From Glaciihabitans sp. INWT7 (GTDB taxonomy: Bacteria; Actinomycetota; Actinomycetes; Actinomycetales; Microbacteriaceae), in NCBI RefSeq assembly GCF_014217685.1, contig NZ_CP043653.1, positions 310,001 to 374,000 of the forward strand: DNA of 64,000 nt, read 5' to 3'. Positions 1-64,000 of this stretch are shown piece after piece. The notes beneath the pieces were generated by a model. That model did not search any database, was not told the DNA's origin, and saw nothing but the letters and a program-made list of their open reading frames with translations. Both the position numbers and the translations under genes were made by a program. How positions within the stretch are numbered: the first letter of the stretch is position 1; the number at the start of each line of letters is the position of its first letter.

Positions 1-326
1 GAGGAGCCGCCGAGCTGGGCGGCGGGCAGGGTGAACGTCGGGGCTCCGTCATCCGGCACGCCGATGGCCGGGGCCGGCGGCGTGCCCGAACCCGGTGCGG
101 GCGGCAGGCCGATTTTCCCGGGGAGGGGCGCGACGGGGGCCGGACTCGGTCGAGGACCCTGGCTCGGTGCGGGAGACGGCTGTCCCGACCCGCACTGCAT
201 GAGCAGCGGGATGCACATGCCCGCGCCCGGCACCCGTGCCGCGCCGATTCCCGAGAGGGCGACCACGAGCACCGCCGCAATCAGAAGAGTCCCGGTCGTG
301 CACCGGCGCGACCGCCCCGCGTTCAG
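1..326 (-). CDS. Hypothetical exported/membrane protein, Pro-rich, partial (cut by window start)
   Basis: An open frame on the minus strand runs from the DUF6114 stop codon off the window edge. It encodes a short basic N-terminus, one hydrophobic segment (core LLIAAVLVVALSGIGAA), a stretch with two cysteines (CIPLLMQCGSG) and a Pro/Ala/Gly-rich linker. The last visible part (TFTLPAAQLGG) resembles a motif in the neighbouring DUF6230 protein (FQISASQLDG), so it may be a distant relative. No ATG, GTG or TTG lies in frame ahead of the hydrophobic segment. A CTG at 326 overlapping the upstream stop would give tight coupling, but the start is unresolved. It is probably the third gene of the DUF6230-DUF6114 operon. 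Function unknown. Confidence 0.5.
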   Translation of the reverse strand, partial: MNAGRSRRCTTGTLLIAAVLVVALSGIGAARVPGAGMCIPLLMQCGSGQPSPAPSQGPRPSPAPVAPLPGKIGLPPAPGSGTPPAPAIGVPDDGAPTFTLPAAQLGGS

Positions 327-745
327 GATCGACTCGCTTCGACGGGGGCCGCTTCCCTCACGACCGCGGCGGTCTCCGGGTTCTGGTGACGAGACTCCAG
401 CGGCATCCAGGCGACGATCAGGATGCCGCCGACCGCACCGAGGAGCATTCCGATGAAGAATCCGCCCAGGTTCACTCCGACTAGCGAGTAGATCGAGATG
501 GCGAGCACGAGCACACCGTAGAAGATGCGGTGCACCGGCATGACGGTCGCGAGGATTCCGAGCAACACCATCAGCAGCGGGATGATCGTGGCCTGCAATC
601 CCTCGATGCCCACCTGCACGTGGATCTTGCCCACGTCCAACTGCCCGGAGAAGAACATCTCCACCCCGGCGAGGGCGGCGAGCAGACCTCCCACGAAAGG
701 CCGGTTGCGTCGCCAGGCCGAGAATGCGGTGCGACGGGCGGTCAC
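323..745 (-). CDS. DUF6114 family integral membrane protein
   Basis: 140 aa, function unknown. Hydrophobic segments lie at about residues 18-33, 48-71, 74-92 and 94-113, with a basic N-terminus (TARRTAFSAWRRNRP) and a polar C-terminal tail. This matches actinobacterial DUF6114 membrane proteins, which usually lie beside a DUF6230 gene. The GTG start at 745 shares one base with the stop of the upstream DUF6230 gene (TAGTG), which implies translational coupling and supports this start. The longer open frame upstream is antisense-like shadow sequence in the DUF6230 gene. Confidence 0.75.
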   Translation of the reverse strand: MTARRTAFSAWRRNRPFVGGLLAALAGVEMFFSGQLDVGKIHVQVGIEGLQATIIPLLMVLLGILATVMPVHRIFYGVLVLAISIYSLVGVNLGGFFIGMLLGAVGGILIVAWMPLESRHQNPETAAVVREAAPVEASRS

Positions 746-1341
746 TAGAAGCACCCCTTGGTGCCATCCGTGAGCTGGAGATGCATGCCGGTGAGGGTGA
801 AGACCGAGGCCTGGGTCGACCACGCGGTCTGCTGCAGCCCGACGATCTTGAGGGAGTCGGCATCCTGCGCGAAGTCTCCCGCCGTTCCCTTGTGGCTGGT
901 CTTCACGGTCGAGGCATCCACCCCGATGCGGATGTTGTTGAAGGTGGAGTCGCCCTTGAGGTCGGTCATGCCGATCTGGAGGTCGGTCGCCGTTGCCGGC
1001 TTCCCGCCGCCACCGGCGGTGATGAGCAGTCCGACCTTGCCGAGCGGGGTGTCGGTCACGACGGACTGGCACAGATCCGCGAGGTTGGCGGAGGCGATGT
1101 TGGCGATGGCCACCTGGTGGGGCTTGCCGGCGGTGTCGTTGGCGACCCCCGCGTACTGGGAGAACCCGGTGCCGTCCAACTGGGAGGCGCTGATCTGGAA
1201 CTGGCTGCCGGAGACGGCGAAGGACACCGGCACCGCGCCGTTGGCCACTCCGCCCATCAGCACGGTGGCGACGACGGCCACCGGCACCGCCGCGAGCACG
1301 ATGCGACCGGCGTGCGTGCCTGTGAGGCTTCGGATGTTCAT
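745..1341 (-). CDS. DUF6230 family exported protein
   Basis: 198 aa. The N-terminus has basic residues followed by one hydrophobic segment (about 15-36, IVLAAVPVAVVATVLMGGVA), so it is exported or anchored with the rest outside. The body has the SASQLDGTGFSQYAG motif typical of DUF6230 and ends in a Cys (GTKGCF). A clear AAGGAGG lies 5 bases before the ATG and fixes the start. It is first in a three-gene operon with DUF6114 and the partial gene. Members occur widely in actinobacteria and no biochemical role is established. The upstream 129 bases to the next gene should hold its promoter; no convincing hexamers were picked. Confidence 0.75.
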   Translation of the reverse strand: MNIRSLTGTHAGRIVLAAVPVAVVATVLMGGVANGAVPVSFAVSGSQFQISASQLDGTGFSQYAGVANDTAGKPHQVAIANIASANLADLCQSVVTDTPLGKVGLLITAGGGGKPATATDLQIGMTDLKGDSTFNNIRIGVDASTVKTSHKGTAGDFAQDADSLKIVGLQQTAWSTQASVFTLTGMHLQLTDGTKGCF

Positions 1342-1470
1342 AGATCCTCCTTGATCCAGACCACATGACAGATGTGATCGCTATAGGAAGAGCGACGCGA
1401 GGGCGGCGCAACTATGACGCGGATCCGCGAAAGTATTCTGCGGATGTCCCGGAACCGGCATCCGCAGGGG

Positions 1471-2790
1471 TCAGAAGTCGAGCAGGTTGCCCCGCGCACC
1501 GCCCGTGCCGTATTCGCGGCGCAGCACCCCTCGCTTGCGCAGTTCCGGCACCAGGAGATCGAGGTATCCGTGAACGGTCACCGGGTGGAGGTCGCCCGAG
1601 AAGATGAAGCCGTCGTTGTCGGCGTCGTCCCCGAGAGCTTGGATGAAGTCCGCGACCTGCTCGAGGGTGCCGACGAATCCGGTGCCGTCGGCGATACGCC
1701 CCTTGCGGGCCTTGCGCGCCGCGAGGTCGCGGAGGGTCTGAGTCTCGAAGCTTTCCGAGCCTCCGAGCAGACCCTTGATCGTGCCCTGGGAGACGTGCTG
1801 TCCGAAGACCGAGATGTCCAGTGGCTTGTCGAGATCGAGGATGGTGAGGTCCGTCTCGAGGTCGCTCGACTGACCGGCGATCACGGCTCGCACTTCGGCA
1901 TCGGAAGGATGCAGCGAGGCCGCGACCACGCGATCCACCTCCTCCTGGCTCGCCACGATCTCCGGCTTGAAGACGAACAGGATCTTGATGTCTTCGGCCC
2001 GGCGGCCGCGCGCGACGGCGGCCTCGTGCACCTTTGCACGGTAGGCGCGCACACTCTCGACGGTGAGCGGGGCGAGGGCGAGCTGCACGTCGGAGTTGCC
2101 CCCGGCGAAGGACAGCCCGCGTCCGGAGCCGCCGGGGGAGACGATGAGCGGATCGCCCGCGTCGAACGGCACGGCGTTGAGGGGCCCGTCAAGGGTGAAG
2201 TACTCACCCTCGTGGTGGAAGGCATCGATGTGGCTGGCATCGGCAAAGCGCCCGGTCGCGGCATCCTCGACGAGGGCACCCTCGTCCCAGCTGTGCCAGA
2301 GGCGGCGCACGACGGTGAGCCACTCCTCGGCCCGATCGTAGGCACCGTCATGAGACAGTTCCTCCAGACCGAAGTGCCGCGCGCTCTTCACGTCGGTGAC
2401 CAGGTTGATGCCGAACCGGCTGTCGCTGAGGTGCTGGAGGGTGGCGAACTGTCGAGCGGCGAGATAGGGCGGATAGGCCCCGGCGTTGATGGTCGGCGCG
2501 ATCCCGATGTGCGAGCTCGCCTCGAAGAGATAGGGAGTCAGCAGCAGCGGATCGAGCTTCGGTCCGCCGTAGGCCGCACGCACGCGCAGGTCGAGCGTCT
2601 CCGGGGAGCCGAGGGAGAGGGCATCCTCGATGATCAGCAGGTCGAGCCCGGCCTGCTCGAGCTCGCGGACGGACTGCTGGTAGAGCTTCGGCGAGGTCCA
2701 CCGATATTTCCACTGGTAATCCGGGCGGCCCCACCCCTGTGGTCCGAAGCCGCGGCCGAAGAACCAGCCGAAGTGTTGGAGTCGCGTCAT
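1471..2790 (-). CDS. NtaA/SnaA/DszA-family FMN-dependent monooxygenase
   Basis: 439 aa, the usual size for this branch of the bacterial luciferase-like (LLM) superfamily, which uses FMNH2 from a partner reductase to oxidise organosulfur or amine compounds. Family features are the N-terminal HFGWFFGRGFGPQGWG, the WRL-type region at about 170-200 and a C-terminal DGFIFSGDLHPVTVHGYLDLLVPEL block. Two ATGs are possible (2799 and 2790). GGGAG directly abuts the first but lies 9 bases before the second, so 2790 is preferred. It is divergent from an O-acetylhomoserine sulfhydrylase, which suggests sulfur scavenging: this enzyme releases sulfur and the neighbour assimilates it. The substrate cannot be told from sequence. 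Confidence 0.85.
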   Translation of the reverse strand: MTRLQHFGWFFGRGFGPQGWGRPDYQWKYRWTSPKLYQQSVRELEQAGLDLLIIEDALSLGSPETLDLRVRAAYGGPKLDPLLLTPYLFEASSHIGIAPTINAGAYPPYLAARQFATLQHLSDSRFGINLVTDVKSARHFGLEELSHDGAYDRAEEWLTVVRRLWHSWDEGALVEDAATGRFADASHIDAFHHEGEYFTLDGPLNAVPFDAGDPLIVSPGGSGRGLSFAGGNSDVQLALAPLTVESVRAYRAKVHEAAVARGRRAEDIKILFVFKPEIVASQEEVDRVVAASLHPSDAEVRAVIAGQSSDLETDLTILDLDKPLDISVFGQHVSQGTIKGLLGGSESFETQTLRDLAARKARKGRIADGTGFVGTLEQVADFIQALGDDADNDGFIFSGDLHPVTVHGYLDLLVPELRKRGVLRREYGTGGARGNLLDF

Positions 2791-2941
2791 GGTGTTCATC
2801 TCCCTGTGAGGCCGGCGTGTGCTCCTCGACCCTAGGTCGATCCCGGTGGAGGGCGGCGGAATGTGTCGCCGTGTGAAGAGGCGGATTGTCCGCTCGCCCT
2901 CCCCGCCGTAGCGTGGGCCGCGCACCCAGAGGAGAAACGCC
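2791..2941. promoter_or_regulatory. Divergent promoter region, monooxygenase / OAH sulfhydrylase
   Basis: These 151 bases separate two divergent sulfur-metabolism genes and must carry both promoters. The rightward gene has AGGAG at about 2931-2935 before its GTG. No clear palindrome or riboswitch was identified. Co-regulation by sulfur supply is inferred from context only. Confidence 0.4.
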
Positions 2942-4282
2942 GTGACATCCACCCCCTTGCCCTTCGGCAGCGAGCACTTCGGTTTCGACACCGACCAGGT
3001 GCATGCCGGTGAGCAGATCGGTGACGGGCACGGCGCTCGGGTCACCCCGATCTACCTCACGGCAGGGTTCGTCTTCGACTCCTTCGACCATGCGCGCGAC
3101 CGCTTCGCCGGCCACGACGGAGCCTGGACCTATTCGCGCGTGGGTAACCCGACGAACGTCGTGGTCGAGGATCGGCTTACCGCTCTCGAGCACGGCGTCG
3201 GATCGCTACTGGTCGGAAGCGGTCAGGCCGCGCTCACGGTCGCTATGCTCGCCATCCTCAAGTCCGGAGATCATTTCCTCGCCACCCAGAGCCTCTACGA
3301 GGGCACCAAGACGCTCTTCCGCGAGAACTTCGTGCGGTTCGGAATAGAGGTCGAGTTCGTCGATGATCCCCACGATCTCGCCGAATGGCAGCGTCGACTG
3401 CGGCCGACCACGCGCGCGGTCTTCGCCGAATCGATCCCCAACCCCAAGAACGACCTGATCGATTTCGACCTCGTCGCGGGCTTCGCCCGGGATGCCGGGG
3501 TGCCGTTCATCGTCGACAGCACGGCGGCCACGCCGTATCTGCTTCGCCCTCTCGACCATGGCGCCTCGGTGGTGGTGCACTCCGCAAGCAAGTTCCTCAG
3601 CGGCCACGGCGCCTCCCTTGCCGGGGTCATCGTCGACGGTGGCAGCTTCGACTGGGCCCGGTATCCGCAGAAGTTCCCGCAGTTCTCGGCGCCTCTCGCG
3701 GGTGATGAGAGCGACTCGATGGTGTCCCGCTTCGGCCCGAGGGCATTCATCGAATACGCCCGCACCGTGATCGCGGCCCGGCTCGGCCCGGTTCTGTCGC
3801 CCGTCAACGCGTTCCTTCTGCTCCAGGGACTCGAGACCCTCTCGTTGCGCGTGGAGCGTCATTCGCGCAACGCGCTCGCCGTGGCCGAATGGCTCGAGCA
3901 ACAGCCCGAGGTGGAGTCCGTCGACTATCCCGGTCTCGCCTCCAGCCCGCACCGCGCGCTCGCCGAGCGCTATCTGCCGCGCGGGGCCGGATCCGTCTTC
4001 GGATTCACCCTCACCGGCGGCCTCGACGATGCCCGCACGCTCATCGACTCCGTCGAGCTCTTCAGCCGGATGACCCACATGGGGGATGTGCGCTCGATGA
4101 TCCTGCATCCGGGTACGACTTCGCACGCGCAGGTCTCCGCGGCCGACCGGGCACGCTTCGGTATCGACGACGGACTGGTGCGCCTCTCGGTGGGTATCGA
4201 GGATGAAGCGGACCTGATCGCAGACCTCGACCGGGCCTTCGTCGCGTTGCGGACCGCCCGCGTGCTCGCCGACGTCGGCTGA
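2942..4282 (+). CDS. O-acetylhomoserine sulfhydrylase / Cys-Met metabolism PLP enzyme
   Basis: 446 aa. PLP fold type I, Cys/Met metabolism family: it would condense O-acetylhomoserine with sulfide (or methanethiol) to give homocysteine or methionine. The Schiff-base lysine is K217 in SASKFLSGHG. The N-terminal FGFDTDQVHAG and the C-terminal SRMTHMGDVRSMILHPGTTSH with LVRLSVGIED are typical of the long O-acetylhomoserine aminocarboxypropyltransferase branch, which exceeds 420 aa; cystathionine gamma-synthases are near 385 aa. The GTG start follows AGGAG by 6 bases. A separate cystathionine gamma-synthase lies at 44181, so this gene gives a direct sulfhydrylation route beside transsulfuration. 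A cystathionine lyase-like activity cannot be excluded. Confidence 0.85.
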   Translation: MTSTPLPFGSEHFGFDTDQVHAGEQIGDGHGARVTPIYLTAGFVFDSFDHARDRFAGHDGAWTYSRVGNPTNVVVEDRLTALEHGVGSLLVGSGQAALTVAMLAILKSGDHFLATQSLYEGTKTLFRENFVRFGIEVEFVDDPHDLAEWQRRLRPTTRAVFAESIPNPKNDLIDFDLVAGFARDAGVPFIVDSTAATPYLLRPLDHGASVVVHSASKFLSGHGASLAGVIVDGGSFDWARYPQKFPQFSAPLAGDESDSMVSRFGPRAFIEYARTVIAARLGPVLSPVNAFLLLQGLETLSLRVERHSRNALAVAEWLEQQPEVESVDYPGLASSPHRALAERYLPRGAGSVFGFTLTGGLDDARTLIDSVELFSRMTHMGDVRSMILHPGTTSHAQVSAADRARFGIDDGLVRLSVGIEDEADLIADLDRAFVALRTARVLADVG

Positions 4283-4360
4283 GCCGCACCTCGGCTGTGG
4301 CGCCGGGAATCCGGGCCGCCACGACCGATCGGCCGAGTCCGATCCCTCCCGGGAAGGCGC

Positions 4361-5392
4361 TTAGCGCGCGCGCAGACGCGGCGCGAGGTCCCGCTCGAAC
4401 GACTCGAGGAAACGGGCCTGGTCGTGACCCGGTGCATGGAACACCAGATGATTGAAGCCGGCGTCGATGTACTCGCCGATCTTCGCGGTCGTTTCATCGG
4501 GGTCGGAGCCCACGATCCAGCGCGTGGCGACCTGCTCGATCGGCAGGGCGTCGGCCGCCTTCTCCATCTCGATCGGGTCGGTCAGGTCGTGCTTCTGTTC
4601 CGCCGAGAGCGACAGCGGCGCCCAGAAGCGGGTGTTCTCGAGCGCGAGGTCGGGATCGGTGTCGTACGAGAGCTTGATCTCGATCATGTGGTCGATCGCC
4701 GCGACATCCCTCCCCGCCTTCTCGGCGCCCGCAGCAACGGCGGGGATCAGCTTCTCGGTGTACAGGTCCATCCCCTTGCCTGAGGTGCAGATGAAACCGT
4801 CTCCCGCGCGACCGGCGTAGCCGGCCACCACCGGACCGCCCGCAGCGATATAGACCGGGATGCCGCCCTCCGGCCGGTCGTAGATGCTCGCGTCGTGCGT
4901 GGAGTAGTACTCGCCCTCGAAGTTGACGCGGTCGCCGGTCCACAGCTCACGCATGAGGGAAACCGCCTCGCGCAGCCGGGCGTACCGTTCCTTGAACTCG
5001 GGCCAGTCCTGCTCGCCGGCTCCGCGAAAGCCCGTGGCCACCTCGTTGAGTGCCTCGCCCGTTCCGACGCCGATCATGATCCGCCCCGGGTAGAGGCAGC
5101 CGAGAGTCGCGAAGGCCTGAGCAAGCACGGCGGGGTTGTACCGGAACGTCGGGGTCATCACCGAGGTGCCGATCTGGATGGTCGAGGTCCGTTCGCCGAC
5201 GGCCGCCATCCAGGCAAGAGAGAACGGGGCGTGCCCGCCGGTGTGCCGCCAGGGCTGAAAGTGGTCGCTGACCGCCACGCTCTCGAAGCCGTGGGCTTCC
5301 GCGGCGACCGCGATCTCCACGAGCTCCCGCGGCGCGAACTGCTCCGCGGATGCCTTGTAGCCGAGTTTCAATGGCAGGGTGGGTGCAGACAT
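4361..5392 (-). CDS. fgd: F420-dependent glucose-6-phosphate dehydrogenase
   Basis: 343 aa. Oxidises glucose-6-phosphate to 6-phosphogluconolactone while reducing coenzyme F420. The protein matches the mycobacterial Fgd1 family nearly throughout: [19 protein letters not shown] at the N-terminus, [18 protein letters not shown] (active-site His and Trp), [39 protein letters not shown], and [21 protein letters not shown] near the C-terminus. The ATG at 5392 aligns with the family start and has AGGA about 10 bases upstream. It implies that the organism makes F420 and has reductases that use F420H2. It is divergent from an MBL-fold hydrolase, with a 131-base gap for the promoters. Confidence 0.92.
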
Positions 5393-5523
5393 GGGGCTCG
5401 ATTCCTGGGGGTGATGAGGTATCCCTCCATTCTGGTCGTGGCGGCGGTGAGTAAACACCGGGAATCCCCGCCGGACGTATCGTTTCTTTCGGGGGTGTTC
5501 GCCTCCCCGGCCGGAAGGGCCCC

Positions 5524-6516
5524 ATGCATCCCACCAGTCCTGCCCAGTTCGAGGCGTCGCGCTCCCGCACGATCCCGCAGCCGGAGCTGGTACGCGATGA
5601 TGTCTGGGCGCTGGCCCAGCAGATGCCCGGCGGCTATCTGCCCTATTCCCTGCTCTACGTGCTGCGGGACGCCGATGGCGCATTCCACGTGATCGATCCG
5701 GGCTGGGATTCGCCGCAGAACTGGTCGACCCTCTGCGAGGTGCTCGCCGGCCTCGGCGCCTCTGTGGCGGACGTGCGCTCCATCACCTCCACGCATCTGC
5801 ACCCCGACCACATCGGCCTGGCGCAGCGACTTCGCCAGGCATCCGGTGCCCCGCTCCAGCTGCACGAGACGGAGGCTGCCGCCACCGGTTCTCCCTTCGA
5901 CGGCCCCGGAAACGCGGATGCGGTCGAGCTGCAGCTCGATGCCTGGGGCGTGCCCGAGCACCGCCGCGCCGAGATCCTGCGCATCACCGCCCAGGCCTCG
6001 GGCTTCGTGCCGCCCGCCGCGGACCGCACCCTCGTCGACGGCGAGCGGCTCGACATCCCCGGCTTCGACCTGCGCGGCATGCTGACACCCGGCCACACCT
6101 CCGGGCACCTGTGTCTTCGTGAAGACGGGCGATCACTGCTGTTCACCGGTGATCACCTCCTGCCGATGATGTACGCCGGGCTCGGCCTCGGCGCCCCGAG
6201 CGCCACCAATCCCCTCGCAGATTATCTGGCCAGCCTCGATCGGGTGCGCGAGTACCCCGGATATGAGGTGCTGCCGGGCCATGGCTACCGCTTCGCCGGG
6301 GTGGCCGAGCGGGCGACGGAGACCGCCGAACATCACCGACGCCGGTCGCGAGAGGTCGCGGCGGTGCTCGAGGATGCCCCGGACTCCAGCACCTGGCAGA
6401 TCGCCTCGTCCCTCACCTGGTCGGCGGGCTGGCCCGGGCTCGTGGACTTCCTGCTCTACTCGGCCCTCGCCCAGACCGAGATGCACCGGGACTACCTCGC
6501 GGGCGCGGCCCGCTGA
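5524..6516 (+). CDS. MBL-fold metallo-hydrolase
   Basis: 330 aa. The metallo-beta-lactamase fold has the signature [13 protein letters not shown] with H91, H93, D95 and H96 as metal ligands; further ligands come from TPGHTSGHL (about 193) and LPGHG (about 257). A C-terminal helical extension (about 265-330) with HHRRRSREV resembles the dimerising tail of lactonase-like and glyoxalase II-like members. GGAAGGG precedes the ATG. The substrate is unknown; a thioester or lactone hydrolase is plausible. It is divergent from fgd and convergent with the esterase gene, leaving an 10-base gap. Confidence 0.8.
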
Positions 6517-6526
6517 GCGATCAGGA

Positions 6527-7480
6527 TCACGCGGTCAGGATGTGCAGGGCCGCAAGCTCATCCTCGATCTGGCCACCCTCATGGGCGTTGAACGGCCAGA
6601 CCTCGATCTGCTTCTCGCCCCGGTACGCGTTGAAGGCTCCGAACACGGTGGACGGCGGGCAGGTCGTGTCCATCAGGGCGGTCGAGAATCGGGCCGGAGC
6701 GCTAGCGCGTCGGGCGAAATTGACGCCGTCGAAGTAACCGAGCGTGTTCTGCACGGCCCCGGCTTTCGCGCGATGCACGGCGAGGTAGCGGCCGATCTCC
6801 CGGTAGGGATCGCTGTCGGTGATCGTGATGGCGCGCGGGAAGTCGCAGAGGAACGGCACGAACGGAAAGACCGCGCGCAGGCCGTCGACCAGGCCGGCGA
6901 CGGCGAGGGCGAGCCCGCCGCCCTGGCTGAATCCGAGCACCGAGATCCGGTCGGCGTCGATCGCCGGAAGGGATCGGGCGGCGTCGATCGCCCGCACGGC
7001 ATCCGTGATCACGCGGCGGTAGTAGTAGGTCTCCGGCGATTCGATTCCGCGCGTCATGAACCCGGGGCTGCTGGGCGCCGAGCCCTGAGGGTCCGCCGTG
7101 TCGCCGGGACTCCAGATGGACCCTTGCCCGCGGGTGTCCATCTGCAGGTGCGCGAATCCGGCCGACGACCAGAACAGGTTCTCGACGGCATGACCGCGAC
7201 CGCCGCCATACCCGACGAACTCCACCAGGGCGGGAAGTGGCTGCGAAATGCCGACGGGTAGACGCAGCCACGCGTGCACCCGGTGCCCACCGTATCCGGC
7301 GAAGCTCACATCGAAGACCTCGACGGTGCGCAACCCCGAATCGACGGGTGACACGGTCACTGCGAGATCGAACCCGCGCGACTCGGCGAGGGTCGTTTCC
7401 CAGAACGCATCGAAATCCGGCGGGTCGACCTGGCTGCTCTCGTAGGACCGCAGCTGGGCTTCGGGCAGATCCGTGAACAT
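6527..7480 (-). CDS. Acetylxylan esterase / cephalosporin-C deacetylase (AXE1 family)
   Basis: 317 aa, the typical size for carbohydrate esterase family 7. The nucleophile is S185 in VLGFSQGGG; the Asp and His of the triad are probably in LMDTTCPPSTVF (about 271) and FNAHEGG (about 300). The family motifs RGQG (in DTRGQGSIW) and GFMTRGI are present. These enzymes remove acetyl groups from short xylo-oligosaccharides and other small esters in the cytoplasm, and no signal peptide is visible. AAGGA lies before the ATG. The role fits plant-polysaccharide use, like the arabinose genes at the other end of the window, but the two are not linked in an operon. Confidence 0.87.
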   Translation of the reverse strand: MFTDLPEAQLRSYESSQVDPPDFDAFWETTLAESRGFDLAVTVSPVDSGLRTVEVFDVSFAGYGGHRVHAWLRLPVGISQPLPALVEFVGYGGGRGHAVENLFWSSAGFAHLQMDTRGQGSIWSPGDTADPQGSAPSSPGFMTRGIESPETYYYRRVITDAVRAIDAARSLPAIDADRISVLGFSQGGGLALAVAGLVDGLRAVFPFVPFLCDFPRAITITDSDPYREIGRYLAVHRAKAGAVQNTLGYFDGVNFARRASAPARFSTALMDTTCPPSTVFGAFNAYRGEKQIEVWPFNAHEGGQIEDELAALHILTA

Positions 7481-7517
7481 CGTCGTCCTTCGAGAAAGTG
7501 CGGGGCCGTGACCGGTT

Positions 7518-8147
7518 CTAGACAGTCAGGCGGATGAAGAGGGGCGAGCCCCACAGGCTGCCCACGTGCTCCACGTAGCGGCCAGGGCGCGGCGAGTTGT
7601 ACATGCCACCGGCTCCGTCGTAGATGCCCACGTGCTGGCCGGGCCAATAGACGAGGTCGCCGGCGACGGCATCCGCCTTACTGATGCTCACTCCGAGGCG
7701 GGCCTGGTGGTCGGCTCCGCGCGGCAGGCTGATGCCGAATCCGGCGAAGACATACTGGGTGAATCCGTCGCACGAGAAGCTGGTCTGCGGGCTGTTGCCG
7801 GTGCCGTAGGGCACGACTCCCACGAACTGGGCCGCGTAGGCGAGAACCGCCGCTCCGCTGTAGGAGGGGGCCGGCGGGTTCACGGTCACCCCGGCGAAGC
7901 GGTTTGCAACCGGAGCCTTACCGGCCGCGGCGACGATCACGACGGGGGGAGGCTTGGTCACCGAGTACCCGTCGCGGGAGGGGGCGATGAGCGCCACAGA
8001 AGTGACGACCGAGGCCGTCTGGACCGTTGCCGGGGGGCCGGTGACGGCGGCCGCGGAGCCGACGACGGCATACGCGGGGATGGCTACGGTCGCGATGAGA
8101 GCGCCCGCAGCCACAAGGGCGCCGAGCTTCGCGGCGTAAGAAGTCAT
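7518..8147 (-). CDS. Secreted NlpC/P60 (C40) cell-wall peptidase
   Basis: 209 aa. A signal peptide covers about residues 1-27 (LGALVAAGALIATVAIPAYA). A low-complexity linker contains RDGYSVTKPPP (58-68), then the catalytic NlpC/P60 domain runs from about 95 to the end. Catalytic Cys126 sits in SFSCDGFTQYVF and His172 in GQHVGIYDGAG. The family cleaves D-Glu–diamino-acid bonds in peptidoglycan stems. The RDGYxVTxPPP linker recurs in the M23 peptidase at 10602. It is a single gene with its own promoter region; Shine-Dalgarno pairing is weak (TCGGG before ATG). Confidence 0.88.
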   Translation of the reverse strand: MTSYAAKLGALVAAGALIATVAIPAYAVVGSAAAVTGPPATVQTASVVTSVALIAPSRDGYSVTKPPPVVIVAAAGKAPVANRFAGVTVNPPAPSYSGAAVLAYAAQFVGVVPYGTGNSPQTSFSCDGFTQYVFAGFGISLPRGADHQARLGVSISKADAVAGDLVYWPGQHVGIYDGAGGMYNSPRPGRYVEHVGSLWGSPLFIRLTV

Positions 8148-8289
8148 CCCGACAGGCTAGCCCACGCCCTCCCAAAAGTCTCATTCTGGTAACGAGACAC
8201 ACGCGAACTGGGGCGTTCGGGCCGTGTTTCGGGGGTGATCAGACCGGTGCGCCTCACTTTGTTCAAGAAATATCGCGACACGCCGAAAA

Positions 8290-8335
8290 CACTAGATGTA
8301 GTGGAATGACAGGAGTGTCATTCCGGTTATATAGT
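8290..8335 (+). promoter_or_regulatory. Promoter with two tandem inverted repeats (putative operators) for the 27-aa peptide gene
   Basis: Two palindromes with 4-base spacers lie back to back: CACTA-gatg-TAGTG (8290-8303) and GGAATGACA-ggag-TGTCATTCC (8303-8324, 9-bp perfect arms). ATGACA in the second left arm (8306-8311) can act as a -35 box, with TATATA (8328) or TATAGT (8330) as -10 at 16 or 18 bases. An operator inside the promoter would allow tight repression. The same palindromes could instead form an RNA or DNA hairpin. The assignment is from sequence pattern only. Confidence 0.5.
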
Positions 8336-8424
8336 AAGAACCCACGACGGCACCGATAGTGAACAAGCGGTGACGGAGTACCAAACTTTCCGCACTTTCC
8401 ACCCATCAGCTTCAGGAGGCTCCC

Positions 8425-8508
8425 ATGGACAACGACAACAGCTTCATCGGCGGATACGCAGTACCGGTCGACCCGATGGACGACCTGCAGTGCGACAGCT
8501 GCCAGTAA
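8425..8508 (+). CDS. 27-residue peptide with C-terminal CxxC (orphan small gene)
   Basis: A 27-codon ORF starts with MDNDNSFIGGYAVP and ends DDLQCDSCQ. A near-perfect AGGAGG (8414-8419) lies 5 bases before the ATG. A putative regulated promoter is 90 bases upstream and a rho-independent terminator begins 15 bases after the stop. The unit is therefore self-contained and looks well expressed. The peptide is acidic with no hydrophobic segment, and both cysteines are in the last five residues. No modification enzyme, exporter or regulator lies nearby. It could be a metal- or thiol-reactive microprotein, a RiPP-like precursor with maturases elsewhere, or a Cys-codon leader peptide. I do not recognise the family. 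Confidence 0.6.
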   Translation: MDNDNSFIGGYAVPVDPMDDLQCDSCQ

Positions 8509-8522
8509 GTCTCGATACAGCA

Positions 8523-8566
8523 AAGAGCCCCGGCCACCAGCGATGGTGACCGGGGCTTTCTCTTTT
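8523..8566 (+). terminator. Rho-independent terminator after the 27-aa peptide gene
   Basis: The stem AGCCCCGG/CCGGGGCT (8526-8533 with 8550-8557) continues inward with CACC/GGTG around the loop AGCGAT, and TTTCTCTTTT follows. It is one of the clearest terminators in the window, and it separates the peptide gene from the MaoC-like operon at 8611. Confidence 0.85.
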
Positions 8567-8610
8567 CGGGGCCGCCGTCGTTAGGCTCTCTCCGTGCCCA
8601 AGGAATCCGA

Positions 8611-9057
8611 ATGACCGTGAACCCCGAACTCGTCGGCCGGGTGTTCCCGCCGACAGAGCCGTACCTGGTGGGTCGGGAGAAGATCCGCGAGTTCGCGCGT
8701 TCCGTCTTCGCCACCACCCCGCTCTGCTTCGATCTGGCCGCCGCACAGGCCGCCGGCTACAGCGACCTCGTCGCACCGCCCACCTTCCCGGTCGTCGTAC
8801 AGGAGCGCACACTGCACCAGTTGCTCTCCGAGCCGGATGCGGGCATCGACTTCTCGCGTGTGGTGCACGGGGACCAGCGCTTCAGCTTCAGCCGCCCGAT
8901 AGTGGCGGGCGATGAACTCACTGCGACCCTGACCGTCGCGAGCATCAAGTCGCTCGGCGGACACTCCATGGTCACGGCCGAGTCCTCCATCGTCGGGGCA
9001 GACGGCGAGCACGTCGTCACCGCAATCTCCACCCTTGTCGTGCGGGGTGACGAATGA
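8611..9057 (+). CDS. MaoC-like N-terminal domain (FAS1-type dehydratase) protein, HadA-like subunit
   Basis: 148 aa. Single hot-dog fold of the MaoC_dehydrat_N type: YLVGREKIREFARSVFATTP at the start, then LVAPPTFPVVV, VVHGDQRFSFSRPIVAGDEL and a C-terminal strand. In mycobacteria the equivalent HadA/HadC subunit is non-catalytic and pairs with HadB in the 3-hydroxyacyl-ACP dehydratase of FAS-II. The pairing here (ATGA overlap with the next gene) and the following murB match a common actinobacterial order. AAGGA lies before the ATG, and a possible -10 (TAGGCT, 8582) suggests its own promoter after the upstream terminator. Confidence 0.8.
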   Translation: MTVNPELVGRVFPPTEPYLVGREKIREFARSVFATTPLCFDLAAAQAAGYSDLVAPPTFPVVVQERTLHQLLSEPDAGIDFSRVVHGDQRFSFSRPIVAGDELTATLTVASIKSLGGHSMVTAESSIVGADGEHVVTAISTLVVRGDE

Positions 9058-9473
9058 CCGGCATCACGGCTCTGTCCCTCGAGATCGGGCAGGTGGTGGC
9101 TGAAGCCGAGTTCGCGCTCAGCCGCAACTCGCTCGTGCGGTACGCCGGGGCATCCGGCGACTTCAACGCGATCCACTATCGCGACGATGTCGCCCAGTCG
9201 GTGGGGCTGCCCGGCGTTCTCGCGCACGGGATGCTCACGATGGGCCTCGCGGTGCAGCCGGTCGTCGACTGGATCGGCGACCCCGGACGGGTGCTCGACT
9301 ACCAGGTGCGCTTCACCCGCCCGGTGCCTGTGGATGCCGCGGAGGGTGCGCTCGTGCGCGTCACCGCCAAGGTCGGCGCTCTCGAGACCGACATCGCGCG
9401 CATCGACCTCACCGTCACCTTCGACGGTGCGACGGTGCTCGGAAAGGCGCAGGTGCGCGTGAGCGTGGCCTGA
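9054..9473 (+). CDS. MaoC-family (R)-hydratase/dehydratase, HadB-like catalytic subunit
   Basis: 139 aa. Hydratase-2 motif SGDFNAIHYRDD gives catalytic Asp36 and His41; LAHGMLTMG (about 57-65) is the second family signature. It overlaps the upstream MaoC_N gene by 4 bases, as expected for subunits of one heterodimer. Reaction: reversible dehydration of a 3-hydroxyacyl thioester. Whether it serves fatty-acid elongation or another acyl pathway is not shown by the sequence. Confidence 0.85.
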   Translation: MTGITALSLEIGQVVAEAEFALSRNSLVRYAGASGDFNAIHYRDDVAQSVGLPGVLAHGMLTMGLAVQPVVDWIGDPGRVLDYQVRFTRPVPVDAAEGALVRVTAKVGALETDIARIDLTVTFDGATVLGKAQVRVSVA

Positions 9474-9476
9474 TCG

Positions 9477-10586
9477 ATGGATCTTCGAGAACACACCACC
9501 ATCCGCGTCGGCGGCCCCGCGGCGGAGTTCCTTGCGCCGGCGACCGCCGATCAGCTCGTCGAGACCGCAAGGGCGGTCTGGGCGACCGGTGACGACTGGA
9601 TCGCGCTCGGCGGAGGCTCGAACCTCGTCGTGGCCGACGACGGGGTGCCGGGCACGGTGATCCATGTGGTCACCCGGGGGATCGAACGGCTGCCGGGCGA
9701 GGGCGTGGTGCTGCGCGTACAGGCCGGCGAGCCCTGGGATGAGCTCGTCGCGCTCACCGTCGAGCAGGGTCTCGCGGGCATCGAAGCGCTCTCGGGTATC
9801 CCGGGGTCCTGCGGGGCGGCCCCGATCCAGAACATCGGCGCCTACGGACAGGAACTCTCCTCCTCGCTGGTCGCCATCGAGTTCCTCGACTATCTCAGCG
9901 GGGAACGCCGGCGCCTTCCTGCCGCCGAACTCGAGCTCGGCTACCGTCGATCCGCTCTCAAGGGAGGGCGCGCGGGAATCGTCATCTCGATCGATCTCGC
10001 ACTCTCGCAGAACGGCGGTGCGCTCAGCGATCCGATCGAGTACGACCAGCTTGCGAGCGCCCTCGGCGTCTCGGTGGGGGATCGCCTTCCCGTCGCGCAG
10101 GTGCGCTCCGCGGTGCTCGCGCTGAGGAGTGCGAAGGGGATGATTCTCGATCCGGCGGATCCCGATTCGGTGAGCGCGGGTTCTTTCTTCACCAATCCGA
10201 TTGTGAGTGCGGCCTTCTCGCGCTCACTCCCCCCGGATGTCCCGCGGTGGCCGGCGGAGGACGGCCCCTCTGCCACTGTGGCTCCGCGCGTGACTCCACT
10301 GGAGTCCTACATCCCGGAGCACCTCGCGCCCAGGAACGTCTCCGCTGCGAGCGGCGTCAAGCTCAGCGCCGCCTGGCTGATCGAGCACTCCGGCGTGACC
10401 CGGGGTTTCCGGCTTCCCGGTTCGCGCGCGGCCATCTCGAGCAAGCACAGCCTCGCGATCGTGAACACGGGGGGTGCGACCGCCGAGCAGGTCGCGGAGC
10501 TCGCCCGCTACATCCAGACTCGCGTACTCGGTGCTTACGGGGTCGTGCTGCAGCCGGAGCCCGTACTGCTTGGCGTGCACGTCTGA
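9477..10586 (+). CDS. murB: UDP-N-acetylenolpyruvoylglucosamine reductase (MurB)
   Basis: 369 aa. FAD/NADPH enzyme that reduces UDP-GlcNAc-enolpyruvate to UDP-MurNAc, the second committed cytoplasmic step of peptidoglycan synthesis. The FAD-binding PCMH domain shows TTIRVGGPAAEF and LGGGSNLVVAD. The active-site region is GIPGSCGAAPIQNIGAYG, with YRRSALK and the serine of SAGSFFTNPIV. The C-terminal MurB domain has KLSAAWLIEHSG and SSKHSLAIVN. It starts 3 bases after the MaoC stop, in one operon. Confidence 0.95.
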   Translation: MDLREHTTIRVGGPAAEFLAPATADQLVETARAVWATGDDWIALGGGSNLVVADDGVPGTVIHVVTRGIERLPGEGVVLRVQAGEPWDELVALTVEQGLAGIEALSGIPGSCGAAPIQNIGAYGQELSSSLVAIEFLDYLSGERRRLPAAELELGYRRSALKGGRAGIVISIDLALSQNGGALSDPIEYDQLASALGVSVGDRLPVAQVRSAVLALRSAKGMILDPADPDSVSAGSFFTNPIVSAAFSRSLPPDVPRWPAEDGPSATVAPRVTPLESYIPEHLAPRNVSAASGVKLSAAWLIEHSGVTRGFRLPGSRAAISSKHSLAIVNTGGATAEQVAELARYIQTRVLGAYGVVLQPEPVLLGVHV

Positions 10587-10601
10587 GCTGATGGCCGACG
10601 T

Positions 10602-11375
10602 CTAGTTGGCGTTGGCGATCAGCCAGGCGTAGGGATCGACGAAACTCCCGTCGAGGGAGATGCCGAGGTGGAGGTGGGCGCCGGTCGAGGCGCCCGTGCT
10701 GCCGACAAACCCGAGGGTCTGCCCGACGGTCACGGTCTGGCCGACCGCAACGGTCGGTGATCCGGCGATCATGTGCGCGTAGAGGCTCTCGACCCTCTGC
10801 CCATTGATCACGTGTTCGATGACGACGCGCGTGCCGTAGGAGGCATAGCCACCGGTGTCCTGACCCACGATGGTCACCACTCCCGGTGCGATCGCGCCGA
10901 TGGGCGCACCTGCTCCGGGCAGGAAGTCGAGACCGTCGTGATAGGAAGAACAGCCACGACAGGGGGACGGGCGCGGCCCGAATCCGCTGGCGATGGGCAC
11001 GTACCGGGGAAAGGGCCACTGGACGGTGCCATTGGGATTCGGCGTGTAGAGCATGCTGCCGCGAGGGGTGAAGTTCGCCAGCTTGGCCTGGCGCACCGGA
11101 GGCGGCGGGGGAGGAAGGGTGACCGCGTAGCCATCACGACCGGCCGATGTCGGCGCGGCGATAGTCGCCTCGGTGCTCGCGGCGAACGACTGGGTTGGGG
11201 CCGTCTCGCGCAACGACGAATTTGTGCGGGTGAGAGCCGCGGCGGAATCGGCGCGGTACAGCGCCGCTGCGGGAAGCGAGGTCGACACGATGAGCGCGGC
11301 AACGCCGAACAGGGCGCCGATGGCGGTGACCTTGGAGGTCACCCTCTTCAGGGCCGATCTCTGCTGCTGTTGCAC
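10602..11375 (-). CDS. Secreted M23 (LytM-type) peptidoglycan endopeptidase
   Basis: 257 aa. A signal peptide or anchor covers about residues 14-38. A linker carries RDGYAVTLPPPPPP (80-93), as in the C40 peptidase at 7518. The M23 domain runs from about 125 to 250. Zn ligands are expected at H146 and D150 (YHDGLDF) and H236 (AHLHLG), with H201 (YAHM) as a catalytic residue, so the enzyme looks active. The GTG start follows GAGGAC. Upstream, TTGCTA with a 16-base spacer and TACTAA make a plausible promoter on the minus strand. It is convergent with murB. Confidence 0.87.
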   Translation of the reverse strand: MQQQQRSALKRVTSKVTAIGALFGVAALIVSTSLPAAALYRADSAAALTRTNSSLRETAPTQSFAASTEATIAAPTSAGRDGYAVTLPPPPPPVRQAKLANFTPRGSMLYTPNPNGTVQWPFPRYVPIASGFGPRPSPCRGCSSYHDGLDFLPGAGAPIGAIAPGVVTIVGQDTGGYASYGTRVVIEHVINGQRVESLYAHMIAGSPTVAVGQTVTVGQTLGFVGSTGASTGAHLHLGISLDGSFVDPYAWLIANAN

Positions 11376-11510
11376 CGGGTAAGTCCTCTGCCTTGAGCGA
11401 CCTCCGCGTCAGCGGTCGAGACTCGGGCGTGTTCGGGATTCGCCACCGTTTAGTAACGAATCGGTAAAGGCTAGCAAGAGTCGGGCCATTCGACCAGAGC
11501 CGCTATTGCC

Positions 11511-12173
11511 TCAGCGCTTCAGCAGCCCGAGTTCCATGGCGAGAGTCACCGCGCGCGTGCGGTCGCTCACACCGAGTTTCTCGAAGACATGCAGGAGGTG
11601 GGTCTTCACCGTTGCCTCGCTCAGAAACAGCGCTTTCGCGATGGAGGGGTTGCTGTTTCCGTCGGCGACGAGCGCGAGCACCTGACTCTCCCGGGCGCTC
11701 AGCGTCACCGCGACCGGCTTCGCTACCCGTCGCACCAGCAGCGCCGCGATGGAGGGCGCGAGAGCCACCTCACCACGGGCCACCGAGCGGATTCCCGCGA
11801 GGATCTCCTCCTGCGGCGCAGCCTTCAACAGGTAGCCGGTGGCACCGGCCTCGATCGCGGAGAGGATCGCCTCGTCGGTCTCATAGGTCGTCAACACGAT
11901 GACACGGATGCCGGGCTCCGAGGCGAGGATCTGCAGGGTCGCGGCCACCCCGTCGAGCTCCACTTCGCCGAAGGAGGAGTTGCCGGAACGAGACGGCACT
12001 GGCATCCGGAGGTCCATCAGCACGAGGTCTGGCTTCAGTCGGAGCGCGGTCGACACGGCCTCAGTTCCGCTCGCGGCCTCGCCGACGACCTCGACATCCG
12101 GCGCGTCCTGAAGCAGGGCGACGATGCCGCTGCGCACGATCTGATGGTCGTCGGCCACCACGACGCGGATCAC
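11511..12173 (-). CDS. NarL/LuxR-family response regulator
   Basis: 220 aa. The receiver domain has acidic pair D8/D9 and phospho-acceptor D54 (LVLMDLRMP); the LuxR-type HTH lies at about 155-215 (TLSARESQVLALVADGNSNPSIAKAL). About 13 extra residues (within PSRSGNSSFGEVELDG) sit between DLRMP and the usual DGVAAT, beside the phosphorylation site. It starts with GTG inside the stop of the kinase gene (4-base overlap). It is last in the operon ATPase-permease-kinase-regulator and probably controls that ABC transporter. Confidence 0.88.
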   Translation of the reverse strand: MIRVVVADDHQIVRSGIVALLQDAPDVEVVGEAASGTEAVSTALRLKPDLVLMDLRMPVPSRSGNSSFGEVELDGVAATLQILASEPGIRVIVLTTYETDEAILSAIEAGATGYLLKAAPQEEILAGIRSVARGEVALAPSIAALLVRRVAKPVAVTLSARESQVLALVADGNSNPSIAKALFLSEATVKTHLLHVFEKLGVSDRTRAVTLAMELGLLKR

Positions 12174-13327
12174 GCAGCGACCCCGATCGGCAGTGAGACC
12201 GAGAGGGAGGTGCCGCCTCCCGGCACGCTCGACAGCGCGAGCGCGCCGTTGACCAGGGCAAGCCGGTCCCGCATCCCGGGCAGCCCGAAGCCGGTCTCCG
12301 CCTTAGTCGAGTCGAAGCCGGTGCCATCATCGGTGACGGAGAGGGTCGCCGTGTGCAGCTCGGTGACCATACGCACGGTCGCCGACGTCGCGTGCGAGTG
12401 CTTTCGCACGTTGGCCAGCGCCTCCTGGGCACAGCGAAGCAACACGACCTCGGTGTCGCGATCGAGGTCGACCGAGACCTCCGCGATCACGGTGATCGCG
12501 ATCCCGGACTCCCGGCGGTAGCGTTCGGCGAGCCTCTCGAGAGCGGCCGCTATGCCGCCGCCGAGGTCGACCGGGGCGCTCGCCGCGACGAGCGATCGCG
12601 TCTCAACCAGCACCTCCCGCGCGCTCTGCTCGAGCAGGCGCAGCTGGTCGGCGAGGGGTTCGAGTCGCTCGTGGGCGAGTTCGCGCTGGGCGCGCTGGGA
12701 CATCATCACGATGCCGGTGAGGCTCTGGGCGATCGTGTCGTGGATCTCCCGGGCGAGTCGCTCCCGTTCGCTCACGACCCCGGTGTCGTGGTTCGCCGCC
12801 GCGAGCTCGGCCTGCGTCGCGGTGAGTTCATCGAGCAGGTGGAGGCGTTCGGCGCTCAGGTCGGCGATACGACTGATCCACAGCCCGAGGGCGAGGCTCC
12901 CCACCAGCGAGATGCTCTGGATGAGCGCGGTCTGCGCGAGGTTGTCGGAGTCCGTTCCCACCGAAACGATGAATCCGGCGCTCACCGCGACAGCGAGACC
13001 GACGTTCGCCACCATCGCCACCCTGGTCGACGGGATCACCACCCACAGCAGCGGAAACGCGATCGCCTGCACGAAGGCGAGATTCGGCGAGCAGGCGACG
13101 AGTGCGCCGGAGCCGATGATCAGAGCGAGCGCGAACGGCAGCCTGAGGCGGGCTTCACCGCCGAGCGCGCGTCTTCCGATGGTGACGTAGACGATCGACA
13201 GCAGCGCGATGGTGGCCCAGGCGGCAATCCGTTGGCCGGCGCTCGGCGCCCAGGAGAACACGTCGATGACCGCGAGCATCGCCATGGTGGTGGCGAAGAA
13301 CACGTGCCACCAGCGGTTTCCTGTCAT
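12170..13327 (-). CDS. Sensor histidine kinase (HisKA_3 type)
   Basis: 385 aa. The N-terminal half is membrane-embedded with about five or six hydrophobic segments (to about residue 155) and almost no extracytoplasmic loop, so it probably senses membrane or cell-envelope state. The dimerisation/phospho-acceptor motif is LAREIHDTIAQSLTGIV. The HATPase domain carries LRCAQEALANVRKHS and DDGTGFD, with G-rich FGLPGMRDR. It partners the NarL-type regulator it overlaps. The architecture is like DesK/LiaS-type kinases that sit with ABC-2 transporters. Confidence 0.88.
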   Translation of the reverse strand: MTGNRWWHVFFATTMAMLAVIDVFSWAPSAGQRIAAWATIALLSIVYVTIGRRALGGEARLRLPFALALIIGSGALVACSPNLAFVQAIAFPLLWVVIPSTRVAMVANVGLAVAVSAGFIVSVGTDSDNLAQTALIQSISLVGSLALGLWISRIADLSAERLHLLDELTATQAELAAANHDTGVVSERERLAREIHDTIAQSLTGIVMMSQRAQRELAHERLEPLADQLRLLEQSAREVLVETRSLVAASAPVDLGGGIAAALERLAERYRRESGIAITVIAEVSVDLDRDTEVVLLRCAQEALANVRKHSHATSATVRMVTELHTATLSVTDDGTGFDSTKAETGFGLPGMRDRLALVNGALALSSVPGGGTSLSVSLPIGVAA

Positions 13328-13363
13328 GGTCTCAAGCTTCCCACCAGCCCGGTCGGCCGCGGC

Positions 13364-14206
13364 TCAGGAATCCTTGCGGATCCAACGGAAGGTCAGGCGG
13401 CAGGCCACGAGTCCGACCACGAGCCAGATCGCCGTCACGAGAGCGACGCCGCCGAGGTTCCAGGTGCCGCCCATTTCGAGAGTCTTGAACGAATCCGGGA
13501 GGAATACCGAGCGCATCCCCTGCGCCAGCCACTTGAGCGGGAAGATGCTCGCGAAGTTCTGCAGCCAGTCGGGCAGCTGCGAGAAGCTCAGGTAGACGCC
13601 CGAGATGAACTGCAGGATCAGCGTGATCGGGATGATCACCGCTGTTGCACTCTTGCCGGAGCGGGGCAGTGCGCTCAGCGCGATGCCGAGCACCGCACAG
13701 GTCGAGACGCCGAGCAGGAACACCCAGGCGAAGGTGAGCCATTTGATGGGATCGGTCGGCAACGGCACCCTGAACGCCAGCGCCGCGACGACGAGCAGCA
13801 GCGCCGACTGCAGGATGCCCGTCACGATCACCTGCCCGATCTTGCCGATGAAGTAGCTCAGCACCGGCAGGGGGGATCCCCCGAGGCGTTTGAGGGTGCC
13901 GTCGCTCTTCTCCGTCGCGATATCGATCGACATGTTCTGCAGGCCGCTGAGCAGCACGCCGGCGGCGAGCATCCCGGGCAGGTAGAAGTCCGCGGCCGTC
14001 AGGTTGGTGCCGCTCGCGGTCTTGCCGAAGCTGCCCTCGCTGAAGGCGACCGAGAAGATCGTGAGGAAGACCAGGGGGAAGAGGAAGGTGAAGAAGACCG
14101 AGTCCCCCTGGCGGAAGTAGGTCTTGATCTCGTACCCGATGCGGCTAGCCCCCAGCGCGAGGGTGCGGCCGGCGGGCAGCTTGGGGGTCTCGATGGCGGT
14201 GGTCAC
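13364..14206 (-). CDS. ABC-2 type transporter permease
   Basis: 280 aa with six predicted hydrophobic segments. Typical ABC-2 landmarks are FFTFLFPLVFLTIFSVAF, ILSGLQNMSIDIATEKSDGTLKRLGGSPL and FISGVYLSFSQLPDWLQ. The GTG start lies inside the stop of the ATPase gene (4-base overlap). With the ATPase it forms an exporter of the daunorubicin/drug-resistance type. The substrate is unknown; an antibiotic or lipid is likely given the linked membrane-sensing kinase. Confidence 0.87.
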   Translation of the reverse strand: MTTAIETPKLPAGRTLALGASRIGYEIKTYFRQGDSVFFTFLFPLVFLTIFSVAFSEGSFGKTASGTNLTAADFYLPGMLAAGVLLSGLQNMSIDIATEKSDGTLKRLGGSPLPVLSYFIGKIGQVIVTGILQSALLLVVAALAFRVPLPTDPIKWLTFAWVFLLGVSTCAVLGIALSALPRSGKSATAVIIPITLILQFISGVYLSFSQLPDWLQNFASIFPLKWLAQGMRSVFLPDSFKTLEMGGTWNLGGVALVTAIWLVVGLVACRLTFRWIRKDS

Positions 14207-15090
14207 AGTGCGCGCTCCAGTTCTTCCATGGTCTTGTCCTGAGTGGTGTGTGCCGCGACGAGGTCGAGATAGACGTCTTCGAGGCTCGGGCGTCGCACTT
14301 CGAGGCCGTCAGGTTCGCCACCGGTCGCGGCGAACAGGCGGGCGACGACGGATGCCGGTTCGGTAGTGCGTTCCTCGTGAGATCCGTTCTCGTCCTGCCA
14401 TCGCACCACCGGGATGCGGGCGTGCGCCCCACCGATCTCGTCGATGGTGCCGATGTCGATGAGCGTTCCTCCGGCGATCACTCCCGCGCGGTCGCCCAAC
14501 TGTGCGGCCTCGTCCAGGTAGTGGGTGGTCAGCAGGATCGTCGTGCCCTCGCGCTTGAGGGAGCGGATGAGCTCCCAGAACTCGCGTCGCGCCTCCGGGT
14601 CGAAGCCGGTGGTCGGCTCGTCGAGGAAGAGCAACTCCGGCCGGCCGATCACCCCGAGCGCGACATCCACCCGCCGCCGTTGGCCGCCCGAGAGGGACTT
14701 GATGCGCGATTTGGCCTTCTCGGTGAGTCCCACCGCCGCGATGACCTCGTCGACGTCCCTCGGGTTGGCATAGAAGCCGGCGAAGTGAGCGAGTTGCTCG
14801 CGCACTGTCACATTGCCGCTCTCGCCGGTCGACTGCAACACGATTCCGAGGCGGGCCTTCCAGTCGATGCCGCCGCGCTGGGGATCCACGCCGAGCACGA
14901 GTGCCTCGCCGCTCGTGCGATCGCGATAACCCTCGAGAATCTCGATGGTCGTGGACTTCCCGGCGCCGTTGGGGCCGAGAAGGGCGAATGTCTCGCCGGC
15001 TTCGATGTCGAAGCTCACGCCATCCAGAGCCGAGAAGTCGCCGTATTGCTTGCGCAGGTTGCGCACACTCACGTGGGGAGGAGTTGTCAT
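14203..15090 (-). CDS. ABC-2 transporter ATP-binding protein
   Basis: 295 aa from the ATG at 15090. An upstream in-frame start at 15120 would add 10 residues without family support. Walker A GPNGAGKST, signature LSGGQRRRVDVA, Walker B LLFLDEPTTGFDPEARR and the switch His in LLTTHYLDEA are all present. The C-terminal 80 residues form the DrrA-like accessory domain. It is first gene of the four-gene operon with permease, kinase and response regulator. Confidence 0.88.
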   Translation of the reverse strand: MTTPPHVSVRNLRKQYGDFSALDGVSFDIEAGETFALLGPNGAGKSTTIEILEGYRDRTSGEALVLGVDPQRGGIDWKARLGIVLQSTGESGNVTVREQLAHFAGFYANPRDVDEVIAAVGLTEKAKSRIKSLSGGQRRRVDVALGVIGRPELLFLDEPTTGFDPEARREFWELIRSLKREGTTILLTTHYLDEAAQLGDRAGVIAGGTLIDIGTIDEIGGAHARIPVVRWQDENGSHEERTTEPASVVARLFAATGGEPDGLEVRRPSLEDVYLDLVAAHTTQDKTMEELERAL

Positions 15091-15228
15091 ACGCCCATAG
15101 TCCCGCGCCACGCCGCCCACGACAACGGTGCACCGGATGGGGGCGCATCAACCGATCGGTGGATGCCGCGAGGAGTTCCCCCGGCGATCGCCCGGGAATC
15201 AGCCTCGCCCGCAGCCGCCTCCCGCAGC

Positions 15229-15258
15229 TTTGCGCCTCGCGCGACCGTCGCCTAGACT
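15229..15258 (+). promoter_or_regulatory. Putative promoter for tRNA-Trp / secE
   Basis: TTTGCG (15229) and TAGACT (15253) are separated by 18 bases, with an expected transcription start near 15265, 87 bases before the tRNA. The rest of the 230-base gap upstream of the tRNA holds no gene. Confidence 0.4.
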
Positions 15259-15351
15259 GGGGCGTGGTAGTTGAAATCTGCCATCATTTTCTGTGCCCTT
15301 TTCGCGTAAAAGCGTGACTGGCTTCGGAGTATGGTGACGGTTCGGCTGCGA

Positions 15352-15424
15352 AGGGCGGTGGCTCAATTGGTAGAGCAGCGGTCTCCAAAACCGCAGGTTG
15401 CAGGTTCAAGTCCTGTCCGCCCTG
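15352..15424 (+). tRNA. tRNA-Trp (CCA)
   Basis: 73 nt cloverleaf: acceptor AGGGCGG/CCGCCCT, D-arm GCTC/GAGC, anticodon stem GCGGT/ACCGC with loop CTCCAAA giving anticodon CCA (15385-15387), and T-arm GCAGG TTCAAGT CCTGT. The 3' CCA is not encoded. It lies directly before secE, the conserved bacterial arrangement. Confidence 0.95.
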
Positions 15425-15479
15425 CAGTTCGGTTCGCGCACCTGTGCGGGTCGGCAGTTTCGACGAAGGTAGTAACCAA

Positions 15480-15746
15480 GTGGCGAGAAATGTCATCGAC
15501 GAGCCGAGTGAGGACATCGTCGCGAATGCCAAACAGGATCGTGGCGCAAGCCGCGGCCCGTTCGGTCGACTCGTCATCTTCCTCCGGCAGGTAATCAATG
15601 AACTGAAGAAGGTCGTCACCCCGACCCGCAAGGAACTGTTCAGCTACACCGGCGTCGTGTTGGTCTTCGTGGTCATCATGATGGCGCTGGTCTACGGGCT
15701 CGACCTGGTCTTCGCACTCGGAGTGAATACCGTCTTCGGCAAATAA
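15480..15746 (+). CDS. secE: Preprotein translocase subunit SecE
   Basis: 88 aa from the GTG at 15480; GAAGG lies about 11 bases upstream. An in-frame ATG at 15444 is only 20 bases past the tRNA end and lacks a ribosome binding site. The C-terminal SecE domain is FLRQVINELKKVVTPTRKEL followed by one membrane segment (about 60-83). It is an essential clamp subunit of the SecYEG channel. The N-terminal polar arm of about 35 residues is common in actinobacteria. Confidence 0.92.
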   Translation: MARNVIDEPSEDIVANAKQDRGASRGPFGRLVIFLRQVINELKKVVTPTRKELFSYTGVVLVFVVIMMALVYGLDLVFALGVNTVFGK

Positions 15747-15874
15747 CGATCTTCAGCTGATTCGGGTCGCGAGACCGGAATGCACGATCTGATCTGGGGG
15801 AGCACCGGCTCCCGAACCGGCGGCGGCACGCGATGTGCCACATTCGCCCAAAAAAATATGGAATGAGATTCACA

Positions 15875-16924
15875 GTGTCTGGAACAAACCGCGACGACAT
15901 CGACCTCGCGACTGCCGCCGAGCAGTCCTCGGAGGAGGACGAAGCGCAGGAAGGCAACGAGCTGGCCGCGGATGAAGCATCCGACGAGCCGGCCGAGAGC
16001 CGTGCCATCCACCTGGTCGATGACACCGACGAAGACGACACCGACAGCGATGTCGAGGCCGACCTCGACGCCGCCCTCGACGCGGTAGCGCTCGCGGTGG
16101 ACCCCGAAGCGGACGCCGTCGTGGCCGACGCCCTAGAGGTCGACGACGCCGACGAGGCCGAGGCCGCCGTGGAGGCGACCGAGGACGAGGTCGGATTCGT
16201 GGAGGGTGAGACCGAAGAGGTCGTGCCGTTCGACGACGCGTTCGAGGCGGAGATCGAGTCCGAGCTCGCCGAGCAGTCGAGTGTCGACGAGGCCGAGGAA
16301 GAGACCGAGGTCGACCCCTACGACGAGTTCCGCAAGGAGCTCAAGGCCGCGTACGGCAAGTGGTACGTCATCCACTCCTACGCCGGATTCGAGAAGCGGG
16401 TCAAGCAGAACATCGAGAACCGCAAGGTCTCGATGGCCATGGAGGACTTCGTCTTCCAAGTCGAGGTTCCGATGGAAGACGTCGTCGAGATCAAGAACGG
16501 GCAGCGCAAGCTGGTCACTCGCGTGCGCATCCCCGGCTACGTGCTGGTGCGCATGGACCTCAACGAGGACAGCTGGTCGGTCGTGCGTCACACTCCCGGT
16601 GTCACCGGGTTCGTCGGCAACTCGCACAACCCCACGCCGCTGCGTTTCGAAGAGGCCTTCAACATGCTGAAGAGCCTCGTGCAGATCGTCGAAGCTCCGG
16701 TCAAGGCCGGCGTCAAGGGCGGCAAGGCCGTTGGCCGCTCCATCCCCCAGGAAGTCGACTTCGAAATCGGCGAGACGATCACCATCAAGGAGGGTTCGTT
16801 CGCGGGCCTTCCCGGGTCGATCAACGAGATCAAGGCGGAGAGCGGCAAGCTCATCGTGCTCGTCTCCCTGTTCGAGCGCGAGACCCCGGTGGAACTCAGC
16901 TTCGACCAGGTCACCAAGCTCTAG
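15875..16924 (+). CDS. nusG: Transcription termination/antitermination factor NusG
   Basis: 349 aa from the GTG at 15875, which has GGAATGAG upstream; the extra 14 codons ahead of it look non-coding. Residues 1-161 form an acidic Asp/Glu/Ala-rich arm of low complexity, ending [17 protein letters not shown]. The NGN domain starts at K162 ([19 protein letters not shown]) and includes [12 protein letters not shown] and PGVTGFVG. The KOW domain (about 290-349) has [15 protein letters not shown]. It binds RNA polymerase and links it to Rho or ribosomes. Such arms are known in actinobacterial NusG; this one is long and would be disordered. Confidence 0.94.
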
Positions 16925-17073
16925 TAAGATCAACCGGTCGCGAGAGCGACCACCGGCTGTCGAGCCGGGCGTTCTGTCGCCCGCATCGACACCGACCAAG
17001 ACCACCGCATTCGGGATCTACCCGGATGTCGGGAGCGCCATCCATCCGGATGGCACGAAGAGAAGGAAAAACA
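16925..17073 (+). promoter_or_regulatory. rplK-rplA leader with small hairpins
   Basis: 149 bases without a gene. Short inverted repeats include TCGC-GAGA-GCGA, CCGGCT-gtcg-AGCCGG and the palindrome CCATCCGGATGG just before AGAAGGA and the rplK start. Ribosomal protein L1 often represses its own mRNA at a leader site that mimics its 23S target; such a site could lie here, but no match was verified. Confidence 0.3.
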
Positions 17074-17505
17074 ATGGCACCGAAAAAGAAGGTCACGGGT
17101 CTGATCAAGCTTCAGATCCAGGCCGGCGCCGCCAACCCCGCACCGCCCATCGGGCCTGCGCTGGGTCAGCACGGCGTTAACATCATGGAGTTCTGCAAGG
17201 CGTACAACGCCGCGACCGAGTCGCAGCGCGGCAACGTCATCCCGGTCGAGATCACCGTCTACGAGGACCGTTCGTTCACGTTCATCCTCAAGACCCCGCC
17301 GGCCGCCGAGCTCATCAAGAAGGCCGCCGGAGTCGCCAAGGGATCCGGCACCCCGCACACCACCAAGGTGGGACGCCTGTCGAAGGACCAGCTCCGCTCG
17401 ATCGCCGAGCAGAAGATGGTCGACCTCAACGCCAACGACGTTGCAGCGGCAGAGAAGATCATCGCGGGCACCGCCCGCTCTATGGGAATCACGGTGGACG
17501 CATAA
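17074..17505 (+). CDS. rplK: 50S ribosomal protein L11
   Basis: 143 aa, full family length. Starts [18 protein letters not shown] with [20 protein letters not shown], the conserved N-terminal block, and has the C-terminal rRNA-binding domain ([19 protein letters not shown]). AGAAGGA precedes the ATG. The stop overlaps the rplA start (TAATG), so the two are translationally coupled. Confidence 0.97.
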
Positions 17506-18194
17506 TGGCTACGAAATCCAAGGCCTACCGCGCCGCAGCCGAGAAGATGGAAGAGGGCAAGTTCTACACGCCCAACGAGGCCGTCGGAATCGCCCGCGAG
17601 ACCGGTTCGAAGAACTTCAACTCCACAGTCGAGGTCGCCCTCAAGCTCGGAGTAGACCCCCGCAAGGCGGACCAGATGGTTCGCGGAACGGTGATCCTCC
17701 CGCACGGAACCGGCAAGACCGCCCGCGTCATCGTGTTCGCAACCGGACCGGCCGCTGACGCCGCGATCGCTGCGGGCGCCGACGAGGTCGGTGGCGACGA
17801 GCTCATCGAGAAGGTGGCCGCCGGCTACACCTCGTTCGACTCCGCCGTCTCCACCCCGGAGCTCATGGGCAAGGTCGGTCGTCTCGGAAAGGTGCTCGGC
17901 CCGCGTGGCCTCATGCCCAACCCGAAGACCGGCACCGTGACCACGGATGTGGCGAAGGCCGTCTCCGAGATCAAGGGCGGAAAGATCGAGTTCCGCGTCG
18001 ACAAGCACTCCAACGTGCACTTCATCGTGGGCAAGGCGGCTTTCCCCGCCGAGCAGCTCGAGGAGAACATCAAGGCGGCGCTCGACGAGATCGTGCGCTC
18101 GAAGCCCAGCTCCGCGAAGGGCCGCTACATCCAGAAGGGCACTGTCACGACCACCTTCGGTCCGGGCATCCCGCTGGACGTCAACGTCCTTTAG
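17505..18194 (+). CDS. rplA: 50S ribosomal protein L1
   Basis: 229 aa, full length. Conserved blocks: [34 protein letters not shown], shown here across residues about 37-70, plus [16 protein letters not shown] and the [15 protein letters not shown] region. Forms the L1 stalk and typically regulates the rplK-rplA mRNA. A strong hairpin terminator follows. Confidence 0.97.
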
Positions 18195-18210
18195 AAGCAC
18201 CAGCACTGTC

Positions 18211-18242
18211 GGAAAGGGGACCACTTCGGTGGTTCCCTTTCT
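18211..18242 (+). terminator. Terminator of the nusG/rplKA block
   Basis: GAAAGGG-g-ACCAC, loop TTCG, GTGGT-t-CCCTTTC: a 12-bp interrupted stem with a stable UUCG tetraloop, 17 bases after rplA. It ends in CCCTTTCTG rather than a long T-run. Confidence 0.75.
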
Positions 18243-18294
18243 GCGTTCGCGGCACCCGCTGCGAGCGACGGTTACAGACAGTCGAGGAGAGCGG

Positions 18295-18819
18295 ATGATC
18301 GTGCGCAGGGCCGAATCCGGCGAGGGACAGCTGCTGCACGAGCTGGCCGCCGTCACCTTCGGGCTCGCTTGCCCACCGGGCACCACCGAGCTCGAGATCA
18401 GCGAACACGTCGCCCGGCATCTTTCCACGGAGCGTTTCGAGGAATGGCTCGCCGACCCCGACCGGGAGGTGCTCGTCGCTCTCTCCGATTCCGGCTTCAC
18501 CGGTTACACGGTGCTCGTGTTCGGCGCACCGACGGATGCGGATGTCGCGGCCGTGGTCACCGCTCGCCCGACGGCCGAGCTGAGCAAGTGCTACGTGCTC
18601 GCCGGCGAGCACGGCAGTGGTGTGGCATCCGAGCTGATGTCCGCAACGATCGAGGTCGCGCGACTGCGCGGGTCGGCGACGATCTGGCTTGGCGTGAACG
18701 ACAAGAACGACCGGGCGAACCGCTTCTACGGCAAGCACGGATTCGCACGGGTCGGCTCCAAGCGCTTCGCGCTCGGTGACCGGTTCGAAGACGACTACGT
18801 GCGGGAGCTCACGCTCTAA
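18295..18819 (+). CDS. GNAT-family N-acetyltransferase
   Basis: 174 aa. GNAT fold with the acetyl-CoA pyrophosphate loop at LAGEHGSGVASELM, a degenerate form of Q/RxxGxG/A, and the C-terminal WLGVNDKNDRANRFYGKHGFARVG motif. The start MIVRRAESGEG follows GAGGAGA. The acceptor is unknown. Its TAA stop overlaps the stop of the convergent oxidoreductase gene by 4 bases (CTAA). Confidence 0.83.
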   Translation: MIVRRAESGEGQLLHELAAVTFGLACPPGTTELEISEHVARHLSTERFEEWLADPDREVLVALSDSGFTGYTVLVFGAPTDADVAAVVTARPTAELSKCYVLAGEHGSGVASELMSATIEVARLRGSATIWLGVNDKNDRANRFYGKHGFARVGSKRFALGDRFEDDYVRELTL

Positions 18820-19784
18820 CCGAGCTCCGACACGCTCAGGACGATCTTGCCGCGGGTGCGGCCGGTCTCGATGGCGGTGTGGGCTTCGGCGACATGCTCT
18901 AGGTCGAAGACGTGGTCGACGGTCACGTGCACATCTCCGGAGTCGAGCAGCCGCCCGATGATGGCGAGAGTGGAGCCGTCCGGGGAGGTCTTGTAGGTCG
19001 TCGCGCGCACGCCCGCGGCCGCGGCATCCTCCATCAGGGTCGGCCAGCTCCCACTCGGGGCATTCACGAGCAGACCCCCCGAGCGCAGCACCGACAGGGA
19101 CCGTGTGCCGGTGTCATCCTGCACATTGCCGATGAGGTCGATGACCACATCGACGCGACTGACGACGTCTTCGAAGCGAGTCGTGTTGTGGTCGACCACC
19201 TCCGCCGCCCCGAGTTCCCGCAGCCAGCTCTCATTGCGGGCAGAGCCGGTGGCGATCACATGGGCGCCGAAGTAGGCGGCGAACTGCACCGCGAAGTGTC
19301 CGACGCCACCGGATGCCGCGTGGATGAGCACTCGCTGGGCCTCGTGCGCCTTCGCGACATCCACCACCATTCCCCAGGCGGTGAGGGCGGCGAGCGGCAC
19401 TCCGGCGGCCTCGACATGGGTGAGGCGAGCCGGCTTACGGGCGATGCTCATTGTGGGCACGCTGGCGTATTCCGCGTAGGTGCCCGCAAGCCGCGGCACG
19501 GCGACCATGCCGAAGACCTCATCGCCGGGTTTGAACGGGCAGCTCTCGTAGGGGCTCTCCACGATGATCCCGCTGAAATCGGCTCCGAGCACGACGGGGA
19601 AGTTCGCAATCGCCGCAGAAGATCCCGCGCCGGAGCGCGTCTTCGCATCGATCGGGTTCACCCCCGCGGCGATGATCTTCACCACGACCTCGGCGCTCAC
19701 CTTCGTCGGCATCGGAAGGTCGGCCGGAGTGAACACCTCAGGTCCCCCTGTGGCCGCGATCACCATCGCTCGCATCGTGGTCAT
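18816..19784 (-). CDS. NADP-dependent medium-chain (quinone-type) oxidoreductase
   Basis: About 322 aa. Zinc-independent MDR family: an N-terminal GroES-like domain (VVVKIIAAGVNPIDAKTRSG), a nucleotide-binding loop AASGGVGHFAVQFA, and the C-terminal HTAIETGRTRGKIVLSV. No structural-zinc Cys cluster is visible, as in quinone oxidoreductases. Three closely spaced ATGs (19784, 19775, 19766) are possible and none has a strong Shine-Dalgarno; 19784 is the working choice. The substrate is unknown. Confidence 0.82.
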   Translation of the reverse strand: MTTMRAMVIAATGGPEVFTPADLPMPTKVSAEVVVKIIAAGVNPIDAKTRSGAGSSAAIANFPVVLGADFSGIIVESPYESCPFKPGDEVFGMVAVPRLAGTYAEYASVPTMSIARKPARLTHVEAAGVPLAALTAWGMVVDVAKAHEAQRVLIHAASGGVGHFAVQFAAYFGAHVIATGSARNESWLRELGAAEVVDHNTTRFEDVVSRVDVVIDLIGNVQDDTGTRSLSVLRSGGLLVNAPSGSWPTLMEDAAAAGVRATTYKTSPDGSTLAIIGRLLDSGDVHVTVDHVFDLEHVAEAHTAIETGRTRGKIVLSVSELG

Positions 19785-19869
19785 GCACCCAGTCAAGTCG
19801 CACAATGATTCGCCGGTGTTACAACGGTGTCAACTGGATGCAAACTATGCCAGGCCGTAGCATTCAAGA

Positions 19870-20565
19870 ATGATCGCGTCGATGCCTCCCTATCGACGGT
19901 CTCTCGAGTCCGGCGGAGCCATTCTCGGGTCGGTATTCGTGCTCGCGGCGCTCGTGATCATCTGGATCGCACGGCTGTCGCAGGGGCGCGATCTCTATGT
20001 GAGCGAACTCGGTGCGGCCGGCCAGCCGACGGCCCACTGGTTCGAGGGCGCGCTCCTGCTCATCGTCGCGGGCGGAAGCCTCATCGCATATTCCGTTCGC
20101 GGCATCCGATCACGGTTCGCCGTGCTGGCCTTCTGGGCTCCCGCGGTGTCGCTCTGGATCGGGTGTGGCTTCTTCTTGATCGCCTCGCAGGTCACCTGCA
20201 CCAGCGGATGTCCGTTGCCGGTCGGTGCGAGCTTCACCTGGCAGGACTTCATCCACACCGTCGTCGCGGTGCTCGCCTTCGCGGCGGCGTGCCTCGGCAT
20301 GCTGCAGGTCTCCTTCGCGGCCGGGCACCGTTCGCTCGCCCGCTTCTCCCTCGCGGCCGGGATCGCCGTCGCGGTGATCGCGGGGGCCGGGGGCATCCTC
20401 TCGCTCGCGCAATTTCAGGCCGACTTCGGCAGCAGGCTCGAACTCGCGGCGACCACGATCGCCCTCGGCTGGCTGCTGGTCCTCGGGCTGATGACCGCGT
20501 TGAGTCCCGCACCGTCGAGGGCCCCGACAATCGTCGACCTCGAGGACTCGCTGTCGGTCGGCTAA
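19870..20565 (+). CDS. DUF998 family membrane protein
   Basis: 231 aa with six hydrophobic segments (about 17-35, 55-73, 84-106, 118-138, 152-174, 189-210). The pattern DLYVSELGAAGQP after the first segment and CTSGCPLP between segments 3 and 4 fits DUF998. Function unknown. Its TAA stop overlaps the stop of the convergent YqaJ gene by 4 bases. Confidence 0.72.
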   Translation: MIASMPPYRRSLESGGAILGSVFVLAALVIIWIARLSQGRDLYVSELGAAGQPTAHWFEGALLLIVAGGSLIAYSVRGIRSRFAVLAFWAPAVSLWIGCGFFLIASQVTCTSGCPLPVGASFTWQDFIHTVVAVLAFAAACLGMLQVSFAAGHRSLARFSLAAGIAVAVIAGAGGILSLAQFQADFGSRLELAATTIALGWLLVLGLMTALSPAPSRAPTIVDLEDSLSVG

Positions 20566-21182
20566 CGCGACCGGTCGGCTACCAGGCGCAGCACCTGGTC
20601 CGCGAGGTGCACGAGCAGGTGGATCTGGCTCTCGTCGCGATCGATCCAGCGGCATTCCGGCTCGGCATTGGTCGGAACGAAGTCGTCGTGCTGCTCCCAG
20701 ACGAGGAGTGTCCGTTCCGCCCCGAGCACGTATTGCTGCCACCAGACCTGCCGCAGGTACGAGCGAGGGATCGATCGCCATGCCGAACTCGTCGTCTTGA
20801 TCTCGGCGAGTTCCAGGTGCCCGGATGTTGCGACCGCGAGCCCGTCGGGGGTGGCGAGGTGTGCCGGTTGACCGGCGGCATGAAACAGGGCGTCGCTGGA
20901 GACGATGCCGTAGTGCCGTTCGACCCAGCGGGCGATCTCCGGCTCCCGCGCCCGACCGTGATCCGTGAAGACGTTGCCGCCGAAGCCGCTTCCGTTGATC
21001 TTGTCGAAGGCGACTGCCTGCACCGACGCGGTGCCCGAAAGCCGGGCGACGTCCGTCGCGGTGATGCCCCGGCTGCGGGCCCGGAGCCAGGCGACGCGGT
21101 CGGCCGCCCGCGCGACGATGCGGTCGCGGTGATCCGGAGCCGGCTCATCCCAGAGGGAGAGCATGGGCTGGATGACGGTCAC
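20562..21182 (-). CDS. YqaJ-type viral recombinase/exonuclease-like protein
   Basis: 206 aa from the GTG at 21182; a later ATG at 21164 is possible. PD-(D/E)xK nuclease pattern of the lambda exonuclease/YqaJ family: RSRGITATDVARLSG at the N-terminus, FTDHGRAREPEIARWV, then the catalytic GHLELAEIKTT (Glu...Lys) and the helix WWQQYVLGAE. Stand-alone chromosomal copies of this size occur in many actinobacteria with no phage around, and none is seen here either. Role probably in DNA end processing, unproven. Confidence 0.75.
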   Translation of the reverse strand: MTVIQPMLSLWDEPAPDHRDRIVARAADRVAWLRARSRGITATDVARLSGTASVQAVAFDKINGSGFGGNVFTDHGRAREPEIARWVERHYGIVSSDALFHAAGQPAHLATPDGLAVATSGHLELAEIKTTSSAWRSIPRSYLRQVWWQQYVLGAERTLLVWEQHDDFVPTNAEPECRWIDRDESQIHLLVHLADQVLRLVADRSR

Positions 21183-21248
21183 CCCACCATTGTCCCCCGC
21201 GGCACCGTCCGTCGCCCCCGCCGCGCCCCGTCCCCGCCCACTCGCCTC

Positions 21249-21340
21249 GCATAACTCCTGCACTGTGCGGCAGCCGGGCGAAGGCTTCCCGCGTTTTCGG
21301 GGTCTGCACCACCTCTTCGTCACAACTGCAGGAGTTATGC
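21249..21340. repeat. 92-bp inverted-repeat element, copy 1
   Basis: GCATAACTCCTGCA (21249-21262) and its exact complement TGCAGGAGTTATGC (21327-21340) enclose a 64-base spacer with a central CCCG-cgtttt-CGGG hairpin. The flanks also pair: CCGTCCCC and CTCGCC on the left match GGCGAG and GGGGACGG on the right, with small gaps, up to the regulator's stop at 21358. A second copy with the same 14-bp arms and the same 64-base spacing is at 56430. It lies between two minus-strand genes and could end transcription of the ROK gene. Confidence 0.8.
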
Positions 21341-21357
21341 AGGGGGCGAGGGGACGG

Positions 21358-22554
21358 TCAGGCGCGGAGGGCGAGCGCGCTCTCGATGGACTCCGGTGAG
21401 AGCACGTGCTGCGAGACCAGCATCGACGCGCCGAGGATGCCCGCGTCGTCGGCCGAACGGGCGAGTGAGATGGTGAGATGCGCCGTCGCCAAGGGGAGGG
21501 AACGGTTGTAGACGACCTCCCGCACGCCCGCGAGCAGGTGATCACCCGCGCTCGCCAGTGATCCGCCGAGCACGATGACCGAAGGATTGAGCAGGCTCAC
21601 ACAGGTGGCGAGCACCTCCCCGAGGTCCCGGCCGGCCTGGCGCAGGGCGGCGACGGCCGCGGGGTTGCCGTGCTCCGCGAGGTCCACGAGCTCCCCGGCG
21701 CGCACGTCGCTTCCGTGGGAGGCGAGCGCTGCCGCAATCGCGGGGGCTCCCGCGAGGGCCTCGAGGCATCCGATGTTGCCGCAGCGGCAGAGCACGTCGG
21801 CTCCGCGGGCCACCCGCACGTGACCGAGGTCGCCCGCGCTGCCCATCGCACCGCGCTGCAGCTGGCCGTTGCCGATGATGCCGGCCCCGATTCCCGTCGA
21901 TGCCTTCACGAAGAGAAGGTTGTCCTGGTCCGGCCAGTGGGTGCGTTGTTCCCCGAGGGCCATGATGTTGACGTCGTTGTCCACGAGCACCGGAACGTCG
22001 AAGGCGCGTCGCACATAGCCGGGCACGTCGAAGTCGTGCCAGCCGGGCATGATGGGGGGATTGGCTGGTCGGCCGGTCGTGTGGTCGACCGGCCCGGGGA
22101 GCCCGATGCCGACGCCGCTCAACTCACCAGTGCGGGTGCCGAGGGAGTCGAGCAGCTGACGAGCGTGGTCGATGACGAGGTCGAGCACCGGCTTCGGGCC
22201 CTCTCCGATGGCGATCTCGGCCCGAAGGCTCGCGAGCACGGTGCCGGCGAGATCCGTCACCGCTATCACGCTGTGCGAGGCGCCGAGGTCGACGGCGAGC
22301 ACCGTTCGGGCCGCCGGGTTGAAAGCGAAACGGGAAGGCGGACGGCCACCGGATGAGGCGCCCCCGCCGACCGCGGTCACGAAGCCAGACGCCATCAGGG
22401 CGTCGACCCGCACCGCCACCGTGGAGCGGGCGAGACCGGTGAGGGCGGCGAGTTCCGCTCGGGTGCGTGGCACCCCGTCGAGCAGCAACTGGAAGAGGTC
22501 ACCGGAACGCGCAGAGCCCGGCGCCGGCACGGCGGGCACGCTCAGGAGGACCAT
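21358..22554 (-). CDS. ROK-family transcriptional regulator
   Basis: 398 aa. N-terminal winged HTH (about 15-65, TRAELAALTGLARSTVAVRV), then a sugar-kinase-like ROK domain: LAVDLGASHSVIAV (phosphate loop), GIGLPGPVDHTTG, VDNDVNIMALGE and the zinc-binding CRCGNIGCLEA. This is the NagC/XylR-type repressor layout. It is divergent from the four-gene sugar isomerase/dehydrogenase operon starting at 22716 and is very likely its regulator. Confidence 0.9.
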   Translation of the reverse strand: MVLLSVPAVPAPGSARSGDLFQLLLDGVPRTRAELAALTGLARSTVAVRVDALMASGFVTAVGGGASSGGRPPSRFAFNPAARTVLAVDLGASHSVIAVTDLAGTVLASLRAEIAIGEGPKPVLDLVIDHARQLLDSLGTRTGELSGVGIGLPGPVDHTTGRPANPPIMPGWHDFDVPGYVRRAFDVPVLVDNDVNIMALGEQRTHWPDQDNLLFVKASTGIGAGIIGNGQLQRGAMGSAGDLGHVRVARGADVLCRCGNIGCLEALAGAPAIAAALASHGSDVRAGELVDLAEHGNPAAVAALRQAGRDLGEVLATCVSLLNPSVIVLGGSLASAGDHLLAGVREVVYNRSLPLATAHLTISLARSADDAGILGASMLVSQHVLSPESIESALALRA

Positions 22555-22557
22555 GTC

Positions 22558-22654
22558 CTATTGATAGCAGTTGTACTTCGTGCTGTCACGCCAGCAATAG
22601 AAGTCGAAGGACGCATCACTTTTGATTGACTATCGACAGAAGTGGGCATATTTT
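22558..22654. promoter_or_regulatory. Divergent promoter region with ROK operator candidates
   Basis: The rightward promoter is TTGACT (22626), 17 bases, TATTTT (22649). The leftward one could be TTGCTG, 16 bases, TACAAC on the minus strand. Three related 13-mers read CTATTGATAGCAG (22558), CCAGCAATAGAAG (22591) and CTATCGACAGAAG (22630). The first overlaps the ROK start region and the third overlaps the rightward promoter, so they are candidate operators. The motif assignment is tentative. Confidence 0.5.
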
Positions 22655-22715
22655 GTTGGGAGTGCGTTCCGAACGCCGCCGATACAAGCATCGCCGCTCG
22701 ATCCGAGGAGAACCA

Positions 22716-23483
22716 GTGCCAACGACGCCCCCGCTTTCACTCCAGCTCTACACCGTGCGAAAAGAACTCGATGCGGACTTCGCCGGCACGATGCAGCGGA
22801 TCGCAGACATCGGGTTCACCCGTGTCGAGCCTTATGACTTCCTCGCGAGAGCCGACGCCCTCGCTGCCGGTCTCGCCGCTACCGGCCTCTCCGCGCCGAG
22901 CGCCCACTTCCGCTTCCTCGACGCCGAGAGTCTTGGCGGCGCCAGCCTCGACGACGTGTTCTCCACGGCCGCCCGCCTCGGCATCCCGACGGTGATCGAC
23001 CCCTTCGTCGACCCCGCGAAATGGCTCTCGGCTGCCGACATCCACCGCACAGCGGATGCCCTCAACGCCGCCGCGGAGGTGGCCGTAAAGCACGGCATCC
23101 GCATCGGCTATCACAACCACTGGTTCGAGCTGGAGTCCGTGATCGACGGCGACACCGGCCTCGAGATCCTCAGCTCGGGACTCGACCCGGCCGTCATCCT
23201 CGAACTCGACACGTACTGGGCCGCCGCCGGCGGGCAGGATGTGGTGGCGCTTCTCGGTCGCCTCGGCGACCGGGTGCGGCTGCTGCATGTGAAGGATGGC
23301 CCGATCGAGCCTGACCCCGCCACCCAGCTGGCGGTGGGCGCGGGCAATATGCCGGTGTGGGAGATCATCGCCGCCGCCACCAGCCTCGAGGTCGCCGTCG
23401 TCGAGCTCGACGCCTTCGCCGGCGACATGTTCGAAGCGGTCACCGACAGCTTCGCCTACCTCAACGCGGGAGTGAGCGCATGA
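22716..23483 (+). CDS. Sugar phosphate isomerase/epimerase (xylose isomerase-like TIM barrel)
   Basis: 255 aa from the GTG at 22716, which has GAGGAG upstream; the promoter at 22626-22654 rules out the longer frame. AP-endonuclease-2/xylose-isomerase-like barrel: LSLQLYTVRKELDADFAGT, GIRIGYHNHWFELE (metal His and Glu), LELDTYWAAAGGQD, LLHVKDG, and AVVELDAFAGD. It resembles IolE/IolI-type enzymes that dehydrate or isomerise inosose and keto sugars. It overlaps the next gene by 4 bases. Confidence 0.82.
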   Translation: MPTTPPLSLQLYTVRKELDADFAGTMQRIADIGFTRVEPYDFLARADALAAGLAATGLSAPSAHFRFLDAESLGGASLDDVFSTAARLGIPTVIDPFVDPAKWLSAADIHRTADALNAAAEVAVKHGIRIGYHNHWFELESVIDGDTGLEILSSGLDPAVILELDTYWAAAGGQDVVALLGRLGDRVRLLHVKDGPIEPDPATQLAVGAGNMPVWEIIAAATSLEVAVVELDAFAGDMFEAVTDSFAYLNAGVSA

Positions 23484-24580
23484 GCGGCCCGATCGGCGTC
23501 GGCCTCATCGGCGCCGGGACCATCAGCAAGCAATACCTCCAGAACCTCACCACCTTTCCCGACATCGTCGTGCACTCGATCGGCGACGTCTACGAGCCCG
23601 TGGCCAAGGAACGGGCTGCGGAGTTCGGCATCGAGACCTCCGGCGGAGTCGAGGCGACGCTGGGGCATCCCGATGTCGAGATCGTCATCAACCTGACGAT
23701 CCCCGCCGCTCACGTGGAGGTCGCTCTCGCAGCCGTCGCCGCCGCCAAGCACGTGTGGAGCGAGAAACCCTTCTCACTCGACCGCGCGAGCGGTCTCTCT
23801 CTGCTCGCCGCGGCGGACAAGGCAGGTGTGCGCCTCGGTTCCGCGCCGGACACCTTCCTCGGTGCGGGGCTGCAGACCGCTCGCCGCATGATCGAGCGAG
23901 GAGACATCGGGGTGCCGCTCACCGCGCTGACGCTCATGCAGTCGCCCGGGCCGGAGTCGTGGCATCCGAACCCCGCATTCCTGTTCCAGGAGGGGGCCGG
24001 GCCGCTCTTCGATATCGGTCCGTACTACCTCACGACCCTCATGCAGACCTTCGGATCGGTGAGCCGCGTCGCCGCGCTCGGTTCGAAGTCGAGAGACACC
24101 CGGGTCATCGGCTCTGGTGCCAAGGCCGGCGAGCGATTCGACGTGACCGTTCCTTCGCACGTGAGCGCCATCGCGGAGTTCGAGGGCGGCCAGTCGTCGC
24201 AGAGCATCTTCAGTTTCGACTCCCCGATGGACCGGCACGGCTTCGTCGAGGTGACCGGTACCGAGGGCACCATGTCGTTCCCCGACCCGAACAACTTCGA
24301 CGGGGAGATCCGCGTGAAACATGCCGGCGAGGCGGAGTGGACCTCCTACCCCGCTGTCGGTTCGACGAGTTCTCGGGGCTCCGGTGTGCTCGAAATGGGG
24401 CGTGCCATCCGCGCGGGTCGGCCGCATCGCGCGACCGGCGAACTCGCGTACCACGTGCTCGACACCATGGTCTCCATCAGCGAGTCGATCGACCGCCACA
24501 GCTTCGTGGAGGTGGCGAGTTCGGTCGCCGCAGCACCCGCCCTTCCGGAGGACTGGGATCCGACGGCGGCGACGCTGTAG
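23480..24580 (+). CDS. Gfo/Idh/MocA-family dehydrogenase (1)
   Basis: 366 aa. Rossmann motif VGLIGAGTISKQYL at the N-terminus, the EKPF motif (HVWSEKPFSLDRA) with its conserved lysine, and a C-terminal substrate domain with FDIGPYYLTTLMQTFG. NAD(P)-dependent oxidation of a sugar, inositol or sugar acid. Second gene of the ROK-controlled operon. Confidence 0.87.
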   Translation: MSGPIGVGLIGAGTISKQYLQNLTTFPDIVVHSIGDVYEPVAKERAAEFGIETSGGVEATLGHPDVEIVINLTIPAAHVEVALAAVAAAKHVWSEKPFSLDRASGLSLLAAADKAGVRLGSAPDTFLGAGLQTARRMIERGDIGVPLTALTLMQSPGPESWHPNPAFLFQEGAGPLFDIGPYYLTTLMQTFGSVSRVAALGSKSRDTRVIGSGAKAGERFDVTVPSHVSAIAEFEGGQSSQSIFSFDSPMDRHGFVEVTGTEGTMSFPDPNNFDGEIRVKHAGEAEWTSYPAVGSTSSRGSGVLEMGRAIRAGRPHRATGELAYHVLDTMVSISESIDRHSFVEVASSVAAAPALPEDWDPTAATL

Positions 24581-24590
24581 GGCTGCCCTG

Positions 24591-25757
24591 ATGACCACCC
24601 CCGCTCGGCCACTGGGCGTCGCGATGATCGGCTACGCCTTCATGGGGCGCGCCCACTCCCACGCGTGGGCGACCGTGGCGAGCTTTTTCGAGGTTCCCGC
24701 TTTCGAGCGGCGAGTGCTCGTGGGCCGGGATGCCGCCGGAGTCGCGGCTGCGGCATCCGCATTCGGCTGGTCGGAGTCCGCGACCGACTGGCGCGAAGTG
24801 ATCGCGAGGCCGGACGTCGACATCGTGGACATCTGCACGCCGGGACACCTCCACGCCGAGATCGCCACCGCTGCGCTCGCCGCCGGTAAGCATGTGCTGG
24901 TCGAGAAGCCGCTCGCCAACACCCTGGCGGAGGCCGAGGCGATGGAAGATGCCGCGGCGAGGGCTTCGGTCGCCGGTGTGGTGTCGATGGTCGGCTTCAA
25001 CTACCGGCGCATCCCCGCGCTCGCGCTCGCGCGCAAGATCGTCGCCGACGGCCGGCTCGGTGCGATCCGCCAGGTGCGCGCCTCCTACCTCCAGGACTGG
25101 CTCGTGGATGCCTCGGCCCCCATGAGCTGGCGGCTGCGCCGGGAGACCGCCGGCTCCGGCGCTCTCGGCGACCTCGCTTCGCATGCCGTCGACCAGCTCC
25201 AGTTCCTGCTCGGGGAGCTGGTGACCGAAGTATCCGCGCGTACTCACACCTTTGTGACCGATCGACCGGGCGAGCTCGGCCCCGAGCCGGTGACCGTTGA
25301 CGACGCGGTCTGGGCGAACCTGAGCTTCGGCGCCGGCGCTCGCGGGAGTCTCGAGGTGTCACGGGTGGCCACCGGGCGCAAGAACGCCCTCTCGATCGAG
25401 CTGTTCGGGTCGACCGGCGCGCTGCGATTCGACCTCGAGGAGCTCAACGAGCTGTGGTTTCTCGACGCCACGGAGCCCATCGAGACCCAGGGCTTTCGCC
25501 GCATCCTCGTGACCGAGCCTGAGCATCCCTACCTTGCGGCCTGGTGGCCGCAGGGCCACATGCTCGGCTGGGAGCATTCCTTCGTGCACGAGGTGCGCGA
25601 CCTGCTGCTCGCCGTCGAATCCGGCGGGGCGGGGAGTCCCTCGTTCGCCGAGGGACTCGCCGTGCAACGCGTTCTCAGCGCGATCGAAACCAGCGCCGCC
25701 GCGCACGGAACCAGTGTGACCCTCGTCGAATCCCCGCTTGTGAAGGAGCAGCAATGA
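24591..25757 (+). CDS. Gfo/Idh/MocA-family dehydrogenase (2)
   Basis: 388 aa. Rossmann loop MIGYAFMGRAHSHAW, VDICTPGHLHAEIA, EKPL motif (HVLVEKPLANTLAEAE), GFNYRRIPA and the catalytic-type DLASHAVDQLQFLLG. The AHSHAW variant with ASYLQDWL is found in dehydrogenases from inositol- and levoglucosan-like sugar operons. Two dehydrogenases plus two isomerases suggest a multi-step oxidation/epimerisation route for an uncommon sugar or polyol. Confidence 0.87.
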   Translation: MTTPARPLGVAMIGYAFMGRAHSHAWATVASFFEVPAFERRVLVGRDAAGVAAAASAFGWSESATDWREVIARPDVDIVDICTPGHLHAEIATAALAAGKHVLVEKPLANTLAEAEAMEDAAARASVAGVVSMVGFNYRRIPALALARKIVADGRLGAIRQVRASYLQDWLVDASAPMSWRLRRETAGSGALGDLASHAVDQLQFLLGELVTEVSARTHTFVTDRPGELGPEPVTVDDAVWANLSFGAGARGSLEVSRVATGRKNALSIELFGSTGALRFDLEELNELWFLDATEPIETQGFRRILVTEPEHPYLAAWWPQGHMLGWEHSFVHEVRDLLLAVESGGAGSPSFAEGLAVQRVLSAIETSAAAHGTSVTLVESPLVKEQQ

Positions 25758-26770
25758 CCGCCTCGACCCACCCCGTGACCCTTTTCACCGGCCAGTGGGC
25801 CGACCTCACCCTCGAGGAGGTGGCGCGGCTCGCGTCGGGCTGGGGCTACGACGGGCTCGAGATCGCGGCATCCGGAGAGCACCTCGACATCGCGCGTGCC
25901 GCCGAAGACGACGCGTATCTGCAGGGTCGCCTCGATATCCTCGATCGCTACGGCCTGAAAGCCTGGGCGATCTCCAACCATCTCACGGGCCAGGCCGTGT
26001 GTGACGATCCGATCGATTTCCGTCACCAGGCGATCATCCGTCCCGCGGTCTGGGGCGACGGCGATGCCGAAGGGGTACGCCAACGCGCCGCGGAGGAGTT
26101 GAAACTCACCGCCGTCGTGGCGCGAAAGATGGGGATCGACACTGTCGTCGGGTTCACCGGATCGAAGATCTGGCAGTACGTGGCGATGTTCCCGCCGGTT
26201 CCCGCTTCGGCCATCGATGCCGGTTACCAGGACTTCGCCGACCGGTGGAATCCGATCCTCGACGTATTCGACTCGGAGGGCGTGCGGTTCGCGCACGAGG
26301 TGCATCCCTCGGAGATCGCTTACGACTACTGGTCGAGCGTGCGTTCGCTCGAAGCCATCGATCATCGAGCGGCCTTCGGCTTCAACTGGGACCCGAGCCA
26401 CATGATGTGGCAGGGCATCGATCCGGTCTCGTTCATCACCGAGTTCGCGGACCGGATCTATCACGTCGACTGCAAAGACACCCGGCTGCGCACACCCAAC
26501 GGGCGCTACGGAATCCTGGGGTCACACCTGCCCTGGGGCGATCCGCATCGCGGCTGGGACTTCGTCTCGACCGGACACGGGGATGTGCCGTGGGAGGACT
26601 CCTTCCGCGCGCTGCGGTCGATCGGCTACGGCGGGCCCATCTCGGTCGAGTGGGAGGATGCCGGCATGGACCGGCTCCACGGCGCGGCCGAAGCCATCGG
26701 TTTCGTGCGCTCTCTGCTCTGGGAGCTGCCGGCGCAGTCCTTCGACGCCGCCTTCAGCAACCAGGGTTAG
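25754..26770 (+). CDS. Sugar phosphate isomerase/epimerase (2)
   Basis: 338 aa, TIM-barrel fold. Landmarks: FTGQWADLTLEEVARLASGWGYDGLEIA, shown as the first 40 residues, EVHPSEIAYDYW (metal Glu and His), FGFNWDPSHMMWQGID, YHVDCKDTRL and ISVEWEDAGMDR. It overlaps the upstream dehydrogenase by 4 bases. Last gene of the operon; its TAG stop overlaps the stop of a convergent gene by 4 bases (TTAG). Confidence 0.85.
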   Translation: MTASTHPVTLFTGQWADLTLEEVARLASGWGYDGLEIAASGEHLDIARAAEDDAYLQGRLDILDRYGLKAWAISNHLTGQAVCDDPIDFRHQAIIRPAVWGDGDAEGVRQRAAEELKLTAVVARKMGIDTVVGFTGSKIWQYVAMFPPVPASAIDAGYQDFADRWNPILDVFDSEGVRFAHEVHPSEIAYDYWSSVRSLEAIDHRAAFGFNWDPSHMMWQGIDPVSFITEFADRIYHVDCKDTRLRTPNGRYGILGSHLPWGDPHRGWDFVSTGHGDVPWEDSFRALRSIGYGGPISVEWEDAGMDRLHGAAEAIGFVRSLLWELPAQSFDAAFSNQG

Positions 26771-27432
26771 CCGTTCGCGCCGGGCCTCGGCGCGAACAGT
26801 GGGTTCGCACCCTCGGAGATGGATGTCGCGGAGACGCTGCCGCTGCCGTCTCTCGCCCCGCGAACGGTGATCGTCTCGCCCGCCTTGAGGTCGGCGACCG
26901 TACTCGTGGCGCTCTTCGTCACCGTGGTCGTGTCGGTGGTCTTCACCGTGACTGTCGACCCGTCGCGCAGTTTCACCGTGACGGTGTCGCCGTCGACCGA
27001 CTGGATGGTGCCGGCGGTGATGCCACCGAAGCCGCCGGGCCTGGTCGCGTTGCCCTGCTGGCCGGGGCCGCCCGGTGGCCCTCCCTTGCCTCCGTTCTGA
27101 CCGCCGTTCTGACCGCCGCCCCGAGGTCCGTTCTGCGGCCCCTGACCGTTCTGCAGCTGCCCGCCGGGCCGGTTGAAACCGGCAGCCTGACCCGCACCCG
27201 TGTGCTGGCCGATGAGGATGCCGCCGAAGAGGAAGATGACCGCGACGGCGAGAAAAGCCAGAGTGGGGGTGAGCCAGCGCAGCACGCTGCCCCGCGCCGG
27301 GGTTGCCACGACGGGAGCCGCGGGGCCGGCGGAGGAGGGGCCGGTCGAAGCCGGAGCGGGCGGCACCGGATTCAACACCTCGGTCGGTTCGGGGCCGGTG
27401 GTCTGATCGCTGGATTCGTCAGGGGTGGTCAT
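26767..27432 (-). CDS. Membrane-anchored protein with Gly/Asn/Gln-rich spacer and DUF5666-like domain
   Basis: 221 aa. Pro-rich cytoplasmic N-terminus, one membrane segment (about 52-75, LTPTLAFLAVAVIFLFGGILI), a low-complexity spacer of Gly, Asn, Gln and Pro (about 85-130), then a small beta domain GTIQSVDGDTVTVKLRDGST with VADLKAGETITVRG. That domain resembles DUF5666-type OB-like folds. GAGGAA lies before the ATG at 27432. Function unknown; the spacer would be flexible outside the membrane. Confidence 0.65.
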   Translation of the reverse strand: MTTPDESSDQTTGPEPTEVLNPVPPAPASTGPSSAGPAAPVVATPARGSVLRWLTPTLAFLAVAVIFLFGGILIGQHTGAGQAAGFNRPGGQLQNGQGPQNGPRGGGQNGGQNGGKGGPPGGPGQQGNATRPGGFGGITAGTIQSVDGDTVTVKLRDGSTVTVKTTDTTTVTKSATSTVADLKAGETITVRGARDGSGSVSATSISEGANPLFAPRPGANG

Positions 27433-27550
27433 GGTGTCTTCCTCGCCGTCATGGATACTGCGCGCGGTCGGGCCGGTCATCCAGCGCGTCGGAGCCCGGG
27501 CATCGCCGCGGCAGAGAACGCCCTGGTGCGCCAACCGTGACAGCAGAAGC

Positions 27551-27563
27551 TATGGAATCCATA
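27551..27563. promoter_or_regulatory. Small palindrome upstream of the anchored protein gene
   Basis: TATGG-aat-CCATA, a 13-base dyad in the 187-base gap between two minus-strand genes, 120 bases ahead of the anchored-protein start. It is AT-rich against a GC-rich background and could be an operator. Nothing else was recognised in this gap. Confidence 0.25.
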
Positions 27564-27619
27564 TGGAAAGGCTGGGTGTGCGGCCCCAATCCCGGTGGCG
27601 TTCGTCAGACCGGGGTCGG

Positions 27620-28399
27620 CTAGGCCGCGTCGAGGAATCGCAGGATCTCCCGTGCAAGGCGCGGGTTGCGAGAGGTGCCGAGGTGGCCGGCGCCCGGATA
27701 CAGGGCGAGGCGTGCGTTCGGCATCCGCCGGGACGCGTGCTCGAAGAGCTCCGCGGAGTAGAAACGATCGCGTTGACCCCCGGCGATGAGCGTGCGCGCC
27801 GCGATGGTGTCGAGGCGGGCATCCAGGTCGAAGCCGTCTTCGGCATCCAGGGTGATGAGCAGGTCGAGATCGCCCCGACCGACGACGGAGCGCGGGGCGA
27901 GAAGCCCTGCCACCGAGCGAATCGCGTTACCCAGCGGAGAGGCGCCCGTGTTGCCCAGGAACATCGCCGCTGCACGCCGGTCTTGGCCGGCCCGCAGAAG
28001 CTCGGCGACCGATCGCTGCGTCGCTCGTCCGTGCTCGCTCAAGCGGTGGGCGGATGACACGAGCACGAGTCGCCTCAGCAGCTCGGGATGATCCGCGGCC
28101 AGCTGCAGCGCGATAGTGCCCCCGGTGGAGATTCCCATGATGTCGACAGGCTCGTCGAACAGCGCGCCGATGGTGCGGGCATACTCCGCCGCGATGTCCG
28201 CGATCGATGTTCCGGGCTCGAGGTTGTACCGCCGATCGATGCTGACGACGGTGCGGTCTCCGATGAAGCCGGCGATCTCCTCGTGCTTCATCCAGGTGCG
28301 GAGCGCGGCCGGTGAACCCGCACGACCGGAAAGCCCGGGCACCACCACGAGCGGCGCCCCGGCGCCCTTGCGCAGTTGCGGCAGCTCTCCTGAAACCAT
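27620..28399 (-). CDS. Alpha/beta-hydrolase
   Basis: 259 aa from the ATG at 28399. Nucleophile elbow MGISTGGT (Ser about residue 97), oxyanion region VVVPGLSGRAGS, acid in IAGGQRDRFY and catalytic His in PGAGHLG. No signal peptide. Start uncertain: GGAGG directly abuts this ATG, too close for normal use, and the upstream frame to 28480 has no better site. Substrate unknown. Confidence 0.75.
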   Translation of the reverse strand: MVSGELPQLRKGAGAPLVVVPGLSGRAGSPAALRTWMKHEEIAGFIGDRTVVSIDRRYNLEPGTSIADIAAEYARTIGALFDEPVDIMGISTGGTIALQLAADHPELLRRLVLVSSAHRLSEHGRATQRSVAELLRAGQDRRAAAMFLGNTGASPLGNAIRSVAGLLAPRSVVGRGDLDLLITLDAEDGFDLDARLDTIAARTLIAGGQRDRFYSAELFEHASRRMPNARLALYPGAGHLGTSRNPRLAREILRFLDAA

Positions 28400-28548
28400 C
28401 CTCCAAGGCAAGCACGGAAATATTGCGGCGAGATGACCATCGTGTGTGGATCCGGTAAGAGCGTTCCGACTCGCCCTCACGGGCAGTGTTCAGGCAAGGT
28501 TTGGGTGAAACATAGGCAGTTCATAGGAATGTCGCGATAGTAGGGAGT

Positions 28549-29304
28549 GTGACCTCCAACAACCACAGTTCCGCAGCCCCCACCACCGGCCCGAAGCTCC
28601 GCCGGGCGGACGGCTCACCCGTGCGCGTCGTCGTCGTCGACGACGAAGCGACGCTCAGCGACCTGCTCAGCATGGCGCTGCGGTACGAGGGGTGGGACGT
28701 GAGGACCGCGGCCGAGGGCCGAACCGCCATCCAGTTGATCCGCGAATTCCAGCCTGATGTCGTCGTGCTCGACGTGATGCTTCCCGACATCGACGGCCTG
28801 GCCGTACTCAAGCGACTGCGGGACGACGGCCAAGACACGCCCATCCTCTTCCTCACCGCGAAGGACGCCCTCGACGACCGCATCGCCGGCCTCACCGCCG
28901 GTGGTGACGACTATGTGACCAAACCCTTCAGCCTCGAAGAACTCGTCGCCCGGCTGCGCGGGCTCATCCGCCGCTCGTCTGTAGTGGTCGCGGACTCCTC
29001 CGATCCGCTGCTGCGCGTCGGCGACCTGGTGCTCGACGAAGAGAGCTACGAGGTACGTCGAGAAGGACGCCTCATCGAACTGACCGCGACCGAATTCGAG
29101 TTGCTGCGCTTCCTCATGCGCAACCCCCGACGCGTGATGAGCAAGGCGCAGATCCTCGACCGCGTCTGGAGCTACGACTTCGGAGGCCGCTCGTCGATCG
29201 TCGAGATCTACATCTCCTACCTGCGCAAGAAGATCGACGCGGGGGAGGCCCCGATGATCCATACCGTTCGCGGGGTCGGATACATGATCAAGGCCGCCGG
29301 ATGA
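28549..29304 (+). CDS. OmpR/PhoB-family response regulator
   Basis: 251 aa. Receiver with acidic pair (VVVDDE) and phospho-acceptor D75 (PDVVVLDVMLPDIDG), then a winged-helix DNA-binding domain (about 150-250: LTATEFELLRFLMRNPRRVMSKAQILDRVW, given as the region's content, and IHTVRGVGYMIK). The N-terminal 24 residues before the receiver are polar and unstructured. It overlaps the kinase gene by 4 bases (ATGA). Confidence 0.9.
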   Translation: MTSNNHSSAAPTTGPKLRRADGSPVRVVVVDDEATLSDLLSMALRYEGWDVRTAAEGRTAIQLIREFQPDVVVLDVMLPDIDGLAVLKRLRDDGQDTPILFLTAKDALDDRIAGLTAGGDDYVTKPFSLEELVARLRGLIRRSSVVVADSSDPLLRVGDLVLDEESYEVRREGRLIELTATEFELLRFLMRNPRRVMSKAQILDRVWSYDFGGRSSIVEIYISYLRKKIDAGEAPMIHTVRGVGYMIKAAG

Positions 29305-30836
29305 CGATTCCGTCGATTCGGCTGGCCAGACCCCGGTGGTCGTTGCGCCGGCGTCTCGTCCTCGCCGTCGTCGGACTGCTGGCGATCGTCGCCATCGTCA
29401 TCGGCTCGATCAGTGTGCTCGCGCTGCAGGGCTTCCTCATGAATCGTCTGGATGACCAGCTCAGTGCGGCCAACGGCCGATCCCAGACAGGGTTCGGTCC
29501 ACCCGGCAGTCAGCCGGGGGATGCACCGTCTGACCCATTCACCAACCAGCAACTGCAACGGACTTTCGATCGCCAGGCGCCGGAGACCGTCATCGGTATC
29601 ATCGCTGGCTCCACCGTCGCCGGGGTGAGGAAGGACCAGAGCGGCACCCCGGTGAACCTCAGCACAGCCCAGAGCAAGCCCCTCGCGACCGTCCCCTCGA
29701 CCGGATTCGCGACCACGGTCAGTCTGGGAAACGGTCTCGGTTCGTATCGGGCGATTGCCGTGGAATACGCCAACGGGGTTCGTGTCGTCACGGCGCTTCC
29801 TCTGGGTGAAGTGCAGACGACTCTGCTGCAGCTCGGACTCATCATCGCCATCGTCACCGCGGCCGGGCTCGTGCTCGCCGCATTCCTCGCCCTCTGGATC
29901 GTGCGGGTCGCTCTGAGGCCGCTCGAACGGGTCGTCTCCACGGCCACCCGCGTAGCCGAGCTGCCCCTCGACCGCGGAGAGGTCGCCCTCGGGGTGCGGG
30001 TGCCCGACCAGGACTCGGATCCGCGAACGGAAGTCGGGCAGGTCGGGGCCGCGATCAACCGCATGCTCGGGCACGTCGCATCCGCCCTCACCGCCCGCCA
30101 GGCCAGTGAGAACAAAGTGCGCCAGTTCGTCGCGGATGCCAGCCATGAGCTGCGCACCCCGCTCGCGGCGATCCGCGGCTATGCCGAGCTCACGAGACGG
30201 GGCGACTACGACCTTCCCGACGACGTCGTGCATTCGCTCGGGCGGGTCGAGTCGGAGGCTACCCGAATGACTTCTCTGGTCGAAGACCTGCTGTTGCTCG
30301 CCCGCCTCGATGAGGGTCGTGACCTCGAGAGCGACCCGCTCGACCTCTCCCGGCTGCTGATCGATGCCGTGAGCGACGCCCATGCCGCGGGCCCGGAACA
30401 CGGGTGGTCGCTCGAACTGCCGGAGGAGCCAGTCACGATCCACGGTGACGACGCCCGCCTCCACCAGGTGTTCGCCAACATCCTGGCTAATGCCCGCGTC
30501 CACACTCCCGCGGGCACGGATGTTGTCACCGCGGTCGCGATCGATGGCACGAACGCCGTGGTGACCGTGACGGATGACGGCCCGGGCATCCCTCCCGACC
30601 TGCTGCCTGTGCTGTTCGAGCGCTTCGCGCGTGCCGACAGCTCCCGTTCCCGCGCCGCGGGCAGCACGGGGCTCGGACTGGCGATAGTCGCCGCCGTCGT
30701 CGAAGGTCACGGGGGCGCTGTCGAGGTGCAGAGTGAGCCGGGCAGCACCAGCTTCCGGGTCATCCTGCCCATCACGGCGCCGGTCGACCCCCGACCGGAA
30801 GTCGTTCCGATTACTGCGGAGCCGGTCGCGCGCTGA
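29301..30836 (+). CDS. HAMP-type sensor histidine kinase
   Basis: 511 aa. Two membrane segments (about 17-43 and 174-200) enclose an extracytoplasmic sensor domain of about 130 residues. A HAMP linker follows. The HisKA box carries H282 (ADASHELRTPLAAIRGYAEL), the N box is FANILANARVH, and the G boxes are DDGPGIPPD and STGLGLAIV. The architecture matches MtrB/CseC-like kinases. Its target genes are not evident from the neighbours. Confidence 0.9.
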   Translation: MTIPSIRLARPRWSLRRRLVLAVVGLLAIVAIVIGSISVLALQGFLMNRLDDQLSAANGRSQTGFGPPGSQPGDAPSDPFTNQQLQRTFDRQAPETVIGIIAGSTVAGVRKDQSGTPVNLSTAQSKPLATVPSTGFATTVSLGNGLGSYRAIAVEYANGVRVVTALPLGEVQTTLLQLGLIIAIVTAAGLVLAAFLALWIVRVALRPLERVVSTATRVAELPLDRGEVALGVRVPDQDSDPRTEVGQVGAAINRMLGHVASALTARQASENKVRQFVADASHELRTPLAAIRGYAELTRRGDYDLPDDVVHSLGRVESEATRMTSLVEDLLLLARLDEGRDLESDPLDLSRLLIDAVSDAHAAGPEHGWSLELPEEPVTIHGDDARLHQVFANILANARVHTPAGTDVVTAVAIDGTNAVVTVTDDGPGIPPDLLPVLFERFARADSSRSRAAGSTGLGLAIVAAVVEGHGGAVEVQSEPGSTSFRVILPITAPVDPRPEVVPITAEPVAR

Positions 30837-30906
30837 GCGTGCCACTGCCAGAACGGCGCGCAGAGGGATGTCAGACTGGAGACCCCCCCAGTTGTTAGGA
30901 AGTCTC

Positions 30907-31752
30907 GTGCGAATTGCAGTCACAGGCGCCAGCGGGAAGCTCGGACGCGCCGTCGTCGAGCGTCTCCGTGCGTCCGGAAACGCCGTCCATGCCCTCGATG
31001 TGGTCGGAGAACGCGGCCCCGGATTCACCCGGGTCGACTTCACCGACTACGGCCAGACCGTGGATGCACTGTTCGGTATCGACGACCGTCACGATGGCCT
31101 CGACGCGGTCGTGCATCTCGCCGCGGCGCCGGCTGGCGGAATCCTGCCCGACTCGCAGACCTTCCACAACAACATGTCGGCGACTTTCAACGTGTTCCAG
31201 GGCGCTCGACGTGCCGGAATCAAGACCATCGTCTACGCGTCGAGCGAGACGGTACTCGGCATCCCCTTCGAGACACCCCCGCCGTACATCCCCCTCGACG
31301 AGGAGTACGACACCCGCCCCGAGAGCATCTACTCGGTCACCAAGCACCTCGAGGAGCAGCTGGCTCAGAAACTGGTGCGCTGGGATCCCGAACTGAGCAT
31401 CGCCGCGCTGCGGTTCTCCAACGTGATGGACGTCGCCGACTACGCGCCGTTCCCGTCCTTCGACGCCGGTGCCGGCATCCGCAAGTGGAATCTCTGGGGC
31501 TACATCGATGCCCGGGATGGCGCCCAGGCCGTCGAGCGCGCTCTGAAGCTCGCCCGGCCGGGCTTCGAGGCCTACATCATCGCTGCGGCCGACACCGTCA
31601 TGTCCCGCTCGAGTGCGAGCCTCGCCGCCGAGGTCTTCCCCTCCGCCACCATCACTCGCGAACTCGGCGAGCACGAGACGCTGCTGTCCATCGAGAAAGC
31701 CCGCCGGGTGCTCGGCTTCGAGCCGGAGCATTCCTGGCGGGACCATGCGTAA
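30907..31752 (+). CDS. NAD-dependent epimerase/dehydratase (extended SDR)
   Basis: 281 aa from the GTG at 30907, with AGGA 6 bases upstream. Nucleotide-binding TGASGKLGRAVVE and the catalytic YxxxK in SIYSVTKHLEEQ, preceded by the Ser/Thr region IVYASSETVLG. It resembles UDP-sugar epimerases and uronate dehydrogenases. The next gene starts inside its last codons (8-base overlap). Confidence 0.82.
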   Translation: MRIAVTGASGKLGRAVVERLRASGNAVHALDVVGERGPGFTRVDFTDYGQTVDALFGIDDRHDGLDAVVHLAAAPAGGILPDSQTFHNNMSATFNVFQGARRAGIKTIVYASSETVLGIPFETPPPYIPLDEEYDTRPESIYSVTKHLEEQLAQKLVRWDPELSIAALRFSNVMDVADYAPFPSFDAGAGIRKWNLWGYIDARDGAQAVERALKLARPGFEAYIIAAADTVMSRSSASLAAEVFPSATITRELGEHETLLSIEKARRVLGFEPEHSWRDHA

Positions 31753-33361
31753 TGCCGGTCTCGCGCTGAGAAAGGCTGTCGTCGTCGTCGTCCTGGCGGC
31801 GGCATCGCTCTTCGCCTCGGTGGGCCCCGCCAGCGCCCTCGATGAACCGCGGGTTCCCGAGAACATCAGCCAGTATTTCGCGGTCAGCCTCGTGCCCCGT
31901 CTCGTCGACCTGTTCGGCGCGAAGGCCGGCGCCGAGGTCGTATTCGACGGCACGGCGAAAGTGGGAGCGATCCATCGGGTGCTGTCGTGGACCACGGGCT
32001 TCCTCTCCGGTGCGAAGACCGACGAACCGACCCAGATCACCAACACCTGGGTCGCCCCGATCACGGCGGCGGATGGCACGGTAGCCGGTGTCGCCACGGT
32101 CTGGATCAATCCCGCGAGCGACCAGCCCGAACTCGCCGACTTCTCCTCCGGTCCGGCCCTGGCAACCGCTCTCGCGACGGCACCGACCGGAACCCTGCTG
32201 ATCCGGGACGACCCTCACGCGGCCTGGTTCGCCACCGACGGCACGACCCTCACCCCACTGGTGAGCGGCTCTTCCGGGGTCGCCGCACCGACGACTCCGG
32301 ATGCCTACCAGCGGAAGTTCACCCTCGCCGCGCCAGGCCCCGTCGTGTCATCCCCCAACAGCGGCTTGCTGATCGCGGTGCTCGTGCTCGGCGTCGTTGT
32401 CGTCTTGCTCGCCGTGTTCGTGCTGCTCCCGGACCGCCGCCGTCGTGCGGCGGCGGCGGTGCCGGAACAGTCGGGCAACCCCGCCCCTCCCGGTGATGCG
32501 ACCGACGGGTCGTCGGCGGAATCTTCCGAGGGCGTGCCTTCGCCGGCCGGCGCCGACGATGCGCCGTTTGCGGAAGAGGTGCCTGCGGTGGTGGAGCCTG
32601 CGGTTGGGTCTGCGGCCGAGACGCCTGCGGTGGTGGAGCCTGCGGTTGAGTCTGCGGCAGAGACGCTTGCGGTGGTGGAGCCTGCGGTTGGGAAGGTTGC
32701 GACGCCGGCAGTGGCGAAGCCTGCGGTGGGGAAGGTTGCGACTGCGAAGCGCGCGGTTGCGAAGTCTGCGGTTGTGAAGTCTGCGGTTGCGAAGCCTCCC
32801 GTAGCTCAGCCGGTGATCGTGAACCCGTTAGTCGAGAAGCCTTCGTCGGGACAACCTGCCGCCGCGGAACCGTCTGCCCCGCGCCCCATTCCCGCTAAAC
32901 GAGCATCCTCCAAGCCCCCAGCTGCGAAGCCGGCGGCGACGAAGCCGAACCCCGCGACGCCGGCGACCGTGGAGCCTCCCGCTGCAAAAATTGCTGCCGC
33001 TCCCGCGGAGGCTGCGTCCGGTCGCGTGGCATCCACGAAGCCGGCGGCACCCAAGTCGAGGGCTGCGACCATGAAGCCTCCCGCCGCGAAGCGTGTGGCT
33101 ACGAAGCCTGGTCTTGTGGGAACTGCTGCCGTGGAACCGGCTTCCGTGGAAGCTGCTGCCGTGGAACCGGCTGCCCCGGGACCTGCTGCCGTGGAAGCTG
33201 CTCTAGGGAATCCTGCGTCCGCTCGACCGGCATCCACGAAGCCGGCGACACCCAAGTCGAAGGCTGCGACATCCGCGACAGTGGCCCCGCCTGCGGCGAG
33301 CCCGACCACCGCGAAGTCCACGGCAGCGAAGCGTCAGCCGGCTCCCAAGCAGACTCCGTAG
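31745..33361 (+). CDS. Exported membrane protein with repeat-expanded Ala/Pro/Lys cytoplasmic tail
   Basis: 538 aa. A signal peptide covers about 1-32 (VVVVVLAAASLFASVGPASA). An extracytoplasmic domain of unknown family follows (about 33-195), then one membrane segment (about 206-230, LLIAVLVLGVVVVLLAVFVLL) stopped by RRRR. The remaining 300 residues are a low-complexity tail: 14-residue units such as AVVEPAVGSAAET repeated from about 280, then AAKP/KPAA-like Lys-rich stretches reminiscent of histone-H1-type tails. At DNA level, near-identical repeats occur at 32580-32750, 33118-33210, and a 44-bp pair near 33026 and 33228. Codon choice there shifts to more G and T in third positions. Confidence 0.7.
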   Translation: MRNAGLALRKAVVVVVLAAASLFASVGPASALDEPRVPENISQYFAVSLVPRLVDLFGAKAGAEVVFDGTAKVGAIHRVLSWTTGFLSGAKTDEPTQITNTWVAPITAADGTVAGVATVWINPASDQPELADFSSGPALATALATAPTGTLLIRDDPHAAWFATDGTTLTPLVSGSSGVAAPTTPDAYQRKFTLAAPGPVVSSPNSGLLIAVLVLGVVVVLLAVFVLLPDRRRRAAAAVPEQSGNPAPPGDATDGSSAESSEGVPSPAGADDAPFAEEVPAVVEPAVGSAAETPAVVEPAVESAAETLAVVEPAVGKVATPAVAKPAVGKVATAKRAVAKSAVVKSAVAKPPVAQPVIVNPLVEKPSSGQPAAAEPSAPRPIPAKRASSKPPAAKPAATKPNPATPATVEPPAAKIAAAPAEAASGRVASTKPAAPKSRAATMKPPAAKRVATKPGLVGTAAVEPASVEAAAVEPAAPGPAAVEAALGNPASARPASTKPATPKSKAATSATVAPPAASPTTAKSTAAKRQPAPKQTP

Positions 33362-33466
33362 GGCAACCGCACCTCAGGGTCGTTCTGCCAGCGTGAAGCT
33401 ACGTGATCGTTTAGCGGCTTCTCGCCGGGAAGTAGAACGTCTTCTGGCCGGTCCAGAGGGCGCCAC

Positions 33467-33801
33467 CCGTCAGAAAGAGCTTTCTCAGAGGACCGGGCCA
33501 GCCGTATGTGACGGGCGGGGGCGGGGCTATCGACGAGGTGCCCCGGGGAGGTGCGGCCACTTGGCCAAAGTGTCCCGCTGGGCGTACGTTGCCGAATGTT
33601 CCCTTCGGAGGCGCCCGACCGTCAGAAACTGCCCTGTCGGGGGACCGGGCCAGCCGTATGTGACGGGTGGGCCCCGGCGGAGCGCCGTTTCGCCGGGGTG
33701 CCCCGGGATGTCGTTCGCCACCCAGCCACGGCGCCCTGCGAAGCGCGTCCATCCGTCACAGACTGCTGCCAGGGACCGATGGGTCAGCCGAATTTGACGG
33801 G
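33467..33801. repeat. Three 49-bp direct repeats with inverted ends
   Basis: Copies lie at 33467-33515, 33619-33667 and 33753-33801, all exactly 49 bp. Each begins CCGTCA and ends TGACGGG, so each can fold on itself. Copies 1 and 2 share the first 10 and last 26 bases; copy 3 is more diverged. A GGTGCCCCGGG block recurs 23 and 31 bases after copies 1 and 2, so the full unit is about 140-150 bp. No gene with normal codon use occupies 33362-34292. Confidence 0.75.
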
Positions 33802-33819
33802 TCGCCAGGTCGAGGTCGG

Positions 33820-34012
33820 CGCCCGCGCCTTGACCACGCCACCACGCGCGGCGCGACCGCGAGGCGACCGCGCCGCCCGCGCGCCGCCCACGCGGCGCGC
33901 GGTCGCCCCGCCGCACCGCGACCGCGGCCCCGGGCCACGCCCGCATCGCGACCGCCCCGCCGCACCGCGACCGCCCCGCCCGCACCGAGACCGCCCCCCG
34001 CGTCCGCCCGGC
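33820..34012. repeat. Extremely GC-rich low-complexity tract
   Basis: About 190 bases made almost only of G and C with occasional A, built from CGCGACCGC and CCGCACCGC-like units. A 22-bp direct repeat is at 33904-33925 and 33953-33974. All frames that stay open here give Arg/Pro/Ala-only sequence, so it is not credibly coding. It lies just upstream of the rplJ promoter. Confidence 0.7.
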
Positions 34013-34034
34013 CATGGGGCTACCACCCCGTGAC

Positions 34035-34063
34035 TTGCACCGACCCGACACATCCCGTACTCT
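34035..34063 (+). promoter_or_regulatory. rplJL promoter
   Basis: TTGCAC (34035) and TACTCT (34058) with an optimal 17-base spacer. The expected start near 34070 gives a leader of about 220 bases before rplJ. Confidence 0.65.
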
Positions 34064-34069
34064 GAACAG

Positions 34070-34292
34070 AGCCAAAGACCGCCGGTTATCGGTGTGCCGC
34101 GATTCAGCAATGATGAGTAGCCCCGATCGAAGGTTCGAAACATCTGTAGCGGATGCGACGAAAACCTGCGCAGGTGTATTGAGAAGTCCCTTCCGGGTTT
34201 TGCTCCGTGCGCTTGCGCCGGAGCCTTTTGCGTTTAATGCGCCGCGGTCCAGGTCGAAGACATAATGCACCACCAATCCACCTAGGAGCCAC
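34070..34292 (+). ncRNA. Ribosomal L10 leader
   Basis: A 220-base leader directly before rplJ, the position of the L10-binding autoregulatory leader. It shows the pairing elements GACCGCCGGTTATCGGTG and CCTGCGCAGG. Near its end, GCTCCG (34202) pairs with CGGAGC (34219) around TGCGCTTGCGC and is followed by CTTTTGCGTTT, an attenuator-like terminator. L10(L12)4 binding would reduce rplJL expression. The family call rests on position and partial structure, not a covariance search. Confidence 0.6.
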
Positions 34293-34808
34293 ATGGCGAA
34301 CAAGGAAGCTTCGGTTGCCGAGCTCACGGACAAGTTCCGCGACTCGACCGCCGTACTGCTCACCGAGTACCGCGGGCTCACTGTTGCTCAGCTGAAGACG
34401 CTGCGCACCACCCTCAGTGAGCACGCCACGTATGCCGTGGTGAAGAACACGCTGACCAAGATTGCGGCCAACAACGCGGGGATCTCGTCATTCGACGAGG
34501 ACCTCGTCGGTCCGTCCGCAATCGCATTCGTACACGGCGACCCGGTCACCGTTGCGAAGGGTCTTCGCGACTTCGCCAAGGCAAACCCCCTGCTCGTGAT
34601 CAAGGGAGGTTACTTCGACGGTAACCCCCTCACGCCGGCAGAGGTCATCAAGCTCGCCGATCTCGAGACCCGAGAGGTGCTGCTGGGCAAACTGGCCGGC
34701 GCCTTCAAGGCTTCGCTGTTCGGTGCTGCCTACATGTTCAACGCACCGCTCGCCAAGGCCGTTCGCACGGTCGACGCGCTGCGCGAGAAGCAGGATTCCG
34801 CCTCCTAA
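34293..34808 (+). CDS. rplJ: 50S ribosomal protein L10
   Basis: 171 aa, normal length. [35 protein letters not shown] and the rRNA-binding [12 protein letters not shown] block are typical; the C-terminal helix that binds L7/L12 dimers is present. Forms the stalk base. AGGAGCC precedes the ATG. Confidence 0.97.
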
Positions 34809-34864
34809 TTCCCTCACCGGATTAGACAGTGCGGCTTAAACACGAAACAACAAGGAGAAAAATC

Positions 34865-35248
34865 ATGGCAAAGCTTTCAGGCGACGACCTCATCGAAGCA
34901 TTCAAGGAGCTCACGCTCATTGAGCTCAGCGAGTTCGTCAAGAAGTTCGAAGAGGTCTTCGAGGTCACCGCTGCCGCCCCCGTCGCGGCTGCCGCTGCCG
35001 GTGGCGCTGCTGCCGTCGTCGAAGAGGTCGAGGAGAAGGATTCCTTCGACGTCGTCCTCGAGTCGATCGGTGACAAGAAGATCCAGGTCATCAAGGAGGT
35101 CCGTGCCCTCACGAGCCTCGGCCTCGGCGAGGCCAAGGCCGTCGTGGACAACGCCCCCGGCGTCGTGCTCGAGGGTGTCAACAAGGAGACCGCCGAGAAG
35201 GCCAAGGCTCAGCTCGAAGAGGCCGGCGCCACCGTCACCCTCAAGTAG
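34865..35248 (+). CDS. rplL: 50S ribosomal protein L7/L12
   Basis: 127 aa. N-terminal dimerisation domain ([20 protein letters not shown]), Ala-rich hinge (about 36-52) and C-terminal factor-binding domain ([20 protein letters not shown]). Recruits translation factors. AAGGAG lies 9 bases before the ATG; an upstream in-frame start would add 12 unsupported residues. rpoB does not follow, unlike in many bacteria. Confidence 0.97.
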
Positions 35249-35295
35249 TCATCCCCGGATGACGCCCCGCGCGGCGTTCTCCGGAGCAGGATAGC

Positions 35296-35342
35296 GACGG
35301 CCCCCGTGCCCGCCCTCGAGGCGCACACGGGGGCCGTTCTTC
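35296..35342 (+). terminator. rplJL terminator
   Basis: ACGGCCCCCGTG pairs with CACGGGGGCCGT around a loop of about 18 bases, followed by TCTTCGT. Located 48 bases after rplL. Confidence 0.8.
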
Positions 35343-35379
35343 GTGCCGCGGCAACCAAGATCCGCATAAGTGAGCGTAG

Positions 35380-35408
35380 TTGCGGTTTCTCGCGGTGTCC
35401 ACCATAAT
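35380..35408 (+). promoter_or_regulatory. Orphan rightward promoter after rplL
   Basis: TTGCGG (35380), 17 bases, CATAAT (35403): one of the best promoter matches in the window, yet no rightward gene follows before the antisense lacI gene. The 427-base gap 35249-35675 otherwise holds the rplJL terminator, AT-richer sequence around 35450-35500 and the hairpin at 35609. It may drive a small RNA or be a relic of a lost gene such as rpoB. Confidence 0.5.
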
Positions 35409-35608
35409 GAGGACTCGTAAGGGCCGTATCCTTGGGCCTGCGCACCGCACAGAAATCTTTTTGTACCCCACGAAATCTTCATTCTGGACAGCCTTACCCT
35501 CTGGCCAGCACACGGATGATCTCGAGAAACCAGCCTCGCGGCGGATGCTCCACAGCAGGTTCTCCGCGGGAGGGGACACGACCACCGTGCACACAGACAG
35601 CCCGCGAT

Positions 35609-35633
35609 GGGTGCCCTCGACGAGAGGGCGCCC
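35609..35633 (-). terminator. Hairpin after the lacI gene
   Basis: GGGTGCCCTC and GAGGGCGCCC pair (one G-U wobble) around GACGA, 43-67 bases downstream of the minus-strand lacI stop. No T-run is present, so it may be an imperfect terminator, or it may end an RNA from the orphan promoter at 35380. Confidence 0.45.
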
Positions 35634-35675
35634 CTCACCGGTGTCGCGCTGCCGGATGCGAGCGGCGCTTCAGGA

Positions 35676-36689
35676 TCAGTGGGGCGGGGCGGTCGTGCTG
35701 CGGCGCACAACGAAGTCGATCGCTACCCCGATCCGCTCGTCGACCGCGAGTGCGGCTTCCGGTCCCAGTCGTTCGAGGATCAGCTGAACGGCATGCGCGC
35801 CCTGCTCCCCCGGGTGCTGCTCGAGGGTCGTGAGCCCGAACATCTCGGCGAGGTTGTGCCCGTCGATTCCCACGACCGACAGCTGCGCAGGCACGGCGAT
35901 CCCGAGCTGGCGCGCGGCGAGGATCACCCCGATCGCGATCTCATCGCAGCCCGCGACGATCGCCGTCGGTCGCGTGGCGGGGTTGGAGAGCACCGCGAGC
36001 GCCCCGGAATAGCCCCCCGGAATCGAATAGGGCACGGCGCGAAAGTCGTCGGGATGAGACAGTCCCGCGGCAGCGAGAGCCCGGCGCACACCGGCCAGGC
36101 GCCGGGAGTGGACGGCGAAATCCATCTGGTGGTTCTGATCTCCGCCGAGATGCATGATGCGCGTGTGACCGAGGCTCACCAGGTGCTCGGTGAGAAACTG
36201 GGTCGCGGCCTCGTCGTCGATGCTCAGGGTCGAGATCGCCGGTATCTCCCCTCCGATCCCCACAATGGGTTTGCCGAGACCCTTCAGCGATCGCACCTCG
36301 TGGGCGCTGAGCGAGATGCCGATGGCGATCACGGCATCCACCCGTTTGCGCGCGAGGAAGTAGTCGAACACCCGCTGTCGTCGCACGGGGTCGTCGTGCA
36401 GCTGATAGAGCGTGAGGTCGTAGCCCGCCGTGATCAGCGCACTCTCGATTCCTTCGAGCACCTCGGCGAAGAACCAGCGGTTGACGAAGGGGATGACGAC
36501 CCCGACGGTGCGGGTGAGGCCGGTCGCGAGCCCAGAGGCGATGGATGACGGCACGAAGCCGATCTCGGCCGCGGCGTGCTCGACGCGAGTGCGCGTCTCT
36601 TCCGAGACATAGCCGTTGCCGCTGAGCGCGCGCGACGCCGTGGACTTCGACACGCCAGCGAGGCGAGCGACATCAGCGATTGCGCTCAA
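35676..36689 (-). CDS. LacI-family transcriptional regulator
   Basis: 337 aa. HTH at residues 3-24 (AIADVARLAGVSKSTASRAL), the hinge helix SSIASGLATG, and a periplasmic-binding-protein-like sugar domain (VGVVIPFVNRWFFAEVLEGIE region, CDEIAIGVI, VVGIDGHNLAEM). The start is TTG at 36689 with GAGG upstream. It is divergent from the CUT1 importer at 36996 and very likely represses it until a sugar is bound. Confidence 0.9.
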   Translation of the reverse strand: MSAIADVARLAGVSKSTASRALSGNGYVSEETRTRVEHAAAEIGFVPSSIASGLATGLTRTVGVVIPFVNRWFFAEVLEGIESALITAGYDLTLYQLHDDPVRRQRVFDYFLARKRVDAVIAIGISLSAHEVRSLKGLGKPIVGIGGEIPAISTLSIDDEAATQFLTEHLVSLGHTRIMHLGGDQNHQMDFAVHSRRLAGVRRALAAAGLSHPDDFRAVPYSIPGGYSGALAVLSNPATRPTAIVAGCDEIAIGVILAARQLGIAVPAQLSVVGIDGHNLAEMFGLTTLEQHPGEQGAHAVQLILERLGPEAALAVDERIGVAIDFVVRRSTTAPPH

Positions 36690-36820
36690 GAGGACCTCGA
36701 ATTCGACAACATTGACGAGCGATGGCTCATCCTATGCACACAGGTGCCGTTGTGGGAAACGCACCACATTTCCATGGGTGCGCTCCCACGCTCGATCCCT
36801 GTAATGACGGGCTTCGAGGA

Positions 36821-36909
36821 GAGCGTGACTAAAACGTTAGGTTCTAGCACGGAACAAGCGCTTGCATAACGATCCCATCGCCCGTACCTTGTCCAATGGA
36901 ACCGGTTCC
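36821..36909. promoter_or_regulatory. Divergent lacI / CUT1 promoters with two palindromic operators
   Basis: Rightward promoter: TTGCAT (36862), 17 bases, TACCTT (36885). Leftward promoter on the minus strand: TTGTTC, 17 bases, TTTTAG. The perfect palindrome CAAGCGCTTG (36855-36864) overlaps both -35 boxes. A second perfect 12-bp palindrome, GGAACCGGTTCC (36898-36909), sits at the rightward start site. Both have the central CG step typical of LacI-family operators. Confidence 0.65.
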
Positions 36910-36995
36910 CCATGGCGAGCGTCCGAGCGTCGATCTCGAAGCGGACTGGATCCACCCGTATGGCCCAATCCCAACCCTCAACGAGGAGGAGTCAC

Positions 36996-38372
36996 ATGAG
37001 TCCCACCCTGCTCCGCAGCGCAGCACACAGCAAGAAACTCCATCGCCGCATCACCGCACCGATCGTGTTCTTCACGATCGCCGGCCTCGCACTCGCGGGC
37101 TGCTCATCGTCCGGCGGGGGAACCGATACCTCCTCCAAGGGCCCCGGCGACGCCGGCAAGGCCGACGGAGTCGTGACCATCTACGGCACGATCGTCGACA
37201 CCGAGGCAGAGCTCCTGCAGAAGTCCTGGGCGGACTGGGAGAAGAAGAACAAGATCACCATCAAGTACGAGGGCTCCAAGGAGTTCGAGACGCAGATCAG
37301 CGTTCGTGCACAGGGTGGTAACGCTCCCGACATCGCGATCTTCCCGCAGCCAGGCCTCCTCAAGGACCTCGCCTCGCGTGACTACATCCAGCCGGAGCCC
37401 ACTGAAGCAGCGGCCAACGTGAAGAAGAACTGGTCGAAGGACTGGGCCGGCTACGCCTCCTCCGGCGGCACGCTCTACGCGTCGCCGCTCATGGCGAGCG
37501 TCAAGGGCTTCATCTGGTACTCCCCGGCGAAGTTCGCCGAGTGGGGCGTTGAAGTTCCCAAGACGTGGGACGAGCTCCTCACCCTGACCAAGACCATCCA
37601 GGAGAAGACCGGCACCGCACCGTGGTGCGCCGGCTTCGGATCGGATGCAGCAACGGGATGGCCCGGAACGGACTGGGTGGAAGACCTCGTTCTCCGCCAG
37701 GCCGGTGCGGCGACCTACGACAAGTGGGTCAACCACACGATCCCCTTCACCGATCCCGCCATCAAGAAGGCCTTCGACTCGGTCGGGGACATCCTCCTCA
37801 ACCCGAAGTACGTGAACGCGGGTCTTGGTGACGTCAAGTCGATCAACTCCACGCCGTTCGGCGATGTTGCCCGGGTCATCGGAAACGGCCAGTGCGCAAT
37901 GACCCACCAGGCATCCTTCTTCGACGGGTTCATCCAGGACCCGAAGAACGGCAACGCGACTGTCGGACCGGACAAGCAGGTCTGGGCCTTCATCACTCCG
38001 CCGATCGATGCCAGTGCAGGCCCGGCCGTCACCGGTGGTGGCGAGATGGTTGCCGCGTTCTCCAACGACGCAGACACCAAGAAGGTGCAGGCTTATCTGT
38101 CGAGCGGTGACTGGGCGAACAGCCGCGTCAAGCTCGGTGGTGTGATCAGCGCCAACAAGGGACTCGACCCGGCCAACGCGTCGAGCCCGATCCTGCAGGA
38201 AGCCATCAAGACGCTTCAGGACCCGAAGACCACCTTCCGCTTCGACGCATCAGACCTGATGCCCGGTGTGGTCGGTGCTGGTTCGTTCTGGACCGGAATG
38301 GTCGACTGGATCAACGGCAAGTCGACGGACGAGGTCTTGAAGACCATCGACGCGTCGTGGCCGTCCAAATAG
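36996..38372 (+). CDS. CUT1 sugar ABC transporter substrate-binding lipoprotein
   Basis: 458 aa from the ATG at 36996 with AGGAGGA upstream. The signal peptide ends in a lipobox (LALAGC), so the mature protein is lipid-anchored. The SBP_bac_1 fold follows with GGNAPDIAIFPQPG and WEKKNKITIKYEG-like regions. It resembles alpha-glucoside binding proteins (AglE type). Delivers sugar to the two permeases downstream. The ATPase is not in the operon, so a shared MsiK-like ATPase elsewhere is likely. Confidence 0.87.
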   Translation: MSPTLLRSAAHSKKLHRRITAPIVFFTIAGLALAGCSSSGGGTDTSSKGPGDAGKADGVVTIYGTIVDTEAELLQKSWADWEKKNKITIKYEGSKEFETQISVRAQGGNAPDIAIFPQPGLLKDLASRDYIQPEPTEAAANVKKNWSKDWAGYASSGGTLYASPLMASVKGFIWYSPAKFAEWGVEVPKTWDELLTLTKTIQEKTGTAPWCAGFGSDAATGWPGTDWVEDLVLRQAGAATYDKWVNHTIPFTDPAIKKAFDSVGDILLNPKYVNAGLGDVKSINSTPFGDVARVIGNGQCAMTHQASFFDGFIQDPKNGNATVGPDKQVWAFITPPIDASAGPAVTGGGEMVAAFSNDADTKKVQAYLSSGDWANSRVKLGGVISANKGLDPANASSPILQEAIKTLQDPKTTFRFDASDLMPGVVGAGSFWTGMVDWINGKSTDEVLKTIDASWPSK

Positions 38373-38400
38373 CAGTTCTCGTCATCTAGGTAGTACCCAG

Positions 38401-38443
38401 CGCGAAAGGCCGGCAGAGAAAACTCTTTGTCGGCCTTTCCGCG
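38401..38443 (+). terminator. Intra-operon hairpin after the binding-protein gene
   Basis: CGC-GAAAGGCCG pairs with CGGCCTTTC-GCG (one bulge), with an inner AGAG/CTCT stem. It lies between the binding-protein and permease genes, 28 bases after the stop. Such hairpins stabilise the upstream mRNA or stop part of transcription, giving more binding protein than permease. Confidence 0.6.
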
Positions 38444-38510
38444 CCCCATAGCTCCGGTGTCTAATACATATGCACGCTCATGAGTCCACCGCCGTACTCG
38501 AAAGGGCACA

Positions 38511-39644
38511 ATGTCAGATTTCTTCAACTGGATCTCCACGCTTCCCGCGTTAGCTCAGATCCCCCTCGTCGTCGGCGCGTTCGTCGTCGTCGTCGCCGTC
38601 ATCCTGTTCTTCGTCGAGATCGCTCCGCGATCTGGACGTCGTTACACGATCATCCGTCTCGCGGTCTGCGTCCTCGCGCCGCTGGCGATATTCGTCTTCC
38701 TCGGATCCGTAGCCTGGGCCGCCGCTGTCGCCGCGGTTCTCGGCGGGGTCTTCTTCCTCCTCGACTACCGGTCGAAGCAGGGAGCGGGCTACCTCTTCCA
38801 GCTGGTCGGATTCCTCGCCCCGGCGCTGATCCTGCTGCTGATCGGCCTCGTCTACCCGACGATCCTCACCGCGATCGCCGCATTCCAGAATAACCGCGGC
38901 AACCGGTTCATCGGCTTCGAGAACTTCGTCTGGATCTTCACCCAGCCCACCGGCATCCGGGTCGTGCTGAACACGATCATCTGGGTGCTCATCGTCCCGG
39001 CATTCTCGACAGCGATCGGTCTCGCCTATGCGGTGTTCATCGACAAGTCACGCGGTGAGAAGTTCTTCAAGATCCTGGTCTTCATGCCGATGGCGATCTC
39101 CTTCGTCGGCGCGTCGATCATCTGGAAGTTCGTCTACACGGCCAGGCCGGCCGGGCAGAACCAGATCGGTCTGCTCAACCAGATCGTGGTGCTCTTCGGT
39201 GGCCAGCCGACCGACTTCGTGGCGAATTCGCCCTGGAACACCCTGTTCCTGATCGTCGTACTCGTCTGGATCCAGACCGGATTCGCGATGGTCGTGCTTT
39301 CGGCAGCTATCAAGGGCGTGCCGACGGAGCAGTTGGAGGCCGCAGAGCTGGACGGGACGAACGCCTGGGAGCGGTTCATCAACGTGACTGTGCCCGGCAT
39401 CCGCTCATCCCTCATCGTCGTGCTCACCACGATCTCGATCGCCTCCCTGAAGGTGTTCGACATCGTGCGGACCATGACGGCCGGCGCCAACAGCACGAGC
39501 GTCATCGCCAACGAGATGTACACGCAGTGGAAGGGATTCGAGAACGGCCGCTCAGCGGCCTTCGCGCTGGTGCTCTTCGTGCTGGTCTTACCCATCGTCG
39601 TCTACAACGCACGGCAGATTCAGAAGCAGAGGGAGATCCGATGA
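38511..39644 (+). CDS. CUT1 sugar ABC transporter permease (MalF/AglF-like)
   Basis: 377 aa with about eight membrane segments. Two extra N-terminal segments precede the permease core. The cytoplasmic EAA loop is EQLEAAELDGTNAWERFINVTVPGI in content, at about 270-295. It overlaps the next permease by 4 bases and forms a heterodimer with it. Confidence 0.88.
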   Translation: MSDFFNWISTLPALAQIPLVVGAFVVVVAVILFFVEIAPRSGRRYTIIRLAVCVLAPLAIFVFLGSVAWAAAVAAVLGGVFFLLDYRSKQGAGYLFQLVGFLAPALILLLIGLVYPTILTAIAAFQNNRGNRFIGFENFVWIFTQPTGIRVVLNTIIWVLIVPAFSTAIGLAYAVFIDKSRGEKFFKILVFMPMAISFVGASIIWKFVYTARPAGQNQIGLLNQIVVLFGGQPTDFVANSPWNTLFLIVVLVWIQTGFAMVVLSAAIKGVPTEQLEAAELDGTNAWERFINVTVPGIRSSLIVVLTTISIASLKVFDIVRTMTAGANSTSVIANEMYTQWKGFENGRSAAFALVLFVLVLPIVVYNARQIQKQREIR

Positions 39645-40618
39645 GCGCCGTCTCACCCATCGATGTGCCGATCGACGTCGCGACCAAGCGACAGCTCGGT
39701 GCCGGCGAACGCACCGCGGAACGCAGCGTCACCAAGCGCACCAAGAAGCGCCTGACCAGTCGCGGCGCGACGATCGCGTCCCTGATCATCGCGCTGCTCT
39801 GGACCGTCCCCACCTTCGGGCTGTTCATCTCCTCGATCCGTCCGGCCGCCCTCATCAACACCACGGGCTGGTGGACCATCTTCCAGAATCCCGGGTTCAC
39901 CTTCGACAACTATTCGCAGGTTCTGAAGGCCGGCAACAGCCAGCTGAACCTCGGGCAGGCCTTCATCAACTCGATCGCGATCACGCTTCCGGCCACGCTC
40001 ATCCCGCTCACGCTCGCGAGCCTCGCGGCGTATGGCTTCGCGTGGATGAACTTCAAGGGCAAGAACTGGATGTTCATCGGGGTGTTCGCTCTGCAGATCG
40101 TTCCGCTGCAGATGGCTCTCGTTCCGCTGCTCAGCCTCTTCTCCCGAGGCCTCAACATCGGGGGCGTGCAGCTCTTCGCCGGGCTCAACGCGAGCGGCTC
40201 GTACACCCAGGTGTGGATCGCCCACACGATCTTCGGGCTCCCGCTCGTGATCTTCCTGCTCCACAACTTCATCGCGGAGCTTCCGGCAGAACTGATCGAG
40301 GCGGCGCGAGTGGATGGCGCGGGGCATGGCCAGATCTTCTTCCGCATCGTGCTTCCGCTCACCATGCCGGCCATCGCGTCGATCGCGATCTTCCAGTTCC
40401 TCTGGGTCTGGAACGACCTGCTGGTCGCCCTGGTGTTCGCCGACGGTGAGGTCGCTCCGATGACGAAGCTGCTCGCCGAGATCACCGGTGGACGCGGCCA
40501 GGACTGGCAGCTGCTCACCTCTGGTGCGTTCATCTCCATCCTCGTTCCGCTCATCGTGTTCTTCGCACTGCAGCGGTTCTTCGTGCGCGGCCTGCTCGCG
40601 GGGAGCACGAAGGGCTGA
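39641..40618 (+). CDS. CUT1 sugar ABC transporter permease (MalG/AglG-like)
   Basis: 325 aa with six membrane segments after a polar basic N-terminus of about 45 residues (KRTKKRLTSRG). EAA loop: PAELIEAARVDGAGHGQIFF. C-terminal RFFVRGLLAGSTKG is the usual MalG-type ending. Third and last gene of the operon; a perfect 14-bp hairpin follows. Confidence 0.9.
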   Translation: MSAVSPIDVPIDVATKRQLGAGERTAERSVTKRTKKRLTSRGATIASLIIALLWTVPTFGLFISSIRPAALINTTGWWTIFQNPGFTFDNYSQVLKAGNSQLNLGQAFINSIAITLPATLIPLTLASLAAYGFAWMNFKGKNWMFIGVFALQIVPLQMALVPLLSLFSRGLNIGGVQLFAGLNASGSYTQVWIAHTIFGLPLVIFLLHNFIAELPAELIEAARVDGAGHGQIFFRIVLPLTMPAIASIAIFQFLWVWNDLLVALVFADGEVAPMTKLLAEITGGRGQDWQLLTSGAFISILVPLIVFFALQRFFVRGLLAGSTKG

Positions 40619-40666
40619 GGCTCCGCTTGCCGACGGCCTCCTTCGAGACCGTGGCAGGTGCACGCG

Positions 40667-40698
40667 CTTGCGGCGGGAGTGACGACTCCCGCCGCAAG
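40667..40698 (+). terminator. Terminator-like hairpin after the CUT1 operon
   Basis: CTTGCGGCGGGAGT and ACTCCCGCCGCAAG form a perfect 14-bp stem with loop GACG, 48 bases after the last permease gene. No T-run. The rest of the 189-base gap shows only a possible TAAAGT -10 close to the next GTG. Confidence 0.7.
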
Positions 40699-40807
40699 AC
40701 TCTGCGCCGTCTGGCACGAGTCGCCTCGGTCGCCCCGACGCGCCGCGGCATTCCGCTGGCGGCGAATCCACAGCGGCAGTGTCGCCATCGGTGCGTAAAG
40801 TGAGCGA

Positions 40808-42685
40808 GTGAGCGGAATGCACGGCGGTAGTACCCCAGTGGGGCGGATGGGTAAGCAGCGCACGCGCATCAGCGGTTCCGATCCGGATGCGCAAAAGGCC
40901 GAGAACGCGGACGCGCCGCGCATCCCGGACCTGCTCGCCCGCATCGCGCAGCTGTTCCAGCCGCACCGCCGCGCGCTTGCGGTCACGGCCGTACTCGCCA
41001 TCATCAGTGCCGGGCTCTCGGTTCTGCCCCCACTGCTCACCCGCCAGGCCTTCGATGTCGGCCTGTTCCCGGCCTCCGGTCGCCCTGATGTGCCGGTGCT
41101 GCTCGAGATCGTCGGCCTGATGATCGTGATCTACGTCTCCTCTGCGGGGCTCGGCGTCTGGCAGACCTTCCTCACCGCGACCGTCGGCAACCGCGTGATG
41201 GGAGCGCTTCGGGTGCGACTGTTCGGGCACCTCCAGAAGATGGAACTGGCGTTCTTCACCCGCACCAAGACCGGCATCATCCAGTCCCGCCTGCAGAACG
41301 ACGTCGGCGGGGTCTCGAGCGTGCTCACCAACACCGTTGCGAGCGTGCTGGGAAACACGGTCACCGTCGCGGCGGCATTCGTGAGCATGCTGGTGCTGTC
41401 GTGGCAGCTCACCATCGTGGCCGTGATCCTCATGCCGATCCTGGTGATCGCCCAGCGCCGGGTCGGGCGGGTGCGCGCCAAGATCGCGACCAAGACCCAG
41501 GAGTCGCTCAGCGACATGACCGCCATCACGCAGGAGACCCTGTCGGTGTCGGGCATTCTGCTGGCCAAGAGCTTCAACCAGCAGGGCACGGAGGTCGCAC
41601 GGTACAGCGACGAGAACGACAACCAGATCCGGCTGCAGGTGCGCGAGCAGATGAGCGGCCAGTGGTTCTTCGCGATGGTGCAGATCTTCCTCGCCATCAT
41701 CCCTGCGGTCATCTACATCTGTGCCGCCTGGCTGCTCTTCCAGAACGTGGCGGTGACCGCGGGCACGATCGTCGCATTCACCACAGTGCAGGCCCGGCTC
41801 ATGTGGCCGCTGCTGGGACTCATGCGCGTGGCACTCGACCTGCAGACCTCCCAGGCCCTGTTCGCCCGCATCTTCGAGTACCTCGACCTGCACCCCGCGA
41901 TCTCGGATGCCCCGAACGCCCACCCCGTGGACCCGGCGCGTCTCGGTCGAGTCGAATTCGACGACGTGGTCTTCGCCTACCCCGACTCCGGAGACGGCAC
42001 GCCTCCCACCCTCAAGGGCGTGTCCTTCACCATCGAACCGGGTCAGTTCGCCGCTTTCGTCGGGCCGTCCGGGGCGGGCAAGACCACAGTGTCGTACCTG
42101 ATTCCCCGCTTCCACGAGGTGACCGGCGGGCGCATCCTCTTCGCCGGGGATGACGTGCGCCAGCTCGAGCAGGACTCGCTGGTGGCCAACATCGGAATCG
42201 TCAGCCAGGAGACCTATCTGTTCCACGCGACGATCGCGGAGAACCTCCGCTACGCGAAGCCGGGAGCGACGGATGCCGAGCTCCAGCAGGCGGCCAGGGC
42301 CGCGAACATCCACGACACCATTGCATCGTTCCCGCTCGGCTACGACACGGTAGTCGGTGAGCGAGGCTATCGCCTGAGCGGAGGGGAGAAGCAGCGGATC
42401 GCCATCGCGCGCGTGCTGCTCAAAGATCCGCGGGTGCTCATCCTCGATGAGGCCACCAGTGCGCTCGATTCCCTCTCCGAACGGATCGTGCAGGACGCGC
42501 TCGACACCGCCTCCGCTGGCCGCACCACGATCGCGATCGCGCACCGCCTTTCGACCATCGTGTCGGCCGATGTGATCTTCGTGGTCGACGCCGGCCGCAT
42601 CGTGGAGCACGGCACCCATGCCGAGCTCACGGCCCAGGGTGGCGTGTACGCCCGTCTCTACGCGCAGCAGGTTTCGCAGATCTGA
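40808..42685 (+). CDS. ABC exporter, fused membrane and ATPase domains
   Basis: 625 aa half-transporter. A six-segment ABC_membrane domain spans about 55-345. The ATPase spans about 375-615 with Walker A GPSGAGKTT, signature LSGGEKQR, Walker B VLILDEATSALD and the switch His IAHRLSTI. It acts as a homodimer or with a partner; multidrug or lipid export is typical. The GTG at 40808 lies about 6 bases after TAAAGT, so the mRNA could be leaderless; an ATG at 40817 is the alternative. Confidence 0.87.
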   Translation: MSGMHGGSTPVGRMGKQRTRISGSDPDAQKAENADAPRIPDLLARIAQLFQPHRRALAVTAVLAIISAGLSVLPPLLTRQAFDVGLFPASGRPDVPVLLEIVGLMIVIYVSSAGLGVWQTFLTATVGNRVMGALRVRLFGHLQKMELAFFTRTKTGIIQSRLQNDVGGVSSVLTNTVASVLGNTVTVAAAFVSMLVLSWQLTIVAVILMPILVIAQRRVGRVRAKIATKTQESLSDMTAITQETLSVSGILLAKSFNQQGTEVARYSDENDNQIRLQVREQMSGQWFFAMVQIFLAIIPAVIYICAAWLLFQNVAVTAGTIVAFTTVQARLMWPLLGLMRVALDLQTSQALFARIFEYLDLHPAISDAPNAHPVDPARLGRVEFDDVVFAYPDSGDGTPPTLKGVSFTIEPGQFAAFVGPSGAGKTTVSYLIPRFHEVTGGRILFAGDDVRQLEQDSLVANIGIVSQETYLFHATIAENLRYAKPGATDAELQQAARAANIHDTIASFPLGYDTVVGERGYRLSGGEKQRIAIARVLLKDPRVLILDEATSALDSLSERIVQDALDTASAGRTTIAIAHRLSTIVSADVIFVVDAGRIVEHGTHAELTAQGGVYARLYAQQVSQI

Positions 42686-42793
42686 GGGCTGGGGCGCCCC
42701 TCTCCCCCCCCCGTCTCGCGGGGGAGCGGAGGATGTCTCGGGCGGCGAATGCGCCGGAAACCCCCTGAGGCCCGCTGGTAGATTGGCGGCACT

Positions 42794-44158
42794 ATGAAGT
42801 TCGCCAACACCGTGATCGACCTCGTCGGCAATACCCCTCTCGTGAAGCTCAACCGGGTGACGGAAGGCATCGCCGCCACCGTGCTTGTGAAGGTGGAGTA
42901 CCTCAACCCCGGTGGGTCGTCCAAGGACCGCATCGCCACCCGCATCATCGACGCGGCGGAACGCGAGGGGCTGCTGAAGCCCGGTGGCACGATCGTCGAA
43001 CCGACCTCTGGCAACACCGGCATCGGGCTCGCGCTCGTGGCCCAGCAGCGGGGGTACCGGTGCGTCTTCGTGCTGCCAGACAAGGTGGGCGAGGAGAAAC
43101 GCAACGTGCTTCTGGCGTATGGCGCAGAGATCGTCGTCACTCCGACCGCCGTGGCTCCAGACAGCCCGGAGTCTTACTACTCGGTCTCGGATCGGCTGGC
43201 CCGCGAGATCCCTGGGGCGTTCAAGCCCAACCAGTACTCGAATCCCAACGGCCCACTGAGCCACTATGAGACCACCGGCCCGGAGGTCTGGCGCGATACC
43301 GAGGGCGAGATCACCCACTTCGTCGCCGGCGTCGGCACCGGTGGCACGATCAGCGGTGTGGGCAAGTACCTCAAGGAGGTCTCGAACGGCGCTGTCACCA
43401 TCATCGGGGCCGATCCGGAGGGCTCGGTCTACTCCGGCGGCACCGGTCGTCCCTACCTCGTCGAGGGTGTGGGAGAGGACTTCTGGCCCGAGGCCTACGA
43501 CGGTTCTGTGGTGGACGAGATCATCGCCTCCTCCGATGCCGAGTCCTTCGACATGACGCGACGTCTTGCCCGCGAGGAGGGACTGCTCGTGGGAGGGTCG
43601 AGCGGCATGGCCGTGGCATCCGCCCTCAAGGCCGCTCGTACGCTCCCGGCCGACGCGGTGATGGTGATCCTGCTTCCGGACGGCGGCCGCGGCTATCTCA
43701 ATAAGGTCTTCAGCGAGAAATGGATGCAGTCCTACGGCTTCACGCAGGTCTCCGACGAGAAGACGGTGGGCGATGTCGTCGGCCACAAGAGCGGCTCCCT
43801 CCCGGCCCTCGTGCACGTGCATCCCTCCGACACCGTGCGCGACGCCATCCAGATCATGACGAAATACGGCGTCTCCCAGCTGCCCGTGCTGTCGGCCGAG
43901 CCGCCTGTCGTCATCGGCGAGGTCGTCGGGGCGATCGAAGAGAAGAGCCTGCTCGAGCAGGTTTTCAGCGGCGATGCGAGCATGACCGACCCGGTGGGGA
44001 AATTTATCGGAGCCCCGCTGGGTTTGATCGGTGTGCACGAATCGGTGACCTCCGCACGCACTGCCTTCGGCAAAGCGGATGCACTGCTCGTGACCGAGGA
44101 CGGCAAGCCCGTCGCTGTCGTCACACGGCACGATCTGCTCACGTTCCTCTCCGACTGA
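42794..44158 (+). CDS. Cystathionine beta-synthase
   Basis: 454 aa. PLP fold type II. Schiff-base K44 in GGSSKDRIA, SGNTGIGLA loop and phosphate-binding GTGGTISG. Two C-terminal CBS modules (about 325-450) suggest allosteric control. Makes cystathionine from homocysteine and serine. TAGATT lies 9 bases before the ATG, so a near-leaderless mRNA is possible. It forms an operon with the cystathionine gamma-synthase gene 22 bases downstream. Confidence 0.9.
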   Translation: MKFANTVIDLVGNTPLVKLNRVTEGIAATVLVKVEYLNPGGSSKDRIATRIIDAAEREGLLKPGGTIVEPTSGNTGIGLALVAQQRGYRCVFVLPDKVGEEKRNVLLAYGAEIVVTPTAVAPDSPESYYSVSDRLAREIPGAFKPNQYSNPNGPLSHYETTGPEVWRDTEGEITHFVAGVGTGGTISGVGKYLKEVSNGAVTIIGADPEGSVYSGGTGRPYLVEGVGEDFWPEAYDGSVVDEIIASSDAESFDMTRRLAREEGLLVGGSSGMAVASALKAARTLPADAVMVILLPDGGRGYLNKVFSEKWMQSYGFTQVSDEKTVGDVVGHKSGSLPALVHVHPSDTVRDAIQIMTKYGVSQLPVLSAEPPVVIGEVVGAIEEKSLLEQVFSGDASMTDPVGKFIGAPLGLIGVHESVTSARTAFGKADALLVTEDGKPVAVVTRHDLLTFLSD

Positions 44159-44180
44159 CCCCGCCACAGAAAAGACCATC

Positions 44181-45332
44181 GTGACCGACTTCTCCACCCG
44201 CGCCATCCATTCGGGCCAGGCCTTCGACCCCACCACCGGCTCGGTCATCCCGCCGATCTACCAGACCTCCACGTTCGTACAGGAGAGCATCGGCGAACTG
44301 CGCGGGGGCTACGAATACGCCAGAAGCGCCAACCCCACCCGGGATTCCCTCCAGCACCTCGTCGCCGACCTCGAGGGGGCGAAGCACGGTTTCAGTTTCT
44401 CCTCCGGTCTCGCCGGCGAAGACACGCTCCTGCGCTCGATCCTCGTGCCGGGCGACCACGTGATCATGGGCAATGACGTCTATGGCGGAACCCATCGGCT
44501 GGTCAACCGTGTCTTCGTGCCCTGGGGCATCGAACTCGACACCGTGGAGATGACGGATCTCGACGCCGTTCGCGCGTCGATCCGTCCGAACACCCGCGTG
44601 CTCTGGGTGGAGACCCCGAGCAACCCGATGATGAAGATCAGCGACATCACGGCTCTCGTGGAGATCGGGCACGCCGCGGGGGTCATCGTCGTCGTGGACA
44701 ACACCTTCGCATCTCCCTATCTGCAGAACCCGCTCGCCTTCGGGGCCGACGTCGTCACCCACTCGACGACGAAGTATCTCGGCGGCCACTCGGATGTGCT
44801 CGGCGGCGCCGTCGTGCTCAACGACGATGAACTCGCCGAGAAGCTCGGCTTCCTGCAGTTCGCCATCGGTCCGGTCTCCGGGCCCATGGATGCGTGGCTC
44901 ACCGTTCGCGGCATCAAGACGCTCGCCGTGCGCATGGACCGCCACTCCGCGAACGCACAGGCGATAGCGGAAGCGCTGGTCGGTCACCCGGCGATCGAGC
45001 GTGTCTACTACCCGGGCCTGTCCGACCATCCCGGCCACGAGCTCGCCGCTCGCCAGATGCGGGGATTCGGCGGGATGCTCTCGGTGCAGCTCGTCGGCGG
45101 GCCAACGGCCGCCCGACGCTTCGCCGAGTCGACCGAGCTGTTCCAGCTGGCCGAATCGCTCGGGGGAGTCGAGTCGCTGATCGGGTACCCGACGGAGATG
45201 ACCCACGCCTCGGTGCGGGGGACGGCGCTCGCTGTGCCGGAGAACCTGGTGCGGTTATCGGTGGGAATCGAAGGTGTCGACGACCTTCTCGACGATGTGC
45301 GGGGCGCTCTCGAGCGCGCCACCACCAGCTGA
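44181..45332 (+). CDS. metB: Cystathionine gamma-synthase / gamma-lyase family
   Basis: 383 aa, the usual length. PLP lysine K198 in STTKYLGGHSDVLGG; RSANPTRDSLQ near the N-terminus and SLGGVESLIGYPTEMTHAS near the C-terminus are typical. Synthase and lyase forms are hard to tell apart. Next to cystathionine beta-synthase it can run transsulfuration in either direction between cysteine and homocysteine. The synthase name is the common actinobacterial assignment. Confidence 0.85.
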   Translation: MTDFSTRAIHSGQAFDPTTGSVIPPIYQTSTFVQESIGELRGGYEYARSANPTRDSLQHLVADLEGAKHGFSFSSGLAGEDTLLRSILVPGDHVIMGNDVYGGTHRLVNRVFVPWGIELDTVEMTDLDAVRASIRPNTRVLWVETPSNPMMKISDITALVEIGHAAGVIVVVDNTFASPYLQNPLAFGADVVTHSTTKYLGGHSDVLGGAVVLNDDELAEKLGFLQFAIGPVSGPMDAWLTVRGIKTLAVRMDRHSANAQAIAEALVGHPAIERVYYPGLSDHPGHELAARQMRGFGGMLSVQLVGGPTAARRFAESTELFQLAESLGGVESLIGYPTEMTHASVRGTALAVPENLVRLSVGIEGVDDLLDDVRGALERATTS

Positions 45333-45340
45333 GACACATG

Positions 45341-45368
45341 CATACCCGGTTCATAGCCGGGGTATAGT
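45341..45368. promoter_or_regulatory. Hairpin and -10 box before the glycosyltransferase operon
   Basis: ATACCCGG and CCGGGGTAT pair around TTCATAG with one bulged G, just after the metB stop. TATAGT (45363-45368) overlaps the right arm and is a good -10 about 27 bases before the next start. It may be both the end of the sulfur operon and a regulated promoter. Confidence 0.45.
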
Positions 45369-45394
45369 CCTCGCCGAGAGCGGCCGCCGAGAGT

Positions 45395-46636
45395 GTGCGG
45401 ATGGCACATTCACCCGACTCCCTCGCTCTCGACGTGGCCGTTCCCGTCTACAACGAACAGGCCGCTCTCGAGCGCAGCATCCGGACGTTGCACGCGTACC
45501 TCTCGACCCAGCTCGACGTGCCGTGGCGCATCACGATCGCCGACAACGCCTCGACCGATGACACCCCGCAGATCGCCGACCGCCTCGCGGAGAGCCTCGC
45601 CGGTGTCGTCGCCGTCCACCTCGCCGAGAAGGGTCGCGGTCGCGCCCTCAAGCAGGTCTGGCTGGCTTCGAAGGCGCACGTGCTCGCCTACGTGGACGTG
45701 GATCTCTCCACCGATCTCAGCGCACTTCCTCCCCTGATCGCCCCGTTGCTCTCCGGGCACTCGGATGTCGCTATCGGAACGCGCCTCGCCCGAGGATCGC
45801 GCGTGGTGCGGGGAGGCAGGCGCGAATTCGTCTCCCGCAGCTACAACCTGCTGCTCCGCGGCACGATGGCGGTGCGCTTCAGCGATGCCCAGTGCGGATT
45901 CAAGGCGGTGCGTCGCGAGGTGGCGCAGGAGCTCGTGCCGCTGATCGAGGACAACGGGTGGTTCTTCGACACAGAACTGCTCATCATCGCCGAGCGCTGC
46001 GGCCTTCGTATCCACGAGGTCCCCGTGGACTGGATCGACGACCCCGAGAGCAAGGTCGACATCGTCTCGACCGCACGAGAAGACCTCAAGGGGATGCTGC
46101 GGGTCGGGCGGTCGATCATGACCGGGAGGGTGCCGGTCGGATCGATCTACGCCGAGCTCGGCCGACGCACGTTCGAGCAGCCGCGCACTGCCAGTTTCTT
46201 CGGCCAGGTCGTCCGCTTCGGCGCAATCGGGGTGTTCTCGACCGCGGCCTACGCGCTGCTCTATCTGCTCTTCCAGGTGGGGATGTCGGCCCAGCTGGCG
46301 AACTTCCTCGCGCTTCTGGTGACCGCGGTCGTCAACACCGCCGCCAATCGTCGGTTCACCTTCGGCGTGCGCGGCCGTTCCGGTGCGGCGACCCACCAAT
46401 TCCAGGGACTCGTCGTGTTCGGCGTCGCGTGGCTGATCACCAGCGGCTCGCTGGTCGGGCTTCACGCCATCGATCCCGGCGCATCGGCTCAGGCCCAGCT
46501 GATCGTGCTGACCGTTGCCAACCTCTTCGCCACCCTCGTGCGCTTCGTGCTCCTCCGCCTGTGGGTGTTCCGGCAGCAGCGCCGGCCCGCGGCATCAATC
46601 CCCTCTTCCCCCGTTCGGAAAGTGACAGCATCATGA
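45395..46636 (+). CDS. GT2 glycosyltransferase fused to GtrA-like membrane domain
   Basis: 413 aa. Residues about 10-240 are a dolichol-phosphate-mannose-synthase-like GT2 domain (VAVPVYNEQAALERSIRTL, ADNASTDDT, AYVDVDLSTD with the DxD). Residues about 270-395 form a four-segment GtrA domain (FGAIGVFSTAAYALLYLL, NTAANRRFTFG). It likely loads a sugar onto polyprenyl phosphate for the GT39 enzyme encoded next, with which it overlaps by 4 bases. An ATG at 45401 is an alternative start. Confidence 0.87.
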   Translation: MRMAHSPDSLALDVAVPVYNEQAALERSIRTLHAYLSTQLDVPWRITIADNASTDDTPQIADRLAESLAGVVAVHLAEKGRGRALKQVWLASKAHVLAYVDVDLSTDLSALPPLIAPLLSGHSDVAIGTRLARGSRVVRGGRREFVSRSYNLLLRGTMAVRFSDAQCGFKAVRREVAQELVPLIEDNGWFFDTELLIIAERCGLRIHEVPVDWIDDPESKVDIVSTAREDLKGMLRVGRSIMTGRVPVGSIYAELGRRTFEQPRTASFFGQVVRFGAIGVFSTAAYALLYLLFQVGMSAQLANFLALLVTAVVNTAANRRFTFGVRGRSGAATHQFQGLVVFGVAWLITSGSLVGLHAIDPGASAQAQLIVLTVANLFATLVRFVLLRLWVFRQQRRPAASIPSSPVRKVTAS

Positions 46637-48633
46637 CAACCGCCACCGTCCACCACCAGCCCCCGACCCTGCGTGCCACATCGGCCCTCCGCTGGATCGT
46701 CCGCGGCCGCGCCGACACCGCCCGGTGGGAGCGTCCTGCACTGCTCGGGCTTCTCGCCGCCATCGCGGTGCTCTACCTGTGGAACCTCGGCGCCAACGGC
46801 TGGGCGAACTCGTTCTACTCCGCCGCCGTGCAGGCGGGCACGGTCGACTGGGAGGCGTTCTTCTACGGCAGCTCCGACGCCGCGAACTCGATCACCGTCG
46901 ACAAGCCACCGGCGAGCCTCTGGCTCATGGCGCTCTCCGCGCGCCTGTTCGGACTCTCGTCGTTCAGCATCCTGCTGCCCGAGGTGATCATGGGGGTCGT
47001 CACGGTCGCGCTCGTCTACGTGATCGTGCGGCGGCACTTCTCGGCTCCGACCGCGCTGTTGGCCGGCGCGACCCTCGCCCTCACCCCGGTGGCGGCACTC
47101 ATGTTCCGCTTCAACAATCCGGATGCACTGCTGGTGCTCCTGATGACGCTCGCGGTCTATTTCACCCTGCGTGGTGTCGAGAGCGGCCGGGTGCGGTGGG
47201 TGCTGTGGGCCGGAGCGATGGTGGGACTCGGGTTTCTCACCAAGCAGCTGCAAGCCTTCCTGATCCTCCCCGTGCTCGCCGGCGTCTATTTCTGGGCAGC
47301 TCCGATCTCGTGGCGCAAGCGCCTCGCACACCTCTTCGGGGCTCTCGGGGTGATGATCGTCTCCGCGGGCTGGTGGGTCGCGATCGTGGAACTCGTGCCG
47401 GCAAGCATGCGTCCGTTCATCGGGGGTTCGCAGAGCAACAGCTTCCTCGAGCTCACCTTCGGCTACAACGGATTCGGCAGGCTCACCGGAAACGAGACCG
47501 GAAGCGTCGGAGGCGGGGGAGCGGGAACCGGCATGTGGGGGTCTACCGGCATCCTGCGTCTCTTCGAGGGCGAGATCGGCGGCCAAGTCACCTGGCTGCT
47601 GCCTGCCGCGCTGGTCGTCTCGATCGCGGGCTTCGTGATCTTCGGCAAGACCAGACGAACCGATCCCCGGCGCGCGGTGCTCGCGTTGTTCGCGGGCTGG
47701 CTTCTCGTCACGGCCCTCGCCTTCAGCTTCATGGCCGGCATCTTCCACGCCTACTACACCGTGGCTTTGGCGCCGCCGCTCGCCGGAAGCCTGGCGATCG
47801 GCGCGAGCACGCTCTGGTCCCGCCGCGCGCAACTCTGGGTGCGCATCGTCTCGGCGACGGCCATGCTGTTGACGGCCTTCTGGGCCTTCGCGCTGCTCGG
47901 CGAGGCGTCCGACTGGCTGCCCTGGCTCAAGTGGGTGGTTCTCGGGCTCGGTGCCGCCGCCGCTGCGATGCTCCTGCTGCCACGGCGGGGACGGCTGCTC
48001 GCTGTCGCAACTCTCGCGGTGACACTCGTCGGTGCCCTCATCGCTCCGACCGCCTACAGTCTCGAGACGGTATCCGCCTCGCACACCGGTTCCATCGTCA
48101 CTGCGGGCCCCGCGGTGACCGGCTCGATGGGCCGCGCGGGTGGCATGCCTGGCGGGATGATGCGGGGCGGCACCCCTCCCGCCGGCATGACCGCGGGGGG
48201 TACCCCTCCCGCCGGGATGGCCGCCGGAGGCATGCCCCCTGCCGGAGCGCGACCCGGCGCTGGGGGTGGGATGGGCGGACTCCTCGGCGGTGGCAGCGTC
48301 TCTTCGAAGGTCTCCGCAGTGCTCGCGAGCAACGCCTCGAGCTACTCCTGGGTCGCCGCCTCTGTCGGGTCGAACAATGCCGCGGGCTATCAGCTCGCCA
48401 CCGGATTCCCCGTGATGGCGATCGGCGGCTTCAACGGCAGTGATCCGTCGCCGACACTCGCCCAGTTGAAGAGCTACGTCGCCTCGGGGCGGATCCATTA
48501 CTTCGTCGGCGGTGGATCGGTGGGTCAGTCGAGCGGCGGCTCGTCGGCATCGGCGTCCATCGCGGCGTGGGTTGCGCACACCTTCACCGCGTCGACTGTG
48601 GACGGCGTGACGATCTACGACCTGACCCGATAG
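46633..48633 (+). CDS. GT39-type membrane glycosyltransferase (ArnT/PMT-like)
   Basis: 666 aa. GT-C fold: a conserved early acidic region (VDWEAFFYGSSDAANSITVD, then KPP), about ten to eleven membrane segments to about residue 475, then a Gly/Met/Pro-rich linker with GGTPPAGM units (about 500-545). A C-terminal extracytoplasmic domain follows (SYSWVAASVGSNNAAGY, IHYFVGGG). It should transfer sugar from a polyprenyl-phosphate donor outside the membrane to a wall polymer or protein. The GT2/GT39 pairing resembles Bacillus ykcC/ykcB. Confidence 0.85.
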   Translation: MTTATVHHQPPTLRATSALRWIVRGRADTARWERPALLGLLAAIAVLYLWNLGANGWANSFYSAAVQAGTVDWEAFFYGSSDAANSITVDKPPASLWLMALSARLFGLSSFSILLPEVIMGVVTVALVYVIVRRHFSAPTALLAGATLALTPVAALMFRFNNPDALLVLLMTLAVYFTLRGVESGRVRWVLWAGAMVGLGFLTKQLQAFLILPVLAGVYFWAAPISWRKRLAHLFGALGVMIVSAGWWVAIVELVPASMRPFIGGSQSNSFLELTFGYNGFGRLTGNETGSVGGGGAGTGMWGSTGILRLFEGEIGGQVTWLLPAALVVSIAGFVIFGKTRRTDPRRAVLALFAGWLLVTALAFSFMAGIFHAYYTVALAPPLAGSLAIGASTLWSRRAQLWVRIVSATAMLLTAFWAFALLGEASDWLPWLKWVVLGLGAAAAAMLLLPRRGRLLAVATLAVTLVGALIAPTAYSLETVSASHTGSIVTAGPAVTGSMGRAGGMPGGMMRGGTPPAGMTAGGTPPAGMAAGGMPPAGARPGAGGGMGGLLGGGSVSSKVSAVLASNASSYSWVAASVGSNNAAGYQLATGFPVMAIGGFNGSDPSPTLAQLKSYVASGRIHYFVGGGSVGQSSGGSSASASIAAWVAHTFTASTVDGVTIYDLTR

Positions 48634-48712
48634 TGCGCTGTTTGGCGGCATCCGCGCGGTGGCTGGCGGAAAAGGGCGGGACACGCGCACCAGCCCCTGC
48701 GAGGATGGCGTC

Positions 48713-49375
48713 ATGACCCGACTCATCGACCTCAGCCACAGCATCCGCGCGGGCCTCGTGACCTATCCCGGCCTGCCCGCACCGCAGATCCACCCGTTCC
48801 TCACCCGGGAGGACTCGAGAGCGAAGTACGCCGATGGCACGCAGTTCGCCATGGATGTCATCACCATGATCGGCAACACCGGCACCTATATCGATAGTCC
48901 GTTCCACCGATTCGAGGGCGGAACCGATCTCGCCGGACTGGATCTCGAGACCCTCGTCGACCAGCCGGCCGAGATATTCCATTTGAGGGATACATCGACG
49001 CGCGGTATCGCGCGAGAGTGTTTCGGCGATCGAGATCTCCGAAGTAAGGCCGTGCTGCTGGACACCGGCTGGAGTCGGTTGTTCGGCACGGAGGCCTATG
49101 CCTCTCACGCGCCCTTCCTCACCGCGGCTGGCGCCGCCTACCTCGTGGAGCAGGGCGTGACGCTCGTCGGAATCGACTCTCTCAACATCGACGATGTCGA
49201 GTCGGGTGGGGAGAGGCCCGCGCATTCGCTGCTGCTCGCGGCGGGGATCCACGTGGTCGAGCACCTGACCGCGCTCGACCGATTGCCAGAGTCGGGAGCG
49301 ACCGTGACTGTGGTGCCTCCGAAGATCGAGGGTTTCGGAACCTTCCCCGTGAGGGCGTTCGCCCGAATCCCCTGA
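48713..49375 (+). CDS. Cyclase-family protein (kynurenine formamidase fold) with altered metal motif
   Basis: 220 aa, normal for the family. The canonical metal motif HxGTHxDxxxH reads NTGTYIDSPFH at 55-65: the first and second His are replaced by Asn and Tyr, while Asp61 and His65 remain. LIDLSHSIRAGLVTYPG at the start and IGIDSLN-like GIDSLNIDD are otherwise typical. Metal binding and hydrolase activity may differ from kynurenine formamidase. GAGG lies before the ATG. Stand-alone gene. Confidence 0.75.
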   Translation: MTRLIDLSHSIRAGLVTYPGLPAPQIHPFLTREDSRAKYADGTQFAMDVITMIGNTGTYIDSPFHRFEGGTDLAGLDLETLVDQPAEIFHLRDTSTRGIARECFGDRDLRSKAVLLDTGWSRLFGTEAYASHAPFLTAAGAAYLVEQGVTLVGIDSLNIDDVESGGERPAHSLLLAAGIHVVEHLTALDRLPESGATVTVVPPKIEGFGTFPVRAFARIP

Positions 49376-49471
49376 GTCGCGCGGGCCCGGGCGACGTGGG
49401 TGATAATGGTCTGCCGTGCGGCATTTCGTGGCCGCGCCCTCCGATCTCGACGAAGCCGGATACCCCCGTCC

Positions 49472-50485
49472 ATGGAACCAGTGAAGGTTCGCGCCCCCAG
49501 CATCCGCGATGTCGCGCGGATCGCCGGAGTTTCGTACCAGACGGTTTCGCGGGCACTCAACAACTCCGAGAACATCCGGAGCTCCACCAAAGATCGCGTG
49601 CTCGAGGTGATCGAGCAGCTCGGCTATCGACCGAATCAGGCCGCGCGCGCGCTGGTCACGAGTCGGTCGCGCACCATCGGGGTGCTCACCTCGCAGGTCG
49701 CCAACTACGGCCCGGCCACGAGCCTCGCCGCCATCGAGGACGCCGCTCGGGATGCGGGCTACCTCGTGACGACGACCAGCCTTGCGGCCACCGATTCGGA
49801 AGCGATCCACGATCGACTCGAATATCTGCTGAGCCAGGCCATCGAGGGACTTGTCGTCATCTCCCCCCAGATGCGCGTCTTCAACGCGATCCGGGATCTG
49901 GACATCCGGCTTCCGCTGGTCACTCTCGACTCGACGGGTCGCGACGGCCAGCACAGCCTGTCGGTCGACCAGACCTCCGGGGCGCGACTGGCCACCCGGC
50001 ACCTCATCGAGCTCGGTCACCGCAAGATCCTGCACCTCGGTGGCCCACAGGACTGGATCGAGGCCGAGGCCCGCATGACAGGTTTCCTCGACGAGCTGAT
50101 CGAAGCGGATCTCGACGTGCGGGCCCCGATCCTCGGTGACTGGACCGCCGACTTCGGCTACACGGTGGGGCGTGAACTCTCGCGCTATCGTGACTTCTCC
50201 GCGGTGTTCGCCGCGAACGACCAGATGGCCCTCGGCCTGATCCACGCCTTCCGCGACGCGGGGCTCGATGTGCCAGGCGACATCAGCGTCGTCGGATTCG
50301 ATGACGTGCCGGATGCCGCGCACTACTGGCCTCCGCTCACCACCGTGCGACAGGATTTCGCCGAGATCGGGCGCCGCTCGGTCGCCATGCTGCTAGCGGA
50401 ATTGAACGGCACGCAAAGCCCGGGGCACGAGCCGATCCTGCCCGAACTGATCGTGCGCAGTTCGACGGCGCCGCCCCGCCGGTAG
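49472..50485 (+). CDS. LacI-family transcriptional regulator (candidate arabinose regulator)
   Basis: 337 aa from the ATG at 49472; a GTG at 49481 is possible. HTH at about 10-30 (SIRDVARIAGVSYQTVSRAL), hinge GYRPNQAARALVT, and a sugar-binding domain ending VVGFDDVPDAAHYWPPLTTVRQ. It is the nearest LacI-type gene to the araBDA operators at 56579, which look like LacI-family sites, so it is a candidate araBDA repressor. That link is inferred. Confidence 0.88.
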   Translation: MEPVKVRAPSIRDVARIAGVSYQTVSRALNNSENIRSSTKDRVLEVIEQLGYRPNQAARALVTSRSRTIGVLTSQVANYGPATSLAAIEDAARDAGYLVTTTSLAATDSEAIHDRLEYLLSQAIEGLVVISPQMRVFNAIRDLDIRLPLVTLDSTGRDGQHSLSVDQTSGARLATRHLIELGHRKILHLGGPQDWIEAEARMTGFLDELIEADLDVRAPILGDWTADFGYTVGRELSRYRDFSAVFAANDQMALGLIHAFRDAGLDVPGDISVVGFDDVPDAAHYWPPLTTVRQDFAEIGRRSVAMLLAELNGTQSPGHEPILPELIVRSSTAPPRR

Positions 50486-50637
50486 TCGAAGGGCGCTGCC
50501 CGTCGAGTTGCACCGGTGTGCGGCTCAGGGCCACTCGCGACCCGCAGAAGAGCACAACTCGAGGCTGCTCTGCCCGAGGCCCGGTGCGCCAAGCACTGGA
50601 GAGCAACGGGATGTGACCGCTCTCATTTCTTGGTAAC

Positions 50638-50663
50638 GGTTGCGTTAACTTCTTGACGACAAG
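50638..50663 (+). promoter_or_regulatory. ROK operator-like 26-mer, copy 1 (own promoter)
   Basis: Matches the site at 51898 in 22 of 26 bases. The core CTTGACGACAAG (50652-50663) is a CTTG/CAAG dyad that includes a TTGACG -35 box. It lies 27 bases before the ROK gene start, which fits autorepression. The -10 here is poor. Confidence 0.6.
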
Positions 50664-50689
50664 ACTCACGATGATGCACTCTCGTAGTC

Positions 50690-51874
50690 ATGCCTGCAAC
50701 GATGCAACCCCTGCCGCGGGGTGCCCGGAATCCCGGATCGCAATCGGCGCTGCGCGAACTCAACCAGAAGCGTGTGATCGACACCCTCCTGGCAAGCGGT
50801 CCGCTCACCCAGGCCGAATTGGCCAGGCAGACGGGACTGTCCACGGCGACGGTCTCGAACATCGTGAAGACCATGGCGGCGATCGGATCGATCGAGACCG
50901 AGCCGACGACCAGCTCTGGGCGTCGGGCGCTGCTCGTGCGGCTGACCAATAACGGCGCTGTCGCCGTGGGAATCGACTTTGGGCGCAGGCATCTGCGCAT
51001 CGTCCTCGCCAGTCTCGGCTTCGCCGTCGTGGCGGAGCAGTTCCTGGAGCTTCCGCTCGGTCATCGGGCCGAGGAGAGCATCGATTGTGCGTCGCAGCTG
51101 CTCGCCCGGATGCTGGAGGAACGCGACATCGCACCCTCGGCGGTGCTCGGCGTCGGCGTGGGTATCCCCGGGCCGATCGACCAGCGCACCGGCACCGTCG
51201 TGCAGGGAGCGATCCTGCCGGAATGGGTGGGCATCCACCTGCAGGACCTCGAGAAACGCCTGCATTTTCCGGTGCTTTTCGACAATGATGCCAACCTCGG
51301 CGCCCTCGCCGAAGTCACCTGGGGGCCGCACAACACCGTAGACGACCTGGTCTTCGTCAAGATCGGCAGCGGCATCGGTGCCGGCCTGATCCTGGGCGGC
51401 CATCCGTTCTCCGGCAGCCTCGGCATCACCGGGGAGATCGGGCACGAGACCATCACCGACAACGGGGTCGTCTGCCATTGCGGCAACCGGGGATGCCTCG
51501 AAACCGTGGCCTCGACCTCGGTGATGATGGCGCTTCTCGGCACCCGGGCGCCCGTGACGACGGCCGACATCGTGCGCAATGCACTCTCCGGGGATGCCGC
51601 GACGCTCAGGGTGCTCGATGACGCGGGTGTCGCGATCGGCCGCGGTCTCGCGAGCATTGCGAACCTGATCAATCCGGAGGTGATCGTGATCGGCGGCCCG
51701 CTCGCAGAGCTCGGTTCGATTCTGCTCGCCCCGATCGAGCGTGGACTGCTGCGTCACGCGGTTCCGAGCGTCGGCGAGGCGACCGCGCTGGTGATGTCAT
51801 CGCTGGGCGATCGAGCGGAAGCGCTCGGAGCGGCATCCCTCGTTCTGCAGTCTCCCGGCCTTCGACGGGGCTGA
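50690..51874 (+). CDS. ROK-family transcriptional regulator
   Basis: 394 aa. HTH at about 40-65 (LTQAELARQTGLSTATVSNIV), ROK domain with VGIDFGRRHLRIVL, GVGIPGPIDQRTG, FDNDANLGALAE and zinc-binding CHCGNRGCLE. The phosphate loop IDFGRRH departs from the DxGGT form of true kinases, so it is a regulator only. The shared 26-bp motif at its own promoter and before the next operon marks it as regulator of the CUT2 importer at 52075. Confidence 0.9.
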   Translation: MPATMQPLPRGARNPGSQSALRELNQKRVIDTLLASGPLTQAELARQTGLSTATVSNIVKTMAAIGSIETEPTTSSGRRALLVRLTNNGAVAVGIDFGRRHLRIVLASLGFAVVAEQFLELPLGHRAEESIDCASQLLARMLEERDIAPSAVLGVGVGIPGPIDQRTGTVVQGAILPEWVGIHLQDLEKRLHFPVLFDNDANLGALAEVTWGPHNTVDDLVFVKIGSGIGAGLILGGHPFSGSLGITGEIGHETITDNGVVCHCGNRGCLETVASTSVMMALLGTRAPVTTADIVRNALSGDAATLRVLDDAGVAIGRGLASIANLINPEVIVIGGPLAELGSILLAPIERGLLRHAVPSVGEATALVMSSLGDRAEALGAASLVLQSPGLRRG

Positions 51875-51897
51875 TTGTTTCCGAGTCGTTACGTGTT

Positions 51898-51942
51898 CGT
51901 TGCGTTCACAACTTGACGACAAGCCAGCAAACAAGGTTTAGT
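51898..51942 (+). promoter_or_regulatory. CUT2 importer promoter with ROK operator-like 26-mer, copy 2
   Basis: The motif copy (51898-51923) contains the core CTTGACGACAAG. TTGACG (51913), 18 bases, TTTAGT (51937) forms a good promoter, with the dyad covering the -35 box. Leader of about 125 bases to the ATPase gene. Confidence 0.65.
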
Positions 51943-52074
51943 CTGTTAGCGGGCAATTTCTTCCCCCTAACGAGACAAGGTAGTCCGGCGTGAAACCTCA
52001 GGCGGCATTCGCAGTTGTGAACGTACACAACCCGCGCTTCCCAGCGATTTCGGTCGCTATTGCGGGGGTGTCCG

Positions 52075-53622
52075 ATGGCGAGTGAGCCGATCATCCTCGA
52101 GATGCGTTCCATCACCAAGGAGTTCCCCGGCGTCAAGGCGTTGGACAAGGTCTCCCTGGTCGTCAAAGCGGGCGAGATCCATTCGATCTGTGGAGAGAAC
52201 GGCGCCGGCAAGTCGACCCTCATGAAGGTGCTCTCCGGGGTCTATCCCTACGGCACCTACCAAGGCGACATCGTCTTCCAGGGCCACGAGTCGCGCTTCA
52301 GGGACATCGGGTCGAGCGAGGCCGCCGGCATCGTGATCATCCACCAGGAGCTCGCGCTGATCCCCGAGCTCTCGATCACCGAGAACATCTTCCTCGGCAA
52401 CGAACCTCGCCGGTTCGGAGTTATCGACTGGGTGCAGGCGAAGAAGCGTGCGGTTGATCTGCTCGCCCGCGTCGGGCTCGAGGACGACCCGGACACCCAG
52501 ATCAAGAACATCGGTGTCGGCAAGCAGCAGCTCGTCGAGATCGCGAAAGCGCTCAACAAGTCCGTCAAGCTGCTCATCCTCGACGAACCGACAGCGGCAC
52601 TCAACGAGGCCGACTCCCAGCATCTCCTCGACCTCATCCTCGGTCTCAAGGGCCGGGGGATCTCGTCGATCATGATCTCCCACAAGCTCAACGAGATCGA
52701 GCAGATCTCGGACTCGATCACGATCATCCGAGACGGAAAGACCATCGAGACCCTCGATGTGAAGGGCGACGGCGTCGACGAGGACCGCATCATTCGCGGC
52801 ATGGTCGGTCGCACGCTGGAGAACCGTTTCCCGGATCGCAATTCCGACATCGGCGAGGTGTTCTTCGAGGTGAAGAACTGGACGGTGCAGCACCCCCTCA
52901 CCGCCGAGCGGATGGTGGTCAAGAACTCGAGCTTCGTGGTGCGACGCGGCGAGGTGGTCGGCTTCGCCGGCCTCATGGGAGCCGGTCGCACCGAACTGGC
53001 GATGAGCCTGTTCGGCCGCTCCTACGGCACCTTCCTCTCCGGCCAGGTCTTCAAGGACGGCAAGGAGATCCAGCTGCGGAACGTGAGCGAGGCGATCAAG
53101 AACGGTCTCGGCTACGTGAGCGAGGACCGCAAGGCACTCGGGCTCAACCTGCTCGACGACATCCAGGATTCCGTCGTCTCGGCCAAGCTTTCCAAGATCG
53201 CGAAGCTCTCGGTGATCGACAAGGTGGAGGAGCACCGCGTCGCGGACAGCTACCGCAAGAGCCTGCGAATCAAGGCACCGCGCGTGGACGAGGGTGTCAA
53301 CAAGCTGTCGGGCGGCAACCAGCAGAAGGTCGTCCTGGCCAAGTGGATGTTCACCGACCCCGACCTGCTGATCCTCGACGAACCCACCCGGGGAATCGAT
53401 GTCGGGGCGAAGACCGAGATCTACGGCATCATCCGAGACCTCGCCGCTTCTGGCAAGGGCATCATCCTCATCTCGTCTGAGCTGCCGGAACTGCTCGGCG
53501 TCTCGGATCGCATCTACACGATCTTCGAGGGCGCGATCACCAACGACCTCACTGCTGAAGAAGCAAATCCCGAAACTCTCCTGAGAAGCATGACTTCCGC
53601 GAAGAAGAAAGTTAACAGCTAA
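52075..53622 (+). CDS. gguA: CUT2 sugar ABC transporter ATPase (GguA/XylG/AraG-like)
   Basis: 515 aa, two ATPase domains. The first has Walker [13 protein letters not shown]-type signature [15 protein letters not shown] and Walker [14 protein letters not shown]. The second has the degenerate GLMGAGRTE loop, [14 protein letters not shown] and [12 protein letters not shown]. The ATG at 52075 follows GGGGG; a TTG at 52060 is less likely. It energises pentose or hexose import with the next two genes. Confidence 0.9.
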
Positions 53623-54989
53623 TGAGCGCTACTCCCGAAGCTCCACAGAAGAGCGGCTTCCAGCTGCGCGACATCGGCAAGATGTTCGGTGGCTCGCAGG
53701 GCACCGGTCGTCAGATCGGCATCCTCGCCGCGCTCGTCGTGATCATCATCTTCTTCCAGATTTTCACGGGCGGCCTCACGCTCAACCCGATCAACCTGAT
53801 CAACCTGGTCAACCAGAACGCCTACGTCCTGATCCTGGCGATCGGCATGGTGATGGTGATCATCGCCGGCCACATCGACCTCTCTGTGGGTTCGGTCGCC
53901 GCGTTCGTGGGCATCGTGGTCGCGACCGCGATGGTGAGCTGGCACTTCCCGCCGGCGCTCGCCTTCGTGCTCGGAATCGTGCTCGGTGCCGTGATCGGTG
54001 CCTGGCAGGGCTGGTGGGTGGCCTACGTCGGAGTGCCCGCCTTCATCGTGACCCTCGCAGGCATGCTGATCTTCCGCGGGGCCAACCAGGCCTTCGGCAG
54101 CTCGAACACCATCACCGTGCCGGATGCCTTCACATTCATCGGTGGCGGCTACCTGCCGGACTTCGGGCCCAACGTCGGCTTCAGCAACGGCACCCTGATC
54201 CTCGGTCTCCTGGTGGTCGTCGCGTTGGTCTGGCAGGAATTCCGCCAGCGACGCACCCTGAGCCTCATGGGGGCGGAGCCGGCTCCGATCTGGGTGAGCA
54301 TCGTGAAGACCGTGATCCTGGTGCTGGTCGCCGGCGGTGCGACCTACCTGTTCGCCACCGGCCGCATCGGCACGAGCTACCCGATCTCGGGCATCATCCT
54401 GGGTGTCCTCGTGCTCATCTACTCCTTCGTCACCCGCAACACCACGTTCGGCCGCCACATCTACGCGGTCGGCGGCAACTGGCACGCTGCGGAGCTCTCG
54501 GGCGTCAAGATCAAGCGAATCAACTTCTTCGTCATGATGAACATGTCGGTGCTCGCATCAATCGCGGGAATGGTGGGAGTGGCGCGAGCCGGAGCGTCCG
54601 GCCCGGGTGACGGCACCGGTTGGGAGCTCGACGCGATCGCGGCGGTCTTCATCGGTGGCGCCGCGGTCGCCGGTGGTATCGGAACGGTCGTCGGGTCCAT
54701 CATCGGAGGTCTCGTCATCGCGATCCTCAACAACGGCCTCCAGCTCCTCAACGTCTCCAACGACCGGGTGCAGATCATCAAGGGCCTCGTGCTCCTGCTC
54801 GCCGTGGGCATCGATGTCTACAGCAAGCGCCAGGGCCGCCCTTCCCTGATCGGCATGTTCGTGCGGGGCCCGAAGGCGTCCGGGGGCGACCCTCCTGCCT
54901 CAGCGCCGATCGATCGCCCGGATGTCGCACCCGGAGGCGAAAGCGCCGAAGCCTCATCCCGCCCACAATCCACTACTCCGAACGCATAG
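53622..54989 (+). CDS. gguB: CUT2 sugar ABC transporter permease (GguB-like)
   Basis: 455 aa; TAATG overlap with the ATPase gene. Core BPD_transp_2 fold with [34 protein letters not shown] and RHIYAVGGNWHAAELSGVK. A mid-protein insert carries extra membrane segments (about 200-265), as in GguB/MmsB-type permeases, and a 40-residue Pro/Ser tail follows the last segment. Confidence 0.9.
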   Translation: MSATPEAPQKSGFQLRDIGKMFGGSQGTGRQIGILAALVVIIIFFQIFTGGLTLNPINLINLVNQNAYVLILAIGMVMVIIAGHIDLSVGSVAAFVGIVVATAMVSWHFPPALAFVLGIVLGAVIGAWQGWWVAYVGVPAFIVTLAGMLIFRGANQAFGSSNTITVPDAFTFIGGGYLPDFGPNVGFSNGTLILGLLVVVALVWQEFRQRRTLSLMGAEPAPIWVSIVKTVILVLVAGGATYLFATGRIGTSYPISGIILGVLVLIYSFVTRNTTFGRHIYAVGGNWHAAELSGVKIKRINFFVMMNMSVLASIAGMVGVARAGASGPGDGTGWELDAIAAVFIGGAAVAGGIGTVVGSIIGGLVIAILNNGLQLLNVSNDRVQIIKGLVLLLAVGIDVYSKRQGRPSLIGMFVRGPKASGGDPPASAPIDRPDVAPGGESAEASSRPQSTTPNA

Positions 54990-55073
54990 CAGCGCCGGCG
55001 TAGTCACCGGGGAAGACCCGTCTTTCCCACAGCAATCCCCCTGCACAACCACACAACTAAGAAAGTGATCACA

Positions 55074-56180
55074 ATGCGCAAAATCGCAATCACGACTGTG
55101 GCAATCGCCGGAGTCGCACTGATGGCCCTCTCGGGCTGCTCGAGCCGCGGCACAGACGCCTCGTCTTCGGGCTCCGCCGCGGGCTTCAAGGCCGGATCCG
55201 TCATCGGCGTCGCCCTCCCGGACAAGACCTCGGAAAACTGGGTGCTCGCCGGCAAGCTGTTCACCGACGACCTGACCAAGGCCGGATTCAAGGCCGACGT
55301 GCAGTACGCCCCCTCGGCGAACACCGCCTCCGAGCAGGCCGCTCAGATCTCGACCATGAACACCAAGGGTGCCAAGGTCATCATCATCGGTGCGTTCGAT
55401 GGCAAGCAGCTCGGTTCCCAGGTTAAGGCGGCCCACGACAACGGAGCCGTCGTCATCGCGTACGACCGTCTCATCCAGGACACCAAGGATGTCGACTACT
55501 ACATCGCGTATGACAACGAGAAGGTCGGCGAGCTCCAGGGCCAGGCCCTCCTCGACGGCATGAAGGCACGCTTCCCCGACGCGACCAACTACAACATCGA
55601 GCTGTTCTCGGGCGCGTCCACCGACCCGAACGCTGCCGTGTTCTTCAACGGTGCGATGAAGATCCTGCAGCCGAAGATCGACGATGGAACGCTCAAGGTC
55701 GTCTCCGGACAGACCGCGATCGCTCAGACGCAGACCACCGGATGGCTCGCCGCCAACGCGCAGACCCGCATGGACACCCTGCTCGCCGGTAACTACTCGG
55801 GTACGGTGCTGAACGGCGTCCTTTCGCCGAACGACACCCTGGCCCGTGCCATCATCACCTCGATCCACGCCGCCGGTAAGGACACCCCCGTCCAGCCCGT
55901 CGTCACCGGTCAGGACTCGGAAGCTGCCTCGATCCCGCTGATCATGTCGGGCGTGCAGTACTCCACCATCAACAAGGACACGACGAAGCTCGTCGCCCAG
56001 GCCGTTGAGATGGTCAAGCAGCTTGCCTCCGGCAAGAAGGCGACCACCAACGCCGACGCGACGGACAACGGCTCGGTCAAGGTTCCGACCTACTACCTGC
56101 CGCCGGAGCTCGTCACCAAGGACAACGCTGCACAGTCCTACGCGAGCAACCCGACCCTCCTGGCGCTCGTCAACAAGTAG
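55074..56180 (+). CDS. chvE: CUT2 sugar-binding lipoprotein (ChvE-like)
   Basis: 368 aa from the ATG at 55074 (an in-frame GTG is at 55065). The lipobox is ALSGC. Periplasmic-binding fold of the ChvE/XylF class: [43 protein letters not shown] and TGQDSEAASIPLI. Probably binds L-arabinose, xylose or galactose. It comes last in its operon, whereas the paralogous system at 60707 puts it first. A very strong terminator follows. Confidence 0.88.
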   Translation: MRKIAITTVAIAGVALMALSGCSSRGTDASSSGSAAGFKAGSVIGVALPDKTSENWVLAGKLFTDDLTKAGFKADVQYAPSANTASEQAAQISTMNTKGAKVIIIGAFDGKQLGSQVKAAHDNGAVVIAYDRLIQDTKDVDYYIAYDNEKVGELQGQALLDGMKARFPDATNYNIELFSGASTDPNAAVFFNGAMKILQPKIDDGTLKVVSGQTAIAQTQTTGWLAANAQTRMDTLLAGNYSGTVLNGVLSPNDTLARAIITSIHAAGKDTPVQPVVTGQDSEAASIPLIMSGVQYSTINKDTTKLVAQAVEMVKQLASGKKATTNADATDNGSVKVPTYYLPPELVTKDNAAQSYASNPTLLALVNK

Positions 56181-56197
56181 TCCGCCTCGATAGTCAC

Positions 56198-56236
56198 GAG
56201 CCCGGCCCCCGCGATTTCGCGGGGGCCGGGCTTTTT
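56198..56236 (+). terminator. Terminator of the first CUT2 operon
   Basis: GCCCGGCCCCCGCG pairs with CGCGGGGGCCGGGC around ATTT and is followed by TTTTT. Textbook rho-independent terminator. Beyond it, the gap 56237-56578 contains only the two repeat elements described and the araB promoter. Confidence 0.93.
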
Positions 56237-56295
56237 CGTGCGCGCGGCCGCCGATTCCGTCGCCACCCGCCGCCGTCTATGCGGCAGGCACTGTT

Positions 56296-56375
56296 CGAAA
56301 TGCAGGGCTCAGTGTGACGGATGCATGCTGCACGGTCTGACGCGCCACTCCAGTCCCGAGGACTCCTGCATTTCG
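56296..56375. repeat. 80-bp inverted-repeat element beside the 92-bp element
   Basis: CGAAATGCAGG (56296-56306) and CCTGCATTTCG (56365-56375) are perfect 11-bp inverted arms around 58 bases. The right arm is preceded by GGACT, so ACTCCTGCA is shared with the arms of the element at 56430. The two may belong to one family. Confidence 0.6.
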
Positions 56376-56429
56376 AGCCGCGAATCAGCAGCACCGCCCG
56401 CGGATGAGCCGGTGGCGGGGATGCGGCAG

Positions 56430-56521
56430 GCATAACTCCTGCAGAATGCCAGGGGTGGGGGAGGCGCCCCCGTGTTCCCGGGGGGCGAGGGCACCGCTGC
56501 CCGGGGATGCAGGAGTTATGC
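56430..56521. repeat. 92-bp inverted-repeat element, copy 2
   Basis: GCATAACTCCTGCA (56430-56443) and TGCAGGAGTTATGC (56508-56521) enclose exactly 64 bases, as in copy 1 at 21249. The interior holds its own hairpin, CGCCCCC-gtgttcc-CGGGGGGCG. Interiors of the two copies differ in sequence but keep the central stem. It lies between a terminator and the araB promoter. Confidence 0.8.
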
Positions 56522-56541
56522 GAGGGGGAGTGTGCCCGGGG

Positions 56542-56620
56542 TTGCGGATTAATGGGAAGGGGCGCTAGTCTTCTGTGAAATGTGATCGCTCACATTCCTA
56601 AAAATGTGATCGCTAACATT
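56542..56620 (+). promoter_or_regulatory. araBDA promoter with two lac-like operators
   Basis: TTGCGG (56542), 18 bases, TAGTCT (56566). Immediately downstream are two 18-base palindromes: AATGTGATCGCTCACATT (56579-56596) and AATGTGATCGCTAACATT (56603-56620), centres 24 bases apart, about two helical turns. They resemble LacI-family operators, so a bound repressor would block the start. Sugar-released repression is the likely mode. Confidence 0.7.
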
Positions 56621-56666
56621 TTGACCGCACCGAGCCCGTCCCCCAGCATGACAAAGGAGTCCTGAG

Positions 56667-58391
56667 GTGAGTTCCCCCACGCCCGTCCTCGCAGCCGACC
56701 AGTACGTCATCGGCATCGACTTCGGCACCCTGTCCGGTCGGGCCGTCGTAGTGCGCGTCTCGGATGGCGCGGAGCTCGGCACCGGCACGCACGACTACCC
56801 GCATGCCGTCATGGACACCGTTCTGGCGTCCACCGGTGCGGTACTCCCTCCCGACTGGGCGCTGCAGGTGCCGGCCGACTACGTCGAGGTGCTCAAGGTC
56901 GCCGTGCCCGCCGCCATTGCGGCATCCGGCATCGACCCCGCGCTGGTCATCGGCATCGGTACCGACTTCACGGCGAGCACCCCACTGCCGGTACTCGCCG
57001 ACGGCACGCCCCTCAACGAGCTGCCGGAATACGCGGATCGCCCTCACGCCTACGTGAAGCTGTGGAAGCATCACGCCGCACAGGGCCAGGCCGACCGCAT
57101 CAACGAGCTCGCGGCTTCGCGGGGCGAGAGCTGGCTCCCGCGCTACGGCGGGCTCATCTCGAGCGAGTGGGAGTTCGCCAAGGGGCTTCAGCTGCTCGAA
57201 GAGGATTCGGAAGCATACGAGCGGATGGACCACTGGGTCGAGGCCGCCGACTGGATCGTCTGGCAGCTGACCGGCCGCTACATCCGTAACGCCTGCACCG
57301 CCGGCTACAAGGGCATCCTGCAGGACGGCGCGTACCCGAGTCGCGACTTCCTCGGCGCGCTCAATCCGGCCTTCGCCGGCTTCGCCGAAGACAAGGTCGC
57401 GCACGAGATCGGCCAGCTCGGTTCCTCCGCCGGCACCCTGTCGAAGCAGGCGGCCGGCTGGACCGGCCTGCCCGAAGGCATCGCAGTCGCCGTCGGCAAC
57501 GTCGACGCCCACGTGACGGCGCCCGCCGCCCAGGCCGTCGAGCCCGGACAGATGCTCGCCATCATGGGCACCTCGACCTGCCACGTCATGAACTCCGATG
57601 TGCTCACCGAGGTCCCGGGTATGTGCGGTGTCGTGGATGGCGGCATCGTCTCCGGGCTCTACGGCTACGAGGCCGGCCAGTCTGGAGCCGGCGACATCTT
57701 CGCCTGGTACGTGAAGAACCAGGTGCCCGGCAGTTACCGGGCGGCGGCGGATGCGGCGGGCCAGGGCATCCATGAATACCTCACCGATCTCGTCAAGGAT
57801 CAGCCGGTGGGTGGCCACGGGCTCGTCGCCCTCGACTGGCAGAGCGGTAACCGCTCGGTTCTGGTCGATCACGAACTCAGTGGGCTGGTTCTCGGCATGA
57901 CTCTCACCACGAGACCGGAGGAGATCTACCGCGCCCTCTTCGAGGCGACCGCCTTCGGCACCCGCATTATCGTGGAGACCTTCGCCGCGAGCGGCGTGCC
58001 GGTCACGGAGTTCATCGTGGCCGGAGGTCTTCTGCGCAACGCCTTCCTCATGCAGGTCTACAGCGACGTGCTGCGGTTGCCGATCTCGATCATCGCGAGC
58101 GAGCAGGGTCCCGCACTCGGCTCTGCCATCCACGCCGCGGTCGCGGCGGGAGCCTACGCGGATGTGCTCGCGGCGGGCCGGGCGATGGGCAAGGTCGATC
58201 GCGCCGTCTACACGCCGGACTCCGACGCGGCGGATGCCTACGACCTTCTCTTCGCCGAGTACGCGACACTGCACGACTACTTCGGGCGTGGGGGAAACGA
58301 CGTGATGCACCGGCTCAAGGCGATCAAGCGGGGGGCCGCTGGTCGAGTAGCGAGCGCCAGCGAGCGTATCGAGACCGGGGCAGGCGCATGA
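56667..58391 (+). CDS. araB: Ribulokinase
   Basis: 574 aa, normal for AraB. FGGY-kinase fold: IGIDFGTLSGRAVVV at the N-terminus, GIGTDFTASTPLPV, GTSTCHVM, and the C-terminal FIVAGGLLRNAFLMQVYSDVL. Phosphorylates L-ribulose to L-ribulose-5-phosphate. GTG start with AAAGGAG 7 bases upstream. It overlaps araD by 4 bases. Confidence 0.94.
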   Translation: MSSPTPVLAADQYVIGIDFGTLSGRAVVVRVSDGAELGTGTHDYPHAVMDTVLASTGAVLPPDWALQVPADYVEVLKVAVPAAIAASGIDPALVIGIGTDFTASTPLPVLADGTPLNELPEYADRPHAYVKLWKHHAAQGQADRINELAASRGESWLPRYGGLISSEWEFAKGLQLLEEDSEAYERMDHWVEAADWIVWQLTGRYIRNACTAGYKGILQDGAYPSRDFLGALNPAFAGFAEDKVAHEIGQLGSSAGTLSKQAAGWTGLPEGIAVAVGNVDAHVTAPAAQAVEPGQMLAIMGTSTCHVMNSDVLTEVPGMCGVVDGGIVSGLYGYEAGQSGAGDIFAWYVKNQVPGSYRAAADAAGQGIHEYLTDLVKDQPVGGHGLVALDWQSGNRSVLVDHELSGLVLGMTLTTRPEEIYRALFEATAFGTRIIVETFAASGVPVTEFIVAGGLLRNAFLMQVYSDVLRLPISIIASEQGPALGSAIHAAVAAGAYADVLAAGRAMGKVDRAVYTPDSDAADAYDLLFAEYATLHDYFGRGGNDVMHRLKAIKRGAAGRVASASERIETGAGA

Positions 58392-59065
58392 CCGCCACCC
58401 AGGAAACCATCGACGCGGTCCGCGCCGATGTCGCGAAGCTGCACGAGCTTCTCGTTCGCTACAACCTCGTGATCTGGACCGGCGGCAACATCTCCGGCCG
58501 GGTGCCGGGCGCGGAGCTCTTCGTCATCAAGCCGAGCGGTGTCGAGTACGACGACCTCACTCCGGCGAATATGATCCTCTGCGACCTCGACGGCACCGTC
58601 ATCGAGGGGGCGCATTCGCCGTCGAGCGACACCGCGGCGCACGCCTACGTCTATCGGAACATGCCCGAGGTGAACGGGGTCGTGCACACCCACTCCACCT
58701 ACGCCACGGCCTGGGCGGCGCGCGGTGAGGCGATCCCCTGCGTCATCACCGGGCAGGCCGACGAGTTCGGCGGCGAGATCCCGGTCGGCCCCTTTGCGAT
58801 CATCGGAGACGAGTCGATCGGTGAAGGCATCGTCGGCACCCTCACCGGTCACCGATCGCGCGCGGTACTCATGCAGAACCACGGTGTCTTCACCATCGGC
58901 TCGAGTCTCCGCGACGCCGTCAAGGCGGCCGTCATGGCCGAGGATGTGGCGCGCACGACGCACATCGCCCGTCAACTGGGCGAGGTCATCCCCATTCCCC
59001 CACAGAGCATCGACGCACTGTTCGACCGCTATCAGAACGTCTACGGACAGAAGGACACCCCATGA
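58388..59065 (+). CDS. araD: L-ribulose-5-phosphate 4-epimerase
   Basis: 225 aa. Class II aldolase fold with zinc ligands H100 and H102 ([13 protein letters not shown]) and H165 (QNHGVF); [12 protein letters not shown] and [11 protein letters not shown] bind phosphate. Converts L-ribulose-5-P to D-xylulose-5-P, which enters the pentose phosphate pathway. Coupled to both neighbours by 4-base overlaps. Confidence 0.94.
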
Positions 59066-60582
59066 GCCGCTCGATAGTCCCCGATCTCGCCTCCTCGGAG
59101 ATCTGGTTCCTCACCGGGAGCCAGGGGCTCTACGGCGAGGAGACCCTCGCCCAGGTGGCGAGCCAGTCGCAGGAGATCGCGGCGGCTCTCGGCGCGGCGA
59201 CCGACATCCCGGTGACCATCGTCTGGAAGCCGGTGCTCACCGACTCTGACTCGATCCGACGGATGGCTCTCGACGCGAACGCGGCCGACGGCGTCATCGG
59301 CGTGATCGCCTGGATGCACACGTTCAGCCCCGCGAAGATGTGGATCACCGGACTGGACCTGCTGCGCAAGCCGCTGTTGCACCTGCACACGCAGGCCAAC
59401 GTCGAGCTGCCTTGGGACACGCTCGACATGGACTTCATGAATCTCAACCAGGCCGCGCACGGCGACCGGGAGTTCGGATACATCCAGACCCGGCTCTCAG
59501 TGGCGCGCAAGACCGTGGTCGGCCACGTGTCGAACCCGCTTGTCACGGCCAAGATCGGCACCTGGAGCCGAGCCGCGGCCGGCTGGGCCGCCACCCACGA
59601 GCTCAAGCTCGCCCGCTTCGGGGACAACATGCGATTCGTCGCCGTCACCGAGGGCGACAAGACCGAGGCCGAGCTGCAGTTCGGGGTGCAGGTGAACACC
59701 TGGGGAGTCAACGACCTCGTGGAAGCCGTCGATGCGGCATCCGAATCCGACATCGACGACCTCGTCGCCGAGTACGCAGAGCTCTATGAGGTCGCCTCCG
59801 AACTGCTGCCCGGTGCAGAGAAGCACGATTCGCTCCGTTACGGCGCGCGCATCGAACTCGGACTGCGATCCTTCCTGGAGGCCGGCGGATTCAGCGCTTT
59901 CACGACCAGCTTCGAAGACCTCGGCGGGCTACGCCAGCTGCCCGGACTCGCCGTGCAGCGGTTGATGGCCGACGGCTACGGCTTCGGAGCGGAGGGCGAC
60001 TGGAAGACCGCGGTGCTCGTGCGCGCGGCGAAGGTGATGGGTGCCGGTCTTCCCGGTGGCGCCTCACTCATGGAGGACTACACCTACGACCTCACCCCCG
60101 GTCAGGAGCTCATCCTCGGAGCCCACATGCTCGAGGTCTGCCCGTCACTCACCACCTCGAAGCCGCGACTCGAGGTGCACGCGCTCGGCATCGGCGGTCG
60201 CGAAGATCCGGTTCGCCTCGTCTTCGACGCGGATGCCGGACCCGCCGTCGTCGTCGCGCTGAGCGACATGCGTGACCGCTTCCGACTCGTGGCGAATGTC
60301 GTCGAGGTCGTCGATCTGCCGCATCCGCTCCCGCAACTGCCGGTGGCGCGTGCCGTGTGGAAGCCAGAACCGGACTTCGCCACGAGCGCCGCCGCCTGGC
60401 TGACCGCCGGAGCGGCCCACCACACCGTGATGTCGACGGCGCTCGGTCTCGAGGTGTTCGAGGATTTCGCCGAGATCGCCAAGAACGAACTCGTCGTGAT
60501 CGACAAGCACACGAACCTGCGCGACTTCGGGCGCGAACTGCGCTGGAACCAGGCCTACTACCGGCTGGCTCAGCGGATGTAG
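59062..60582 (+). CDS. araA: L-arabinose isomerase
   Basis: 506 aa, full family length. Motifs: [47 protein letters not shown], and metal-binding region MEDYTYDL with HMLEVCPS. Interconverts L-arabinose and L-ribulose; Mn-dependent. The B-D-A order is the usual actinobacterial one. A short hairpin ACCGCC-atccc-GGCGGT (60598-60614) follows the stop. Confidence 0.96.
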
Positions 60583-60706
60583 CAACAAGACGTGTCGACC
60601 GCCATCCCGGCGGTTCGGCGGGGATCGGGCCGATTTGGGCGGGCCGGATCCTGAAGGCACCACCCCTGACAATGACGTCCAACAAGTAAATCGAAAGGCA
60701 ATCACA

Positions 60707-61828
60707 GTGAAGGCTAAAAAAATTCTCATCGGCATCGCCGCCGTCGGGCTCGCATTCTCTCTTGCCGCCTGCTCCGGCGGCCGTGGCGGAACGAGTGGAT
60801 CGTCCTCATCGGGCAGCAGCAAGGGTGCCCTCATCGGCGTCGCGATGCCGACCAAGACATCCGAGCGCTGGATCAAGGATGGCGACGCCATCAAGTCCGA
60901 CCTCGAGAAGCTCGGCTACAAGGTCGACCTCGAATACGGTGACGACAAGATCCCGCAGCAGGTTCAGCAGATCAGCAACATGCTGACCAAGGGTGCGAAG
61001 GTCCTGATCATCGCGTCGATCGACGGAACGGCACTGAGCGACCAGCTCGACCAGGCCGCGAAGTCCGGCGTCAAGGTCATCGCGTACGACCGCCTCATCA
61101 ACGGCAACAAGAATGTCGACTACTACACCACCTTCGACAACTACAAGGTCGGCGTCGACCAGGCGACGAGCCTGCTCACGGGCCTCGGAGTGGTCGACAA
61201 GGATGGAAAGGACACCGGGAAGAAGGGCCCGTTCAACATCGAGCTCTTCGCCGGCAGCCCCGACGATAACAACGCGACGTTCTTCTTCAACGGCGCGATG
61301 GACACGCTCAAGAAGTACATCGATGACGGAACCCTCGTCGTCAAGAGCGGCCAGACCGGATTCACCCAGGTGGCGACCCTTCGCTGGGACCCGGCCACGG
61401 CGCAGAAGCGCATGCAGAACCTGATCGCGAGCACCTACTCCGGCGGTGACAAGGTGCAGGGCATCCTGTCGCCGTACGACGGTCTCTCGATCGGAATCAT
61501 CTCCGCGCTCACCGCATCCGGCTACGCCACCGATGCACTGCCGATCATCACCGGGCAGGACGCGGAGGCGGCATCGGTCAAGTCGATCATCGCCGGCCAG
61601 CAGTACTCCACCATCTACAAGGACACCCGCAAGCTGGGTAATGAAGCCGTGAAGATGGCGGATGACCTGCTCAATGGCAAGACGCCAGAGGTCAACGACA
61701 CCAAGAGCTATGACAACAAGGTCAAGGTAGTTCCGACGTTCCTCTTCCAGCCCACCGTGGTCACGAAGGAGAACTACAAGTCGGTTCTCGTCGACAGCGG
61801 CTACTACACCGAGGCAGACCTCCAGTAG
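60707..61828 (+). CDS. chvE: CUT2 sugar-binding lipoprotein (ChvE-like), second system
   Basis: 373 aa from the GTG at 60707 with AAAGG upstream. Lipobox SLAAC. Same family as the protein at 55074: [47 protein letters not shown] and [15 protein letters not shown]. It lies 124 bases after araA with no strong terminator between, so it may be partly co-transcribed with araBDA. Arabinose is the likeliest ligand. Confidence 0.88.
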
Positions 61829-61840
61829 GTTCGTCCCGCC

Positions 61841-61876
61841 CCGGGGGTGGCGTCGGTCTTCCGGCGTCACCCCCGG
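61841..61876 (+). terminator. Intra-operon hairpin after the second binding-protein gene
   Basis: CCGGGGGTG (61841-61849) pairs with CACCCCCGG (61868-61876), 12 bases after the stop and before the ATPase gene. No T-run. Probably stabilises the binding-protein mRNA or attenuates the genes downstream. Confidence 0.6.
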
Positions 61877-61918
61877 ACTCCCTATTCCTCGTCGCTGTCA
61901 ACGCAGAAAGAAGCATCG

Positions 61919-63460
61919 GTGACCACCAACATCCTCGAGATGCGCAACATCACGAAGACCTTCCCCGGCGTCAAGGCGCTGCAGGATGTCTCGATCGGCG
62001 TGCAACGCGGCCACATCCACGCGATCTGCGGGGAGAACGGCGCCGGCAAGTCCACGCTGATGAAAGTACTCAGTGGCGTCTACCCGCATGGCAGCTACGA
62101 CGGCGACATCGTCTTCGAGAACGAGACCGTCGCCTTCCGCATCATCAACGACTCCGAGGCAGCGGGCATCGTCATCATCCACCAGGAGCTGGCGCTCAGC
62201 CCATACCTGTCGATCGCGGAGAACATCTTCCTCGGCAACGAGCAGCAGACCGGCGGCTGGATCGACTGGAACAAGACGAACCTCGAAGCGGGAAAACTGC
62301 TCGCGAGGGTCGGTCTCAAAGACAATCCCGTCACCAAGATCCGTGACATCGGCGTGGGAAAACAGCAGCTCGTGGAGATCGCCAAGGCGCTCTCTAAGGA
62401 GGTGAAGCTCCTCATCCTCGACGAGCCCACCGCGGCGCTCAACGACGAGGATTCGGCGCACCTTCTCGACCTGATCAAGCACCTCAAGGGCCAGGGGATC
62501 ACGTCGATCATCATCAGTCACAAGCTCAACGAGATCAAAGCGATCGCCGACGAGGTGACGATCATCCGCGACGGCAAGACGATCGAGACGCTCGATATGC
62601 ACGCCGACGAGGTGACGGAAGAGCGCATCATCAAACTCATGGTCGGGCGCGACCTCGAGAGCCGGTTCCCCGCCCACACGCCGAAGATCGGCGAGGAGCT
62701 GTTGCGCATCGAGGACTGGACCGTGCACCATCCTCTCGACCACGAACGAGAGGTGGTGAAAGAGGCCAATCTCTTCGTTCGCGCGGGGGAGATCGTGGGC
62801 ATAGCCGGGCTCATGGGAGCGGGGCGCACCGAGCTCGCGATGAGTGTCTTCGGCAAGAGCTACGGCTACAACATCTCCGGGACCGTCTACAAGAGCGGCA
62901 AGAAGATCGACACGACGACGGTCTCCGCCGCGATCGCCAACGGCATCGCCTACGCCACCGAGGATCGCAAGGTCTACGGCCTCAACCTCATCGACGACAT
63001 CAAGCGCAACATCTCGGGTGCCGCCCTCAATCTGCTCTCCCGCCGGGGCTGGATCGACGAGAACAGGGAGATCGTGGTGGCCGAGGGCTTCCGCAAGAGC
63101 ATGAACATCAAGGCACCGAACGTCGAGGTGCTCACGGGAAAGCTGTCGGGGGGAAACCAGCAGAAGGTCGTGCTCTCCAAGTGGATGTACTCGAACCCCG
63201 ACGTGCTGATCCTCGATGAGCCGACCCGGGGGATCGACGTCGGTGCGAAATACGAGATCTACGGCATCATCAACGCGCTCGCCGACGAAGGCAAGGGAGT
63301 GATCGTGATCTCCTCGGAGCTGCCGGAGCTCCTCGGCATCTGCGACCGTATCTACGCCCTCTCGGAGGGAAGAATCACCGCGGATCTGCCGCGCGAAGAA
63401 GCGACCGCAGAACGCGTCATGCAACTCATGACCCAGGAAAGGGAGAAGGACCACGAATGA
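61919..63460 (+). CDS. gguA: CUT2 sugar ABC transporter ATPase, second system
   Basis: 513 aa from the GTG at 61919 (AAAGAAG upstream). Two ATPase domains as in the paralogue at 52075: [37 protein letters not shown]; second half [34 protein letters not shown]. The two ATPases are similar along their whole length, indicating duplication of the system. Confidence 0.9.
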
Positions 63461-64000
63461 GTGACCTGACCAAGAAACCAGTCGCGCAGAAGAGCGCCTT
63501 CGCGTCGGCGACGACCTACCTCGCCAGCCAGCTGCGCCAGATCGGCCTCTTCATCGCCCTGATCGTGATCGTGATCTTCTTCGAGATCACCACCGCGGGG
63601 ATCACCCTCAAACCGATCAACGTCTCCAACTTGATCGTGCAGAACAGCTACATCCTGATCCTGGCGATCGGTATGGTCATGGTGATCATCGCCGGGCACA
63701 TCGACCTCTCCGTCGGTTCTGTCGTCGCGTTCGTCGGAGCGATGGCGGGGGTGATGATCACCCAGTGGCACATTCCGTGGGGTCTAGCGATCGTGCTCTG
63801 TCTCGTCGTCGGCGCCCTCGTGGGCATGTGGCAGGGCTTCTGGATCGCCTACTTCCGGATACCCGCGTTCATCGTGACCCTGGCGGGGATGCTCACCTTC
63901 CGTGGCCTCACCCAGATCGCCCTCGGCAACGCGCAGATCTCGCCCTTCCCCGACGGCTTTCGGGCTCTCGGCTCAGGTTTCCTCCCGGACCTGGGCGGAG
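63457..64000 (+). CDS. gguB: CUT2 sugar ABC transporter permease, second system (partial)
   Basis: The first 181 residues are present; the gene runs off the window end. It has [20 protein letters not shown] and [15 protein letters not shown] like the permease at 53622. ATGA overlap with the ATPase gene. It completes the order binding protein–ATPase–permease of the second importer. Confidence 0.9.

Follow-up and report, generated by a model that had tools for sequence, protein, structure and literature searches.

A gene of 27 codons in the actinobacterium Glaciihabitans sp. INWT7 very probably encodes a detached C-terminal redox tail of NrdA, the large subunit of class I ribonucleotide reductase (RNR) – a reading to which we assign a probability of about 0.88. 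The gene occupies positions 8425–8508 on the plus strand of the window, by which we mean the whole stretch of 64,000 nucleotides that was analysed (positions 310,001 to 374,000 of contig NZ_CP043653.1, assembly GCF_014217685.1, family Microbacteriaceae). Its assignment as a free-standing tail draws on the open reading frame itself, tblastn searches, alignment, pN/pS ratios and co-occurrence. The case is one of sequence comparison, and its parts are the homology of the peptide to the NrdA tail, the split of that tail from the NrdA chain, the co-occurrence of the two, the NrdR-type boxes that their genes share, purifying selection on the peptide, and genomes in which the tail is available in trans only.

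The gene and its immediate surroundings

The open reading frame runs from an ATG at 8425 to a TAA ending at 8508 and specifies 27 residues (MDNDNSFIGGYAVPVDPMDDLQCDSCQ), with the Shine–Dalgarno sequence AGGAGG on the plus strand at 8414–8419, 5 nt before the start codon; both features had been called correctly in the initial annotation, a note made from the letters of the sequence. Towards the end of the frame, two cysteine codons (8491–8493 and 8500–8502) delimit the stretch C-D-S-C (8491–8502), a putative redox-active CxxC pair. The gene is flanked by a divergent NlpC/P60 gene and, on the other side, by two dehydratase genes of the HadA/HadB type with murB behind them. When the whole window was scanned against Rfam at gathering scores, the sole match was a tRNA at 15352; searches of Pfam and NCBIfam with the 27-residue peptide returned 0 matches.

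The strong terminator that had also been proposed stands in part. A 14-pair hairpin (stem 8526–8557) does follow the stop codon, and the plus strand does continue with TTCTCTTTT, the whole feature extending over 8526–8566, but the terminator scan scores the hairpin on the minus strand only. By that scan, which found 1 terminator against a mean of 0.9 in shuffled sequences, the hairpin by itself does not exceed chance; taken together with TTCTCTTTT, and with the folding, it is a likely intrinsic terminator. The stretch 8340–8566 folds with a z-score of -2.15, and a GC-rich hairpin stands 3′ of the stop in about 25 of 30 folded relatives, as judged by eye and with no control.

Conservation of the peptide

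A tblastn search with the 27 residues (E at most 1) found matches in 37 of 99 genomes, the organism’s own included: in all 13 of the same genus, in 21 of 47 from other genera of the family and in 3 of 39 from other families of the order. Three of the matches fall in the organism’s own genome. The copies share the end (V)PxDPM[DE]x[LIV]QC[DE]SCQ – as found by a motif search that preselected for such a motif – and have variable N-termini, with variant ends such as LYCDSCQ, LVCESCQ, CDGCQ, LICEGCQ and EFQCDSCQ. Across the 160 loci that were fetched, being the best 80 of 344 viral and the best 80 of 414 named-genome loci by score, the end reads QC[DE]SCQ in 156, QC[DE]GCQ in 3 and QCDACQII in 1. 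Nearly all copies close with CDSC or CESC, then Gln and the stop codon, and a few have CxGC or CxAC; both cysteines and the final Gln are invariant in 15 hand-chosen representatives, one of them a fused NrdA tail.

For 11 same-genus genes of the window type, pN/pS – a sum over all pairs, which are not independent of one another – is 0.106 for the whole open reading frame and 0.020 for the last 19 codons, 6 of which are invariant, 12 show synonymous variation only and 1 varies nonsynonymously. Judged by these ratios, the peptide is under purifying selection. The initial annotation had named as its test the presence of the frame in relatives and the balance of synonymous and nonsynonymous changes; that test was run, and the peptide passed it with a pN/pS of 0.02. 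Its broader picture of a conserved CxxC microprotein, thiol-related and apparently regulated, agrees with the conservation in 37 of the 99 genomes, with this low ratio over the last 19 codons and with promoter motifs that recur in relatives.

Homology to the C-terminal tail of NrdA

By alignment, the peptide end PxDPM[DE]xLQC[DE]SCQ shares homology with the CxxC redox tail at the C-terminus of NrdA, and about 15 residues carry this homology. When peptide genes are clustered by their neighbours, two main contexts emerge: ahead of a MaoC–MaoC–murB cluster, as in the window, or between proteins of ~850 and ~330 residues. In the organism’s own genome, the ~850-residue neighbour is the class I RNR subunit NrdA (model PRK06539, 1631 bits; ATP-cone, all-alpha and barrel domains) and the ~330-residue neighbour is the small subunit NrdB. 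This NrdA is the only RNR large-subunit match in the genome at E 1e-20, and it aligns with solved RNRs across the positions that we take to be those of the active-site Cys and Tyr residues. It ends without a cysteine after a KRGFG-type motif, and the tail then follows as a separate open reading frame.

Six genomes from other families encode NrdA and the tail as a fusion. Examples from other families of the order end in ...VVGGVACPVDPMEALQCESCQ and ...DDATCPVDPQERLQCEACQ; fused tails are found at loci L058, L059 and L125, and more distant fused ends of the form CEACQ at L126–L128. The fetched loci contain 41 distinct NrdA-type C-termini, 34 of them Cys-free and 7 with Cys. A tail open reading frame lies directly downstream of 30 of the 34 Cys-free ends by regular expression and of one more by tblastn (L132, genome G050), and of none of the other 3; the 7 ends with Cys comprise 6 fused ones, all from other families, and one (L046, genome G021) that runs on out of frame. 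At this last locus, the nrdA frame passes its expected stop and continues, out of frame, through the tail gene, which may reflect a sequencing error or a real change.

The Ala/Pro-rich end of split NrdA proteins carries an (R/K)(R/K)GFG motif, often repeated (e.g. L035:6019–6280), and the same motif is present in the linker of fused NrdA. It is possible that this motif is a docking site.

The window gene is not part of an NrdA chain; it is a separate open reading frame at another locus, so that its product would work like the tail but is no NrdA C-terminus. Read-through of the nrdA stop codon was considered as a general mechanism for joining the two and rejected, because the tail lies in another frame at 18 of 25 split junctions (+2 in 16 and +1 in 2). 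At the other 7 junctions it is in frame after TAG or TAA – after TAG at the organism’s own nrdA-adjacent copy – and some read-through fusion is possible at these 7.

Co-occurrence with NrdA and tails available in trans only

In the set of 99 genomes, the 37 with the peptide are the same 37 that have an NrdA at 70% identity or more (>=70%), and the remaining 26 of the 60 family genomes have a distant RNR only (~27–32% identity) and no peptide. A larger set of 199 family genomes, each at least 95% complete and searched at thresholds of E 1e-100 for NrdA and E 1e-3 for a model of the tail, has NrdA in 83 and the tail in 84, these being all 83 and one more (G179). That one is the only tail match among the 116 family genomes without this NrdA, and it is weak (E 2.9e-5, in a 16-residue frame).

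Tail copies number one in 6 of these 84 genomes, two in 55, three in 16 and four to seven in 7. Microbacteriaceae with this NrdA usually have one copy between nrdA and nrdB and another elsewhere, and so does the organism’s own genome; since most genomes are multicopy, the free copy may do no more there than add to the supply. Three genomes from three genera (G027, G104 and G177; 98, 100 and 96% complete) lack a tail between nrdA and nrdB. The one tail gene found in each of them stands by itself and has tandem NrdR-type boxes; it lies 33 kb from nrdA in G027 and has a promoter of the window type in G104 and G177. With a single, free-standing copy as the only one in these genomes, the tail should work in trans. 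The converse is seen in G148, which has the nrdA-adjacent copy only; in G234 the contig ends, so that this genome is uninformative on the position of the tail.

Instead of being a working reductant, the free-standing copy might regulate or inhibit RNR as a decoy in competition with the nrdA-adjacent tail. We regard this as improbable, although it accords with the two or more copies in 78 of the 84 genomes with a tail and with a promoter of the gene’s own that bears an additional palindrome, missing from the own nrdA promoter (described below). In G027, G104 and G177, the free-standing gene is the only tail found and must therefore supply the function there; both cysteines and the terminal Gln, moreover, are invariant in the aligned set.

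The promoter, its NrdR-type boxes and a central palindrome

In the 2 kb that were scanned, there is one sigma70-like promoter, with the -35 hexamer ATGACA at 8306–8311 and the -10 hexamer TATAGT at 8330–8335, both on the plus strand (10/12; shuffled sequences gave a mean of 0.1, sd 0.4). It overlaps a perfect inverted repeat at 8303–8324, GGAATGACA-N4-TGTCATTCC, and the description of the promoter as palindromic in the earlier note was accurate. The repeat overlaps the -35 hexamer and is a putative extra operator. Absent from that note were a second palindrome, CACTAGATGTAGTG at 8290–8303, and its partner, TATATAGT at 8328–8335; these are NrdR-type box 1 and the core of NrdR-type box 2, both read on the plus strand, the first located by a two-box pattern search of the genome and the second, which overlaps the -10 hexamer, by promoter scan and pattern search. 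The perfect inverted repeat lies between the two.

The 3.48 Mb genome has exactly 2 sites for the box pattern CACTANATNTRGNG-N22-25-TATATAGT, one at the window gene and one ahead of nrdA, against 0 for a reversed control; the box centres are 33 bp apart at the window gene and 32 bp apart at the own nrdA. A scan of 28 nrdA loci found paired boxes, with a spacing of 32 or 33 bp, at the called start or upstream of it in 23 and none in 5 (one of these genes being cut). Among the best 80 of 414 genome loci, a box pair lies upstream of the tail in 67, compared with 0 of 8000 shuffles, and 13, one of them nrdA-adjacent, are without a box pair by regular expression. NrdR itself is encoded in the organism’s own genome (TIGR00244, over the cut-off at 147.3 bits).

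The NrdR regulon is described as marked by a pair of palindromic boxes spaced by about three turns of the helix, which in many cases overlap the site of RNA polymerase, and NrdR tetramers as suited to boxes so spaced (PMC9110341). The promoter of the window gene has tandem boxes with this spacing, which suggests that NrdR represses the gene. The gene is like the regulon in its two boxes and unlike it in that the target is a non-catalytic gene of 27 residues and that a third conserved palindrome stands between the boxes. This central palindrome, GAATGACA-N4-TGTCATTC, is conserved in 69 box-pair stretches (the window and 68 from the best 80 of 414 genome loci), with a best arm match of 8/8 in 50, 7 in 16, 6 in 2 and 5 in 1, figures that have no shuffled control beside them. 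In the organism’s own genome it is unique, the next best site having 3 mismatches, and the promoter of nrdA there lacks it.

Two TGC codons and a hairpin ahead of the next genes had led the initial annotation to offer, as an alternative, a cysteine-codon leader peptide whose attenuator controls the MaoC/murB genes, and the murB homologue that stays downstream in 64 of the best 80 of 414 genome loci would suit such an arrangement. The proposal nonetheless appears very unlikely: the non-Cys residues are under purifying selection, conservation (pN/pS 0.02 over the last 19 codons) not being confined to the Cys codons; the same peptide is found away from any MaoC/murB neighbourhood, between nrdA and nrdB, on plasmids and on phages; and the box pair is common to the window gene and nrdA. 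As little weight attaches to a RiPP precursor or a thiol- or metal-sensing peptide, both of which the note had also put forward, and to which a short, Cys-bearing product with a conserved C-terminus and a variable N-terminus would answer. No RiPP modifying enzyme was found among the four nearest window neighbours (NlpC/P60, the HadA-type and HadB-type dehydratases and MurB), and the second copies in the RNR operon, the tail in all 83 genomes with NrdA and the fused homologues at NrdA C-termini speak against precursor and sensor alike, and both were rejected. A functionless relic or duplicate, which redundancy with another copy in most genomes might suggest, is equally hard to credit in view of the purifying selection, of the promoter and murB synteny kept at many loci, and of its being the sole copy in three genera.

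Tail genes on phages and plasmids

The detached tail is not confined to chromosomes. When a phage collection was searched, 6 records matched: four from Clavibacter phages (CMP1 and CN1A, with two accessions apiece), one from Pontimonas phage phiPsal1 and one from a Klebsiella phage. The five Clavibacter and Pontimonas records are weak matches (E 0.03–0.7) that rest on the conserved motif; the Klebsiella match (E 8) was taken as chance. The tail copies in CMP1, CN1A and phiPsal1 are unannotated, and those in CMP1 and phiPsal1 come directly after a gene named hol or holin. Plasmid matches amount to 19 records, from Clavibacter, Leifsonia and Gryllotalpicola; one copy in the plasmid set is annotated as ‘ribonucleotide-diphosphate reductase subunit beta’.

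A scan of viral contigs confirmed 344 of 355 stretches. All of the best 80 of these 344 loci have a tail open reading frame, and none has an NrdR box pair. NrdA was found in none of their fetched flanks, which reach at most 4 kb to each side, so that nrdA may lie elsewhere on a viral contig; NrdB, 78–82% identical to the organism’s own, lies near the tail in 2 of the 80 (L167 and L215). Of 20 neighbour proteins from 9 viral contigs, 16 matched a phage family, among them terminase, portal and head genes (L190, L203) and endolysins (L190, L197, L216). At L203, the tail is situated between terminase and portal.

Several further chromosomal copies were seen in the course of these searches. The third copy in the organism’s own genome (L034:5700–5778) reads as the C-terminus of a small protein with no assigned family, and may be a mobile-element gene to which the tail is fused. 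Extra copies at L038 and L039 (G053, a genome with 6 tail matches), L065 (G004) and L060 (G041) have, by eye, prophage- or mobile-element-like contexts.

It is fairly likely that the tail is a mobile, interchangeable microprotein, encoded on chromosomes in cis, in trans or both, and that Microbacteriaceae phages and plasmids bear it on its own so as to supply the ribonucleotide reduction of the host or to take it over; the tail would then be one of the smallest auxiliary metabolic genes.

A proposed mechanism

In an ordinary class I RNR, the cysteine pair at the end of NrdA re-reduces the active-site disulfide after each turnover; work on the tail of yeast Rnr1 reportedly found that it acts across monomers. 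In Microbacteriaceae with this NrdA, the chain instead ends Cys-free soon after the (R/K)(R/K)GFG motif, and a peptide of ~20–40 residues would supply the CxxC separately. One tail copy usually comes directly after nrdA, the window gene being the second, free-standing copy upstream of the MaoC–MaoC–murB cluster. As this copy would have its transcription driven by a separate promoter that bears NrdR-type boxes, the supply of tail should follow nrdAB expression: NrdR would repress the gene for the 27-mer, and peptide dose would track nrdAB.

The 27-mer itself may dock on NrdA, enter the active site in trans and deliver its dithiol there, after which a redoxin would recharge it. These steps parallel those described for known enzymes, in which the C-terminal cysteine pair reduces the RNR active site and redoxins reduce the pair (PMC6187632, PMC5704485). 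A tail encoded by a phage or plasmid would top up the host enzyme or take it over.

Relation to known systems

All class I RNRs are described as containing a cysteine pair in NrdA (PMC6187632). Like the tail of class I NrdA or NrdE, the peptide has a terminal CxxC, its PVDP-LQC-CQ matching the fused tails in other families of the order; unlike that tail, it is a separate product of 27 residues with its own promoter. The nearest known system is the class II RNR of Pseudomonas aeruginosa, NrdJa and NrdJb, in which a separate subunit is reported to supply the redox cysteines, both parts being needed in vivo and encoded in an nrdJab operon (PMC4520616). The two are alike in placing redox cysteines on a separate polypeptide – in the present case as judged from sequence – but the Pseudomonas system is of class II and lies in an operon, whereas here the enzyme is of class I and the tail, with 27 residues, has several copies per genome, a remote locus and a presence on phages. 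Nor does the Microbacteriaceae system combine a class II enzyme with a folded Cys-rich domain: its NrdA has an ATP-cone and lies beside NrdB, and the partner is a 27-residue peptide with no Pfam match.

Among phages, split RNR genes are described in connection with introns, inteins and endonucleases, with nrdA-a/b of Aeh1 and nrdJ-a/b of phiYS40 as examples (PMC3653736). These share with the present case a large subunit in pieces, but the phages concerned carry the catalytic gene, whereas in the viral flanks fetched here the tail is present and nrdA is not. Phage T4 is reported to supply a thioredoxin for the phage RNR (PMC6459318), which is likewise a phage-supplied reductant part for ribonucleotide reduction; it is, however, a redoxin serving T4’s own NrdAB, whereas the tail in the present case is similar to the one in the host family. 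A split RNR with a separate redox part is of a known kind. For a split class I tail or for this gene, phage copies included, no description was found in the literature searched, which covers subscription journals little, and the class I and phage cases are new with respect to that literature.

Significance

To our knowledge, no enzyme but RNR makes DNA precursors de novo. A separate gene for a 27-residue tail, with its own promoter and also present on phages, would contradict the view of the cysteine pair as part of every class I large subunit. It would also constitute a natural two-component system in which the dose of the tail can be varied freely, so that its action in trans is directly testable. 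Microproteins that annotation misses may, on this example, be parts of an essential enzyme and cargo of phages.
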